Below, one piece after another: positions 1 through 64,000 of a stretch of DNA of 64,000 bases. The stretch is from contig CABXTU010000001.1 in NCBI GenBank assembly GCA_902515205.1, positions 62,001 through 126,000 on the forward strand, read 5' to 3'. Each line of letters begins with the position of its first letter. Within the stretch, counting starts at the first letter, position 1. Under the pieces are notes generated by a model, which was given only the letters and a program-made list of their open reading frames with translations, ran no database searches and had not been told where the DNA came from. The translations under genes were made by a program, and so were the position numbers. The stretch is from an uncultured Pelagibacteraceae bacterium. Lineage in GTDB: Bacteria; Pseudomonadota; Alphaproteobacteria; Pelagibacterales; Pelagibacteraceae.

Positions 1-1685
1 GCTTTAAGATTTTCTCTTCTTTCAGTATCAATTTTTAACTCTACTACATCTTTAATTTTTAACTCACCCATTTTTACTGATCCATAATGAACAAATAAAT
101 TACCTAATTTCTTTTGTGTGTCGTTAACTTCAAAAATGGAATTTCCAGAAATTATAGTGCCGGTATCTCCAAGCTGACCTCCAGACTCTCCATAAAATGG
201 TGTTTGATTGGTTATGATAATACCCTGATCATTTGTTGATAAATTTTTTACTTCTTTATTATCTTTTAAAATATTTAAAATAACTCCTTCGGATTGATTT
301 GACTCATAACCTAAAAATTCTGTTGGTCCAATTTTGTCTTTTATCGAAAACCATATTGCCTCCTCTGAACTATCGCCTGATCCCTTCCAATTTTTTTTTG
401 CTAGTTCTTTACTTTTTTTCATCAACTCATCAAATTTATTATAATCAACTTTTAGGGATTTATTTTTTAAAATGTCTTCAGTTAAATCTAATGGAAAACC
501 ATAAGTGTCATATAACTTAAATGCTACCTCCCCTGGTAAAACTTTATCTATTTTAGATATCTCCTCATCTAAAATTTTAATTCCTCTATCAAGTAGAACT
601 AAAAACTTTTCTTCTTCCATCTTTAGAGTTTCCTTAATTAAAGACTCAGACCTTTTAAGTTCTGGATAGTTTCCCATCATTTCGTTTTTAAGAGAGTCGA
701 ATATTTTATAAAAAATTGGTTCTTTAGATCCTAATAAGTGAGAATGTCTCATTCCTCTTCTCATTATTCTTCTTAAAACATATCCACGTCCTTCATTCGA
801 GGGTAATACCCCTTCAGCTAAAAGAAATGAACTTGCTCTTAAATGGTCTGCTATAACCCTAAAACTCGAAATATTATTATCCCCTTGATCAACTTTTGTT
901 ACGTCTGAAATGGAACTAATCAATTTTTTAAAATGATCAGTTTGATAATTATCATGCGTTCCTTGTAACAAAGCTGCTATCCTTTCAAGACCCATACCTG
1001 TATCGACAGATGGTTTTGGTAAATCTATTCTTTTATCTTTTGAAACTTGCTCATATTGCATGAAAACTAGGTTCCAAATTTCAATAAAACGATCTCCGTC
1101 TTGATCTTTAGTTCCTGGTAATCCACCTTTTAAATGATCACCATGATCATAAAATATTTCTGAACAAGGTCCACAAGGTCCTGTCTCCCCCATCGACCAA
1201 AAGTTATCTGATGTTGAAATTCGTATAATTCTATCATCGTTAAAACCCGCTATTTTCTTCCAAAAATTGAACGCTTCATCATCCTCGTGAAAAACGGTTA
1301 CATAAATTCTGTTTTTATCTAAACCAAAGTCTTTGGTGATTAAATTCCATGCAAGTTCAATTCCTCTTTCTTTAAAATAATCTCCAAAAGAAAAGTTTCC
1401 TAACATTTCAAAGAAAGTGTGGTGTCTTGGTGTATAACCAACATTTTCTAAATCATTATGTTTTCCTCCGGCTCTAACACATTTCTGTGAGGTGGTTGCC
1501 CTTTGATAATCTCTTTTTTCTAAACCAGTGAATACATTTTTAAATTGTACCATTCCTGAATTAGCAAACATTAATGTCGGATCGTTATTTGGAACTAAAT
1601 TACTAGACTCAACAATCTTATGATCGTTTTTCTCAAAATATTTTAAGAAAGTTTCTCTTATTTGATTTAATGATTTCTGAGCCAT
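1..1685 (-). CDS. alaS: Alanyl-tRNA synthetase, N-terminal part (3' end lies outside the window)
   Basis: Not in the ORF track because there is no stop in the window. Minus-strand translation from the ATG at 1685 reads [105 protein letters not shown], a typical AlaRS N-terminus. Confidence 0.97.
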
Positions 1686-1736
1686 ATTTTTAAAATACAG
1701 CTTTTTTATTCTATGTCTAGATAACGATAAGGGGGT

Positions 1737-1761
1737 AAAGGCGCTTAAAATAAGCGCCTTT
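1737..1761. terminator. Inverted-repeat hairpin downstream of recA (AAAGGCGCTT-AAAAT-AAGCGCCTTT)
   Basis: Perfect 10-bp inverted repeat between the recA stop and the alaS start. The U-tract on the recA strand is short. Confidence 0.65.
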
Positions 1762-1785
1762 ATAATTTAAAGATGACCTTTAATT

Positions 1786-2934
1786 CTAGTTCTTTTTAGG
1801 AGGAGTAGCTTCTTTTTCAGCTTCTTCTTTTTCAGCTACTTTCTTCTCTTTTTCAATTTTTTCAGGACTTAATGGATTTCCTTCAATCTTTTTAGAAATC
1901 ACACCAGCTTTTTCCCTAATTGCCATTTCAATTTCTGCAGCAACTTGTGGATTTTGAGCTAAATAAACTTTGGCATTTTCTCTTCCTTGTCCTATCTTTT
2001 CACCTTTATAAGCATACCATGCTCCTGATTTTTCAATAATGTCAGCCTTAGCACCAAGGTCTACTAACTCACCCATTTTGCTAATTCCTTTTCCATACAT
2101 CAAGTCAAATTCAACAACTTTAAATGGTGGTGCAACTTTATTTTTAACTACTTTCACTCTTGTAGAGTTACCAATAATTTCATCTTTGTCTTTGATGGCA
2201 CCAATTCTTCTGATATCCATTCTTACAGATGAGTAAAACTTAAGTGCATTTCCACCTGATGTTGTTTCAGGACTTCCAAACATAACTCCAATTTTCATTC
2301 TAATTTGGTTAATGAAAATCATCATTGTGTTTGTGTTAGAAATTGAACCAGTTAACTTTCTTAAAGCCTGACTCATTAATCTTGATTGAAGACCGACATG
2401 ATGATCACCCATCTCACCCTCAATTTCAGCTCTTGGAGTTAACGCTGCAACAGAGTCAATTACGATTACTGAAATAGAGCCTGATTTTACTAATGTATCA
2501 GCTATTTCTAAAGCCTGCTCACCAGCATCTGGTTGTGAAATTAAAAGTTCTTCTGTATTCACACCTAATTTTTTTGCATAAACTGGATCTAAAGCATGCT
2601 CAGCATCGACGAATGCACAAATACCACCAGCCTTTTGAGCTTCAGCAACAACTTGTAATGCTAATGTTGTTTTTCCAGAAGACTCTGGTCCATAAACTTC
2701 TACAATTCTTCCTTTCGGCAATCCACCTATTCCTAAAGCTAAGTCTAAACTTAAAGATCCTGTAGATATCGACTCGATATCCATAGCTCTTTTCTCACCT
2801 AACTTCATAACTGAACCTTTTCCGAAGTTGTCAGTTATCTGGCTGATCGCAGCATCTAATGCTTTATTCTTTTCTTTAACATCCATTTCTTGATCTTTGG
2901 TAGATTTAACTACCTTTAAATTATTTTTTGTCAT
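1786..2934 (-). CDS. recA: Recombinase RecA
   Basis: [13 protein letters not shown] Walker [11 protein letters not shown] and [22 protein letters not shown] motifs. Confidence 0.99.
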
Positions 2935-2985
2935 TTAAGCCTCTTTTTTTATTAATTATTAACACTCGAATCATATATTTATTAT

Positions 2986-3000
2986 GTACTACTTTTGTTC
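2986..3000. promoter_or_regulatory. Candidate LexA/SOS box upstream of recA (GTAC-N7-GTTC)
   Basis: GTACTACTTTTGTTC is one mismatch from the alphaproteobacterial GTTC-N7-GTTC SOS consensus and lies about 50-65 bp upstream of the recA start. Confidence 0.45.
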
Positions 3001-3042
3001 TCATTTGCAAGATTTAATTAATATGGCTTAAAAACCCTTATA

Positions 3043-4338
3043 TTACTGGATTTTTAAGTAGGCACTGTTCAATAATCCAATAGACTTAAGAAGATTAAAC
3101 TGTGAGAGAACGTAGTTTCTCTCTGAGTCTGCCAATGAAATCTGAGCATTTAATAATAAAGAGTTGGACTGAATAACTTCTAAAGTAGTTCTATCGGAAC
3201 CACTATTGTATTCAGCTACTATTCCTTCATTTGCAATTTCAGCAGCATTCACTTGGGCTCTTACTGAATTAAGTAAGCTTTTATTTGATTGAAAATTTGA
3301 CCAGGCACTGGCAACATCTGTTTGGTTCTTTTTAATCGTATTATTCAAAAGAAGATTTTTTTGTGTCTCTAAACTTTTATTTTTATTAAGATTTGCATAA
3401 TTCTTACCTCCAGAAAAAAATGGCCATGTTACTGTCGCTTTTAAAGTATCTTGTTCTTTTTCATCGAAAGTAGAACTTAAATCATCTGTTTTTGATCTAT
3501 CAAAAGATAGTGTTGCCGTTGGAGCTAAATCAGATCTTGCACTAGTGGTATCTTTTTTTGATTGCTCATACTCAAGTTGAGCTATAATTAAATCTGGGTT
3601 ACTTTTTTTTGATATCTCTATTGCAGATTTAAGTTCGCTAGGTAAATTAACTTTTATTATTGACGATTTATCTAATGACTCTGCATCGCTAATTGTACCA
3701 ATAACGTTTTCATAATTTAGCTTACTAGTTAAAAAATCATTTTCAGCTTGAATTAGTTTTGCTTGTGCACCTGCTAAAGAAGACTCTGACTGAGCAACAT
3801 CTGATAAAGATATATTACCTCTTTCAAGTCTAATTCTATCTGTTTCAACTTGACGATCTAATAAATCAACATTCGATTTATTGATCTTAAGTTTTTCGTT
3901 AGCTGAAATTAAACCCGTGTAAGCTTCAATTGATTTATATAAAATTTCTTGTTCTTTTTTTAAAAGCTTAACTTTAGCTAATTCAATACCTATTTTGCTT
4001 TTACTCAATTCCGCACCTCTACCTAGATCAATCAAAGTTTGAGTAATTGTTACTGATTGAACAGTTGGGTCTACATCTGAAATTGTTGCGTTTGTGCCAT
4101 TTTGATTTGTTAATTTGTTTGTATCCTCTGAGCTTTTACTTCCACTTAAAGTAACCGAGGGTAAATACGAACTCCTAGAAATTTTTAATTCTTGTTCAGA
4201 AATATTTAGGCTTTCTCTTTCGGCATTTAACTCATTGTTGTCATTATAAGCTTTTTTTAAAGCTGCAGAAAAAGTTCCGGCATTAGCATTACAAAGTAAA
4301 AATATAAAGCTTATAATTATAGATAAAATTCTAATCAT
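3043..4338 (-). CDS. tolC: TolC-family outer membrane efflux protein
   Basis: Signal peptide, two repeated OEP-type coiled-coil halves, 431 aa. Confidence 0.85.
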   Translation of the reverse strand: MIRILSIIISFIFLLCNANAGTFSAALKKAYNDNNELNAERESLNISEQELKISRSSYLPSVTLSGSKSSEDTNKLTNQNGTNATISDVDPTVQSVTITQTLIDLGRGAELSKSKIGIELAKVKLLKKEQEILYKSIEAYTGLISANEKLKINKSNVDLLDRQVETDRIRLERGNISLSDVAQSESSLAGAQAKLIQAENDFLTSKLNYENVIGTISDAESLDKSSIIKVNLPSELKSAIEISKKSNPDLIIAQLEYEQSKKDTTSARSDLAPTATLSFDRSKTDDLSSTFDEKEQDTLKATVTWPFFSGGKNYANLNKNKSLETQKNLLLNNTIKKNQTDVASAWSNFQSNKSLLNSVRAQVNAAEIANEGIVAEYNSGSDRTTLEVIQSNSLLLNAQISLADSERNYVLSQFNLLKSIGLLNSAYLKIQ

Positions 4339-5258
4339 TTCTTTTTATATACAACAGATTTAATTTGATGGTTACTATTTAAATCAAATATTACTGACGC
4401 ATATTTAGGCATATTTCTAAACATATGTTGGGTTATTCTTTGATAAGTTTGCATAAAATTTAATACATCTCCCCTGCTCATTATTTTCGATTTCACTTTA
4501 CTTTTCACCCAAAGTTTCCTCTCTTGTTTTAATCTCCATTTTTGTAATAAACTAAAATTTTTTGCCTTAAGGTAAATTAAACAATTTAATTGTGTATATA
4601 AGTTTTTGTACTTTGATTTTAGTTGATGATTAACATATTTTCTCCAAATTTTTTTTTGGTCTTTTACTCTTTCCAATGAATTTATTGCTTTATTTAAAGT
4701 GTTATTTTTTTCAGATTTTGCACCAACACACCAACCCTCAAAAATAATTACATCTGGCCTTTTTTTTAAATCATACCATCTTTTTTTTTTAAACCTATCA
4801 TCAATAGCTTTATTGAAAGTTGGTAGCTTTAATCTTTTAAATTTTTTACTCTTTGACTGTCTAAAGAAATTCAACATCATTTTAATATCATGAGTTCCAG
4901 GAACTCCTCTTGTTAATAGCATAGGATGTACTTTTTTTGATAAACTAATTCGTTCTTTTCTCGTTTTATAAAAATCATCTATTGAAATCCTAAATACATT
5001 TAATTTAAAATATTTAGTTAAAATAATTCTTATTAATGAACTAATTGTAGTTTTACCAGTTCCTTGGCCTCCTGCTAAACCTACAAAATATGGTCTTTTA
5101 TTTTCAGCTTTTTTACTGATCCAAAAGCAAAGTGGGATTAAAAAAGATTTTATCATTCTTTCTTTATTTTTAAATTTATCTGCTTTTGTTTCTTGAGATT
5201 TAATAAACTTTAAACAATCTTTTTTTACTTTACTAAAGCATAAACTAAATTGATTCAT
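4335..5258 (-). CDS. P-loop kinase, D-glycerate 3-kinase (GLYK)-like
   Basis: FVGLAGGQGTGKTTISSLI Walker A, ISIDDFYKTRKER, LLTRGVPGTHD and VIIFEGWCVGA motifs. Confidence 0.75.
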   Translation of the reverse strand: MNQFSLCFSKVKKDCLKFIKSQETKADKFKNKERMIKSFLIPLCFWISKKAENKRPYFVGLAGGQGTGKTTISSLIRIILTKYFKLNVFRISIDDFYKTRKERISLSKKVHPMLLTRGVPGTHDIKMMLNFFRQSKSKKFKRLKLPTFNKAIDDRFKKKRWYDLKKRPDVIIFEGWCVGAKSEKNNTLNKAINSLERVKDQKKIWRKYVNHQLKSKYKNLYTQLNCLIYLKAKNFSLLQKWRLKQERKLWVKSKVKSKIMSRGDVLNFMQTYQRITQHMFRNMPKYASVIFDLNSNHQIKSVVYKKK

Positions 5259-5263
5259 GAAAA

Positions 5264-5626
5264 TTATTTTTTATCTAGAGGATGATTTTGACCATCATTT
5301 ACAGGAACATCTTTCATATTAAAAGTATTTATTTCATCTATGCACCCTACATTAAATCCGGTCATTGCAGGGTTGATCCTTGGATTATGATGGGTATAAA
5401 TCCCACAATCAGAACAAAAGTAATGTTTAGCAACTTTTGAATGAAATTGGTAAAGACTTAATTTGTCCTTACCTTTTACAATTTTAAAATCTTCATTTTT
5501 AACCATTGACATAATTGCTCCTTTTCTTTTACAAATGGAACAATTACATTTAATTACTTTAGTCAAATCTCCATCTAAATTAATTTCGGCTTCGATAGCA
5601 CCACAATGACATATTAGTTTTTTCAT
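5264..5626 (-). CDS. GFA / CENP-V family zinc protein (copy 1)
   Basis: CHCG...CNCSICKRKG...HYFCSDCGIYTHH cysteine motifs. Confidence 0.85.
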   Translation of the reverse strand: MKKLICHCGAIEAEINLDGDLTKVIKCNCSICKRKGAIMSMVKNEDFKIVKGKDKLSLYQFHSKVAKHYFCSDCGIYTHHNPRINPAMTGFNVGCIDEINTFNMKDVPVNDGQNHPLDKK

Positions 5627-5628
5627 TT

Positions 5629-5997
5629 TTACCTTCTGTCCTTTATATGATTTTGTCCATCATTTACAAAGGTCTTTAATTTAAACAATCTATTTGGCTC
5701 TAATTCATCAATGCATCCAACGTTAATACCAAAAGAATTTGGATCACTTCTCCTTTGATTATGAGTATGTGTACCACAATCTGAACAAAAATGATGCTTA
5801 GCCACTTTAGTATTAAATTGATAAGTCTTTATTTTTTCTTCTCCTTTTATAACTTTTAAATCATCTTTATTAATTGTTGTAACCATTGTTCCTTTTCTTT
5901 TACACATAGAACAATTGCATCTCATTAATTCATTTATTTCTTTTTTTAAATTAATCTGAATTTCAATCTCTCCACAATGGCAAGTAAGTTTTTTCAT
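5629..5997 (-). CDS. GFA / CENP-V family zinc protein (copy 2)
   Basis: Same cysteine architecture as the adjacent ORF (CHCG...CNCSMCKRKG...HHFCSDCGTHTHN). Confidence 0.85.
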   Translation of the reverse strand: MKKLTCHCGEIEIQINLKKEINELMRCNCSMCKRKGTMVTTINKDDLKVIKGEEKIKTYQFNTKVAKHHFCSDCGTHTHNQRRSDPNSFGINVGCIDELEPNRLFKLKTFVNDGQNHIKDRR

Positions 5998-6064
5998 ATC
6001 AACACAGTATTTAAACTATCCTTGGTTAAAGTTATCCACAAGCATACAAAATGTGGTTTTGATG

Positions 6065-6094
6065 TTCACGTTTTGATTCACTTTTGATTCAATT
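6065..6094. promoter_or_regulatory. Direct-repeat element upstream of umuDC (ATTC-N7-ATTC and neighbouring TTCA repeats), candidate SOS operator
   Basis: TTCACGTTTTGA/TTCACTTTTGA/TTCAATTA tandem. ATTC-ACTTTTG-ATTC at 6076-6090 matches the spacing of the alphaproteobacterial SOS box and shares ACTTTTG with the recA upstream site. Confidence 0.35.
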
Positions 6095-6132
6095 ACGGAC
6101 TCAAAATACAACCTCTTGCGTGCATTGTATAA

Positions 6133-6558
6133 ATGGTCTATAAATTAGAACAAAATAAGAACATGAAACTAACTATCCCGTATTATCTACACAAAGCTGG
6201 TGCTGGTTTTCCTTCACCTGCAACTGATTATATCGAAGAAGATATCGATCTAAATATGCATTTAATCAGAAATGTTCCAGCTACCTTTATTATCAGAGTT
6301 CAAGGCAAGTCCATGGTGGATGTTGGAATTAATGATGGAGATCTATTAGTTGTCGATAAAAGTTTAAAACCAAAAAACTTTTCAACAGTTATTGCAAATG
6401 TTCATGATGAGCTTGTAGTTAAAACCTTAGTTCAAGAAAGAGATAAGAAATTTCTATCATCTGGATCTAAAGATTTTTCTAACAGAATTTTAATTAATGA
6501 AGAAGAAGATGTTTTTATTTGGGGAGTTGTGACTTATGTCATCCATTCTACGTACTAA
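6133..6558 (+). CDS. umuD: UmuD-like S24 peptidase / translesion polymerase subunit
   Basis: AGAGFPSPATDY around the autocleavage site, GKSMVDVGINDGDLLVVD (Ser) and ELVVKTL (Lys). An internal start at 6163 is possible. Confidence 0.93.
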   Translation: MVYKLEQNKNMKLTIPYYLHKAGAGFPSPATDYIEEDIDLNMHLIRNVPATFIIRVQGKSMVDVGINDGDLLVVDKSLKPKNFSTVIANVHDELVVKTLVQERDKKFLSSGSKDFSNRILINEEEDVFIWGVVTYVIHSTY

Positions 6559-7816
6559 AAAATTAGCTTTAGTTGACTGCAATTCTTTCTATGTTTCTTG
6601 TGAAAGATTATTCAATCCAAGAATAAGAAAAAAACCAGTTGTTGTGTTATCGAATAATGATGGGTGTATTATTTCTAGGTCCAATGAAGCAAAAGCTTTG
6701 GGAATTAAAATGGGTGAGCCTTACTTTAAAGCAAAAAACGTTATTCTTAATAATAAAGTTGAAGTTTTTTCATCAAATTATTCTTTATATGGAGATTTAT
6801 CTAGAAGAGTGATGAGAACTCTTAAAAGATTTAATTCAGAAATAGAAGTATACTCAATTGATGAAGCATTTATAGATTTATCAAATTTTCCAGATTCAGA
6901 GGTTGAAAAAGTTGGGAGAGAAATCAGAGAAACAGTTCTGCAATGGACTGGTATTCCAACTAGTATTGGAATTGCTAAAACTAAAACTTTAAGTAAAGTT
7001 GCAAATCATATTGCAAAGAAAAAACAATCAGGAGTTACCAATTTAATTGGAATAGAAAATTTAGATCCAATTTTAGAAAAAATTGAAATTAATGATATTT
7101 GGGGTGTAGGGAGGCAGCTTACAAAGTTTTATCAAAAAAATGGAATTTATAACGCTAAACAGCTTAAGAATAAATCCAATACTTGGATCAAAAAATGTTC
7201 TAATGTTTTAAGTTCTAGAACTGCAATGGAGCTTAGAGGAACACCATGTATAAACTTAGAAACTACGCAAACAAAAAGAAAGAGTTGTATTGTCTCTAGA
7301 TCATTCGGAAAAAGAATTGAAAAATTCCAGGAACTAAAAGAAGCAGTTGCAAATTATTGCTTGAATGCATCCGAAAAAATTAGATCAGAATCTTTAGTTG
7401 CAAAAGCAATTACTGTGTTTGTAAGAACCAGTCCTTTTCAAAGAGATTATGGATATTACTCAAATGCAAAGACAATTGATTTTCCAATTGCAACAAACAA
7501 TAGTATTGAGACTGTGAAAACTGCAATTGCAATCTTAGAAAGTATATTCAAAAATGGATATCGTTATCAAAAAGCAGGGGTTATGCTTACAGGATTGCGA
7601 AATGATGATGGTAGAAAAAATTTATTTTCATCAAAAAAAGACGAAAAAATAAAAAATTTAATGCGGTCAATTGATAACACAAATTATAGATATGGCCGAT
7701 CAACTTTAAGTCTTGCAAGTGCTGGCGTTCATAAAAAATGGAATATGCAAAGACAATATTCTTCCAAGATAGATACTGCTGATTTTTATTGTCTACCTAA
7801 AATAAAAGCTATTTGA
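6536..7816 (+). CDS. umuC: Y-family DNA polymerase V catalytic subunit UmuC
   Basis: ALVDCNSFYVSCERLFNP, VVVLSNNDGCIISRS and YSIDEAFIDLS motifs; overlaps umuD. Confidence 0.95.
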   Translation: MSSILRTKKLALVDCNSFYVSCERLFNPRIRKKPVVVLSNNDGCIISRSNEAKALGIKMGEPYFKAKNVILNNKVEVFSSNYSLYGDLSRRVMRTLKRFNSEIEVYSIDEAFIDLSNFPDSEVEKVGREIRETVLQWTGIPTSIGIAKTKTLSKVANHIAKKKQSGVTNLIGIENLDPILEKIEINDIWGVGRQLTKFYQKNGIYNAKQLKNKSNTWIKKCSNVLSSRTAMELRGTPCINLETTQTKRKSCIVSRSFGKRIEKFQELKEAVANYCLNASEKIRSESLVAKAITVFVRTSPFQRDYGYYSNAKTIDFPIATNNSIETVKTAIAILESIFKNGYRYQKAGVMLTGLRNDDGRKNLFSSKKDEKIKNLMRSIDNTNYRYGRSTLSLASAGVHKKWNMQRQYSSKIDTADFYCLPKIKAI

Positions 7817-8681
7817 TATCATCAATTGTGTCTATATTTTCTAAAGATTTATTAAATTCATCCATATTTTCTCTCAATGCTAAATTTGAGAGTAAGTAAA
7901 CAGCTATTAATAAAACAATTAAAGGTATTGATGTAACTATAGATGCATTACTTTTTATCATTAAAATATATAAAATTATAAATAGAGCAGAACGGATTAA
8001 AAAAGTTTTTCTGAATACACTTATAATTGAAAGAGAATGCTTGACTAAATTTATAAAACTCATTTTAGATGGACCGAAATATCTTTGTCCTCTAATAGAG
8101 GGGGTTGAAACCATTTCATTTTCAATTTTTTTTAATGATCCTGAGAAACTATTCCAAGTTGCTTTTTCTTTTACCATTTTTTCTACAGTTGATTTTGGAA
8201 GACAAGTATAATTTCCAAACTTTATCGATTTCCCAGTAAAAGCAAGTGTTATAAGCTTATGTAATTGATAACAAATTTTAAATATAATTTTTTCAGATCT
8301 TTTTACTCTTTCTCCTACAATAGGTTTGCCATTAGAATTTTTTATTTGATCTACAAATAATTTTATCTCCTCTGGTCTGTCTTCCCCATCTCCATCCATT
8401 GGAATGACATAATCAAACTCATCTTTTTCTAAAATATATTTTAATCCTGTTGCGATACATCTTGCATGACCTTGGTTATTTTTCATATTAAAAATTTTAA
8501 TGGCATTTATATTTTCTAGAGATTTATGAAAATCTGGACGATCAAAATTTGATGAGTCATTAATTATGTAGACTGAGATTTCAAATTCTTTACCTAAGGA
8601 CAAATTATTTATTTCATCTAATAATCTAAATACTGACTGCCAATCATTATATACCGGTATTATAATCTTAATTTTCATCAA
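7809..8681 (-). CDS. Glycosyltransferase family 2 with C-terminal membrane segments (polyprenyl-phosphate glycosyltransferase type)
   Basis: IIPVYNDWQSVFRLLDEI, VIPMDGDGEDRPEEI and a hydrophobic C-terminus. Confidence 0.85.
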   Translation of the reverse strand: MMKIKIIIPVYNDWQSVFRLLDEINNLSLGKEFEISVYIINDSSNFDRPDFHKSLENINAIKIFNMKNNQGHARCIATGLKYILEKDEFDYVIPMDGDGEDRPEEIKLFVDQIKNSNGKPIVGERVKRSEKIIFKICYQLHKLITLAFTGKSIKFGNYTCLPKSTVEKMVKEKATWNSFSGSLKKIENEMVSTPSIRGQRYFGPSKMSFINLVKHSLSIISVFRKTFLIRSALFIILYILMIKSNASIVTSIPLIVLLIAVYLLSNLALRENMDEFNKSLENIDTIDDIK

Positions 8682-8690
8682 ATAATTTTT

Positions 8691-10049
8691 TTAGTATCTT
8701 CCCAAACATACATCATCAATACAAATAAATTGTGTAGAGTTTTTTAATATCTCATCATTTATAAATCCCTCCCATGTTGGTCTTGATTTCAAGTGGTAAG
8801 ATAAATTTCCAGCCTTCCATTCATTACCAGTAACAAATTGAATTTCTTTATCAAAGTCTGTATCCCAAATAATTTGTACTTTAGATGCAATTTCTTTTCC
8901 TGGATAATCTGTGCGTTTGTCTGTTTGAGAGATTGATATATAAGAATAGACGATTGGAGATAAAAAAAATAAAAATAAAAAGCCTAATAAAAATGAATTA
9001 ATTTTTTTTAAATCGATTTGAGCCTTAAGTAAATAAATAAACAGAACTCCAAAATATAAATAAAAAGGTGTCATCCACATTGTCCTAATTTTTGATCCTG
9101 TAATCATTGAAGTCAGTAGAATTAAGAAAATAGGTAAAATATTTAATGTCATTAAAAAGAGTAATTTTTTATCTTTCAAATTAAACTTTATTCTTATTCT
9201 TTTTACTAGTAACCAAATTAAAAAGAAAAAAGGTAAAAGTATTCCAATTTGTTTAATCAAAAAAATAAATGGTTGTTGAAAATGACTTATAATACCCACA
9301 TCTGCCAAACCAGTTCTTTTTAAACCATACGAAATTGTTACAAAGTCATTGTCATAAAGCCATATCAAATGTGGCACCAATAAAATCAAAAAAATTTCTA
9401 AAATGATTATGTATTTAAAATCAAATTTTTTTATCTTTTTAAAAAAAATTATATAAATAAAAAATATGAAAATAGAAATTAATAAATATATGAATAGATA
9501 TTTAGATAAAAAACCTATTGATGCAAATAATCCTACTAAAAAACAGTCTGTAATTTTAATATCTTTTGATGAAAAAATTTTCCACGAAAAATATGTTACT
9601 AAAGACCAAAACGGAAGTTGACAAACATTTACATTAAACTCTGGTGTAGTAAAATTGTAAAAATATACTGACTCTAAAATTAAAACTGCAATTAAACTTA
9701 ATTGATTATTTAAAAGAATTTCATTCGCAAGTTTAAATACGTAATAGAAAGCAATAACAACAAACAAAGAGCTTAATAAATAATATGCCCAATCTTGAGC
9801 TCCGAACACTTGAAAAAAAACTTCAGGAAAAAATGCACTACCAGGTGGATGTTTATCAAAACCCCAATCTAAATTACTACCCCAAGCTAAAGCTTCTATA
9901 ACATCTAAGGGTAAATTTTTATTGGTAATTGAAGGAACAATTGTCCATATCAATAAGTGAGACAAAGCAAAAATAAAAAATATATTATTTATGTTTTTAT
10001 TTAAAACATTCATTATTAAATAATTACAATAATTAAGGTTGCTTGACAC
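8691..10049 (-). CDS. ArnT/PMT-like (GT39/83-type) polytopic glycosyltransferase
   Basis: N-terminal loop with DVIEALAWGSNLDWGFDKHPPG and many TM segments. Confidence 0.8.
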   Translation of the reverse strand: MSSNLNYCNYLIMNVLNKNINNIFFIFALSHLLIWTIVPSITNKNLPLDVIEALAWGSNLDWGFDKHPPGSAFFPEVFFQVFGAQDWAYYLLSSLFVVIAFYYVFKLANEILLNNQLSLIAVLILESVYFYNFTTPEFNVNVCQLPFWSLVTYFSWKIFSSKDIKITDCFLVGLFASIGFLSKYLFIYLLISIFIFFIYIIFFKKIKKFDFKYIIILEIFLILLVPHLIWLYDNDFVTISYGLKRTGLADVGIISHFQQPFIFLIKQIGILLPFFFLIWLLVKRIRIKFNLKDKKLLFLMTLNILPIFLILLTSMITGSKIRTMWMTPFYLYFGVLFIYLLKAQIDLKKINSFLLGFLFLFFLSPIVYSYISISQTDKRTDYPGKEIASKVQIIWDTDFDKEIQFVTGNEWKAGNLSYHLKSRPTWEGFINDEILKNSTQFICIDDVCLGRY

Positions 10050-10070
10050 CCTTATTTTGCTGAATATACT
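10043..10070 (+). promoter_or_regulatory. Sigma70-type promoter of dksA: TTGACA - 16 nt - TATACT
   Basis: -35 TTGACA at 10043-10048 and -10 TATACT at 10065-10070. It lies inside the automatically extended ORF starting at 10039. Confidence 0.75.
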
Positions 10071-10092
10071 CCCTCGAATTCAAATTGGACAT

Positions 10093-10617
10093 ATGCCTAA
10101 AACTAGCAAATTAAAAAAAAAAGTTACTAAAGTTAAGAACAAAAGTATCAAAAAACCTAAAACCAAATTAGTTAGTAAAACAAAAGAAATTAATAAAGGT
10201 CCATTAAAAATTTCAAAAAACTACCTACCAAAAGATACTGAGAAATATATGTGTGAAAAACATAAAGTTTTTTTTAGACTTAAGTTGCAAGAATGGAAAA
10301 AAGAATTAGTCAAAGCAAACAATGAAGCTCTTTATAACGGTAGCATGGATGATAATAGTATTTCAGCAGACATTGTAGATCAGGCCAGTTCTTACACAGA
10401 TAAAAATGTAGAGATGAAAGCTATTAATAGACAAATTAAGTTGATCTCTGAGATAGATAAAGCTTTAATGAGAATTAAAGACGATACTTACGGCTATTGT
10501 TTAGATACGGCAGAACCTATTGGTTTAAAAAGACTAATGGCAAGACCAGTTGCAAAATATACAATTGCAGCACAGGAAAAACATGAAAAAAACGAGAAAG
10601 TTTATGCAGATGAATAA
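10093..10617 (+). CDS. dksA: DksA/TraR family RNA polymerase-binding transcription factor (start moved from 10039 to ATG 10093)
   Basis: Lys-rich N-terminus, then YMCEKHKVFFRLKLQEWKKEL, KIDDTYGYC-like IKDDTYGYCLDTAEPIGLKRLMARP and AQEKHEK. The track start at 10039 overlaps a promoter. Confidence 0.9.
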   Translation: MPKTSKLKKKVTKVKNKSIKKPKTKLVSKTKEINKGPLKISKNYLPKDTEKYMCEKHKVFFRLKLQEWKKELVKANNEALYNGSMDDNSISADIVDQASSYTDKNVEMKAINRQIKLISEIDKALMRIKDDTYGYCLDTAEPIGLKRLMARPVAKYTIAAQEKHEKNEKVYADE

Positions 10618-10738
10618 AAAAAGAAAAAAAAACAGACCTGTGAGAAATCCGATAACTTATAATTTTACCAAAAAATATATTTATTTTTACTATGCATTTT
10701 TTTGGTTATTATTATTATTATTCGTTTTTACTAGATGA
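10610..10738 (+). CDS. Small single-TM protein, 42 aa (MNKKRKKNRPVRNPITYNFTKKYIYFYYAFFWLLLLLFVFTR)
   Basis: Start overlaps the dksA stop; basic N-terminus followed by a hydrophobic helix. It is a shorter in-frame version of track ORF 10550..10738. Confidence 0.5.
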   Translation: MNKKRKKNRPVRNPITYNFTKKYIYFYYAFFWLLLLLFVFTR

Positions 10739-10839
10739 ACAAAAAATTTCTTTTAATTATAATAGTGATTTTAGCTATAGAGTTTTCGGGCCATGGTATC
10801 TTCGCTTCTTTATTTAGATTATTAAACTCTATGAATTAA
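10735..10839 (+). CDS. Small single-TM protein, 34 aa (MNKKFLLIIIVILAIEFSGHGIFASLFRLLNSMN)
   Basis: ATGA start-stop overlap with the previous small ORF. Hydrophobic N-terminal helix. Below the track length cutoff. Confidence 0.45.
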   Translation: MNKKFLLIIIVILAIEFSGHGIFASLFRLLNSMN

Positions 10840-10840
10840 A

Positions 10841-11467
10841 CTAAGGTTTGGGGGGAAGTTCATTCCGATCCATAAATGCAAAACCTTTAATTACAGCTTT
10901 CCTTTTAGCAATTTCATTATACCATCTAGTAAGATTTTTATAGTTACTTAAACCTATATCATGCCAAGTGTGCCTAGCAATCCAAGGAAAGGTGCCTATA
11001 TCTGAAATATTATAATTTTCACCTGATAAAAATTTTGAATTTGATAATCTTTCATCAAGTTCCTCGTATATTCTTTTTGATATTTTAAAATATCTTTCTT
11101 CTCCAAAAGAACTTTTGCCAGGATTATAATGATGAAATTGATGATGCTGCCCTAACATGGGACCTACATAACCCATCTGAGCCATTAACCATTGATTAAT
11201 TTCTAATCTTTCTTTTTTATCATAAAACATTCCACTTTGTTCAGCCAGGTATATTAAAATTGCACCAGATTCAAAAATACTTTTATTAGCTTTATGATCA
11301 ATAATTGCTGGAATTTTACTAAGTGGACTTATCTTTTTAAAATTTGGTTTAAACTGTTCACCCTTATCAATATCTATTTTGGTTACTTTATATTCATATC
11401 CAATTTCCTCCAACATAATACTAATTTTTTTTCCATTAGGTGTGTTAGCTGAAAAAAGTTCTATCAA
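10841..11467 (-). CDS. Glutathione S-transferase, Nu-class/YfcG-like
   Basis: MIELFSANTPNGKKISIMLEEIG, SKIPAIID, ESGAILIYLAE. Confidence 0.85.
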   Translation of the reverse strand: MIELFSANTPNGKKISIMLEEIGYEYKVTKIDIDKGEQFKPNFKKISPLSKIPAIIDHKANKSIFESGAILIYLAEQSGMFYDKKERLEINQWLMAQMGYVGPMLGQHHQFHHYNPGKSSFGEERYFKISKRIYEELDERLSNSKFLSGENYNISDIGTFPWIARHTWHDIGLSNYKNLTRWYNEIAKRKAVIKGFAFMDRNELPPKP

Positions 11468-12480
11468 TCTTTTTTACCAAGTCTTTTAAGTAAATTTGAA
11501 GAGGTTGTTGTAAATTCAAATCTATATTTTTCATTTGGTCTTGCTAGCTTAAAACAAGCTCTTGCTGCTAAAGCTCCTTCATGAAATCCTGATAAAATTA
11601 GTTTTAATTTGCCTGGATAAGAGCAAATATCTCCAACTGCATAAATGCCTTTTTGATTTGTTTCAAACTTTTCAGTGTCTACTGCAATTTTTTTTTTATC
11701 AATGTTAAGCCCCCAACTTGCGATGGGACCAAGTTGCATAATTAACCCGAAAAATCCTAAAACATAATCAGTCTCTAATTTTTTAATTTCTCCTTCATCA
11801 TGTTTTATATCAATGCTTTGTATTTGATCAGAGCCATTTACATTGCTTAATTGATTTTTTGTAAAAAGATTAATCTTGCCAGCATCTGCCAATTCATTAA
11901 TCTTATTTACTGTAGATCGTGCCCCTCTAAACTCATCTCTTCTGTGAATTAAATTGACTTTTGATTTTTTTGATAATTCAACAGCCCAATCCAAAGCACT
12001 ATCGCCACCACCAAAAATTGAGACTGTTTTTCCTTCAAATATTCTTTTATCTTTAACTGTATAAAATAAAGATTTGTTTTCAAATTTTTCACACTCTTTT
12101 GGGGGAAATTTTCTGGGTTCAAAAGAACCAACACCTCCAGCAATTATAACATTTGGTGTTAGAAAAATTTTGTTATTACTTGTTTTTACAAACCATCTAT
12201 CATTTTCTTTTTTAACTTCATCAACTCTTTCATTTAAATGAAAATTAATATCGAAAGGTTTAAGTTGATTTATTAAGTTGTTTGTTAACTCTTCACCAGT
12301 GCATTCAGGAACTGCAGGTATATCATAAATTGGTTTGTCCGGATAAAGTTCTATACATTGACCACCAATTTTATCTAAATTATCAACTACTTCACAATTT
12401 AGTCCAATCAATTTCAATTGGTGAGCAGTAAACAAACCTGTTGGACCTGCCCCAATAATTAATGCATCTGTTTTAATCAT
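11464..12480 (-). CDS. Thioredoxin-reductase-like ferredoxin--NADP(+) reductase
   Basis: IGAGPTGLFTAHQL, SIFGGGDSALDWAVEL and YAVGDICSYPGKLKLILSGFHEGALAA; no CxxC redox pair. Confidence 0.92.
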   Translation of the reverse strand: MIKTDALIIGAGPTGLFTAHQLKLIGLNCEVVDNLDKIGGQCIELYPDKPIYDIPAVPECTGEELTNNLINQLKPFDINFHLNERVDEVKKENDRWFVKTSNNKIFLTPNVIIAGGVGSFEPRKFPPKECEKFENKSLFYTVKDKRIFEGKTVSIFGGGDSALDWAVELSKKSKVNLIHRRDEFRGARSTVNKINELADAGKINLFTKNQLSNVNGSDQIQSIDIKHDEGEIKKLETDYVLGFFGLIMQLGPIASWGLNIDKKKIAVDTEKFETNQKGIYAVGDICSYPGKLKLILSGFHEGALAARACFKLARPNEKYRFEFTTTSSNLLKRLGKKD

Positions 12481-12801
12481 TTAAGCTTGTTTAGATGGAA
12501 TATTTACTATTAAACCATCTAAATCATCTGAGACGATTAGTTGACAACTTAGTCTACTATTTTTTTTGGGTTCGTAAGCCATATCAATCATATCCTCTTC
12601 ACCATCCTCTTTTTTTGGAAGCTTATTAAACCAATCTTCTGTGACATAAACATGGCATGTTGCACAAGCCATGCCTCCACCACAATCTGCATCGATACCA
12701 GGAATATCGTTTTGAACAGCTCCTTCCATGACTGTTAGTCCATTCTCAACTTCAACCTCATGGATTTTATCGGCTGATGTTATGTAGGTTATTTTTGGCA
12801 T
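12481..12801 (-). CDS. 2Fe-2S ferredoxin, adrenodoxin type
   Basis: DADCGGGMACATCHVYV plus distal Cys in RLSCQLIVSD. Confidence 0.95.
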   Translation of the reverse strand: MPKITYITSADKIHEVEVENGLTVMEGAVQNDIPGIDADCGGGMACATCHVYVTEDWFNKLPKKEDGEEDMIDMAYEPKKNSRLSCQLIVSDDLDGLIVNIPSKQA

Positions 12802-12829
12802 TAAAAATCTTTATAAGGGATAAAAAAAA

Positions 12830-12861
12830 TAGGGCAAGTATGCAAAAACATACTCGCCCTA
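12830..12861 (-). terminator. Rho-independent terminator after proteorhodopsin
   Basis: TAGGGC(G/A)AGTATG stem with one internal mismatch, about 7-nt loop, followed on the minus strand by TTTTTTTTA. Confidence 0.85.
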
Positions 12862-12882
12862 TAAATTTAATTTAATCAGCTA

Positions 12883-13656
12883 TTATCTAGCTCTTGCTCC
12901 AGCTCCTGAACTAACTGCAGCAGCCCAGATTACTAGACCAAATGCAATTTTGTTAATAAAGTCAGCTAAGTTGTAAACAACGTTAAGTGAGTTAGCATCT
13001 ACTCCGCCAGTTAGGTAACCAAATACGTAACCTAATGGGTAAATTGCCCAACCTACTGTAACGATCATTCTCATTGCACCGAACGCGGTAACAAGAGCTT
13101 TGTTTCCACTTTTTGAAGCAGCTTTTCCAGCTTCACCTGAGAATATTTCATAAAGAATGTATACCCAACCTGCCATACCGATAATGAAACCAAGTGTAGC
13201 GTTGATGTATCCAGCTTCTCCTAGATATCCTCCGATTAACATTACTAATGAACCAATTAACAATCTCCAGAAAATTCCAGAGTTTGCTTTTCTTACAGCT
13301 ACTAGAATTAAATAAAATTCTATCATCTGTAGTGGCACAGTAATTAACCAATCAATATATCTGTATACTGTTGGTGAATCGCCAGTACTTACCCATACAT
13401 CTCTCATGTACATGTAGTGAATAAAAGCAATACCAGTTACTAGACCTGCTACTGTCACAGATGTCTTCCATGCTGGATTTACAGTACTTCTCTCCATAAA
13501 GAAAAAAGCAGTTGAAGCCAACATACCCATTGAAATTACCCAAAAAGAAATTCCAACAAAGTCATCTTGTGCTAACATAGCTGTCGCTGCGTTTGCAACA
13601 CTCGTTACACCTATTAGTGCAACAACTGTAAGAGCAAACAATTTAAGTTTTTTCAT
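12883..13656 (-). CDS. Proteorhodopsin, proton-pump type, predicted blue-absorbing
   Basis: Seven TM segments and signal peptide. RYIDWLITVPLQMIEF gives Asp97/Thr101/Glu108 equivalents and Gln at the 105 tuning position. Schiff-base Lys in LADFINKIAFGL. Confidence 0.98.
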   Translation of the reverse strand: MKKLKLFALTVVALIGVTSVANAATAMLAQDDFVGISFWVISMGMLASTAFFFMERSTVNPAWKTSVTVAGLVTGIAFIHYMYMRDVWVSTGDSPTVYRYIDWLITVPLQMIEFYLILVAVRKANSGIFWRLLIGSLVMLIGGYLGEAGYINATLGFIIGMAGWVYILYEIFSGEAGKAASKSGNKALVTAFGAMRMIVTVGWAIYPLGYVFGYLTGGVDANSLNVVYNLADFINKIAFGLVIWAAAVSSGAGARAR

Positions 13657-13689
13657 AAAAAACTCCCTCTCTAGTTAGTTTTTATTTGT

Positions 13690-13725
13690 TTAGTTTATAT
13701 AAACTAAGCTTAGGCTTCCCTAAGC
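13690..13725 (-). promoter_or_regulatory. Palindrome (TTAGTTTATATAAACTAA) directly abutting a 7-bp hairpin (GCTTAGG-CTTC-CCTAAGC) upstream of proteorhodopsin
   Basis: Two contiguous perfect inverted repeats at 13690-13707 and 13708-13725. GAGGGAG Shine-Dalgarno-like sequence lies just before the ATG. Confidence 0.5.
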
Positions 13726-13870
13726 AAAGATTTCGGTTAAATAACAAATTAAAAGAGTTTATTGAAGACAAAATTGTCATTAATAAGCATTGATTTTACT
13801 TACTTTTTAAAATTAAATACAATTTTTAAGTTAAAAATCAAAAAAAAAGTAATATCGAATCAAATTTGAA

Positions 13871-15772
13871 ATGTCAGACAAATTCAACAAAATTTATAAA
13901 CAATCAATTAATGACCCTGAAAAATTCTGGAGTGAGGCTTCAAATGATATCTTTTGGTTTAAAAAACCGACAAAAATTTTAAATAAATCAAACCCTCCAT
14001 TCTATAAATGGTATGAAGACGGGGTAACAAACACTTGTTATAATGCATTAGATATTCACATTGATCAAGGTAATGGCGAGAAAATAGCATTAATATACGA
14101 CAGTCCAATCACTGGCAATAAAACTAAGTTCACATATAAGCAGTTAAGATCAAAAGTTTCTAAATTCGCTGGAGCATTAAAAGATCAAGGTATTAATAAA
14201 GGTGACAGAGTAATTATTTATATGCCCATGATACCAGAGGCGGTAGTTGCTATGCTTGCTTGTGGAAGAATTGGAGCAATTCATTCAGTGGTTTTTGGAG
14301 GATTTGCTTCTAACGAACTTGCAAGTAGGATTGATGATAGTAAAGCAAAAGTATTAGTTACAGCTTCATGCGGTTTTGAACCTGGAAGGACTGTTGAATA
14401 TAAACCTTTAGTAGATGAGGCGATTAAGCTTGCTAATCATAAAATTGATAAAATGATTTTATTCCAAAGATCAGGTCATGAAGTAAAACTGAATGCTCCA
14501 AATGAATTAAACTGGGAAGAAGTAATTTCAAAAGCAAATGAAGTTGATTGTGTTGAAATGAATTCAAATGAATTTGCCTATATACTCTATACATCTGGCA
14601 CTACAGGTACTCCTAAGGGTATAGTTAGAGATATTGGTGGTCATATAGTTGCATTAAAATGGACGATGAAAAATATTTATAACATAGACGCCGGGGATAT
14701 CTGGTGGTCAGCGAGTGACATTGGTTGGATTGTTGGACATTCATATATTGTTTATGCTCCTTTATTTAAAGGATGCACGACAGTTCTATTTGAGGGTAAG
14801 CCAGTTGGTACCCCAGATGCTGGTGCATTTTGGAAAATTATTTCTGATTACAAAGTTAAATCTTTATTTACTGCTCCTACTGCATTTAGGGCAATTAAAA
14901 AAGAGGACCCTGATGGAAAATTTTTTTCTAAGTATGATCTCTCTAAATTTGAAAGTCTTTTTCTTGCAGGAGAAAGAGCTGATCCAGATACAATTAAATG
15001 GGCTGAAAATTTATTAAATGTTCCTGTGATTGATCATTGGTGGCAAACTGAAACTAGCTGGGCAATCAGTTCTAATTGTACAGGTATTGAAATGATGGAA
15101 ACGAAATATGGTTCTGCTTGTAAAGCTGTTCCTGGATATGATGTCAAAATTATTAAATCAGATAAGACTTTGGCTAAACCAAACGAAATGGGAGATATAG
15201 TCGTTAAACTACCTTTGCCTCCAGGGACTTTTCCAACACTTTGGAATGCAGATAAAAGGTATAAGGAAAACTATATGTCTAATTATGAAGGTTACTACCA
15301 GACTTATGATGCCGGACACATTGATGAGGAAGGTTATATTTGGATCATGTCAAGAACAGATGACATTATAAATGTGGCTGGTCATAGATTATCTACTGGT
15401 GCAATTGAAGAAGTTCTATCTGAACATCAATCAGTTGCTGAATGTGCAGTTCTAGGTATTGCTGACAAATTGAAAGGTCAGCTGCCTATAGGATTAATCG
15501 TACTAAAAGCAGGTGTTGATAAAGATAATGAGACAATTTCAAAAGAGTGTATTCAAATGGTTAGAAATAAGATTGGTCCTGTAGCTGCTTTTAAAGTTGC
15601 AATAGTGATTAAGAGACTTCCCAAAACAAGATCGGGAAAGATATTAAGAGGCACTATAAGAAAAATTGCAGATAATGTTGAACATAAAATGCCCCCAACT
15701 ATTGATGATCCAGTAATTTTAGATGAGATTAAAGAAGATCTAATAAAAAATAATATTTTAAAAAGTTCTTGA
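13871..15772 (+). CDS. prpE: Propionyl-CoA synthetase (acyl-CoA synthetase family)
   Basis: YILYTSGTTGTPKGIVRD, DHWWQTETSWAI and MSRTDDIINVAGHRLSTGAIEEVL. Confidence 0.88.
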   Translation: MSDKFNKIYKQSINDPEKFWSEASNDIFWFKKPTKILNKSNPPFYKWYEDGVTNTCYNALDIHIDQGNGEKIALIYDSPITGNKTKFTYKQLRSKVSKFAGALKDQGINKGDRVIIYMPMIPEAVVAMLACGRIGAIHSVVFGGFASNELASRIDDSKAKVLVTASCGFEPGRTVEYKPLVDEAIKLANHKIDKMILFQRSGHEVKLNAPNELNWEEVISKANEVDCVEMNSNEFAYILYTSGTTGTPKGIVRDIGGHIVALKWTMKNIYNIDAGDIWWSASDIGWIVGHSYIVYAPLFKGCTTVLFEGKPVGTPDAGAFWKIISDYKVKSLFTAPTAFRAIKKEDPDGKFFSKYDLSKFESLFLAGERADPDTIKWAENLLNVPVIDHWWQTETSWAISSNCTGIEMMETKYGSACKAVPGYDVKIIKSDKTLAKPNEMGDIVVKLPLPPGTFPTLWNADKRYKENYMSNYEGYYQTYDAGHIDEEGYIWIMSRTDDIINVAGHRLSTGAIEEVLSEHQSVAECAVLGIADKLKGQLPIGLIVLKAGVDKDNETISKECIQMVRNKIGPVAAFKVAIVIKRLPKTRSGKILRGTIRKIADNVEHKMPPTIDDPVILDEIKEDLIKNNILKSS

Positions 15773-15775
15773 AAC

Positions 15776-17083
15776 TTAATTAAATTTTAAAGGAGTGCCA
15801 TCTGGATCTCCTATAATTTTACCGTCTTGCATTTTTACTTTTCCAGCAATTATAGTTGAAATGGGTGTCCCTTTGAATTCAACTCCGTGAAATGGAGACC
15901 ATCCACACTTGCTCTCTATATTTTCATTTTTAATTACAATTTTTTTATTCATATCCACAATAGTAAAATCTGCATCAAATCCTTCTTTTATAAATCCTTT
16001 ATCCTTTATCCCAAAAATTTTTACTGGATTTTCACAAACAAAATTTATTAATTGGTTTAGAGTTAATTTTCCGTCATTAATATGATTTAACATGACTGGC
16101 ATTAAAGTTTGAACACCAGGCATACCAGATGGTGAATTTGGGTATTCTTTATCCTTATTTACTTTTAAATGAGGTGCGTGATCAGAACCTATGGTATCGT
16201 TAAAATTATTTTTAACTGCGTACCATAATCTATCATAGTGAGTCTTATTCCTTATTGGAGGGTTCATCTGAGCATAGGTACCAAGTTTATCATAACAGTC
16301 TGGTGCATAAATTGTTAAATGCTGTGGAGTAATCTCAAAAGTAATATTTCCTTTATGTTGAGATAAGAAATCAATTTCTTGCTTTGTCGTAATATGGAGA
16401 ACGTGCGCTTTTTTATTATAACGGTTAGCAATACGAACTATCCTTCTTGTTGATGATATTGCACATTCGTCACTTCTCCATATTGGGTGAGAATGAACAT
16501 CACCTTTTTTAATCAATTTTTTATTAACATTTAAAATTGCTTCATCCTCAGAGTGGACAGCTACAACTTTAGAACTATTTTGAAATACTGTCTCAATATC
16601 TTTTTCATCAGCAACTAAAAGATTTCCTGTTGAAGAACCTGCAAAAAGTTTTATCCCACAACAACCTTCTAAATTTTTTAAATCTGCTAAATCATTAGCA
16701 TTAGTTGCTGTTGCACCAAAATAAAAAGCGTAATTGCAATACATTCTATTTTTTGCAAGGTCTAATTTTTTTTGGAATTCTTTTTTGTTCGATGTTGGGG
16801 GATTAGTGTTTGGCATTTCAAATACTGCTGTTATCCCTCCAGCAATAGCTGCTCTACTTCCTGAGTGGAGATCTTCGGTATCTGTAGATCCTGGCTCTCT
16901 AAAATGAGTTTGAGTATCTATACATCCTGGTAAAACAGTTAGACCTTTAGCATCTATGGTGTCTTTGGCCTCTTCAGTGATTTTGCCTATGTTTTGAATT
17001 TTGCCACCCTTGACAGAAACATCAACATCTTTAAGCTCCCCATCAATATAACACTGACCATTTTTGATTATAAGATCTAACAT
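15776..17083 (-). CDS. pyrC: Dihydroorotase (cyclic amidohydrolase)
   Basis: GCIDTQTHFREPGSTDTED, GIKLFAG, AHVLHITT and TIGSDHAPH. Confidence 0.87.
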   Translation of the reverse strand: MLDLIIKNGQCYIDGELKDVDVSVKGGKIQNIGKITEEAKDTIDAKGLTVLPGCIDTQTHFREPGSTDTEDLHSGSRAAIAGGITAVFEMPNTNPPTSNKKEFQKKLDLAKNRMYCNYAFYFGATATNANDLADLKNLEGCCGIKLFAGSSTGNLLVADEKDIETVFQNSSKVVAVHSEDEAILNVNKKLIKKGDVHSHPIWRSDECAISSTRRIVRIANRYNKKAHVLHITTKQEIDFLSQHKGNITFEITPQHLTIYAPDCYDKLGTYAQMNPPIRNKTHYDRLWYAVKNNFNDTIGSDHAPHLKVNKDKEYPNSPSGMPGVQTLMPVMLNHINDGKLTLNQLINFVCENPVKIFGIKDKGFIKEGFDADFTIVDMNKKIVIKNENIESKCGWSPFHGVEFKGTPISTIIAGKVKMQDGKIIGDPDGTPLKFN

Positions 17084-17126
17084 TTATAAAAAAAGTAATT
17101 ATATTAAAAGTTAGTTTGATGCAAAT

Positions 17127-18014
17127 ATGAAAAATAGTGTTTTTATATTACAGGATAGAGCCATAATTTATGTCAATGGTGTAGATGCTAAAGATTTTTT
17201 ACAAAATCTTATAAGCAATGACATTAATAAAGTTACAGATAATTCAAGTTGTTTTGCCTCTTTACTGACCCCGCAAGGTAAATTTCTATTTGAATTTATA
17301 ATAGTTAAACATAAATCAGGCTTTTTCATTGATTGTGAAAAAAACCAATCCGATGAAATATTCAACCAATTGAGTCTATATAAAATTAGATCAAAAGTTG
17401 AAATTTTAAATTTAAGCAATGAATTTGTTGTTGCAAGCTTTGGGTACGAAAAATACCTATCAATTGATGGTTCAAAGGATATTTTGGGTTTCACCTTCAA
17501 GTATAGAGAAGACCCAATTATTTTAGATCCAAGAAATAAAAGTTTAGGTGCAAGATTAATCATTAACTTAGAGAAGCTTTATTTATCCCTTAAAAAATTA
17601 GATCTTAAAGATGATAAAGTTGAGTATTATTATATTCAAAGTCATAATCTTGGGATTGTTCCAAAAAATCTCAATCAACTACAAAATAAATTATTTGGTA
17701 TTGAATGTAATTACGAAGAACTAAATGGTATAGATTTTAAAAAAGGATGTTATGTTGGACAAGAAAATACTGCAAGAATCAAGTTAAAAAATAAACTTTC
17801 AAAAAGATTACTACCAATCAAAGTTATCGAAGGCGAGCTATCTGAAAATGAAAAAATTTACAATAATAATATCGAAATTGGAAAAATTCTTATAAGTAAT
17901 GATTATCCTTTTGGACTAATCAAATATCGAGATGAGAATTTTAATAAAAATCAAACTTTTAAAAGTGAAAATGGTTCTTTTAAAATTTTTATACCTGAAT
18001 GGCTAAAAATTTAA
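17127..18014 (+). CDS. ygfZ: YgfZ/GcvT-like folate-binding protein
   Basis: DFLQNLISNDI...FKKGCYVGQENTARIKLKNKLSKRLLP motif. Confidence 0.9.
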   Translation: MKNSVFILQDRAIIYVNGVDAKDFLQNLISNDINKVTDNSSCFASLLTPQGKFLFEFIIVKHKSGFFIDCEKNQSDEIFNQLSLYKIRSKVEILNLSNEFVVASFGYEKYLSIDGSKDILGFTFKYREDPIILDPRNKSLGARLIINLEKLYLSLKKLDLKDDKVEYYYIQSHNLGIVPKNLNQLQNKLFGIECNYEELNGIDFKKGCYVGQENTARIKLKNKLSKRLLPIKVIEGELSENEKIYNNNIEIGKILISNDYPFGLIKYRDENFNKNQTFKSENGSFKIFIPEWLKI

Positions 18015-18019
18015 GTTTT

Positions 18020-18105
18020 TGGTGCGGCCAGAGAGACTCGAACTCTCATGGACTAGGTCCACACGGCCCTCAACCGTGCCTGTCTACCAATTTCAGCATG
18101 GCCGC
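18020..18105 (-). tRNA. tRNA-Leu (anticodon GAG), CCA encoded
   Basis: GCGGCCA/TGGCCGC acceptor stem, CACGG-TTGAGGG-CCGTG anticodon arm, long variable arm, GAGAG-TTCGAGT-CTCTC T-arm. Confidence 0.95.
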
Positions 18106-18146
18106 AAATATGACCCACATTAAATCAATGACAAGTAGGTTTCAAA

Positions 18147-19151
18147 TTGATAAATTTTCTTATGGAATTTAATCAAGAGGTTAAAAAAGCTACTGATCCA
18201 ATTTATCAGAAGATATCAAAGGTTATGCCTGAGATTGAATGGTCAGTGCATGCTCCCTATATTCATAAAATTAATAAATTAAAAAAAGAAAAAAACGCCG
18301 TTATTCTTGCTCATAACTATCAAACACCAGAAATCTACCATGGTATAGCAGATTTTTCTGCAGACTCTTTAGCATTAGCAGTTGAAGCATCAAAAACTTC
18401 AGCAGATATAATCGTGATGGCTGGAGTTCATTTCATGGCTGAGACAGCAAAACTAATGAGCCCTAATAAAAAAGTTTTATTACCAGATATGAAAGCAGGG
18501 TGCTCTTTATCATCTTCAATTACAGGTAAAGACGTGAGACTTTTAAAAGAAAAATATCCAGGTGTTCCTGTGGTTTCTTATGTAAATACATCTGCAGATG
18601 TAAAAGCAGAAACCGATATATGTTGTACTTCTGCTAATGCTGTTAAAATTGTTAAATCACTAGGAGTTAAAAAAGTAATTTTTTTACCTGATGATTATTT
18701 AGCTAAATATGTTGCTTCTCAGACAGATATTGAAATTATTGCATGGAAAGGTATTTGCATGGTCCATGATCAATTTAATGAAAAAGAAATTAATGATATA
18801 AGAAGTAAAAATCCTGGAATTAAAATTATAGCTCATCCTGAGTGTCCGCCAGAAGTAATCAAAGCTAGTGATTTTGCTGGCTCAACTTCTGGTATGATAA
18901 ATTATGTAAAAGATAACCAACCTAAAAAAGTTATGATGGTCACTGAATGTTCAATGAGTGATAATATCCAAGTAGAAAATCCAAATGTTGAATTTATAAG
19001 ACCATGCAATCTATGCCCACACATGAAAAGAATAACTTTACCAAAAATTTTAGACTGTTTGGAGAATGAAATTGGTGAAATTATTATGGATCAAGAGACA
19101 ATTAACAAAGCAAGATTGTCAGTAGAAAAAATGGTCGCTATTGGTAGATAG
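18147..19151 (+). CDS. nadA: Quinolinate synthase A (ATG at 18162 also plausible)
   Basis: VILAHNYQTPEIYHGIADFSADSLALA, HPECPPEV, ECSMSDN, PCNLCPHMKRI. Confidence 0.97.
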   Translation: MINFLMEFNQEVKKATDPIYQKISKVMPEIEWSVHAPYIHKINKLKKEKNAVILAHNYQTPEIYHGIADFSADSLALAVEASKTSADIIVMAGVHFMAETAKLMSPNKKVLLPDMKAGCSLSSSITGKDVRLLKEKYPGVPVVSYVNTSADVKAETDICCTSANAVKIVKSLGVKKVIFLPDDYLAKYVASQTDIEIIAWKGICMVHDQFNEKEINDIRSKNPGIKIIAHPECPPEVIKASDFAGSTSGMINYVKDNQPKKVMMVTECSMSDNIQVENPNVEFIRPCNLCPHMKRITLPKILDCLENEIGEIIMDQETINKARLSVEKMVAIGR

Positions 19152-19157
19152 CTTTTT

Positions 19158-19991
19158 GTGTCAAAAATAAAACTTAGTGAAAATTTTATAAGAAATACAG
19201 TTAAGCTTGCACTTAATGAAGATTTATTTCCATCTGGAGATATAACTTCAAATCTTGTTAAAAATAATAAAATAATAAAAGTAAAATTAATATCAAATCA
19301 AGATGCTATAATTGGTGGTCTTTTATTTGCAAAACATACCTTTTTATTAATTGATAAAAAAATAAAATTTATTATCAAAAAAAAAGATGGCTCTTCTGTA
19401 AAAAAAAAAACTTTGATTGCTACGATTCAAGGAAAAGCACAAAATATATTAATTGCTGAGAGAGTTGCTTTAAATTATTTGTCCCATATTTCAGGAATTG
19501 CAACTAAGACAAACCAGTTTGTTAAATTGGCAGGTAAAAAATGTAAAATTTGTTGTACACGTAAAACAATTCCAAACTTGAGAGTAATTCAAAAATATGC
19601 TGTTAAACTAGGTGGAGGAGTCAATCATAGATTTAATTTGAGTGATGAATATTTAATTAAAGACAATCATATAGCTTCTTCAAATATAAAAAGTTTAGTC
19701 TCTTTGGCTATTAAAAATAAAAAGGGTAAAAAAATTACTGTAGAAGTTGATAATTTAAAACAACTTAAACAAATAATAGGTCTCAAATTTAATACTGTTT
19801 TATTTGATAATATGAATATTAAAAATTTAAAAATAGGTGTTAAGATTGCTAAGAAATATTATGAAACCGAAGCCTCCGGAAATGTTACGCTTAAAAAAGT
19901 AAAATTAATTGCAGCTACTGGGGTTGATAGAATTTCAGTAGGAAGCATCACTCACAGCGTTCCTGCCGTCGATCTAAAATTAGAAATTTAA
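19158..19991 (+). CDS. nadC: Nicotinate-nucleotide pyrophosphorylase
   Basis: ALNEDLFPSGDITSNL, CTRKTIPNLRVIQKYAVKLGGGVNHRFNLSDEYLIKDNHI. Confidence 0.97.
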   Translation: MSKIKLSENFIRNTVKLALNEDLFPSGDITSNLVKNNKIIKVKLISNQDAIIGGLLFAKHTFLLIDKKIKFIIKKKDGSSVKKKTLIATIQGKAQNILIAERVALNYLSHISGIATKTNQFVKLAGKKCKICCTRKTIPNLRVIQKYAVKLGGGVNHRFNLSDEYLIKDNHIASSNIKSLVSLAIKNKKGKKITVEVDNLKQLKQIIGLKFNTVLFDNMNIKNLKIGVKIAKKYYETEASGNVTLKKVKLIAATGVDRISVGSITHSVPAVDLKLEI

Positions 19992-20359
19992 TTAACAAAT
20001 TTTGAAAGATCAGGTTTAAAATAGTTGGGACCTTTCATAACTTTTCCTGACTCATTATAAATTGGCTTCCCATTTTTATCTAATTTACTCATATTAGAAT
20101 TTTGAACCTCCTCAAAACACTTATCCAAATCAATACCAAATGCATGCCCTGCTCCATAAGTAACATACAAGATATCTGTTAATGCGTCTGCTACCTCTAA
20201 CAAATTGTTATTTTTCATAGCCTCTGAAAGCTCATCAAGTTCCTCTTTAATTAGATCGATCCTAAGTTTATTGATTTTATCTGTACTAAATGCAGGTCTA
20301 TCCTTTACCTCTTGGCCAAAAGTTTTCATGAAAGTTGCGACCTTATTAAAATTTGACAT
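19988..20359 (-). CDS. MazG-like / phosphoribosyl-ATP pyrophosphohydrolase-like nucleotide pyrophosphatase
   Basis: LIKEELDELSEAMKNNNLLEVADALTDILYVTYG (EExxE...ExxD pattern). Confidence 0.85.
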   Translation of the reverse strand: MSNFNKVATFMKTFGQEVKDRPAFSTDKINKLRIDLIKEELDELSEAMKNNNLLEVADALTDILYVTYGAGHAFGIDLDKCFEEVQNSNMSKLDKNGKPIYNESGKVMKGPNYFKPDLSKFVN

Positions 20360-20425
20360 ATTGCTCCTGTAAGTTTTTTAAAATTAATGTATATTAATAA
20401 TAATTTATTAATTACTTGTTAATCA

Positions 20426-21814
20426 ATGAAATTAAGAAAAGAATTCGATAGTATTGGCTCAATAAATGTTCCTGGTGATAAATACTGGGGAGCTTCAACA
20501 CAAAGATCCAAAAAATATTTTGATGTGGGTGAGTTTTTAATCAGACCAGTTTTAATTAGATCAATCGCTATAATTAAAAAAGCTGCTGCAATAGTTCATG
20601 GTAAAGAAAAACAAATCTTGCCTAAAATTTCAAAGGCTATAATAAAAGCATCTAATGAAGTAATATCTGGTAAGTTAGATGAGCATTTTCCTTTAAAAGT
20701 TTGGCAAACAGGATCTGGCACTCAAACAAATATGAATGTTAATGAAGTCATTGCAAACAGAGCTATTGAAATTTTGGGTGGTAAAAAGGGTTCCAAAAAA
20801 CCTGTGCACCCTAATGATCATGTTAATAAGTCTCAATCTACTAATGATGTTTTTCCTACTGCGATGCATATTGCTATTGCGAGTGAAACTAAAAATAAAC
20901 TAATACCATCTTTAGAATTATTAAATAAAGAATTAAAAAAGAAAGTTTCTCAGTTCAAAAATATAATTAAAGTTGGCCGAACTCACTTACAAGATGCAAC
21001 ACCACTGTCTTTAGGACAAGAATTTTCAGGATATCAATCACAGTTAGAGGACTGTATTTTTAGAATTAAAAATGCCTTAAACGAAATTTATTTTTTAGCT
21101 CAAGGAGGAACTGCGGTTGGAACGGGGATTAACAGCAAGAAAGGTTTTGATAAAAAAATTATAAATGAAATAAAAAAAATTACTAAAATTCCATTTAAAC
21201 CAACTAAAAATAAATTTGCATCATTGGCTGCACATGATGAGATTGTTAATTTTTCAGGTACATTAAATACTACAGCAGTATGTTTGATGAAAATTGCAAA
21301 TGACATTAGATTTTTAGGGTCAGGACCAAGAGCTGGCTATGGTGAGATCATTTTACCTGCCAACGAACCAGGATCATCAATTATGCCAGGTAAAGTTAAT
21401 CCAACTCAATCAGAGGCCGTGACAATGGTTTGTGTCAAAGTTATTGGAAATCATAATGGAATAACTATTGCTGGTTCTCATGGACATTTTGAGTTAAATG
21501 TTTTTAAACCATTAATTGCACATAATATATTACAATCTATAGACCTGCTTGCAGATAGTACTAAAAATTTTTCTACTTACTGTGTAAAAGGTATTGAAGC
21601 TGACAAAATTAAAATTAAAAAATTTTTAGATAATTCATTAATGCTAGTAACAGCTCTAGCCCCTCATATAGGGTATGATAATTCATCAAAAATCGCAAAA
21701 AAAGCACTTAAAAATAATACTACACTTAAAGAAGAAGCTTTAAAAAGTGGATTAATAAGTGAGAAAGACTTCAATAAAATTGTAAATCCAAAAAAAATGA
21801 TTCACCCAGCGTAA
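20426..21814 (+). CDS. fumC: Fumarate hydratase class II
   Basis: [21 protein letters not shown] and [16 protein letters not shown]. Confidence 0.98.
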
Positions 21815-23277
21815 GAAGCGAAGAAATTATTTACAAAATTTTTAAATTTAATCTTATTAAATATTCTATCATTACTTAAATTAAAATCTGAGATATATTT
21901 TTCTAATTTTGAATTTTGCTGATTATCAACTTTGATATTATCAAAAGTTATTTTTTGTGTGTTTAAATTGTATAAAAAATCAATTGTTATTTGATCAATC
22001 TTTCTTCTATTCATTTTAGGAACCTGAAATGATTTATAAAAATTATCTATTTGCTTAAAATTCAAAATAAAGTTTCCTGTTAAATTAATTTGATTTTTTT
22101 CATTAATTAATAAACTTTCTTTTAAAATTATTTGAAGATTATCTTTCCACATTACTCTAGAATTTGAAAATCCAATGTTACCCTCATCAATTATTATTTT
22201 TAATGATAAGTTGTTAAGATCATCTAAATTTGTGATATTCTTAACATTAAAATCTATGTTTGAATTAATATTTCTATTATTAAGGATTCCTGAGTTAATT
22301 AAATCAATCAAAAAAAAATTATCTTTAAATAAATTTTTTGAACTTAAACTATCATAATTAAATTTTGCAGTAACATAAAATGGTTTAAATTCTATAACAC
22401 CTTCATAGTTATTTTTTAAAGCTTCTGAATTAAAATTTAGTGAATTTTTTTTGAATTGATAATTGAAAGAGGTAGTTTTATTTATGAATGAAATTTCAGT
22501 AAAACCTTTTTTAATCTCATTGTTAAAATAAAAATTATTGTCAATATTAAGTCTAATTTTTTTTGAATTAAATTTTGTAATTACTATCTTGTTAAACTTA
22601 TCTTTCCTGATCTCAAGTTTAAAAGGAATATTGAAAACTTCATTCTTAAAAATAAGTACATTTACCAAGTTTTTTGAATCATAATAAAAGCTACTATTTC
22701 TTATCTTATTTATAAAGAGAACATCATTGTAATTATTTTTAAAAAAAATATTTCCATCTGCTATTGAAATCTTATTTTCATTTGGCTCGATATCTAAAAA
22801 TTTTAAAAAAAAAGTTAAATCACTTACTTCAATATTAAAGTCTATTTTTTGGAATACTAGGTCTTTGATTTCAATTTTATTAATATTAAAGAACTTATTT
22901 ATCTCAAAATAAATTTTAAAATTTTCAGCGATAGCTATTTTTTCTTTCTCTTTAATTAACGATAAATTTTCTGCCAAGAAATGAGGCTTAGGTAACAACC
23001 TATATTTGATTTTATCATTAAATTTAATATTAATATCGTATTTATTAATTATTTGATCCTTTATTTGAGACTGAATAATATCCTTGTTATAGAATGTTGG
23101 TATTAATAAGTAAATCAGTGTCAAGATAGCTAGTATACCTGAAGCAAAAAAAACTCTATTATAAGGACTAAATTTAAACTTTTTTATATCTTTAATAAAA
23201 GATTTTAATTTATTAAAATAACTCTCTAACGACTCATTTATTATTAAAAGTTGTTTTTGATGTTTTTGTTTGCTCAT
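21802..23277 (-). CDS. AsmA-like membrane-anchored protein (hypothetical)
   Basis: One N-terminal TM, long beta-rich hydrophilic region, N-terminal pattern like AsmA/DUF748 proteins. Family call is weak. Confidence 0.5.
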
Positions 23278-23310
23278 AAAGTAAGCTGAACTTATAAATA
23301 ATTATTTGAA

Positions 23311-25344
23311 ATGGTAAACTCTGAATTTTTAAAAAATTTGAATAAATCTCAAAAAGAGGCCGTAATGTATCTTGACGGTCCACTATTGATTGTAGCTGGG
23401 GCGGGTTCAGGAAAAACCAAAGTTTTAACTACACGAATTGCTAATATTATCCACGAAAAAAAAGCTTTTCCAAATCAAATTTTAGCTGTGACATTTACAA
23501 ATAAAGCAGCAAGAGAAATGCAAGTGAGAGTAAGTAAAATTCTTGGCTCGACTGCTACTGGATTATCTTGGCTGGGAACATTTCACTCAATATGTGCAAA
23601 AATTTTAAGAAAGCACGCTTCAGCTGTGAGTCTTCAATCAAATTTTACAATAATTGATACTGATGATCAAATCCGATTAATTAAAAACATATGTAAAGCT
23701 GAAAATGTTGATGTCAAAAAATTAGCCCCAAGGTATATACTTGCAATTATTGATCGTTGGAAAAATAAGGGATTTTATCCAGAAGAGGTAATAATAAATT
23801 CAAAAGATATTTATGAAAAAAATATCCTACCAATTTATAAAATTTATCAACAAAAATTAATTGACCTTAACTCATGTGATTTTGGTGATTTAATTTTGCA
23901 TTCTGTAAAAATTTTTGAAAAACACTCAGATATAAGAGAAATTTATTCAAAAAATTTTAGATATATTCTAGTAGATGAATACCAAGATACAAATTTCATT
24001 CAAAGTAAATGGCTTAATTTATTAGTTAATAAAAATAAAAACATTTGTTGTGTTGGAGATGATGATCAATCAATCTATAGTTGGAGGGGTGCAGAAATTA
24101 AAAATTTTTTAGAATTTGATCAAGTATTTAAAAATACTAAAGTTATAAGACTTGAAGAAAATTATAGGTCTACTGAAAATATATTGTCAGTTGCTTCTGA
24201 ACTAATTTCAAATAATAAAAATAGAGTTGGTAAAACTCTAAAAACTACAATGGAAGAAGGGGATTTGGTAAAACTATACTGTTTTAAAAATGTAAAAGAT
24301 GAAGCAATGGGAATTTCAGATGAAATTGAAAAGATTAAAAAAGAATGCTCATATAATAATATTGCCATATTAGTAAGAGCAATATTTCAAACAAGAGAAT
24401 TTGAAGAAAGATTTTTAAAAATAGGTATGCCCTATAGAATTTTAGGAGGAACAAAATTTTACGAAAGAGCAGAAATTAAAGATTGTATAGCATACTTAAG
24501 ATTAATTTATCAAAAAAAAGATGACCTAGCTTTTGAAAGAATTGTAAATAATCCAAAACGCTCAATTGGTGACAGCACTCTTAAATCGATTCATTTGTAT
24601 TCTAAGAATAACACAGTTTGTCTAGAAATTGCATCTAGGAAAATGATAGAGAATAACTTGATAAAACCTAAACCAAAAATTGGTTTAATTATGTTTTTAA
24701 ATTTAATCGCAAAATTGAGAAATGATTTAGAAATGAAGACAGTAAGTCATGTAAAATTATTACAAAATATTTTAGATGAGTCAGGATATTCATCAATGCT
24801 TAAAAATAAAAAAGACTTAGATAATGAAAATAGATTAGAAAATATAAAAGAATTATTAAGTGCAATGAAAGAATTTGATAATTTGGAAAGCTTTTTAGAA
24901 CATGTTTCTTTAGCAACCTCTGTAGATCAAGAATGGGAAGGAGAAAAGATTAATATGATGACTATGCATGCTGCAAAAGGTTTGGAATTTGAAACTATTT
25001 TTTTACCTGGATGGGAAGAAGGACTCTTTCCTCATCAGAAATCTATTGAGGAAAAAGGCCAAAATGGATTAGAAGAGGAAAGAAGGCTAGCATATGTAGG
25101 GATTACCAGGGCAAAAAAGAGAGCAATTATTTCCTTTTCAATGAATAGATTTTATCAAGGAGATTGGATTGAAAGCATGGCATCAAGATTTATAGAGGAA
25201 CTTCCAGAAAAATATTTAGAAAAAAATTCAGTTTTTGATGAAGATAAATATATAGATGATGAATTTGAATTTAATCAAGATATTGATGTTGAGGATAATG
25301 TTAGAAGTCCGGGATGGATAAGATATCAAAAAAGAATTAAATGA
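23311..25344 (+). CDS. uvrD: ATP-dependent DNA helicase UvrD/PcrA
   Basis: LIVAGAGSGKTKVLTTRI, VDEYQDTN, GDDDQSIYSWRGA, MTMHAAKGLEFETIFLPGWEEGLFPH. Confidence 0.97.
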   Translation: MVNSEFLKNLNKSQKEAVMYLDGPLLIVAGAGSGKTKVLTTRIANIIHEKKAFPNQILAVTFTNKAAREMQVRVSKILGSTATGLSWLGTFHSICAKILRKHASAVSLQSNFTIIDTDDQIRLIKNICKAENVDVKKLAPRYILAIIDRWKNKGFYPEEVIINSKDIYEKNILPIYKIYQQKLIDLNSCDFGDLILHSVKIFEKHSDIREIYSKNFRYILVDEYQDTNFIQSKWLNLLVNKNKNICCVGDDDQSIYSWRGAEIKNFLEFDQVFKNTKVIRLEENYRSTENILSVASELISNNKNRVGKTLKTTMEEGDLVKLYCFKNVKDEAMGISDEIEKIKKECSYNNIAILVRAIFQTREFEERFLKIGMPYRILGGTKFYERAEIKDCIAYLRLIYQKKDDLAFERIVNNPKRSIGDSTLKSIHLYSKNNTVCLEIASRKMIENNLIKPKPKIGLIMFLNLIAKLRNDLEMKTVSHVKLLQNILDESGYSSMLKNKKDLDNENRLENIKELLSAMKEFDNLESFLEHVSLATSVDQEWEGEKINMMTMHAAKGLEFETIFLPGWEEGLFPHQKSIEEKGQNGLEEERRLAYVGITRAKKRAIISFSMNRFYQGDWIESMASRFIEELPEKYLEKNSVFDEDKYIDDEFEFNQDIDVEDNVRSPGWIRYQKRIK

Positions 25345-27053
25345 TAAAAAAGATAATTTCAAAATTGAAGCAATATTTAAATATTTATAAACTAGATGGT
25401 TACATTGTTCCCAAAAATGATGCTTATTTTTCTGAATTTTCTAGTCCTGATAGATTAAAAAATATTTCAAATTTTACAGGATCGGCTGGATACGCAATTA
25501 TTTTTAAAAAGAAAAATTATTTATTTGTCGATGGGAGATACATAATTCAAGCAAAAATTGAGTGTGGTAATAGATTTAAAATAATGGAAATCCCAAAATA
25601 CTCTCCAAAAAACCTTGTACCAAAAAGTAAAAAAAAACTTATTTTAGGATTTGATCCTCAATTATTCACAAGTTTAACTATCCATAATAATTTTGGAAAT
25701 CACTTTAAATTATTGCCAATATCAGAAAATTTAGTTGATAAATCTTTTTATAAAACTAATAAAAAAAGTGTAATTCCTTTTTATAACTTAAATAAAAATA
25801 TAACTGGAGAAACAACTAATTCCAAAATTAAAAAAATAATTGAACATATTATTTCCCGTAAGATTGACAACATCTTTATAAGTGCTCCTGAAAATGTTGC
25901 TTGGTTATTAAATTTAAGGGGTCATGATAATCCTTACAGTCCGATACCGAATTGCAAATTAATTTTAACTAAAGAAAGAAAAATGTTTTTCTTTTCTTGT
26001 CCAAAAAAAATAGGCAGATTAAAAAAAATTAATGAATATAAAAAATTAGAATTTAGTAGATATCAAAATTTTATAAATATAATAAAAAATTTAAATGGCA
26101 AAAACTTCTGTATTGATCAAACAACTTGCTCAATATCCAATGAAAAAGTGATACAATCTTTTTTTAAAATAAAATCTGTTATTGACCCATGCTATCATCT
26201 TAAATCTAAGAAAAATAAAGTTGAAATTAAAAATATGATCAGTGCTCATGTCAGTGATGGAGTAGCATTGACTAAATTTATTTACTGGATAAAAAATATG
26301 AATAAAAAAAAAATTACAGAGTATGAGGCACAAAATAAGCTTGAAAAATTTAGAAAAAAAAATAAAAATTATTTATATCCAAGTTTTAATACAATATCAG
26401 GTAGTGCGGGTAATGCAGCTATAATTCATTACCGAGCTACAAAAGAGAATGCAAAAAAGATTAATAAAAACGACATTTTCTTATGCGACTCTGGAGGACA
26501 ATATAAATACGGAACCACTGACGTAACTAGAACGTTATGTTTTTCAAAGCCAAAAAAAAATATAAAAGACATTTTTACCAAAGTTCTTAAAGGCCATATA
26601 GCTGTTGCTTGTACTAAAATTAATTTTAGTCAAACTGGTAAATTACTTGATGTCAAGGCAAGAAAATATTTAAAAAAAGCTAATTTAGATTATGCGCATG
26701 GAACAGGTCATGGAGTAGGCTTTTTTTTAAATGTACATGAAGGTCCACAAGCTATCTCTAAATACAATAACGTAATATTATCTGAGGGTATGATTTTAAG
26801 TAATGAACCTGGATACTATAAAAAAGAGAAGTTTGGCATACGAATTGAAAACTTAATATATGTTAAAAAATCTAATCGTAATTTATTTTTTGAAAATCTT
26901 ACTCTTGCACCAATCGATTATGACTTAATAGATTTTAAACAATTATCTAAAAATGAAAAAGATTACTTATTTAGATACAATCTGAAAGTTTACACAAAAT
27001 TATCTCCATTTTTAAATAAAAATGAAAAAAAATGGTTAGCTAGTTTTATTTAA
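25341..27053 (+). CDS. pepP: Aminopeptidase P / M24 family peptidase
   Basis: FLCDSGGQYKYGTTDVTRTLCF, HGTGHGVGFFLNVHEGPQ, LSNEPGYYKKEKFGIRIENL. Confidence 0.93.
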   Translation: MIKKIISKLKQYLNIYKLDGYIVPKNDAYFSEFSSPDRLKNISNFTGSAGYAIIFKKKNYLFVDGRYIIQAKIECGNRFKIMEIPKYSPKNLVPKSKKKLILGFDPQLFTSLTIHNNFGNHFKLLPISENLVDKSFYKTNKKSVIPFYNLNKNITGETTNSKIKKIIEHIISRKIDNIFISAPENVAWLLNLRGHDNPYSPIPNCKLILTKERKMFFFSCPKKIGRLKKINEYKKLEFSRYQNFINIIKNLNGKNFCIDQTTCSISNEKVIQSFFKIKSVIDPCYHLKSKKNKVEIKNMISAHVSDGVALTKFIYWIKNMNKKKITEYEAQNKLEKFRKKNKNYLYPSFNTISGSAGNAAIIHYRATKENAKKINKNDIFLCDSGGQYKYGTTDVTRTLCFSKPKKNIKDIFTKVLKGHIAVACTKINFSQTGKLLDVKARKYLKKANLDYAHGTGHGVGFFLNVHEGPQAISKYNNVILSEGMILSNEPGYYKKEKFGIRIENLIYVKKSNRNLFFENLTLAPIDYDLIDFKQLSKNEKDYLFRYNLKVYTKLSPFLNKNEKKWLASFI

Positions 27054-29075
27054 TATTTTAAGCCATTCGGTTTGAGATAAAATCTTGATTTTTAATTCTT
27101 TTGCGGTTTCAACTTTTCTTTTCGTAGGCTTTTCACCAGTTATTAAATAATTCAGTCTTTTAGATACATTGCTTATTATTGATCCTGAATTTTGTTCAAT
27201 TAAAGATTTAGCTTCTGCCCTACTCATTCCTTGTAATTTTCCTGTAAACATAAATGTTTTATTCATTAAAGATCCATTTTTTTTAAATTCAATTGCATTA
27301 TCTATTTTAAGAATTTTATCAAGTTCGTTGATTACCTTTAAGTTTTCTAAGTTTAGAAAAAAAATTTTTATTGAATTAATTTGAGTTTCTCCAATTCCAT
27401 CTATGTTTAATAAATCCTCAAAATTTTTATTTTTTGAAAGTAAGATAAAATTTTTAGATGATTTAGAATATCTTGAAATCAATTTAGCATTCTCTAAGCC
27501 TATATGTCTGATGCCAAGAGAGTATATAAATCTCTCAAGAGAAATATTTTTTCTTTCATTTATTGAGTATCTAAGATTTGCAACAGATTGTTTCCCCCAC
27601 CCATCCATTAACTCAATTTTCTTATAATCTAAATTAAATATATCTTGAGGTAATTTTATAATATTTAGATCCCAAAAATTTTTTACAATTTTTTTTCCTA
27701 AACCATCAATATTGAAAGCTTCTTTAGATACAAAATGTTTTAATTTTTCTATCGCAACTTTTTTACATTTAAAACCTTCACTTGAACATCTTCGAACTGC
27801 ATCATTCTTTTTTGTAAGTGAATTAAATTCTTTGATAGTTTCAGATCCACAAGATGGACATTTATTTGGAAAATTAAATTTATTAGATTTTTTTGGTCTT
27901 TTGACTAAGTCTACAGAGATTATATGAGGAATCACATCTCCTGCTCTTTCAATAACGGCTGTATCTCCGACTCTTATATCTTTTCTTAAAATTTCGTCCT
28001 CGTTATGCAAGGTTGCATTAGAGACAACAACTCCTCCAATATTTATAGGTTTTATTTTCGCTACAGGAGTTAATGCTCCAGTTCTTCCAACTTGAATATC
28101 TATATCAATAATTTTTGATATACCACTATTTGCTGAAAACTTATGTGCTATAGCCCATCTTGGTGCATTTGCAACATTTCCTAACCTCTTTTGCATCTCA
28201 AAATTATTAATTTTGTAAACTATTCCATCAATATCAAAATCAAGTTCACTTCTTTTTTTTTCCATATCATCATAGTTTGCCATTAAATTTTTTACACCTA
28301 CAATTGTTTTATTTAATGGATTAACTTTAAAACCCCACTGTTTTAATTTTTTGAGATAATCACTTTGACAACTAACTTTTAATCCTTTCTCATAACCATA
28401 AGTATAGGCAATAAACTTTAAAGGAATTTTTTTAGTTTCATCGGGATTTTTTTGTCTTAATGAGCCTGAAGCAGCATTTCTGGGGTTTGCGAACTTTTCA
28501 TTGAGTTTTTCAAAATCACTATTTTGAATAAACACCTCACCTCTAATATCAATTTCTTTTGGGAAATCTTCACTTGAAATAATTTTTGGTATATCACTTA
28601 TTGTTTTTAAATTAGAAGTAATATCTTCTCCTTCTTTACCGTCTCCTCTTGATAATCCAATAGTCAATTTTCCATTTTTGTAGTTTAAGGAGGCTGAAAT
28701 TCCATCAATTTTAGGTTCAGCACTATATTCAATTTGAAAATTATCTTTCTTATCTAGATAATTAAATATTTTTTTTTCAAAATTTAATAAATCTTCCTCG
28801 TCAAAAGCATTAGCTAATGAAAGCATTGGTTTTCTGTGCGCAACTTTTCTAAAATTTTTTGAAGGTTTAAAGCCTACTCTTGATACAGGTGAATTTTGAT
28901 TTTTTAAAAAATTATATTTTGACTCTAACTCAATGATTTCTTTTTTAAGAACATCAAATTTGGCATCTGTAATATCAGAAATATTTTCGTTATAATATCT
29001 TTTATTATAATGATCCAGGGATTTAATTTTTTCCTTATATTTTTTTTTGATCAAACTTTTATTCATACTAATCAA
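27036..29075 (-). CDS. ligA: NAD-dependent DNA ligase LigA
   Basis: EPKIDGISASLNYKNG, RGDGKEGEDIT, Cys4 zinc motif, HhH and BRCT regions. Confidence 0.98.
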   Translation of the reverse strand: MISMNKSLIKKKYKEKIKSLDHYNKRYYNENISDITDAKFDVLKKEIIELESKYNFLKNQNSPVSRVGFKPSKNFRKVAHRKPMLSLANAFDEEDLLNFEKKIFNYLDKKDNFQIEYSAEPKIDGISASLNYKNGKLTIGLSRGDGKEGEDITSNLKTISDIPKIISSEDFPKEIDIRGEVFIQNSDFEKLNEKFANPRNAASGSLRQKNPDETKKIPLKFIAYTYGYEKGLKVSCQSDYLKKLKQWGFKVNPLNKTIVGVKNLMANYDDMEKKRSELDFDIDGIVYKINNFEMQKRLGNVANAPRWAIAHKFSANSGISKIIDIDIQVGRTGALTPVAKIKPINIGGVVVSNATLHNEDEILRKDIRVGDTAVIERAGDVIPHIISVDLVKRPKKSNKFNFPNKCPSCGSETIKEFNSLTKKNDAVRRCSSEGFKCKKVAIEKLKHFVSKEAFNIDGLGKKIVKNFWDLNIIKLPQDIFNLDYKKIELMDGWGKQSVANLRYSINERKNISLERFIYSLGIRHIGLENAKLISRYSKSSKNFILLSKNKNFEDLLNIDGIGETQINSIKIFFLNLENLKVINELDKILKIDNAIEFKKNGSLMNKTFMFTGKLQGMSRAEAKSLIEQNSGSIISNVSKRLNYLITGEKPTKRKVETAKELKIKILSQTEWLKILNKTS

Positions 29076-29913
29076 AAAGACTTTTAAATTTTTTTATAAC
29101 ACCTTTCTTTTCTTTCTTTGCAGTTCTAATTTTATTATTTTCATAATCTCTATTAAAAACTTTATAAGACTTTTTATACCATTCACTAGATTTGTAGTTA
29201 TAACCTAGGAGCTTAGCGTATTTTTGAGATTCCTCCAAGAGGCCTAATTTATAATTAATTTCAACTAATCTGTGAATTGCTTCTTCAACAAATATTGTTT
29301 GATCATATTCCTCTATAATATTTTTAAATCTATTTATAGCTGCTATCCATTTGCCTTTTTTAATATAATGTCTTCCTAAATACATTTCTTTGGATGCAAG
29401 AATATCCTCAATTAAATCAATTTTAAATTGTGCATCTAAAGCAAAATCTGAACTAGGGTATTCTTGTAAAATAAAATAAAACTTATCTCTTGCTTTAATT
29501 AAGGGTGCCGAGTCTCTTTTTTCATCCTCAATTGTCTCATAATAACACATTGCTATAAGATAATGCGCATAGGATAAATTCTTATCATTAGGATAAGTTT
29601 TTAGGTATCTCTCTAAATTAAACAAAGCTTCAGCATAATAATTTTGTAAATAATATGAATATGATGCCATTAAAGCTGACCTTGATGCCCACTCTGATTG
29701 AGGAAATAAAAGTTCAGCTTCTAAAAATCTTTTTGCTGCAAAATATGGGTCATTTTCCTTTAAAGCTTCGTATGCTTGCTCGTACGCAAGGACCATTTCT
29801 AAGTCTTGACTTGCTTCCTCAATATAAGAAATGTCTTTTTGTTCATTCGAACAGGAGCTCAAAATAATTAAAAAAAAAATAGTTAAAAAAAACTTAAATT
29901 GTTTCATAATCAA
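29068..29913 (-). CDS. bamD: Outer membrane assembly lipoprotein BamD
   Basis: Lipobox LSSCS and TPR-type FPQSEWASRSALMASYSYYLQNYYAEA. Confidence 0.93.
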   Translation of the reverse strand: MIMKQFKFFLTIFFLIILSSCSNEQKDISYIEEASQDLEMVLAYEQAYEALKENDPYFAAKRFLEAELLFPQSEWASRSALMASYSYYLQNYYAEALFNLERYLKTYPNDKNLSYAHYLIAMCYYETIEDEKRDSAPLIKARDKFYFILQEYPSSDFALDAQFKIDLIEDILASKEMYLGRHYIKKGKWIAAINRFKNIIEEYDQTIFVEEAIHRLVEINYKLGLLEESQKYAKLLGYNYKSSEWYKKSYKVFNRDYENNKIRTAKKEKKGVIKKFKSLFD

Positions 29914-29952
29914 TTTATATAATTATAATAGTTAATTATAAAGATGTTTAAA

Positions 29953-30873
29953 TTATGCTATTGATCTTAAAATACTTCTATTGATTACAGTGTGTGGTAA
30001 GTTTCTCTCCTTAATTTCAACTATAGAAAAATTTTCCTTATTTTTAAATACCTTCCTTAATAATTCATTAGTTAAATAATGTCCTCCCTGGGAACAAGTA
30101 ATACTGGCTATCATTCTATAACCACATGTGTAAAGGTCACCAATACAATCCAAGATTTTATGGTTTACAAATTCTTTTGAATTTCTTAGACCATTAGTAT
30201 TTAGTATCTCTTTTCCTTTCACAACTATTGCATTATTTAGACTTCCACCTTTTGCTAAACCATTTTTTTTTATCACTTCGATATCTTCATATAAACAAAA
30301 AGTTCTAGAATTAAATATGTCATCTAAATTATCTTCATAAACATTTATTTTGTTTCTTTGATTGCCTATTACTGGATTTTCATATTTAAGCTTAAAGTCA
30401 ATATCAAGACTTAATTTTGAGGGAAAAATTGAAATAAATCTTTCACCACTATTAAATTCAATTTTTTTATTTATCTTTATAATTTTTATTGGAGAATTGC
30501 TTATCTTAAAGCCAGCATTAATTATTTTATTTATAAAATCTTTTGCTGATCCATCCAATATTGGCACCTCTTCATTGTTTATCTCAATTAATGCATTATC
30601 TATACCTAAACCAAAAAAAGCTCCCATTAAATGTTCAATTGTAGAAACTTTTACACCATATTCATTTGAAATTGTTGTGTTTAGAGACGTATTACTTACG
30701 TTAGAGAAATTTGGAAATATCAAATTATTTTCTTTGAGGTCCACTCTTTTAAAAACTATACCAGTATTAGGGTTGGAGGGTTTAATACAAACACTTACAA
30801 CTTTACCACTATGGAGTGCAACTCCACTGAAGTTGATGTTTTTTTTAATAGTTTTTTGGTTTAGTAGAGACAT
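29953..30873 (-). CDS. lpxC: UDP-3-O-acyl-N-acetylglucosamine deacetylase LpxC
   Basis: ALHSGK, STIEHLMGAFFGLGIDNALIEI, LDGSAKDF, NHKILDCIGDLY. Confidence 0.98.
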   Translation of the reverse strand: MSLLNQKTIKKNINFSGVALHSGKVVSVCIKPSNPNTGIVFKRVDLKENNLIFPNFSNVSNTSLNTTISNEYGVKVSTIEHLMGAFFGLGIDNALIEINNEEVPILDGSAKDFINKIINAGFKISNSPIKIIKINKKIEFNSGERFISIFPSKLSLDIDFKLKYENPVIGNQRNKINVYEDNLDDIFNSRTFCLYEDIEVIKKNGLAKGGSLNNAIVVKGKEILNTNGLRNSKEFVNHKILDCIGDLYTCGYRMIASITCSQGGHYLTNELLRKVFKNKENFSIVEIKERNLPHTVINRSILRSIA

Positions 30874-30937
30874 TAAACTCTTTTAATACTGTATTTTCGA
30901 AACTCAAAAACAACAAATATTACTAGAAAATACAGTT

Positions 30938-31639
30938 TTAACTAAAAAAATTAAAAAACCTCTCAAAAAAACCATGATTTTTATTAGCTTTTTCAATAAA
31001 CTTTACTTCATTTGGATTATGTCCATTTATAATTTTCTTAGCCATTAAAAATATATCCTCATCATCCTTTTTTAAAAACTTTGAAATATAATTTGCATTT
31101 ACAACTTTACCTAGAGAAATTTGATACTTTTTGAAAATTTTTTCAAAGTTTTTAAGTATATTATTTGAAATACAAATAATTTTAACATCTATTGAAAAGT
31201 TGTTTGCCTCGGTATCTTTTGGTAAATAGGAATAATAATTATTATCAATTTGATAATTTTCTATTATCATGTGAACGATTTTGCGAGAACCAATAGTTTT
31301 TTTACAACAATCTTTTCCATTATTTAATAGATGGCTTAAACTTTTTAAGTCAATTAAATTTTTATAATTATTTTTTTTAAGAGATATTTCAATCGGAAAA
31401 AAATCATCTGTTCCTAATATAATAGATATTTTTTTTATAAAATTTTTTATTTTTTTTTCAATTTTAAAGATATGCTCATTTAAAAAAAAATCTAAATCAT
31501 CAAAATTAAGGTTATTAATATTTGTGTCTCTAATTAATTCTTTTCTATAAATACTTTGGTTTGTTTCTGAAAAAACAGATACAATTAATCTTTCTTTACT
31601 TATAAATAGAAAAATTTCATGATCCGTTCTATTTTTCAT
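30938..31639 (-). CDS. Truncated FtsA-like protein: FtsA 1A-front/1C region plus C-terminal amphipathic helix, no ATPase 2A/2B half
   Basis: At the ftsA position directly after ftsQ. IDLKSLSHLLNNGKDCCKKTIGSRKIVHMIIENYQIDNN...FSIDVKIICISNNILKNFEKIFKKYQISLGKVVNANYISKFL matches the FtsA 1C pattern; ends GFFERFFNFFS. 233 aa against roughly 420 for FtsA. Confidence 0.7.
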   Translation of the reverse strand: MKNRTDHEIFLFISKERLIVSVFSETNQSIYRKELIRDTNINNLNFDDLDFFLNEHIFKIEKKIKNFIKKISIILGTDDFFPIEISLKKNNYKNLIDLKSLSHLLNNGKDCCKKTIGSRKIVHMIIENYQIDNNYYSYLPKDTEANNFSIDVKIICISNNILKNFEKIFKKYQISLGKVVNANYISKFLKKDDEDIFLMAKKIINGHNPNEVKFIEKANKNHGFFERFFNFFS

Positions 31640-32303
31640 TGATTATGATCTGATTATATTGTCTTAAATCAATATTTTTTATTTTTTTTTTATAGTCTTG
31701 AGATAATAAATTTACTAAAAAATTTAAAGAAATTTTTAAATTATCTTTTGGAAGTTTTACAATAAGACCTTCGTTTGTTTCTATATCCCATCTACCAGAT
31801 TTAAAAAAAAATAATTTTTTAATTTCGTTGTAGTTGAAATTTGTTTCATCAATTGTTTTTTTTAATTCAAAAAAATTTGAACTTTCAAAATTTCCAAATA
31901 AATATGGAACTTCTAATTTCACATCTTCCATTTTTATAAGTTTACCATTTGATCCTAGAAAGAAATTTTCTCCATTTTTATTTGTTTGTGCTAAAAATTT
32001 TGTTTTATGAACTTTAATATTTAAAGTTGAAGGATATTTCTTAAAAACAGTATAATTCTCAATTAAGCTGTTAGAGTTCAATATTTCTTTTATTTGTTTT
32101 TCATCTAAAAAAAAAATATTTTCGATTTTTAATATTTCTAATTTTTCCATTAATTTAAGATTACCCTCGTAGTTTAAACCAGTAACATTTATCATATCTA
32201 CTTTTGAAAAGTTATGTTTTTTTAAATCTTTGTTATTAAATGTTCCAATAACTAAAAATAAAAAAAGATATATTAAAATTTTTTTACTTTTTTTTTGAGG
32301 CAT
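31629..32303 (-). CDS. ftsQ: Cell division protein FtsQ
   Basis: Position after ddl; N-terminal TM plus POTRA-like ENIFFLDEKQIKEILNSNSLIENYTVFKKYPSTLNIKVHK. Confidence 0.88.
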   Translation of the reverse strand: MPQKKSKKILIYLFLFLVIGTFNNKDLKKHNFSKVDMINVTGLNYEGNLKLMEKLEILKIENIFFLDEKQIKEILNSNSLIENYTVFKKYPSTLNIKVHKTKFLAQTNKNGENFFLGSNGKLIKMEDVKLEVPYLFGNFESSNFFELKKTIDETNFNYNEIKKLFFFKSGRWDIETNEGLIVKLPKDNLKISLNFLVNLLSQDYKKKIKNIDLRQYNQIIINEK

Positions 32304-33198
32304 CTTTTAAAATCAATTCAATAAGTTTAATAAAACTAATACCACAGTGAGTAGCAATCTCGGGCACCAAAGAAAGAGATGTCATTCCTGGCTGAGTATT
32401 AATTTCGAGAAGATAAAATTTCCCGTTATAAAATTTAAAATCAGATCGAGTAACTCCTCTGCATTTAATTAATTTATGTGCTTTAAATGCTAAAAACATT
32501 AGATTCCCGTATTCTCTCTTTTTTAAATCTACAGGAATAATGTGTTTTGTTCTTGCTTTAGAATTATATTTTGCTTCATAATCATAAAATTTTCTTCTTG
32601 GTTTTAATTCAATCGCTCCAAGCTTTTTTGAACCAATAATTGCAGCCTGAATTTCTCTTCCTGGTATAAATTCCTCTATTATTATTTTTTTATAATCTTT
32701 CAATAACTCAATTTTTTTAAATATATTAGATTTATTACATATAAATACATTTAAACTTGAGCCTTCATTTATAGGTTTTAATACTACAGGAAATTTTATT
32801 TTTCTGTTGATTAATTTAATCAATTCAGATTTTGATTTATCAAATAAATATAAAAAATATTTAGGAGTTAATATATTGTTTTTAATAAAGATTCTTTTTG
32901 ATAATACTTTATCCATCGCTATAGCTGATGGGATTACTCCAGAGTGGGTATATGGTATTCCAGTAGTTTCTAATATAGATTGAACGTATCCGTCTTCTCC
33001 AAACTGGCCATGTAAAGCATTAAAAATTATATTTGGTTTAAATTGTTTTATGTTATCAAATAATTTAAAGTTTGGTTCAGACAACTTTACTTTATAATTA
33101 TTTTTAGAAAGTTCTTGTGCTACTTGATTACCAGTATTAAGACTGATTGCTCTCTCTTTAGAAATCCCCCCTGAAATTATTAATATTTTCTTTTTCAA
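32284..33198 (-). CDS. ddl: D-alanine--D-alanine ligase
   Basis: NALHGQFGEDGYVQSILE, PYTHSGVIPSAIAMDK, EINTQPGMTSLSLVPE. Confidence 0.97.
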   Translation of the reverse strand: MKKKILIISGGISKERAISLNTGNQVAQELSKNNYKVKLSEPNFKLFDNIKQFKPNIIFNALHGQFGEDGYVQSILETTGIPYTHSGVIPSAIAMDKVLSKRIFIKNNILTPKYFLYLFDKSKSELIKLINRKIKFPVVLKPINEGSSLNVFICNKSNIFKKIELLKDYKKIIIEEFIPGREIQAAIIGSKKLGAIELKPRRKFYDYEAKYNSKARTKHIIPVDLKKREYGNLMFLAFKAHKLIKCRGVTRSDFKFYNGKFYLLEINTQPGMTSLSLVPEIATHCGISFIKLIELILKDASKKK

Positions 33199-33199
33199 A

Positions 33200-34108
33200 T
33201 TATTTCAAAATTTTAATTTCTTTTTCTAAACTAATACCAGTCTTTTCCAAAACATTTTCGGCTACAAAATTAATCAATTTATTCATATCTTCAAAAGTTG
33301 CATAACCTTTGTTAACAAAAAAATTGCAATGTCTTTTGGAAATACAAGCATCACCAAAGCTTGTATCTAATGGCACCGACTCTTTAATAAGCTCCCAAAC
33401 TTTTTTTTTTGATTGTAATATTGGATTTTTAAAAGTACTACCGCTAGTTTTTATTCTACTTGGTTGATTCTTTTCTTTCTCTAATTTAAGTTTATCCATC
33501 TCGTTTTTAATTTCCAAAGGATCGCCTTTTACACCCCGAAAAGAAGCGCTTAAAAAAATTAGATCATCAGAAAAGTTACTTTCTCTATATTGAAAATTAA
33601 TATCTTTAGCCGGAATAGTTAAAATATTTCCAGATTTATCAATTGCTTGAACTGATAATAAAATATCTTTAAACTCTTTATTAAAACATCCTGCATTCAT
33701 CTTTATTCCTCCACCTATTGTTCCTGGGATACAAGCTAAGAATTCAAAACCTCTAATGCTATTATTAAACGCGAAATCGGATAAAGTTTTATCTAAAACT
33801 GCACTTCCAGCTATTATTATATTATCGTTAAGTAGAGAAATGTTATTGAAGTTATTACTCAATTTTATTACGACTCCATCAAATAAATTATCACTTATTA
33901 AAATATTTGAACCTGCACCTAGAATAAATATTTTTTCTTTGTTTTGTAATTTTTTTAAAAATATTACTAATTCCTTTAAATTTTTTGATTTATAATATAC
34001 CTTTGATTTTCCTCCTATATTAAACCAGTTTTTTTTTTTGAGATCATGATTAAATCTTACACTGTCACCAAATTCACTTAACGTATATTTTAATTGTTCA
34101 ATTTCCAT
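33200..34108 (-). CDS. murB: UDP-N-acetylmuramate dehydrogenase
   Basis: NWFNIGGKS, FILGAGSNILISD, CIPGTIGGGIKMNAGCF, GSTFKNP. Confidence 0.98.
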   Translation of the reverse strand: MEIEQLKYTLSEFGDSVRFNHDLKKKNWFNIGGKSKVYYKSKNLKELVIFLKKLQNKEKIFILGAGSNILISDNLFDGVVIKLSNNFNNISLLNDNIIIAGSAVLDKTLSDFAFNNSIRGFEFLACIPGTIGGGIKMNAGCFNKEFKDILLSVQAIDKSGNILTIPAKDINFQYRESNFSDDLIFLSASFRGVKGDPLEIKNEMDKLKLEKEKNQPSRIKTSGSTFKNPILQSKKKVWELIKESVPLDTSFGDACISKRHCNFFVNKGYATFEDMNKLINFVAENVLEKTGISLEKEIKILK

Positions 34109-35502
34109 TATAACAATTTAGGAATTTTTCTCATCCAATTAGAAATAGATCCTGCACCCATTCCAATAACAATTTTTTTTCCATACATATTTTTTTTGAT
34201 AAATTTTGCTAATTGATGATTATTTTGAACTAAAAATAATTTTACTTTTGAATTTTTTATAATTTCTTTAGCAAAATTAATATAATTAAAATCTAATTTA
34301 ATCCTTTCTCCAGCAGTAAATATTGGGCACAAGATAACTATATCTGCTCTTTTAAATGAATAAGAAAACTCTTTTCTTAAATCTTTTAATCTAGAAATCC
34401 TGTGCGGTTCAAATATACAAATTTTTTCAAAATTTTGATAAACTTTACTAACCCCCTCCATAACTTCTTTTATTTCAGTTGGATGATGAGCGTAATCATC
34501 ATAAAAATCAATTCCATTATGTGTAAAAATTTTATTAAATCTTCTTTGAACACCTTTAAAGCTTAATAATCCCTTTTTAATATCTAAAATAGATATACCT
34601 ACAGTAAGAGCAACAGCAACTGCTGCAATTGAATTTCTTATATTGTGAATACCAATTAAAGGGATTCTAAGATTTTTAATGGTAACTTTTTTTTTATTAG
34701 GAACGTTAACTATTAAATCAAATTTAGAAAATTTTATATTTTGTTTAATATTTTTTATTAAGAAATTTGATTTATGGCTAAGTCCGTAAGTATAAAAGTT
34801 TTTATTTTTTATTTTTTTTATTATTTCTCTATTAATTTTATCGTCCAAACAAATGAATGATTTTCCAAATGATGGCACTTTTTCTATAAATTTGATGAAG
34901 TAATTCTTTAGATCATTAATAGACTTATAAAAATCCATGTGTTCTCTATCAATATTGGTAATGATAGAATAAGTTGGTGGAATATGAACAAAACTACCAT
35001 CAGATTCATCGGCCTCTAAAATAGACCAATCACTCTTACCAAGCTTGGCTGTATTTTTTATTGAGTTAATAACTCCACCGTTAATTATTGTAGGATCTAA
35101 TTTTGTTTTCTGAAAAATTGAAGTTATCAAAGATGTAGTGGTAGTTTTTCCATGGGACCCTGCTACAACAATATTCTTAGTTAATGAAACGATATTTGCC
35201 AACATTTTACCTCTTGAAATAATTGGTAAATTTTTTCTTTTTGCCTCAATAATTTCTGGATTATTTTTTTTTATAGCTGAAGAGATTACAACTATTGTTG
35301 CTTCTTTTAAATTTTGTTTTTTTTGTCCTATAAAAATTTTTATTTTTTCTTTTTTTAGTCTTTCAACATTCTTATTAAAAGTTAAATCACTACCTTGAAC
35401 TTTAAATCCTTTGCCTCTCATAATTAAAGAAAGACCGCTCATACCTATACCACCAATTCCGATAAAGTGTATAATTTCAGTTTTAGCTATTTCAATCTTC
35501 AT
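34108..35502 (-). CDS. murC: UDP-N-acetylmuramate--L-alanine ligase
   Basis: IHFIGIGGIGMSGLS, AGSHGKTTTTSLI, YDDYAHHPTEI. Confidence 0.98.
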   Translation of the reverse strand: MKIEIAKTEIIHFIGIGGIGMSGLSLIMRGKGFKVQGSDLTFNKNVERLKKEKIKIFIGQKKQNLKEATIVVISSAIKKNNPEIIEAKRKNLPIISRGKMLANIVSLTKNIVVAGSHGKTTTTSLITSIFQKTKLDPTIINGGVINSIKNTAKLGKSDWSILEADESDGSFVHIPPTYSIITNIDREHMDFYKSINDLKNYFIKFIEKVPSFGKSFICLDDKINREIIKKIKNKNFYTYGLSHKSNFLIKNIKQNIKFSKFDLIVNVPNKKKVTIKNLRIPLIGIHNIRNSIAAVAVALTVGISILDIKKGLLSFKGVQRRFNKIFTHNGIDFYDDYAHHPTEIKEVMEGVSKVYQNFEKICIFEPHRISRLKDLRKEFSYSFKRADIVILCPIFTAGERIKLDFNYINFAKEIIKNSKVKLFLVQNNHQLAKFIKKNMYGKKIVIGMGAGSISNWMRKIPKLL

Positions 35503-36556
35503 TAATATTTTTTAGTATTTTTTGGTTAACATTAATCCAAGTATTATGATAATTTAATTTTTTTAAATTTTCTTTTTTTTTAAGATAATCACTTTTATCA
35601 AAAAAGATATCATTTAAAACTTTTTCGATCTTTTTATCAAATTGATTTTGTTCTACTATCCAACAACAATTTTTAATTTTGTAAAAATTTGCATTTTCAA
35701 GTTGATGATTATCCTTAGATGTTGGTAATGGAACAGCTATAAAGGGAGTATTTAAAACTGATAGTTCAGCAAGTGTTGATGCTCCAGCTCTTGATATACA
35801 CAGATCCGCCTGAAGAACATAGTCTGCAAAATTTTTTTCAAAACTAAAAATTTCATTTTCAATATTATTTTTTGTATAAAAATCACTCAAATCAGAAATA
35901 TTTTTCTCGACAGTTTGCTGTATTACTCTGATAGGTTTTTTTTTTGCATATTTTATAATAATATTTTTTAGATTTTTATCAAAAATACTTGCTCCTTGAC
36001 TGCCTCCTACTATTAGTAAAGTAAATTTATCTTTAATTTTATTAGTTGTTTCTAGTTTATAGATTTGTTCTTTAACCAAAGGATAGATCGTTATTATTTT
36101 ATCTTTAAATTTATTAGGAAAATTTTTTACCTCTTTTGTATAACAAAAAATCTTTTCACAAGAATTTAAAAAAAATTTATTTGCACGACCTAACACCTGA
36201 TTTGGTTCAATTAAATAAATTTTTAATTTTAGTAATTTTGACGCTAAGATTAATGGTAATGACATATAACCACCTGTTGAAAAAATTTTTTTTATTTTTT
36301 TATTTTTTAACAAAAAAAAAGACTTTAAAGTCAAAATTAAAACCATGACAAAATTAAACGGTAAAAAAAAAATATTATTTAACTTTGGGGTATTAATAAT
36401 TTCTAATGTAAAGTTGTCATTATCTAAATATTTCAAACCTCTTTTATCAGTTGATATTATGATATTTGCTACATCAGAAAGATGTTTGTAAAGAATTGTG
36501 GCAGGTATCACATGGCCACCAGAACCTCCAGTTGTAATTAAAAAATTCTTTTTCAT
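35492..36556 (-). CDS. murG: Undecaprenyldiphospho-muramoylpentapeptide beta-N-acetylglucosaminyltransferase
   Basis: TTGGSGGHVIPA, LIVGGSQGA, ISRAGASTLAEL. Confidence 0.97.
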   Translation of the reverse strand: MKKNFLITTGGSGGHVIPATILYKHLSDVANIIISTDKRGLKYLDNDNFTLEIINTPKLNNIFFLPFNFVMVLILTLKSFFLLKNKKIKKIFSTGGYMSLPLILASKLLKLKIYLIEPNQVLGRANKFFLNSCEKIFCYTKEVKNFPNKFKDKIITIYPLVKEQIYKLETTNKIKDKFTLLIVGGSQGASIFDKNLKNIIIKYAKKKPIRVIQQTVEKNISDLSDFYTKNNIENEIFSFEKNFADYVLQADLCISRAGASTLAELSVLNTPFIAVPLPTSKDNHQLENANFYKIKNCCWIVEQNQFDKKIEKVLNDIFFDKSDYLKKKENLKKLNYHNTWINVNQKILKNINED

Positions 36557-37680
36557 AAACTAATTTTTCTTTTAGTTAAATTTAAAATAATTCCTGATAA
36601 AATTGAGATACTTACAATTGAAGATCCTCCGTAACTGATAAAAGGCAAGGTCATACCTGTAGTAGGAAACAATCTTATATTTACTCCAATATGAATCATT
36701 GCCTGTAATAGAATAAGGCTAATACACCCTATTAAAACCAATTTAGTTCTTTCTTCATTTTCTAAATAAACTTTTTTAAAAACAGAATAAATGAAAATTA
36801 AAAACAAAATTAAAATTAAAATTATAGCAATAATACCAAATTCCTCTGAGATTACAGATATTATATAATCTGTATGAGCTTCTGGCACTCTATTTTTTAA
36901 TGTCCCTTCTCCAATTCCTTTTCCAAAATATCCTCCGCTAGTAATAGAGTCGATTGCTTTTTCTGATTGAGCATTATAAGTCCCTGTTTCAGTATTAAAA
37001 AAGGAGTATATTCTATTTTTAATATAGATAAACTTTGGTACAAAATTAATTAAATAAAAAAGGGCTAAAGACAAAGTCATACATGAAAAAATTAAAAAAA
37101 TTATATTTATGCCTGATATAAAAATTAAGACAGACCAACTAAAAAAAACTAATAAGGTTTGTCCTATATCTGGTTGAGCGGCTAATAATAAAGCTATCAT
37201 TAAGGTTATCAAAAATGAAACTGAGTACTTAAAATATAAATTAGTATATTTTTCACTACTCAAAATTAAACTAATAAAAATTATTAAAAAAGGTTTAACT
37301 AATTCTATGGGTTGAAATCTTGGCAGTATATATAAATCTATCCATCTTTGAGCACTATTTACCTCAATGCCGATAAAAGGAACTAAAAGCAAAAAAATAA
37401 GTGAAAGAAGAAAAATTATAGGGGAAATTTTAAAGAGTCTTTCTTCATTAATAAAAGATAATACAAAAATTATAATTAAACCTAAAAAAACAAATGAAAG
37501 ATGTTTGAAAAAAAAGGCATAATCATTTGTTTCTAATTTATCAGATACTAATAAAGATGTAGATACAAGAGAAAAAAATAGTCCTGTGATAAACAACAAA
37601 ATGATTAAAGAAAATATAAATTTATCAATATTCTTCCACCATTCGTAATAATGATTGTATATATATCTACTAAAGTCCAT
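36553..37680 (-). CDS. ftsW: Peptidoglycan glycosyltransferase FtsW (SEDS)
   Basis: PTTGMTLPFISYGGSS, QPIELVKPFLIIF, AAQPDIGQT. Confidence 0.97.
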   Translation of the reverse strand: MDFSRYIYNHYYEWWKNIDKFIFSLIILLFITGLFFSLVSTSLLVSDKLETNDYAFFFKHLSFVFLGLIIIFVLSFINEERLFKISPIIFLLSLIFLLLVPFIGIEVNSAQRWIDLYILPRFQPIELVKPFLIIFISLILSSEKYTNLYFKYSVSFLITLMIALLLAAQPDIGQTLLVFFSWSVLIFISGINIIFLIFSCMTLSLALFYLINFVPKFIYIKNRIYSFFNTETGTYNAQSEKAIDSITSGGYFGKGIGEGTLKNRVPEAHTDYIISVISEEFGIIAIILILILFLIFIYSVFKKVYLENEERTKLVLIGCISLILLQAMIHIGVNIRLFPTTGMTLPFISYGGSSIVSISILSGIILNLTKRKISL

Positions 37681-38959
37681 TTAAATACTTATTAATTAAT
37701 CTGTTAAAATATAAACCCCTATCCTCAAAATTTTTAAAATTGTCAAATGATGCTGCGCATGGACTAAATAATATCGTTTTATTAATAAATTTTTCTTTTT
37801 TGGCAATATTTAAAATTTCTTTTAAAGCATCTTTTAAATTATTAAAATTTTTAGATTTTATTTTATTCTTTAGTTTTTTATTAAAAAAATTTTTATTTCT
37901 TCCATAAATGAAGGCTTTAATATTTTTAAAATATTTTTTTGGTAATTTAAACTTATCTCCTTTTTTAGGAATGCCTCCTAATAACCAATAAATATTATGA
38001 TTTTTTTTTAAAAGACTTAACGAAGATGAAAAACTTGTTGATTTTGAGTCGTTTATTATCGTTAAATATCTTCTTCTAAAAATAATTTGTTGTCGATATT
38101 TTAATCCTTTAAATCTTTTAATTGTTTTAATTATTACATTATTTCTAAGATTGAGTTTTTTTGATATTTCTAAAACAAATAACAAATTTTCCTTATTGGA
38201 ATTGGTTGAAAAATATACATTATTTATATTTTTCAAAAAATTAATATTTTTTTTAGTGTTAACTCTAATAATTTTACTTTCAAAACTATTAGATTTAAGT
38301 TCTTTATTTGTTAATAAATCACCTTTATTTATAAAAGCTAAGTTACCTTTATTTTGATTTTTCAAAAGCTTAAATTTAGCCTTAATATATTGATTAAGAT
38401 TTTTATGTCTCTCTATATGATCAGGAGATAAGTTTAGTATCGCAGCATATTTAGATTTAAAAATTTTACTGTATTCAAGTTGATAAGATGAAGCCTCTAT
38501 AACAAAAACTGTTTTTTTCTTAACATTATTAATAGATAAAATAGGGTTTCCTATATTTCCAACCAATTTAGCGTCAAATTTTTGGTCTAACAAAACCTTA
38601 TACATCAGTTGGCATGTCGTAGATTTTCCATTTGTACCTGTAATTGTAATACAATCGTTTTTATAAAATGAATAAAATATATCTAGATCTGAATAAATCT
38701 TATCAAAGTTTTTTTTAAGAAATCTAGATAATTTACATTTATGAATATCAATACCCGGACTTAGGATTACTAGATCAAATTTGAATTTTGGAATGTTTTT
38801 ATAACTAATTAAGTTTTTTTTTATATCTAAAGTTTTAAACTTTAATTTATAGTCATCATATAAAAAAACATCGTTTTTTTTTTTTAAAAATTTAAAAGTA
38901 GATATTCCACTTTTTCCTAAACCATAAATTAATATTTTTTTATTCAAAAAGATATTCAA
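37670..38959 (-). CDS. murD: UDP-N-acetylmuramoylalanine--D-glutamate ligase
   Basis: YGLGKSGISTFKFL, ITGTNGKSTTCQLM, LSPDHIERH, INDSKSTS. Confidence 0.95.
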   Translation of the reverse strand: MNIFLNKKILIYGLGKSGISTFKFLKKKNDVFLYDDYKLKFKTLDIKKNLISYKNIPKFKFDLVILSPGIDIHKCKLSRFLKKNFDKIYSDLDIFYSFYKNDCITITGTNGKSTTCQLMYKVLLDQKFDAKLVGNIGNPILSINNVKKKTVFVIEASSYQLEYSKIFKSKYAAILNLSPDHIERHKNLNQYIKAKFKLLKNQNKGNLAFINKGDLLTNKELKSNSFESKIIRVNTKKNINFLKNINNVYFSTNSNKENLLFVLEISKKLNLRNNVIIKTIKRFKGLKYRQQIIFRRRYLTIINDSKSTSFSSSLSLLKKNHNIYWLLGGIPKKGDKFKLPKKYFKNIKAFIYGRNKNFFNKKLKNKIKSKNFNNLKDALKEILNIAKKEKFINKTILFSPCAASFDNFKNFEDRGLYFNRLINKYLNGL

Positions 38960-38970
38960 GAATAAGCCCT

Positions 38971-40056
38971 TTATCTTAATTTAAGTGTGGCTAGACCAAT
39001 CATTGCCAAAATGATAGAAATAATCCAGAATCTAATGACAACAGTAGACTCTGGCCAACCTTTCTTCTCAAAGTGGTGGTGTATTGGAGCCATTCTAAAT
39101 ATTCTTTTACCAGTTACTTTAAATGAAATTACTTGAACCATTACTGATAAAGCCTCTAAAACAAATAAGCCACCTGTTATAGCTAAAACTATTTCATGTT
39201 TTGTAATTATTCCCACAGCACCTAATGATCCTCCAAGTGATAAAGATCCTGTATCACCCATAAATATTTTAGCCGGTGGTGCGTTGAACCACAAAAATCC
39301 CAAACAAGCTCCAATAATTGCACCACAAAAAATAGATATTTCTCCTGCACCTTCAATATACAAAATTTTAAGGTATTCAGAAAAAACTATATTTCCAGTA
39401 ACATAACTAATGAAAGCAAAACAACCAGCTACTAAAATGACTGGAACGGTGGCTAAACCATCCAAACCATCTGTTAAATTAACAGCGTTAGATGAGCCTA
39501 CAATTACAAAAACGGAAAAAGGTATAAAAAACCATCCTAAGTTAATTATTAGATTTTTAAAAAATGGAAAATATAAATTTTGAAATTCTTCATATTCAAC
39601 TAAATATAGTAAAACAATTAAACCCAGTGTAGCTAAAAAGATCTGAACTAATATTTTTAATTTTGATGAAATACCTAATGAATTACTATTTCTTATTTTT
39701 TTAAAATCATCATATGCACCTAAAATTCCTAAAGATGTAACAATATATAAACAAAACAAAATATATATATTGGTAAGATCTGCCCAAATTAAAACTGAAA
39801 TTATTAAACCTAATAGAATAATAACTCCGCCCATTGTTGGTGTTCCTATTTTTTTAACAATGTGTTCTGATGGGCCGTCCTCTCTAATAGGATTAAAAAT
39901 TTTTTTATTAGAAAATAATCTGATGAAAGGGCCACCTATTAAAAGGACAATAGATAATGAAGTAAAGAAAGCTAGTCCAGTTCGAACAGTAATATATCTG
40001 AAAACGTTTAAAAATGTAAAGTTCTCAACATAGTTGAGCAATAAATCATATAACAT
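38971..40056 (-). CDS. mraY: Phospho-N-acetylmuramoyl-pentapeptide-transferase
   Basis: GTPTMGGVIIL, NLTDGLDGLA, FMGDTGSLSLGG, PIHHHFEKKGW. Confidence 0.98.
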   Translation of the reverse strand: MLYDLLLNYVENFTFLNVFRYITVRTGLAFFTSLSIVLLIGGPFIRLFSNKKIFNPIREDGPSEHIVKKIGTPTMGGVIILLGLIISVLIWADLTNIYILFCLYIVTSLGILGAYDDFKKIRNSNSLGISSKLKILVQIFLATLGLIVLLYLVEYEEFQNLYFPFFKNLIINLGWFFIPFSVFVIVGSSNAVNLTDGLDGLATVPVILVAGCFAFISYVTGNIVFSEYLKILYIEGAGEISIFCGAIIGACLGFLWFNAPPAKIFMGDTGSLSLGGSLGAVGIITKHEIVLAITGGLFVLEALSVMVQVISFKVTGKRIFRMAPIHHHFEKKGWPESTVVIRFWIISIILAMIGLATLKLR

Positions 40057-42901
40057 AAGAAGCTTTTTGTTTTATACTATTTGAAATTTTATGAAGACCA
40101 GTGGAGTTCGAACCTTTAATCATTAAATAATCATTATTATTTAAATCATTATTTATCAAATCAATTATTGCCTCTTTACTTTTTAAAATTTGAGCTTTTT
40201 TATTTTGGTCTAAATCTTTAAATGTCTTTCTGATATATTTACCAATAACATACACTTGATCAATTTTTGATTTATTAATAATTTTGCTTATCAATCTATG
40301 CTGCTTTAAAGAATTTTTGCCAAGTTCAAGCATATCACCTAATATAAGATACTTTTTAGAATTTCGAGTAGCTATTTTATCATAATTCTCTATAGCCATT
40401 TTTAATGAAAGAGGATTTGAGTTGTAAGACTCATCAATAAAAAAAATCATCTTATTTTTAAATTTCAATTTAGAAACATCTCCTCGACCCACAGGAGTTT
40501 CGAATTTCAAAAAAATATCTTTTCTTAATTTTCTAATGTCGAAATATAAACTTACAACTGCTAAAGTTGCTAATGTATTATATAAATTGCTTTCAAAATT
40601 ATTTTTTAAGTAAAACTTGAATAATTGGTTATGTATATTTATTAAAATTTCATATATATTTTTTCTCTTTTTAACTTTATTTAATTTAATCATAGAAAAT
40701 TTATTTTTAATTCCGTAAGAAATAACATTCAGTTTTTTTTTGATCGCAATGTTTTTATGATAATTGTAAAAATGATCATCTTTGTTTAAAATTATTGTTC
40801 CATTCACTTTAATATTATTCATAATTTCTGCTTTAGCGTCAGCAATTTGTTTTATATTTTTAAAATTTTTTGAATGTGCATAACTTATATTGGTTATGAT
40901 TCCCAAATCTGGTTTGATTATCCTGGTCAAGCTATCAATCTCACCTTTTTTATCCATACCGACTTCTAAAACTCCAAACTCATCATTACTTTTAAAATTG
41001 ATTAAACTTAATGGAACTCCATATTTATTGTTATATGATCTAGGAGAATAACTAGTTTTCGTTATATTTTTTAAAGTAAATCCAATCATTTCTTTCAATG
41101 TTGTCTTTCCACAACTTCCAGTAATTGAAATTATCTTAGTGCTTATATTTTCTCTGAAAATAGATGAGCATTTAGTTAAAAACTTTAGGGTATCTTTGAC
41201 TTGGATTTGTTTTGATAATGGTAAATTTTTATTGAACTTATTCAGAATAACTAAGCTTATCTTTTTTTTAAAAGCTTCAGATATAAATTTATTTCCATTA
41301 ATTCTTTTCCCTTTAATTGCAAAAAAAATGTCATTTTTTGTTAAATTTTTTGAATTAATTGAGATATTTTTTATAACTAGCTTGTTGGATATTTTTGTAT
41401 CTGATTGTTCTTTAATTATATTTAATTTTAAATTTTTTGATAAAGATTTATTTTTTAAACGTATACATTTTAGAATTACCTTTTTATCAGAAAAAAATAG
41501 TTTTCTATCACCATAATCCTGAAATTTTTCATGGCCCTTACCTGCTACTAATAATAAATCTCCAGTTCCAAGATCCATAATAGCTTTACGAATAGCTTGT
41601 TTTCTATTTGGCAATTCTTCAATGTGAACTTTTTTAATTCCTTTTTTGATATTTCTTCTAATTTTTGATGGACTTTCATTTCTAGGATTATCATCTGTTA
41701 GATAAATTCTGTTAGAAAATTTATCAGCAATTTTGCCCATGATAGATCTTTTTTTAAAATCTCTATTCCCACCACAGCCAAAAAGTAAATTTATTCTACT
41801 CGTTGGAAATTGTTCTTTTAAATTTAATAAAGTTGTCTCCAATGCTTCAGGGGTGTGAGCATAGTCTAAGATGACCTTGCTATTATTTTGAATTTCCCCA
41901 ATTTTTTCGAGTCTTCCCTCTACAGGTTTTAATCTATCAATAATATTAATTATCTTTTTGAATTCTATACCACTTTTATTTGCAGACAGTATGGCCATTA
42001 ATACGTTTTTTAACTGTATTTTACCTATTAAGTTTAATTCAAAATTATATTTTCTATTTTGAAATCTTATTTCTAAAATTTGTTTTTCATTTTCGAACTT
42101 ATGGGAAATTAATTCTATGCCTTTTTTTTTTGTAAAAATAAGGCTTAAATTAATATTATTTTTAATTGAAATTTTCTTAATATTTTTACTTTGAGGAATT
42201 TTTGCGTCTGTAACGACATCTCCTTTTTTTTTAATAAGCTTCTTAAATAAATAAAGCTTTGAGTCTAAATAGTTTTTCATATTTTTGTGATAATCTAAAT
42301 GATCGTGTGAAAGATTTGAAAATATGCCTATATCAAATAATAATCCATCTAACCTATTTTGTTTTAAACCATGACTTGATGCTTCCATTATTAAATAATC
42401 AATTTTTTTTTTTTTGAGATTTTGAATTATAGAGCTTAATCGAATTGGATCTAAAGTTGTGTTATTAAAAGTTTTTTTTTTTCCAATATATCTTAATCCA
42501 ATAGTTCCAATAGAAGCAACCCTTTTAAAATTTAGATTTAATATTTGATAGTAAAAATCTGCAATGGATGATTTTCCATTTGTACCAGTTACAGCAACTA
42601 ATTTTTTCGGTTTTTTAGATAAAATTCTATATGAAACTTCTGCTAGTAATTTTCTAACATTAGATGAATATAAAAAAACTATATCATCTTTTTTTTTAGT
42701 TGTCTTTTTTTCACTTACAATTATTTTAGCTCCATTTTTAATTGCATCATTAATATAATTGTTTCCATCTACATTGTTTCCTTTTATCGCAAAAAAAATA
42801 TGATTTTTTTTTACTTTTGAACTGTCGAAAGATATTCCTGAAAAAAAAATATCACTGTATTTTTTATTAATCTTAGGAAAAAAATATTTGAGCTGCATCA
42901 A
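40046..42901 (-). CDS. murEF: MurE-MurF fusion (UDP-MurNAc-tripeptide synthetase plus UDP-MurNAc-pentapeptide ligase)
   Basis: 951-aa ORF with two Mur ligase modules: VAVTGTNGKSSIADFYYQ and DDNPRNES (meso-DAP type MurE), then ISITGSCGKTTLKEMI and FIDESYNSNPLSLKMAI (MurF). Confidence 0.95.
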   Translation of the reverse strand: MMQLKYFFPKINKKYSDIFFSGISFDSSKVKKNHIFFAIKGNNVDGNNYINDAIKNGAKIIVSEKKTTKKKDDIVFLYSSNVRKLLAEVSYRILSKKPKKLVAVTGTNGKSSIADFYYQILNLNFKRVASIGTIGLRYIGKKKTFNNTTLDPIRLSSIIQNLKKKKIDYLIMEASSHGLKQNRLDGLLFDIGIFSNLSHDHLDYHKNMKNYLDSKLYLFKKLIKKKGDVVTDAKIPQSKNIKKISIKNNINLSLIFTKKKGIELISHKFENEKQILEIRFQNRKYNFELNLIGKIQLKNVLMAILSANKSGIEFKKIINIIDRLKPVEGRLEKIGEIQNNSKVILDYAHTPEALETTLLNLKEQFPTSRINLLFGCGGNRDFKKRSIMGKIADKFSNRIYLTDDNPRNESPSKIRRNIKKGIKKVHIEELPNRKQAIRKAIMDLGTGDLLLVAGKGHEKFQDYGDRKLFFSDKKVILKCIRLKNKSLSKNLKLNIIKEQSDTKISNKLVIKNISINSKNLTKNDIFFAIKGKRINGNKFISEAFKKKISLVILNKFNKNLPLSKQIQVKDTLKFLTKCSSIFRENISTKIISITGSCGKTTLKEMIGFTLKNITKTSYSPRSYNNKYGVPLSLINFKSNDEFGVLEVGMDKKGEIDSLTRIIKPDLGIITNISYAHSKNFKNIKQIADAKAEIMNNIKVNGTIILNKDDHFYNYHKNIAIKKKLNVISYGIKNKFSMIKLNKVKKRKNIYEILINIHNQLFKFYLKNNFESNLYNTLATLAVVSLYFDIRKLRKDIFLKFETPVGRGDVSKLKFKNKMIFFIDESYNSNPLSLKMAIENYDKIATRNSKKYLILGDMLELGKNSLKQHRLISKIINKSKIDQVYVIGKYIRKTFKDLDQNKKAQILKSKEAIIDLINNDLNNNDYLMIKGSNSTGLHKISNSIKQKASYVI

Positions 42902-44587
42902 TTAATTAATCTCACTATATTTTGTGGCTAAAATAGGCCCAATTTTTTCTAAAATTTGTCCAGTTACTTCAACTGTAGTCCAACCAGCGGTATTAAAAGG
43001 AGTTCCTTTAAATTTAATATTAGAACCATCTCTGTAATGATAAATATAATCTTTATTCGTTTTGGGCTCATCAAGCATTAATGCTAAAATAAATTTAGGC
43101 TCAGAAGTTGGAAATATCGATACAAAGGAATTTATTTTTTTCTTTGAATAAACACCGTCTATACTTTTTTGAGCAGTTCCAGTTTTTCCACCAATTTCAT
43201 ACCCTTCAACATTAGCTAATGTAGCTGTTCCCTCCTTAGTCGAAACAATCTTTCTTAATATAGGTAAAATTTTCTTTGAAACTTTTTGATCAATAATTTT
43301 TTTTTCTCTTTTTGGAGTCTTGTTTATTAAAGTAGGATTAATATTATATCCTCCATTGACAATTATTGCGTAAGCTTTAGCTAATTGAAGCAAAGTTGTA
43401 GTGATGCCATGTCCAAATGAAGCCGTAGCAAGTGGACATTTACCCCAGTTGAATTTTATAGGTTTTCCTACTTCTTCAATATCAAAATCGATTTTTTCTA
43501 ATATACCGATTTTTGACAAAAATGATTTAAATTTTTCTTCTCCAATTTTTTGACCAATTCTGACAGAGCCTATATTCCCTGAACGAATTAGTATCTCTTC
43601 TGTAGTTAAGTTTGAGGGTAATTTTTTATCATATTCTCTTATTGTAAATCCTGAGCAATTTAAAGATTTTGGTAAATCTACAAATTTTGTTTCTGGTTCT
43701 AATATATTTTCATTAAAAGCTGCTGCAATAGTAAAAGTTTTGAATACTGAGCCAAATTCATACACACCTTTAGTGGCTCTATTTATAAAATTTACATCTG
43801 AAATTTTTTCTCTTTTATTTGGATCAAAATCAGGCAATGAAACCAAAGATATGATTTCTCCATTGTTAACATCCATTAAAATTGCGGCACTTCCTTTAGT
43901 TCTAAATAAGTTATTGAATCTAATTAATTCATTTCTAATTAAAAATTGAATATCTCTATCAACTGTTAATTTAATTGGTTTTTGCTTAATTTTTAATTCC
44001 CTATCTAAGGACTTTTCTAATCCAGATATGCCGTTGTTATCATTATCAATTTGTCCAATTATATGACTGAATAAATTTTTCTCTGGATATATCCTAACTA
44101 ATCTTTCTTCAGGCTGAATTGCTTTATCACCTAATTTCATAATTTTTTCATAATTTTCAGAGGATATTTTTTTTTCAAAATAAAAAAATTTTTTATTTTT
44201 CATTTTTGACTCAATTTTTTCGTAATCTTTGTCGGGAAAAATGTATTTTAAATTGAGTATTAATTTTTTTTTATCAATCACTTTTTGTGTACTGATACCG
44301 ACATCTATCGAACTTACTGTTTTTACTAAATAATTTCCATTTCTATCAAGAATATCTGCTCTATAAAGATTATTTAATTTATAACTATAAATATTATTTA
44401 CTTCAGTTTTTGCTTTTCTTGATCCTAAGTGAATTAAATGAATCGAAAAAATAATAAAAATAATGAAAAAGATAAAGAAAATGAATGATATTCTATTGAA
44501 TGATATATTTAATTTTGATTTACTTTCTTTAAATAAAAAATCATTTTGCTTATCTTCCAAGATAATTCTTGTGTCTTTTTCGTTCAT
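42902..44587 (-). CDS. ftsI: Penicillin-binding protein 3 / FtsI
   Basis: YEFGSVFKTFT (SxxK), SGN, GGKTGTAQ motifs; N-terminal TM. Confidence 0.97.
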   Translation of the reverse strand: MNEKDTRIILEDKQNDFLFKESKSKLNISFNRISFIFFIFFIIFIIFSIHLIHLGSRKAKTEVNNIYSYKLNNLYRADILDRNGNYLVKTVSSIDVGISTQKVIDKKKLILNLKYIFPDKDYEKIESKMKNKKFFYFEKKISSENYEKIMKLGDKAIQPEERLVRIYPEKNLFSHIIGQIDNDNNGISGLEKSLDRELKIKQKPIKLTVDRDIQFLIRNELIRFNNLFRTKGSAAILMDVNNGEIISLVSLPDFDPNKREKISDVNFINRATKGVYEFGSVFKTFTIAAAFNENILEPETKFVDLPKSLNCSGFTIREYDKKLPSNLTTEEILIRSGNIGSVRIGQKIGEEKFKSFLSKIGILEKIDFDIEEVGKPIKFNWGKCPLATASFGHGITTTLLQLAKAYAIIVNGGYNINPTLINKTPKREKKIIDQKVSKKILPILRKIVSTKEGTATLANVEGYEIGGKTGTAQKSIDGVYSKKKINSFVSIFPTSEPKFILALMLDEPKTNKDYIYHYRDGSNIKFKGTPFNTAGWTTVEVTGQILEKIGPILATKYSEIN

Positions 44588-44892
44588 TGATTTTCAATTA
44601 ATTTAAAGAGTTTTACATCTAATTTATCTAAACTTTCATCAATTATTTTTATATTACTAATATCTTTCTTTAATAGTTCGTCATCAAAATATAGACTTTG
44701 AAATTCAAGAAGCTTTTCTGCAGAACTTAAATAATCATTTTCTAATTTAATATTAGAAAAATCTTTTTTTAAACTTCTAATATTTTCTTCAATTACAAAA
44801 ATTCTATCACTAATTCTTTTTGTTGAATTTTTTATTAAAGCTGTAAATAAAATTAAGAATAAAATGACAAAAATAATTGAAAATTTTTTCAT
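44584..44892 (-). CDS. ftsL: FtsL-like small bitopic protein
   Basis: Position between rsmH and ftsI, N-terminal TM plus coiled coil. Confidence 0.75.
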
Positions 44893-45899
44893 AATTTTTT
44901 TCCAAAATTTTCTATTTCAATTAGGTGTTTAAATTTTTTATAAATATCAGTTTCAAATTCATAAAAATCACTTTTTTTAATTGCGTATCTTAATTTTGCT
45001 GTTCTTGACGGATTATTTTCAATTAATTCTTTTGCAGACGGTTTTATAGGTTTTTTTTCTATCATCTTAAATAATGTTGCAGGTTGTTTAATTTTTGGAA
45101 CATATCGAGAAACACTTTTATTTTCTGATAAACTTTTAAAAAAATACTTAACTATTTTATCTTCTAAGGAATGAAATGTGACTACAGCAAGAATTCCATC
45201 TTTTTTTAAAATTTTTGAAGCGGCAATCAATCCATTAATTAATTCACTTATTTCTCTATTAACAAAAATCCTAAGTGCTTGAAAAACTTTTGTTGCATTA
45301 TGTATTTTAAAGTTCTTTTTTCTTTTAGTTTTTTCAATAATTTCTACGAGGGTTTTTGTATCAATTTTTCTGATTTTTCTTTCCTTGATTATTGAAAAAG
45401 CAATTTTTTTTGCCTCTTTTTCTTCACCAAAAAATTTAAATATTTTTTCCAGTTCGATATTGTCTAACTTATTTATTACATTTTTTGCTGAAAAATCATT
45501 CAAACCCATTCTCATATTTAGATCACCAGAGGAGTTAAAAGATAAACCTTTGCTGGGATCTTTAATTTGTATATATGAATAACCTAAGTCAAAAATTATT
45601 CCCTTTATATTTTCATTTTTAACTTTTAAATCACTTAATTGACTAAATTTTTTATTTTTAAATATAAATCTATCATTATATTTAATTAAAAGTTCGTCAG
45701 CTTTTTTTTGGGTTTCTATATCTCTATCTATAGAAATTACCTTAGTGTTTTTATAACTTAGAATTTTTTTTGAGTATCCACCTTGTCCAAAAGTACAATC
45801 AATAAATGTGCCACCATGTTGAGGGGAAAATATGCTAATTAATTCTTTTAGCAATACCGGATAGTGTTTTGTAATATCCGATACCATGATGGCTTCCAT
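44889..45899 (-). CDS. rsmH: 16S rRNA m4C1402 methyltransferase RsmH (MraW)
   Basis: [54 protein letters not shown]. Confidence 0.97.
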
Positions 45900-45917
45900 T
45901 TATTTTTTTGAAGACCA

Positions 45918-47378
45918 TTAATTTTTTTGTCTTCTTAAAAATGCTGGTATTTCAAGATCATCGTCTTCATTTTCATCACTAGATGAACTTAATAAATTTT
46001 CTGAAGATACCTCACTATTGTCTGAGCTAAATAAATCAGGTTCATCAGCATTTACTCCAAATTCTTTAAGGTCAACAGAATTTTCTTTTTCAGACACTGG
46101 TTCTTCTATTACTTCTTTAGAAAATGAAACCTCATTTTCCTCCGAAGTATTTTCTATTATGTTCTCAACATCTTGGTTTTTTAAAAGTTCCTTGTGATAT
46201 TGATTATTTATATTACTTGCAGTGTCATTAAAATTCTCAGTAACAATTTCATTTTCAAGTTTCAAAGCATTTGCACCATGGGTAACAGTATTAGAAGTAT
46301 TATTTGCGAAAGAAAATGAACCAGCAAGATTGCTTACTCCAAAATCAGAATATCCAGGATTTCTATTTTGTATTCTGTGTACCATATTCACAACAGATTT
46401 TGATTCTGGTTGTTGGTTATCTAAAGATGTTGCAACAATTGAAACTCTTATTTTACCTTCAAGAGATGAATCAGTAATTGCGCCTATAATTACTTCAGCA
46501 TCAGCTTCAACTTCAGATCTTATCTTATTTACAACTTCATCTACTTCAAATAATTTAAGATCTTTCCCTCCAGTAATATTTACCAATAAACCCTTAGCAC
46601 CTTTGAGAGTATAATCATCTATCAATGGATTGCTTATAGCCATTTCAGTAGCTTGCATTGCTCTTCCCTCACCTTCAGCTTCACCTGTGCCCATCATTGC
46701 TTTTCCCATAGAGGCCATAACTGTTTCGACATCAGCAAAGTCTAGATTTATTATACCTGGTCTTACCATTAAATCTGTTACACTTTGGACACCGTGCATT
46801 AAAACATTATTTGAAAGATTAAAAGACTCCTCAAATGTCGTTTGCTCATTTGCTATCTTAAATAAATTTTGATTAGGTATTACAATTATTGTATCCACAT
46901 GTTTTCTCAACTCTTCAAGACCTATTTGAGCTCTTTTCATTCTTGAAGGACCTTCGTATAAAAAAGGAAGTGTCACCACTCCGACTGTCAAAATATTTAA
47001 CTCTTTTGCAGCTCTAGCAATAACATGTGCTGCTCCAGTGCCAGTGCCACCACCCATTCCTGCAGCAATAAATACCATATTTGCACCCTGCAAAATATTT
47101 ACTATATCATTTAAAGATTCATCTGCGGCCGCTTGGCCGATATCAAGTTTTGCTCCAGCACCTAATCCTTTGGTCAAATTAAGTCCTATTTGAATTTTAG
47201 ATTTTGCTTTACTATGTTTTAAATCTTGAGCATCAGTATTAACTGCTATGAACTCTACACCTTGCATTCCATTTTCAATCATTTCATTAATAGCATTCCC
47301 ACCTGCTCCTCCAACTCCCATTACCAAAAGTCTTGGTTGTAATTCTTTAATTTCTGGTGTCTTAAAGTTTATTGTCAT
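45918..47378 (-). CDS. ftsZ: Cell division protein FtsZ
   Basis: [31 protein letters not shown], acidic linker and C-terminal [12 protein letters not shown] tail peptide. Confidence 0.99.
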
Positions 47379-47845
47379 TTGTCCCCCTCTTTATTATTTA
47401 AATGTTTTTCCCATTTAAGGCTTGAACGATTAAGATTTGCTTTTTTCCTTGCACTTGCCCTAAATTTTTCAAAAATTGCTGGTTCCCATATTTGAAATGT
47501 TTTGCCTTGGCCAACAAAGAGAATGCTACTTTTAATTTTTGCATGCTTTAATAATTTTGAAGTAAGTGAAATTCTTCCTTCACCATCAAACTGTAAACTT
47601 ATACTTTCAGATAATATCGAAGTTGCAAAAAAATCTCTTTTTTCTTCAAAAGGATTCATTGAGTCTATTGTATTTGAAATTTTTTCAATTCTATCTTGAG
47701 GCCATGCTTCTATTGAATAATTGTTGAAAGATGGATAACAAATCAATCCATTATAACCAAGGTTAGATAAATACGACCTATAGCTTGCAGGCACTGATAC
47801 CCTTCCTTTCTTGTCTAATTTGTTTTCGTAGCTCGATAAAAACAT
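47375..47845 (-). CDS. mraZ: Transcriptional regulator MraZ
   Basis: [22 protein letters not shown] and [19 protein letters not shown] double AbrB-like repeats. Confidence 0.95.
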
Positions 47846-47872
47846 AAATCATAAATTCTATAAACCCTGATA

Positions 47873-47896
47873 TGGGAATATATGGGATACTATGGG
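47873..47896. promoter_or_regulatory. Triple TGGG direct repeat at 10-bp spacing upstream of mraZ, candidate MraZ operator
   Basis: TGGGAATATA-TGGGATACTA-TGGG, TGGG at 47873, 47883 and 47893. Overlaps a predicted minus-strand promoter. Confidence 0.6.
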
Positions 47897-47915
47897 TTTT
47901 TTAAACAAGTGTCAA
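47887..47915 (-). promoter_or_regulatory. Predicted mraZ/dcw promoter: TTGACA - 17 nt - TAGTAT (minus strand)
   Basis: Minus-strand TTGACA at 47915-47910 and TAGTAT at 47892-47887. Confidence 0.55.
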
Positions 47916-48005
47916 TACCCTCAATCTGTGTTCTAAATAACATAATAAATTAGATAAAATAAATCAAAACGTGAACATTTATAATGAGGAATTGAATATT
48001 AATTT

Positions 48006-48359
48006 GCCAGATAAACTATAAGCCGGGTTCTGTCATTTAAACTTATCATTTGTCTAGGCTCAAGATCACTCTTAAGCTCAAGCAACTAACCCTGATGACT
48101 AGCCAAGGATGGCTTTTAGTTTTTCAACAATGTCATCTCTACTTAGTCTTGCTCCCAGTGGGGTTTTCCAGCGTTCATTGTTACCAATAGAACCGGTGTG
48201 CTCTTACCACACCTTTTCACCCTTGCCATGTTATGGCGGTTTATTTTCTGTGGCACTATCCCTAGGGTTTCCCCTGCCAGGAGTTACCTGGCACTGTATC
48301 CTTGTAGAGTCCGGACTTTCCTCTTTAATCTCATTAAAGCGATAAGTCGTTTATCTGGC
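48006..48359 (-). ncRNA. rnpB: RNase P RNA, bacterial class A
   Basis: Minus strand has GAGGAAAGTCCGGACT, GGGGAAACCC, AGGGTGAAAAGGTG and the 3' ACAGAACCCGGCTTATAG. Ends pair perfectly (GCCAGATAAAC/GTTTATCTGGC). Confidence 0.97.
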
Positions 48360-48403
48360 AAATATAATTTATAATTAAAAAATCAAATTTCAAGACTAAT
48401 TAT

Positions 48404-49147
48404 TTAAGATTCTACAAGATTTTTACTGATTAAAAGACATTCCTGGTCAATTTTACCGTTAATTAAATTTTGTCTAAACCTTCTTTGAAATGCTCGAATT
48501 AAGTAATTTTTTGAATTTTTTAAGTTTGATCTATTTATTTTTGGATAACCAATATTATACAAATTTTTAAAAAATATTTTTTCTTCATTATATTTTAGTT
48601 TAAAATTTCTAAATTTTTTTAATTTATCCTCACTCAACTTATGCCAAAAACACAAATTTTTTTTTGCAAAAAAACTCCATGGAAACTTTTCTCCAGGGTC
48701 TTTTTTTCTATTAGGAGATATATCTGAATGACCTAATATATTTTTTTTATCAATTTTATACTTTTGTTTTAAATATTTAAGTAGTTTAATCAGTGAAAGA
48801 ATTTGATTTGAAGAGAATGTTTTATAGTTATGCTTATGACCAGGATTATTAATTTCTATTCCAATTGAATATTTATTCAATGATTTGAAATTCTTCCAAG
48901 ATGATACACCTGCATGCCAAGCTCTATATCGATCAGGAACCAAATTTATAACTTTACCATTATTTTTAATGAAATAATGGGAACTTACTTTTGATCTTAA
49001 ACCAGATAATTTTCTGATCGCTTCAGATTCTTTTTTCATTCCAGTATAGTGAATTATAATAAATTTAATTATCCTCTTCTTTCTTCTTGGTAAATCAAAA
49101 TTAATTGAATAGTATCTAGTTATATTAGCGCCTATTTTATAGCTCAT
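48404..49147 (-). CDS. N-acetylmuramoyl-L-alanine amidase, AmpD/AmiD type
   Basis: FIIHYTGMKKESEAI, SHYFIKNNGKVINLVPD, WHAGVSSWK, ILGHSDISPNRKKDPGEKFPW. Confidence 0.92.
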   Translation of the reverse strand: MSYKIGANITRYYSINFDLPRRKKRIIKFIIIHYTGMKKESEAIRKLSGLRSKVSSHYFIKNNGKVINLVPDRYRAWHAGVSSWKNFKSLNKYSIGIEINNPGHKHNYKTFSSNQILSLIKLLKYLKQKYKIDKKNILGHSDISPNRKKDPGEKFPWSFFAKKNLCFWHKLSEDKLKKFRNFKLKYNEEKIFFKNLYNIGYPKINRSNLKNSKNYLIRAFQRRFRQNLINGKIDQECLLISKNLVES

Positions 49148-49199
49148 TTATATTAAATAGTTAATTTACTTTACTTTTTTATATATTATAAGAACTACT

Positions 49200-49991
49200 A
49201 TGATAAAAAAATTTTGCATAATACTTATTACAACCCTTGCGTTAACTTTAAATGCTGTTGCTTCATCTGATGGTGAGCTATTGTTAACCAAAAAAAATGA
49301 CCCAACTCAAGTGAAAGAGTGTTGGGAAGGTTTCAACAGAGCCTCATTTGCTTTGAATCAAGGTTTAGACAAAGTAATATTTAAACCTGTTGCAAGCCTT
49401 TATAGAAATTTACCAATTCCAATAAAAAGTGGAGTAGGTAATTCTTTAGATAATTTGTCAAACGTTGTCACTATACCTAATAACATTCTTCAAGGAGAAT
49501 TTGCTAAAGCAGGAATAAACACTGGAAGATTTGTAATTAATACAACGGTAGGAATTTTAGGAATATTCGACGTTGCAACAGTAATGGGTTTTGAAGTTTA
49601 CGAAAAAGAGGATTACGGCCAATCTTTAGCTAAAGCAGGAGTTGGACCAGGCTGCTACATTGTTCTACCTGTCCTAGGTCCTAGCACCGCAAGAGACACT
49701 GTTGCATCTGTAACGAATTTTGTTGGAGGAGATGCTTGGTATAATGTAACTGTAAAGAATGATACTCAATTTTTTAGTGACTTTGATTACTACGCATCTA
49801 AAGTAACCTCTGGTGTAGATTTTAGAGCAAAAAATTATGACTCCATTGAAAATTTAGAAAAAAATTCCTTAGATTTTTATGCTTCAGTAAAAAGTTTATA
49901 TTTACAAGATAGACAACAAAAAATTTTAAATACAAAAAAAATTATTGATACTCAGAACGACAGTGATTGGGAAGAAGTTGAAAGTCAATAA
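49200..49991 (+). CDS. mlaA: MlaA (VacJ) family lipid-asymmetry protein
   Basis: CWEGFNRASFALNQGLDKVIFKPVA...NNILQGEF...EDYGQSLAKAGVGPGCYIVLPVLGPSTARD. Confidence 0.93.
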   Translation: MIKKFCIILITTLALTLNAVASSDGELLLTKKNDPTQVKECWEGFNRASFALNQGLDKVIFKPVASLYRNLPIPIKSGVGNSLDNLSNVVTIPNNILQGEFAKAGINTGRFVINTTVGILGIFDVATVMGFEVYEKEDYGQSLAKAGVGPGCYIVLPVLGPSTARDTVASVTNFVGGDAWYNVTVKNDTQFFSDFDYYASKVTSGVDFRAKNYDSIENLEKNSLDFYASVKSLYLQDRQQKILNTKKIIDTQNDSDWEEVESQ

Positions 49992-50001
49992 AAAATTATA
50001 A

Positions 50002-50592
50002 ATGAAAATTAAAAAAGTTTTTTTTATAATTTTTCTTTATTTATCAAGCTCAATTAATCTTTACTCTATTGAACCAGATATTTTTGTTCAATCAACAGTA
50101 AATAGAGCATCAAAAACATTATCAGAGAACCTTACGAGAGAGGAAAAAATTGATCAATTAAAAAAAATTGCTCTCGAAACTGTTGATATAAAAGGAATCG
50201 GATTTTATACACTTGGCCCGATTAGAAAAACACTAACAGAGGATCAAAAAAATAAATATTCTGGATTATTTAAAGAATACTTTCTTAAAACTTTTTCAAG
50301 TAGATTAGCAGAATATACTAATCCAGAAATTGATGTTTATGCCAAAGATGTTTTAAATGAGAATTACACTATAGTGAATAGTACCTTAAAGGGTACAAAA
50401 GAAAGACCTGAAATTAAAATTGATTGGAGAATCTATACCAAAAATAAAGATGACCCCTTAATAAGAGACTTAATAATTGAGGGCCTAAGTTTAGCAAGAA
50501 CCCAGAAAGAGGAATTTTCGTCAGTTTTAAATTCCAATGATGGAGATATTAATGCTTTATTTACGACTTTAAAAAAATTTTCAAATGATTGA
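50002..50592 (+). CDS. mlaC: MlaC/Ttg2D family periplasmic phospholipid-binding protein
   Basis: Signal peptide, DIKGIGFYTLGPIRKTLTEDQKNKYSGLFKEYFLKTFSSRL; directly after mlaA. Confidence 0.85.
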   Translation: MKIKKVFFIIFLYLSSSINLYSIEPDIFVQSTVNRASKTLSENLTREEKIDQLKKIALETVDIKGIGFYTLGPIRKTLTEDQKNKYSGLFKEYFLKTFSSRLAEYTNPEIDVYAKDVLNENYTIVNSTLKGTKERPEIKIDWRIYTKNKDDPLIRDLIIEGLSLARTQKEEFSSVLNSNDGDINALFTTLKKFSND

Positions 50593-50603
50593 AATTATAT
50601 TTT

Positions 50604-50680
50604 TGGTGGGCCCGCCAGGACTCGAACCTGGGACCAATACATTATGAGTGTACTGCTCTAACCAACTGAGCTACAGGCCC
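50604..50680 (-). tRNA. tRNA with CAT anticodon (elongator Met or lysidine-type Ile2)
   Basis: GGGCCTG/CGGGCCC-type acceptor, CTCATAA anticodon loop, CCAGG-TTCGAGT-CCTGG T-arm, CCA encoded. Confidence 0.92.
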
Positions 50681-50734
50681 AAATAGATTACGTTTTATAA
50701 CTTTTTTCGGAACTTATCAATTAAAGATAATCTT

Positions 50735-50809
50735 TGGTGGGCCGTGTTGGTTACGCTCCAACTACCCCTGCAATGTCAATGCAGTACTCTACTATTGAGC
50801 TAACGGCCC
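50735..50809 (-). tRNA. tRNA-Val (anticodon GAC) with non-canonical D- and T-loops
   Basis: GGGCCGT/ACGGCCC acceptor, CTGCA-TTGACAT-TGCAG anticodon arm, GTTGG-AGCGTAA-CCAAC T-arm, D-loop AATAGTA, CCA encoded. Confidence 0.85.
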
Positions 50810-50816
50810 TATCAAA

Positions 50817-52637
50817 TTAACTTTCTAAAAAGCTCTTAAGTTGTTTAGATCTACTTGGATGTTTAAGTTTTCTTAGAGCTTTAGCCTCAATTTGCCTAAT
50901 TCTTTCTCTTGTAACAGAAAATTGTAGACCAACCTCTTCTAAGGTGTGATCAGTATTCATACCTACTCCAAATCTCATTCTCAAAACTCTTTCTTCCCTT
51001 GGAGTTAAAGTTGATAAAATTTTAGTTGTGGCCTCTCCTAAGTTTGATTTAATTGCTTGTTCTAATGGTGCTAAAGCTTTAGTATCTTCAATAAAATCTC
51101 CCAAGCTGCTATCTTCCTCATCTCCTACCGGTTTTTCTAAAGATACAGGTTCTTTTGAAATTTTTAAAACTTTTCTTACTTTATCCAATGGCATTCTTAA
51201 TTTTTTAGCCAATTCTTCAGGCGTTGCTTCTCTTCCAAATTCACTTAAGATCAATCTTTGAGTTCTTACTATTTTATTGATTGTTTCTATCATATGTACA
51301 GGTATTCTTATAGTTCTAGCCTGATCAGCAATTGATCTTGTAATAGCTTGTCTAATCCACCATGTAGCGTAAGTTGAAAATTTATATCCTCTTCTGTATT
51401 CGAATTTATCAACTGCTTTCATTAATCCAATATTTCCTTCTTGGATTAAGTCTAAAAATTGTAGACCTCGATTAGTATATTTTTTTGCAATTGAAATTAC
51501 TAATCTTAAGTTTGCTTCAACCATTTCTTTTTTTGCAATTCTTGACTCTTTTTCACCTTTTTGGACTCTACTAACTAATTTTTTAAATTCGGTTACAGAT
51601 ATTCCTAATTTATTGCTAATCTCTATCAATCTTTCTCTAATATTTTTGAATTCTTCCTTATTATTTGAAAAAAACTGCTTCCAAGATGAATTTGTACCCA
51701 AAAATTTTTTAAGATTGGGATTTATTTCATTTCCAATATAAAACTTAATGAATTCATTTCTTGATATTTTTTGGTCCATTGCAAGTCTCAAAAGATTTCC
51801 TTCTAAGGATATTATTTTTTTGTTTTCTATGTAGTGTTTTTGAACTAGATCTTCCAAAACCGATGGGGATAATTGAAGAGATTTAATATTTTCTAAAATT
51901 TCGTCAACAATTCTCAAATAACTTTTTTCTTTTGCGGTTGAGAAAGCCTGAGATTTTAAAACAGATTCTAATTTTTCTTTTTGATACTTAATCAATTTAT
52001 TATACTCTTTAGTTAATGTATTAACTGTTTTTAGAACTTTAGGTTTAATTTCAGTTTCCATAGCAGCAAGAGTTGGATTAAACTCTTCTTCATCACTGTC
52101 ACTAGAACTTTCATCTGCTTCACCAGAATTTTTTTGTTTCGCACTAGGGCCAGTGGACTCATCTTCCATGTAGTTAGTATCAATATCTATTATTTCTCTG
52201 ACTAAAATTTCATCTTTTTGCAATTTATCATTCCAGTCAAAAAACTGTTGTGCAGTTATAGGGCTTTGTGCAAGAGCAATAAGCATTACATCTTTACCTG
52301 CCTCTATTCTTTTTGCGATTGCAATTTCTCCCTCCCTAGAGAGTAGCTCAACTCCACCCATTTCCCTTAAATACATTCTTATTGGGTCATCACTTTTTTC
52401 TATAGTTTTGCCTTCCTCTTTTGAAGAACCTTCCTTTTTTCTTAAAACTTTATAATCAGATTTTTTTTCTACAAGTGTTACTTTTTCATCAAGAATATGA
52501 ATGAAAGCTTGGGATAGATTTTGATCAGAAAGATTTCTTTTTCCTAGAGATTTACTAAGTTCTTCATAAGTTATAAATCCTCTATGAGTTCCTCGACCCA
52601 TTAATCGTGCAAATGATTTAGTTATAATTCTTTCCAC
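50817..52637 (-). CDS. rpoD: RNA polymerase sigma factor RpoD (sigma70)
   Basis: [81 protein letters not shown]. Confidence 0.98.
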
Positions 52638-52703
52638 AGCTATTAATTTGAAGAGTCTTATATAATATCAAATCCGTAAAAATCCATTGCTAAATTTACA
52701 AAA

Positions 52704-54479
52704 TTAATTGATTTTTCTCTCATTTTTTAACTCTTTAAGCTTATTGAATGTTGTTTCACTCATATCTTCTGAAAATTTTGATTCTAGCTCTTGGATTCTA
52801 AATTCCAAGTCAAAATTGAATAAATCTTTAGAAATATCATCCAATAATTCTATGATTTGATTTTCATCTTCAGGCTTATTTTTTAAGATATGTTTAATTG
52901 GTGCAAACTTATTTATTTTGCTCAATATCTGCTCGTCTAATTTTAAGTCTTTTATCGTAATTTGTTCCCCTGATTTTAATTTTTCAATTATTATACTTAG
53001 CACTTGTTTATTTATTTCTGTAAAAAATTTTATATCTTCAATTAAATGAATATTTACTTGCAATAATGAAAGGTTGTTTAAAACTAAATACAAAAAAGAA
53101 AATTCTTTAAGTTCAACGCTTGAAATTGATTGGCTGTCTTTAAAATATTTTTTTGTGGATTCCAAAGATTTTGTTTTTTTTACATAATACTTTTGTTTAT
53201 ACTTATTTGAATGAGGTGTTAATTCTGCTATTTTTTCTAAAAAGTATTCTAAAATATATTTCCTAATAAAATCATCTTTAATGGTACTAGCTATTGATCT
53301 AAGTTTTTTTTCAAAAATTGCCATAGATGAAGGATTATTTTCAGTTTGCTTCTTGTAATGACTAAAAATAAACTGGTGTATAGATATTTTAGCTTTTTTT
53401 GTAAAATCTATAAAATGATTCTTTCCGTTTTTATTAACAAAACTATCAGGATCTTCATTATCAGGCAAAAATAAGAATGAAATTTGTTTTTCAGGTTTTA
53501 ACTCTTTGAGAGAATTTTCAGCAGCTCTCACTGCTGCTTTGTAACCACTCTCATCTCCGTCAAAACAAATAATGATTTCATCAAAAAACTGACACATAGT
53601 CAAAATTTGCTTATCTGTTAATGATGTGCCCAGATTTGCCACAACGTTTTCAATTCCATTTTTGCTTAAACCCACAACATCCATGTAGCCTTCAACTAAA
53701 TAAATGTGATTTAATTTGTTTGATAACTTTCTAGCCAAATCTAGATTATATAAATTAGAGCCTTTTTTAAAAAAGTTAGTCTCTGGTGAATTAATATATT
53801 TTGCTAAATAATCTAGTTTTTCAATTATTCGTCCACCTAAAGCTATTGGTTGTCCTGAAATATTATTAATTGGAAAAATTAATCTACCTTTAAATCTTTC
53901 AACATAAACTTTTTTTTTTTCATCCAAATAGAATAAACCACTTTCAATCAGTGTTTTTTCATTAAATTCTTTTTTTAATTCATTAAATAAATTTGGATTT
54001 TTTTTTATATATCCAATTTTAAATTTTTTAACTTCTTCTTTGCTTAAAAATCTATTTTTCAAATAATCTCTTACATTTGAGTAATCATCATTTTTTAACA
54101 GCTCACTATGATAAAAATCAACATACTTGCTATAAATAGAAAGATAATCTTTCCATTTTTTTTCTCTCTCTTCATCTTGTTTAGAAAACATATAAGGTTG
54201 CATTCCTGCCAACTGAGCAAGATGTTTAACTGCCTCACCAAATTTAAAATTTTGAGTTTTCATTATAAAATCAAAAATATTTCCATGCTCTGATGTTGCA
54301 AAGCAATGATAAAATTCTTTTTCATCGTTTACTGTAAATGACGGTGTTTTCTCATTTTTAAATGGAGATAAACCAACATATTCTTTTCCTCTTTTTTTCA
54401 AAGAAACAGATTTTGATACGACTGTTGAAACTTTTAATCTTGTTTTAATTTCATCAAGATATTCTTTGGGATATTTCAT
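52704..54479 (-). CDS. dnaG: DNA primase DnaG
   Basis: PFKNEKTPSFTVN, YLVEGYMDVVGL, FDGDESGYKAA TOPRIM motifs. Confidence 0.95.
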   Translation of the reverse strand: MKYPKEYLDEIKTRLKVSTVVSKSVSLKKRGKEYVGLSPFKNEKTPSFTVNDEKEFYHCFATSEHGNIFDFIMKTQNFKFGEAVKHLAQLAGMQPYMFSKQDEEREKKWKDYLSIYSKYVDFYHSELLKNDDYSNVRDYLKNRFLSKEEVKKFKIGYIKKNPNLFNELKKEFNEKTLIESGLFYLDEKKKVYVERFKGRLIFPINNISGQPIALGGRIIEKLDYLAKYINSPETNFFKKGSNLYNLDLARKLSNKLNHIYLVEGYMDVVGLSKNGIENVVANLGTSLTDKQILTMCQFFDEIIICFDGDESGYKAAVRAAENSLKELKPEKQISFLFLPDNEDPDSFVNKNGKNHFIDFTKKAKISIHQFIFSHYKKQTENNPSSMAIFEKKLRSIASTIKDDFIRKYILEYFLEKIAELTPHSNKYKQKYYVKKTKSLESTKKYFKDSQSISSVELKEFSFLYLVLNNLSLLQVNIHLIEDIKFFTEINKQVLSIIIEKLKSGEQITIKDLKLDEQILSKINKFAPIKHILKNKPEDENQIIELLDDISKDLFNFDLEFRIQELESKFSEDMSETTFNKLKELKNERKIN

Positions 54480-54940
54480 TAATTATTTAACAATTCTTTT
54501 ATTAAAGGACCAGCTTTAGCAAAATCGATTTCATCAGCATGTAGTTTTTTCAGCTCTCCCATTACTTTACCCATATCTTTAATTGAAATAGCTCCAAGTT
54601 TTGAAATTATCTCTCCACATATTTTTTTGGTTTCCTCATCATTTAATTGTTTGGGTAAAAATTCTATTAAAATATTGTATTCGTTTTGCTCAACTTCTAA
54701 AAGATCTATTCTGTTATTTTTTTTATAAATATCTATTGATTCGGCTCTTTGCTTGACCATTTTTTTTAGGAGCTTCTTTATATCCTCATCATTGGTCTCT
54801 TTTTTATCAGGACCAGATCTATTTAATATATCCAGATCCTTTATTGATGACAAAATTAACCTATAAGTTGCGATTTTCGTTTTATCTTTAGCCTTTAAGG
54901 CGTTTTTATATCCAGTTTCGATTGTTTCTTTTAATGGCAT
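54479..54940 (-). CDS. yqeY: YqeY/GatB-related protein
   Basis: FLPKQLNDEETKKI, MGKVMGELKK pattern. Confidence 0.9.
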   Translation of the reverse strand: MPLKETIETGYKNALKAKDKTKIATYRLILSSIKDLDILNRSGPDKKETNDEDIKKLLKKMVKQRAESIDIYKKNNRIDLLEVEQNEYNILIEFLPKQLNDEETKKICGEIISKLGAISIKDMGKVMGELKKLHADEIDFAKAGPLIKELLNN

Positions 54941-55065
54941 AATTTTTAATCTACTGCAAAGATAAAAATCTTCAAAAGAAAAATTGTTTTTTTACAATTT
55001 TATAATACATCTCTGTTGCGATAATAAATCAATTATTGTATTAACCTTTAACTTATGAGTTGTAA

Positions 55066-56259
55066 TTGATCAAAAAAGCAAAAAAAACTAACTCAAAAAA
55101 ATCTCAAATCAATACAGGTATTTTAGTTCTTGAAAATAAGAAGGTTTTTAAAGGTATTGGCATTGGTTATCAAGGAGAAGCTACGGGGGAAGTTTGCTTT
55201 AATACTTCTTTAACTGGATACCAAGAAATAATATCAGATCCTTCGTATGCAGGACAAATTATAAATTTTACATTTCCACACATTGGGAATGTTGGGACTA
55301 ACAAAGAAGACTTCGAGTCTGATAAGGTATGGACTAAAGGAGTAATTTTTAATTCTGAGATAACTTCACCATCAAACTACAGATCATTTCAACATTTAGA
55401 TTCTTGGCTTAAAAAAAATAAAATAGTTGGAATTACGGGCTTAGATACGAGAAGTTTAACTAATTTTATTAGAGATAAAGGTGCCCCAAAAGGAAGCATT
55501 GCTTACTCAAAAAAAGGTAAATTTAATATTAGTAAACTCACAAATTTAACAATAAAATGGAGTGGATTAAAAAATTTAGATCTCGCAGAGAAAGTAACCA
55601 CACCAAAAAATTATATTTGGAAAGGGCTTCAGACTTGGAAAAAAGAATTTGGTTATAAAAAAAATAATAAAAATTCTTTACATGTTGTTGCTATTGATTA
55701 CGGAATAAAGAAAAATATCTTAAGATATTTTTCTGATTTTAATTGCAAGGTAACTGTAGTTTCCTGTAAAACATCCGCTAAAAAAATTCTAGCACTAAAT
55801 CCAAATGGTATTTTCTTATCTAACGGTCCAGGAGATCCAGCAGCAACAGGTAAATATGCAATTAAAATAATTAATGATTTAATTAGAAAACATCTACCGT
55901 TGTTTGGTATCTGTCTTGGTCATCAAATTCTTGCATTGACATTAGGTGGTAAAACAAAGAAAATGAAATTAGGACATAGGGGTGCAAACCATCCTGTTAA
56001 AAATTTAATAAATGATAATGTAGAAATTACTAGCCAAAACCATGGTTTTGAGGTTGTTAAAGAAAGTTTGCCTAAAAATATTGAAATTACTCATAAATCT
56101 TTATTTGATCATAGTATTGAGGGTATAAGATTAAAAAATAAACCTGTGTTTTCTGTTCAATATCATCCAGAATCTAACCCTGGTCCACAAGATAGCGTAT
56201 ATTTGTTTGAAGAATTTATTAACAGTATGAAAAAAAATGCCAAAAAGAAAAGACCTTAA
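55066..56259 (+). CDS. carA: Carbamoyl-phosphate synthase small subunit
   Basis: [50 protein letters not shown]. Confidence 0.98.
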
Positions 56260-59200
56260 AAAAATATTAGTTGTTGGTGCTGGACCAATTATCATTGGCC
56301 AAGCTTGTGAATTTGATTATTCAGGAACACAGGCCTGTAAAGCACTGAGAGATGAGGGTTACAAAGTTGTTTTAATTAATTCAAATCCAGCTACAATTAT
56401 GACAGATCCTGATGTTGCAGATAAAACTTATATAGAGCCTATTACTCTAGAAGTTTTAGAAAAAATTCTAAAAAAAGAAAAACCTAATGCAATTCTGCCA
56501 ACTATGGGTGGTCAAACTGCTCTTAACCTTGCCATTGAAGCTGAAAAAAAAGGAATTTTAAAAAAATATAAAATCGAATTAATAGGAGCAAATTCAAAAG
56601 CAATTTCTAACGCAGAAGATAGAAAAAAATTCAGAAAAAATATGATAGATATTGGTTTAGATTTACCTAAATCTGAAATTATTAATAACATTAACCAATC
56701 ATCAAAAGTTTTAAAAAAAATAGGTTTACCAGCAATTATTAGACCTGCATTTACACTTGGAGGTCTAGGAGGAGGAATAGCAAAAAATAAAAAGGAGTAC
56801 TTACGAATCATTAAAAATGGTTTGCACGAATCTCCTGTTAACCAAGTTTTAGTTGAAGAATGCTTGGAGGGTTGGAAAGAATTCGAAATGGAAGTTGTGA
56901 GAGATAAAAAAGATAATTGTATAATCATATGCTCAATTGAAAATGTTGATCCAATGGGAATACACACGGGTGACTCCGTCACGGTAGCTCCAGCTCTTAC
57001 ATTAACTGATAAAGAATATCAGATAATGAGAAACGCTTCTATTGCATGCTTGAGAAAAATTGGAGTTGAAACAGGTGGTTCGAATGTTCAGTTTGCTATC
57101 AATCCAAAAAATGGTCGTATGGTTATAATTGAGATGAACCCAAGAGTATCGAGGTCATCAGCCCTTGCATCAAAAGCAACAGGATTCCCAATTGCAAAGG
57201 TTGCTGCTAAACTTGCAGTTGGCTACACATTAGATGAATTGAAAAATGAAATCACCAAAGTAACTCCAGCATCATTTGAACCAAGTATCGATTATGTGGT
57301 AACTAAAATTCCAAGATTTACTTTTGAAAAATTTTCAACTTCTCCAACAATCTTAGGTACATCAATGAAGTCTGTTGGAGAAGCCATGGCAATCGGTAGA
57401 AATTTTAAAGAGTCGCTGCAAAAAGCTTTGGTCTCTCTTGAAACAGGTTTTTCAGGTTTAGATAGAATATTTTATTTAAGTAAAAAACAAATTGAAAAAA
57501 AACTTAAAGAAAATATTCCAAATAAATTATTACTAGTGGCTGAAGCAATCAGAAAGAAAATAGATTTAAAAAGAATATTTATGTTATCTAAAATTGATCC
57601 TTGGTTTTTAGAGCAAATAAAAGAAATAGTAGATAGTGAAATAGAAATTAAGGGCAATGGACTTCCTAATAATTATAATGAGTTAAACAGGATAAAATCA
57701 ATTGGTTTTTCTGATAAAAAATTAGCAGAATTAACTGGTACCTCGGAATATATAATAAGACAAAAAAGGACTGCCTTTAAAATTTTACCAGTCTTCAAAA
57801 AAGTTGATACATGCGCAGCTGAATTTAAATCCTTCACACCCTATATGTACTCAACTTATCAAAGAAATTTTTCAATAAATTCTGAATGTGAGGCTGACCC
57901 GTCAGATAAAAGAAAAATTATAATATTAGGAGGAGGACCTAATAGAATAGGACAAGGGATTGAATTTGATTATTGCTGTTGCCAGGCAAGTTTTTCACTG
58001 AAAGAAGCAGGTTTTGAAACCATCATGGTTAATTGTAATCCTGAAACAGTTTCAACTGATTATGATACAAGTGACAGATTATATTTTGAACCCTTAAAAG
58101 AGGAGTATGTTTTTAATATAATCAAAAAAGAAAAAGAGAAAGGTAATCTAATTGGTGTTATTACACAATTTGGTGGTCAAACTCCAATTAAACTAGCTAA
58201 GTTTTTGTATGACAATAAACTCCCAATATTAGGAACACAATATACTTCAATTGATCTAGCAGAGGACAGAGATCGATTTAGAAACCTTCTTAATAAATTA
58301 AAACTTAAACAAGCAGAAAGTGGAATTGCAAAAACTTACAAACAAGCAATCCAAATATCTGAGAAAATTGGCTTGCCATTAATGGTAAGACCCTCTTATG
58401 TATTGGGTGGAAGAGCAATGGAAATTGTTCATGAAAAAACTCAACTTAAAAAATTTGTTCAAGAAGCATTTAAAGCTGCAGAAGATAACCCAATTTTAAT
58501 AGATAAGTTTATTAATCACGCTATGGAAGTTGATGTAGATGCAATATCTGACGGGATACAAGTACATGTTGCTGGTATTATGCAACATATAGAGGAAGCT
58601 GGAATTCATTCGGGAGACTCAGCTTGCAGCTTACCTCCTGTATCAATTAAACCTTATTTAATAAAAGAAATTGAAAATCAAACAAAAAAATTAGCTTTAG
58701 CATTAAAGGTTAAAGGTTTCATGAATATTCAGTTTGCTATTAAAAAAGATGAAATTTATGTTATCGAAGTAAACCCGAGGGCAAGTAGAACGGTACCATT
58801 TGTTTCAAAAGCAAAAGGTCTACCTTTTGCAAAAATTGCTTCAAGAGTAATGGCTGGAGAAAAATTATCTAAGTTTAATTTAAAAGATAAATTTAATGGT
58901 ATGTTTGCTGTCAAAGAGGCAGTGTTTCCATTTAATAAATTTCCTAATAGTGATTTACTTTTGGGTCCTGAAATGAAATCAACTGGGGAAGTTATGGGAT
59001 TTGATAAAAACTTTGGAATGGCGTTTGCTAAAAGTCAAATAGCTTCAGCTAACTCTTTACCTAAGCAAGGTCTTGCTTTTATTTCTTTAAAAAATTCTCA
59101 TAAAGACGAGGGAATTGGTTTAGCAAAAGAATTAATAAAACTTAAATTTTCTCTGTGTGCTACAAAGGGAACTGCAGAATATATAAAAAAACATGGCATG

Positions 59201-59461
59201 AGATGTAAAATTATAAACAAGGTCAGCAGTGGTTCTCCTCACATAGTTGATGTTTTAGACTCTAAGAAAATTGCATTGGTAATAAACACTGGAGGTGGAA
59301 ATAGTGAACACAGACTAAATGATGCAATTGCTCTTAGAAGAGGCACGCTTAAAAACAAAGTTCCTTATTGTACTAATATGTCAACTGCTTTAGCATGTTT
59401 AGAGGCTATTAAATCTCTTAAAACTAAAAAATTAGAAGTCAATTCTCTACAGGATATTTAA
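56237..59461 (+). CDS. carB: Carbamoyl-phosphate synthase large subunit
   Basis: [24 protein letters not shown], duplicated ATP-grasp halves, MGS domain at the C-terminus. Confidence 0.98.
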
Positions 59462-60123
59462 GTATTTACTTTCCAATCAGTTTCGAAAGTCACATAATTT
59501 ACTTGAACACATCTTCTTTCTTTAACGATTTTCTTCTTTTCCATGCCGTGCCAAGTATTTGGTCCACTTGTGAATAAATATCCATAATTATGTTTATAAG
59601 GAACTGTTTTTACTTTTTCTAATTTCTCATTATAAAAATCTGTGCCTAGACTTTCAGACTCGTTTGCATTATTTACAAAAATTAATCCTGACATTAATTT
59701 TTCCTTAATATCACAATGAGGCTTAAGCCAAAAGCCCTCTCGATCACAAATAACTTCCAATCGAACAAATGAATTTGCCAAATCCTTATTTATCATTTTT
59801 GAAATTTTTTCATAAACTTCTTTAGACTGAAGTTCATTTATAAATTTTACTAAATGTGGGAATCTTGATGCGTTTTCTTTAGTTACAAAACACCTAAACT
59901 TGATTGCCTTACCACCTGAGGAATCTCCTTTTCTAAACTCAGCAGCACCTCCATCAATCGCTCTTGTTCCATCATAACTTAAGTTATGTTTACTAACATC
60001 TGGTATATCTGCTTTAATAATTTCTTCTATAGCAGAATCAGTAAGTGCATCGTAATACTCATAATGTTCAAATGGAAATTCATGTTTTTTGGATTGCTTT
60101 TGAATTGAATTGATAAAAGACAT
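59458..60123 (-). CDS. 2-oxoglutarate/Fe(II)-dependent oxygenase-like protein
   Basis: [20 protein letters not shown] and [25 protein letters not shown] (HxD...H...R pattern). Confidence 0.7.
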
Positions 60124-61067
60124 TAGGAATTAATTTTTTGTTTAATTATTTTTGCTACTCTATTAGTTTCATCTAGTTTTTGATAGTTCCAATTTTCCTC
60201 TTCCTCACCTAAATTTCTAATTATATTTAATTCTCTAAATAATTTTCTAAATTTTTGGAATCTTTTATCATTTTTTTTAGGTGAAATATTTGCGACATAA
60301 ATAGGTTTTCCAGTTAAAGCTGCCTCGGAAATCATAGAGCTCGAGTCACAGGTTACCACTATATTCTGAGATATTGATAAAGCAGATAAATAAGCTTTTT
60401 TATCAATATTATCTATAATTGTGTGATTTTCGCCAAAATATTCTTTAGCATATTTAATTGAATTTTTTGGTGTTCTCATAGATGGAATGACAATAAGCTG
60501 AGAATCATTTTTTTTTAAAAAATTATTTAAAAGTAAGAAAATATTTTTGATATTTTTAAAAGAATAGTCATAGTACTTAGTTGGACCACCTAAAATTAAA
60601 GTGCAAATTTTTCTTTGATCTTTTTTAATAAATGAATCTAAGTAATCTTTATTCTTAGTTATTTCATCATTTGTAAGATAGTGAATCGCGCCTTTCGTAT
60701 TAATTACATTTTGACCATTTATAGAGTCATGTTCAGGAGCAACTATAAAATCGAAGTTATTGAAATTTACTTTTGGATCTTGAATATGAATACTAAATAC
60801 TTTTTTTTTGGAACTATTTTTAAGATGAATTGAGGGAATTACACTTTTGCGGCCACAAGAAATAATCACATCAAAATCAGACTGGTTAACTTTTCTGTAA
60901 ACAATTTGTGAAATTGGTGTGAGTTTTGGAGGAATCATTTTCCAAAAATTATTTGGTTCAACTGTGTGGTGTGTAAAATCTATATCTAAAGCTTTTGCTA
61001 AACCCTCTACTTGGCTAATCATGCCATGCATGCCTTGAGTTAATAATATACCTTTTAATTTGTTCAT
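60123..61067 (-). CDS. ELM1/GtrOC1-like putative glycosyltransferase
   Basis: DVIISCGRKSVIPSIHLKN, FIVAPEHDSINGQNVINTKGAIH, VTCDSSSMISEAALTGKPIYV. Confidence 0.8.
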   Translation of the reverse strand: MNKLKGILLTQGMHGMISQVEGLAKALDIDFTHHTVEPNNFWKMIPPKLTPISQIVYRKVNQSDFDVIISCGRKSVIPSIHLKNSSKKKVFSIHIQDPKVNFNNFDFIVAPEHDSINGQNVINTKGAIHYLTNDEITKNKDYLDSFIKKDQRKICTLILGGPTKYYDYSFKNIKNIFLLLNNFLKKNDSQLIVIPSMRTPKNSIKYAKEYFGENHTIIDNIDKKAYLSALSISQNIVVTCDSSSMISEAALTGKPIYVANISPKKNDKRFQKFRKLFRELNIIRNLGEEEENWNYQKLDETNRVAKIIKQKINS

Positions 61068-61088
61068 TAATTACTATATAGCTGTCAT

Positions 61089-62036
61089 ATGAGTCAAAAT
61101 CCAACTAAACACACAAAAGTGTTAATAATTGGATCCGGTCCAGCTGGTTACACAGCTGCAGTTTATGCTGCTCGTGCAATGTTAAACCCAATTTTGGTTT
61201 ATGGATCTGAGCCTGGAGGTCAATTAACAACAACTACTGATGTTGAAAATTATCCTGGGTTTGCTGATGTTATTCAAGGACCTTGGTTAATGAATCAAAT
61301 GAAAGAGCAAGCAAAAGCAGTTGGTACTGAGATGATAGAGGATCATATTGGGTCGGTAAATTTAAAATCGACTCCATTTGAAGCAATTGGTGATAGTGGT
61401 CAAAAATTTACTGCAGATAGTATTATTATTTCAACTGGTGCTCAAGCGAGATGGTTAAACATAAAATCAGAGCAAGAATTTAGAGGTTTTGGAGTGTCCG
61501 CATGTGCTACATGTGATGGATTTTTTTTTAAAGAAAAAGAAGTGGCAGTTGTTGGTGGTGGTAATGCTGCTGTAGAGGAAGCAATGTTTCTTACGAAGTT
61601 TGCTTCGAAGGTCAAATTAATTCACAGACGTGATAGTCTGAGAGCAGAAAAAATGCTTCAAAAAAAATTAATGGAAAACAAAAAAATTGAAATTATTTGG
61701 GATACTGTAATTGAAGACGTGATAGGTGATAAAGAACCTAAAAATGTTAAAGGTATTAAAGTAAAAAATGTAAAAACAAATAAAATTGAAGAAATCAAAG
61801 TTGATGGTTTATTTGTTGCAATTGGTCATGATCCAGCAACTTCATTATTTAAAGATCAATTGAAAATGGATGATGAAGGATATTTGATCACCAAACCAGA
61901 CTCTACTGAAACTAATATTCCTGGAGTTTATGCTGCAGGAGATGTGAAGGACAAAACATTTAGACAAGCTGTAACCGCTGCAGGTATGGGATGTATGGCT
62001 GCACTTGAGGCTGAAAACCATCTTTCGCATAAGTAA
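61089..62036 (+). CDS. trxB: Thioredoxin-disulfide reductase
   Basis: IIGSGPAGYTAAVYAARA, SACATCDGFFF (CxxC), VVGGGNAAVEEAMFL, YAAGDVKDKTFRQAVTAAGMGCMAALEAE. Confidence 0.98.
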   Translation: MSQNPTKHTKVLIIGSGPAGYTAAVYAARAMLNPILVYGSEPGGQLTTTTDVENYPGFADVIQGPWLMNQMKEQAKAVGTEMIEDHIGSVNLKSTPFEAIGDSGQKFTADSIIISTGAQARWLNIKSEQEFRGFGVSACATCDGFFFKEKEVAVVGGGNAAVEEAMFLTKFASKVKLIHRRDSLRAEKMLQKKLMENKKIEIIWDTVIEDVIGDKEPKNVKGIKVKNVKTNKIEEIKVDGLFVAIGHDPATSLFKDQLKMDDEGYLITKPDSTETNIPGVYAAGDVKDKTFRQAVTAAGMGCMAALEAENHLSHK

Positions 62037-62037
62037 A

Positions 62038-62985
62038 GTGAAAAATAATTTACATGTTTTTTTAGGAGCAACTGTAGCTGATGCTGCAGCTAGACCATTA
62101 CATTGGGTTTATAATCAGAAAAAACTGTTAACTTATATTAAGGGAAAACAAGATTTTACCTTCTTAAAAAAAAATAAAAGTCCTTTTTACAACATTAAAA
62201 CTGGCAAAGTTTCTGGTTATAATGAAGTTGGTCAAGTGATGTTTAAAACTTTAGTTGAAGGTCATCGAGATATAGAAGAAAGATTTAAAAAAAATATTAC
62301 AAAAAATTTTGGTCCAGGAAGTATTTACTGGAAAAATTTAAATTTAAGAGCAAAATACAGAAAAGTTAAAGACTGGCGAGGAATAATAAAAGGACCTTGG
62401 ATCCATCAGAATATCATTGAAACTGTAAAAAATATAAAGTCTAAAAAAAAATTAACTGGAGGTAAAAAGGTAAACGAGTCTGATGGTTATTGTGCTGCTC
62501 TTCCATATTTTTTGTATGGCTATAATCTTAAAGATGTAAAAAAGATTATCTCTACAGTAACTGTTTCAAAAATAAGTCTCAAATATGCTTTAGCAAAATT
62601 TTATCTAATTGATTTAGCACTTAAAGGTTGCAAAGATCCTATAAACGAATTTATGAAGATATTTAAAAAAAATTCATATTTTAAAAGTGTTGTTGAAGAT
62701 ATTAAAAAAGTTAAAAGATTAAAATCAAAACCTCACCCTCTTGTGGTTAAAAAATTAGGCATGGCTTGTAGCTATCCAGGAACATTTAATAGCTCAATTC
62801 ATTCAATTATTAATTCCACAAATTATAAAGGGGCTATTTTAAAAACTATTAAAGCTGGTGGCTGTAACTGTTCTAGAGTTAATTTTATTGGAGCTTATTT
62901 TGCTGCTTTAAAAGGATTGGGTACTATCCCAAAATCTTGGATAAAAAAAACTGATTTAGCTAAAAAAATATTAGAGCAAAAATAA
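62038..62985 (+). CDS. ADP-ribosylglycohydrolase (DraG/J1-crystallin-like) family protein; GTG start proposed instead of 62005
   Basis: FLGATVADAAARPLHWVYN and AGGCNCSRVNFIGAYFAALKGLGTIPKSW match DraG/J1-crystallin family landmarks. GTG 62038 avoids overlap with trxB. Confidence 0.75.
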   Translation: MKNNLHVFLGATVADAAARPLHWVYNQKKLLTYIKGKQDFTFLKKNKSPFYNIKTGKVSGYNEVGQVMFKTLVEGHRDIEERFKKNITKNFGPGSIYWKNLNLRAKYRKVKDWRGIIKGPWIHQNIIETVKNIKSKKKLTGGKKVNESDGYCAALPYFLYGYNLKDVKKIISTVTVSKISLKYALAKFYLIDLALKGCKDPINEFMKIFKKNSYFKSVVEDIKKVKRLKSKPHPLVVKKLGMACSYPGTFNSSIHSIINSTNYKGAILKTIKAGGCNCSRVNFIGAYFAALKGLGTIPKSWIKKTDLAKKILEQK

Positions 62986-62991
62986 AATTGT

Positions 62992-64000
62992 TTATTCTAA
63001 ACTTTCACAAAAAGATTTAATTCTATCCATAGCTTTTTTTAAATTTTTCATTGAAGTTGCATAAGAAATTCTAAAATATCCATCTAAGCCAAATGCTGAT
63101 CCCTGAACAACTGCTACATTAGATTTTTCAAGCAACTTTTGAACAAAATCAGTATCAGTTTTTAATTTTGTTTTTTTATTTAATAGACCTTTGCAGCTTG
63201 GAAAAACATAAAATGCTCCATTTGGTTTTAGGCAACTAATTCCTTTGATATTATTTAAACTTTTAACTACAAAATCTCTTCTTTGTTTAAATGCGTTAGA
63301 CCTTTTTTTAATAAAATCCTGTTTTCCATTCAATGCTTCAACAGCAGCTGCTTGACTTATAGAAGAGGGGTTTGAGGTGGATTGAGATTGAATTTTACCA
63401 ATCGCTTTAATTATATCTTTTGGACCTGCTGCATACCCTATTCTCCACCCTGTCATTGCATAAGATTTACTAACACCATTCATTGTTAGTGTTCTATTTT
63501 TAAGTTTTGAGAGTTGAGCTATTGTGAAAAAATTAAAATTATCATATCTAACATGTTCATAAATATCATCACTTAAGATATATACTTTTTTATTTCTAAT
63601 TAGAACCTTTGCTAAATCTTGAATTTCTTTTTTAGTATATCCTGCTCCTGTCGGATTGGATGGTGAATTGAGGATTACCCATTTTGTTTTTTTCGAAATT
63701 GCTTTTTTAAGTTTTTTTACTGTAAGTTTAAAACCCTCTTTCTCTGTACATTTAATTATTTTTGGTCTTCCTCCAGCTAACAAAACCATATCTGGATAAG
63801 AAACCCAAAAAGGTGCTGGAATGATAACTTCATCACCTTTATTTAAAGTTGCCATAAAAGCATTGTAGAGGACTTGCTTGCCCCCAGTACCTACTGTTAT
63901 TTGATCAGTTGAAAAATTAAGTTTATTTTCTCTTTTGAATTTTCTAATAACAGCTTTTTTTAATGCTGGGGTACCATCTACAGCAGTATATTTAGTGTCT
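62992..64000 (-). CDS. aspC: Aspartate/aromatic aminotransferase (PLP fold type I), N-terminus outside the window
   Basis: Minus-strand frame stays open to the window edge (...DTKYTAVDGTPALKKAVIRKFKRENKLNFSTDQITVGTGGKQVLYNAFMATLNKGDEVIIPAPFWVSYPDM); SKSYAMTGWRIGYAAGP Lys motif. Confidence 0.95.
   Translation of the reverse strand, partial: DTKYTAVDGTPALKKAVIRKFKRENKLNFSTDQITVGTGGKQVLYNAFMATLNKGDEVIIPAPFWVSYPDMVLLAGGRPKIIKCTEKEGFKLTVKKLKKAISKKTKWVILNSPSNPTGAGYTKKEIQDLAKVLIRNKKVYILSDDIYEHVRYDNFNFFTIAQLSKLKNRTLTMNGVSKSYAMTGWRIGYAAGPKDIIKAIGKIQSQSTSNPSSISQAAAVEALNGKQDFIKKRSNAFKQRRDFVVKSLNNIKGISCLKPNGAFYVFPSCKGLLNKKTKLKTDTDFVQKLLEKSNVAVVQGSAFGLDGYFRISYATSMKNLKKAMDRIKSFCESLE

Follow-up and report, generated by a model that had tools for sequence, protein, structure and literature searches.

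The G18-Psi55 and T54-A58 contacts are textbook near-universals of tRNA architecture, and the G19-C56 pair forms the outer face of the elbow, which is touched by RNase P and the ribosome. A tRNA-Val(GAC) gene of Pelagibacter, a genus that ranks among the commonest bacteria of the ocean, departs from this plan in both its D- and its T-loop. The locus raises the question whether such a gene is in decay or encodes a working tRNA whose elbow is held together in another way. The gene lies in the window analyzed here, a stretch of 64,000 nucleotides from the Pelagibacter-like genome G000. This genome is 83% complete and its 42 contigs add up to 993,618 bases. The following features of the window are of relevance.

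50735..50809, minus strand: tRNA-Val(GAC) gene, 75 nt, CCA encoded (ARAGORN and Rfam RF00005)
50790..50796, minus strand: D-loop AAUAGUA, aligned as A14 A15 U16 A18 G19 U20 A21 (covariance-model alignment)
50773..50779, minus strand: anticodon loop UUGACAU, with the anticodon GAC at 50775-50777 (sequence and ARAGORN)
50751..50757, minus strand: T-loop AGCGUAA, aligned as A54 G55 C56 G57 U58 A59 A60 (covariance-model alignment)
50604..50680, minus strand: tRNA-Met(CAU) with a canonical elbow, which follows downstream of tRNA-Val in most relatives
50817..52637, minus strand: rpoD (sigma-70), upstream of tRNA-Val in most Pelagibacter loci examined

A tRNA-Val gene with a rewritten elbow

Divided into its parts, the gene reads GGGCCGT TA GCTC AATAGTA GAGT A CTGCA TTGACAT TGCAG GGGTA GTTGG AGCGTAA CCAAC ACGGCCC A CCA. 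An initial annotation had described its stems, anticodon loop and CCA as intact, and the sequence, ARAGORN and Rfam RF00005 all bear this out, the four stems being fully paired. Covariance-model scoring, which had been proposed as a check, places the molecule within the tRNA family with 53.6 bits against RF00005 (gathering score 29), about 19 bits below the neighboring tRNA-Met (72.7 bits). The same annotation had called this CAT-anticodon neighbor standard, and its elbow is indeed canonical.

Covariance-model alignment recovered the altered T-loop AGCGTAA that had been pointed out and revealed that positions 18, 54, 55, 58, 59 and 60 are rewritten. In place of the canonical G18 G19 and UUCRANY, the gene carries A18 G19 and AGCGUAA. 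The D-loop had been taken to lack G18-G19, which is correct for G18, replaced by A, and incorrect for G19. This residue is retained together with C56 and a purine at 57, both in the window copy and in the type-2 relatives (defined below) that were collected. As G19 and C56 are both present, the universal G19-C56 pair survives. The view that elbow elements are changed in both loops needs a similar amendment, since an alternative set of bases has been substituted and the elements are not simply missing. A canonical bacterial tRNA-Val(GAC) (RF00005) has the same cloverleaf, anticodon loop, U8, A14, G19-C56, purine 57, G53-C61 and CCA, whereas the window copy differs from it by A18/G55 for G18/U55, A54/U58 for U54/A58, A60 for the pyrimidine at 60 and the absence of a standard Levitt pair, positions 15 and 48 being A15-A48 instead of G15-C48 or A15-U48.

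Canonical, intermediate and fully rewritten forms in relatives

Two altered forms of the elbow can be distinguished. Type 1 combines A18 with UGCRAUY, so that A18/G55 are changed and U54-A58 is kept. Type 2, the full rewrite, combines A18 with a T-loop of the AGCGUNA kind. A canonical tRNA-Val (G18G19, UUCRAUY) is located beside rpoD and tRNA-Met in L042, L044, L045 and L055-L058, and at the same rpoD/tRNA-Met locus other relatives carry a type-2 tRNA-Val, A18G19 with AGCGUAA or AGCAUAA. The canonical tRNA of L042 and the window copy have anticodon stem, T-stem and variable loop in common; their differences lie in the acceptor end and at precisely the elbow positions. A type-1 Val(GAC) (A18 with UGCAAUC) has been found as an intermediate in G193 and G727. 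The existence of canonical, intermediate and type-2 forms of a single tRNA indicates that the D- and T-loops change together. A coordinated change rather than simple decay had been suggested at the outset and is upheld by orthologues in which both loops are either canonical or changed. The history would have led from the canonical form through type 1 (A18 with UGCRAUY) to type 2.

Canonical tRNA-Val also occurs in the sister family (f2), in genera g2 and g3 and in the initial examples of g5 and g6 (L112, L115, L110). On a tree of rpoD, canonical and type-2 labels are scattered and call for at least seven changes, three of them forced by well supported branches, which implies that the elbow state of Val(GAC) was switched or exchanged on several occasions. 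In L055-L058, L107 and L108, Val(GAC) of canonical or type-1 form often has a reversed 15-48 combination (U15-A48, U15-G48 or C15-A48), so the Levitt position of this family is already unusual outside type 2.

The A18/G55 exchange in other tRNAs

The exchange of G18/U55 for A18/G55 extends beyond tRNA-Val. A search of 98 genomes of the order for the G55 pattern with either purine at 18 returned 29 matches, all with A18, and A18 with U55 was matched in none of the 98. Examples are the tRNA-Phe (UGCGAAU with A18) and tRNA-Thr(GGU) (UGCAAGU with A18) of G026 and the tRNA-His of G001 (UGCAACU with A18). In a class-wide sample of 386 Alphaproteobacteria, A18/G55 in this pattern is confined to the genus Pelagibacter. 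The matches listed for named species genomes include Streptomyces, Nostoc, Verrucomicrobia, Elusimicrobia, Omnitrophota, candidate phyla and archaea.

Two further tRNAs of the window's own genome, both in locus L573, have altered elbows. The tRNA-Phe(GAA) at G000:C7:28470-28541 is of type 1 (A18 with UGCGAAU), as in many sampled relatives, and tRNA-Phe of this kind is also present in named Pelagibacteraceae/SAR11 records among the matches listed. The tRNA-Thr(GGU) at G000:C7:24283-24353 has G18G19 but a GUCAGUA T-loop, in which G54 and G58 replace U54 and A58. It represents a third kind of elbow change; Thr(GGU) of G026 is type 1.

Loss of the Psi55 synthase TruB

The substrate consensus of TruB at positions 53-61 is GUUYRANYC (PMC7912444), from which the corresponding stretch of tRNA-Val(GAC), GAGCGUAAC, deviates. 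The truB product (TIGR00431) is absent from 37 of 37 genomes of the genus tested (G000, G003, G026 and 34 further ones) and from all sampled genomes of g5, g6 and g7, whereas g2, g3, g4 and the sister family possess it. The gene order of G026 and G003 is infB-rbfA-rpsO-pnp (loci L294 and L297, respectively), and rbfA abuts rpsO where relatives have truB, which shows that truB has been cleanly lost in Pelagibacter.

It is conceivable, if somewhat doubtful, that the loss of TruB relaxed the constraint on U55 and in this way brought about the change of the elbow, type 2 being one of several outcomes. The consistent absence and clean excision of the gene would fit such a course of events, as would the A18/G55 tRNA-Phe of G000 and its tRNA-Thr(GGU) with the GUCAGUA loop. 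TruB and type-2 Val are found together in the g4 genomes G159 and G098, however, and TruB coexists with an A18/G55 tRNA-His in g2, so that the loss is not the cause in every case; as the sole cause of type 2 it was rejected on account of g4. Moreover, some TruB-less genomes of the genus retain a canonical Val(GAC), phages bearing type 2 are widely spread, and a single loss at the level of the clade offers little statistical power. Plausibly, the loss of TruB was a facilitator, which may have eased the change in the Pelagibacter clade if, as we propose, nothing there depended on the modification of U55.

Type-2 and type-1 elbows in viral contigs

A18 in combination with GGAGCGTNACC occurs in 91 viral contigs and G18 with an AGCGUNA T-loop in none; these counts are not independent events, as viral sequences are often related (mostly Ile), and they do not test retention of the G19-C56 pair, as the viral patterns, like those used for the family, required G19 and C56. 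Type 1 is represented in viral contigs by at least 118 cases of A18/UGCRA and 4 of G18/UGCRA, and A18 with a normal T-loop (UUCRA) was encountered in 29 viral contigs, some of them with dubious tRNAs. The counts for A18 and G18 reveal a strong linkage between position 18 and its partners in the T-loop, to which type 1 shows exceptions, and those for type 2 again speak for a coordinated change. By anticodon, the viral type-2 tRNAs are Ile, Val(UAC), Val(GAC), His, Met(CAU), Lys, Asn and Phe. They are carried by viral contigs of up to 364 kb, mostly as Ile(GAU) (L315-L405). Six matches to viral type-2 tRNAs in named phages were examined, and all of them were canonical.

Fragments of the 3' part of tRNA-Val(GAC), as integrases leave them at attachment sites, were observed in two relatives, at another place in G017 (L060:1502-1557) and beside tRNA-Met in G111 (L046:1501-1546); no integrase gene was recognized in their 3-kb flanks. 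Such fragments, the patchy elbow states on the rpoD tree and the frequency of type 2 in viral contigs, Val(GAC) included, are what one would expect if the tRNA or its loops had been acquired from phage by horizontal transfer instead of arising in place. This is nevertheless unlikely, since canonical L042 and the type-2 forms have anticodon stem, T-stem and variable loop in common and a type-1 intermediate exists. A direct phage origin of the Pelagibacter allele was discarded, as no viral contig contains its exact 3' half and no phage record matched the gene. Phage tRNAs may have reached the same solution as Pelagibacter or may share it.

Anatomy of the type-2 elbow

Across 60 distinct type-2 cores, positions 16 and 59 are occupied exclusively by A.U (36), U.A (15), U.U (7) or C.C (2). 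Only one of these 60 has the standard Levitt pair 15-48, compared to 66 of 77 type-1 and 42 of 56 canonical tRNAs with loops of equal length. In type-2 Val(GAC) of SAR11, all 8 forms with A16 have U59, and every form with a base other than A at 59 has A16. A strict Watson-Crick pair 16-59, derived from the family data, had to be withdrawn when viral type-2 tRNAs were seen to have U.U and C.C. More than one state of 16.59 exists within Val(GAC), His, Ile (A.U, U.U) and Asn (A.U, C.C), which makes several independent changes likely, though many of the sequences are related. In tRNA-Sec, C16:C59 in E. coli and U16:U59 in eukaryotes have been described (review of non-canonical tRNAs, PMC7609411), and both combinations are among those of type 2, in which the bases at 16 and 59 are restricted as would be expected of a putative contact.

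In the proposed elbow, A18 and G55 jointly replace G18 and U55, and A18.G55 would stand in for G18.Psi55. A54 and U58 likewise replace U54 and A58 together, so that A54.U58 would close the T-loop instead of T54.A58. A 16.59 contact of the kind reported for tRNA-Sec may take over from the Levitt pair. We infer the geometry of all three contacts from these base combinations. An alternative pairing would consist of a short helix between the D- and T-loops with A18-U58, U16-A59 and G19-C56. In the arrangement built on A18.G55, the exposed G19-C56 face would still be presented to RNase P and the ribosome in the usual way, and its contact with them would explain why this pair has been spared.

Conservation, copy number and function

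The 75-base gene was matched by BLAST in 189 of 298 genomes of the order. Among the matches listed, more than 140 species, all of the same genus, are 100% identical over 75 of 75 bases, and the adjoining rpoD varies although the tRNA does not. The neighboring tRNA-Met is also nearly invariant, so identity as such is not special. Across relatives, the stems of tRNA-Val(GAC) vary with compensation and the loops stay fixed. A lack of conservation or a canonical GAC copy elsewhere had been named as marks of a pseudogene. The former is contradicted by the identity across species, which also agrees with a coordinated change. As to the latter, the complete genome G026 has 32 tRNAs with one canonical Val(UAC), the other Val tRNA that was to be looked for, and one Val(GAC), and no second GAC tRNA is among them. 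In the assembly to which the window belongs, which is no more than 83% complete, none was seen among those read of its 29 tRNAs.

A specialized role, in which the odd elbow lowers or redirects the use of the tRNA in translation, for example as an aminoacyl donor outside the ribosome, appears very improbable. Some non-proteinogenic tRNAs, for instance the staphylococcal cell-wall tRNA-Gly, are known to have altered elbows, and most Val codons could in principle be left to Val(UAC). Against such a role, the tRNA alternates with the canonical form at the same locus in relatives, types 1 and 2 are found in many isoacceptors, the sole tRNA-Phe among them, and GUU and GUC account for 545 of the 935 Val codons in the ORFs of the window. 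A decaying tRNA or pseudogene whose stems were kept by chance, to which a covariance-model score below that of other tRNAs might point, is very unlikely, because identity in more than 140 species beside a varying rpoD excludes decay as well as assembly error, the stems vary with compensation around fixed loops and the gene provides the only GAC tRNA of G026.

The gene thus most probably encodes a functional elongator tRNA-Val(GAC), which would decode GUU and GUC and have its L-shape held by the type-2 elbow. Its position as sole GAC tRNA, the encoded CCA, the intact stems and the in-place alternation with the canonical form make an ordinary elongator the likeliest assignment.

Relation to known tRNAs and implications

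Several known tRNAs resemble the type-2 form in single respects. tRNA-Sec has the same 16.59 combinations as part of the type-2 tRNAs, but it keeps the canonical contacts between D- and T-loop, a long variable arm and a UCA anticodon (PMC7609411), whereas the window tRNA has a GAC anticodon and a variable loop of 5 nt. In the eukaryotic initiator tRNA (A54-A58; PMC7912444), A54 also replaces U54 and the 54.58 pair is altered, but position 58 is A, not U as in type 2, and G18 and U55 remain in place. The full G18G19/TPsiC signature is likewise lacking in tRNA-Pyl and type II mitochondrial tRNAs (PMC7609411). They lose or reshape the size of the D-loop or the D/T contacts; the window tRNA, unlike them, keeps G19-C56 and normal arm lengths. 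In the partial set of literature consulted, no earlier description of A18 with G55, of exchanged 18-55 and 54-58 pairs or of D/T-loop helices was found.

Judged from its sequence, this is a tRNA conserved in Pelagibacter with an alternative elbow that recurs among viral tRNAs, and the near-universal tRNA elbow seems to have a second form. On balance, we lean toward a previously undescribed, self-consistent second elbow (A18.G55, G19-C56, A54.U58 and 16.59, with no Levitt pair), reached via an A18.G55 intermediate and common to phage tRNAs for many amino acids and to the tRNA-Val(GAC) that most Pelagibacter have as their sole GAC tRNA. These natural compensatory variants in Pelagibacter and its phage counterparts provide a test of what the tRNA elbow needs. 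The type-2 form allows one to ask which enzymes read the elbow, among them RNase P, TruB, the T54 methylase and the ribosome, and whether phage tRNAs derive any benefit from it, for instance an escape from tRNA-targeting defences of the host.
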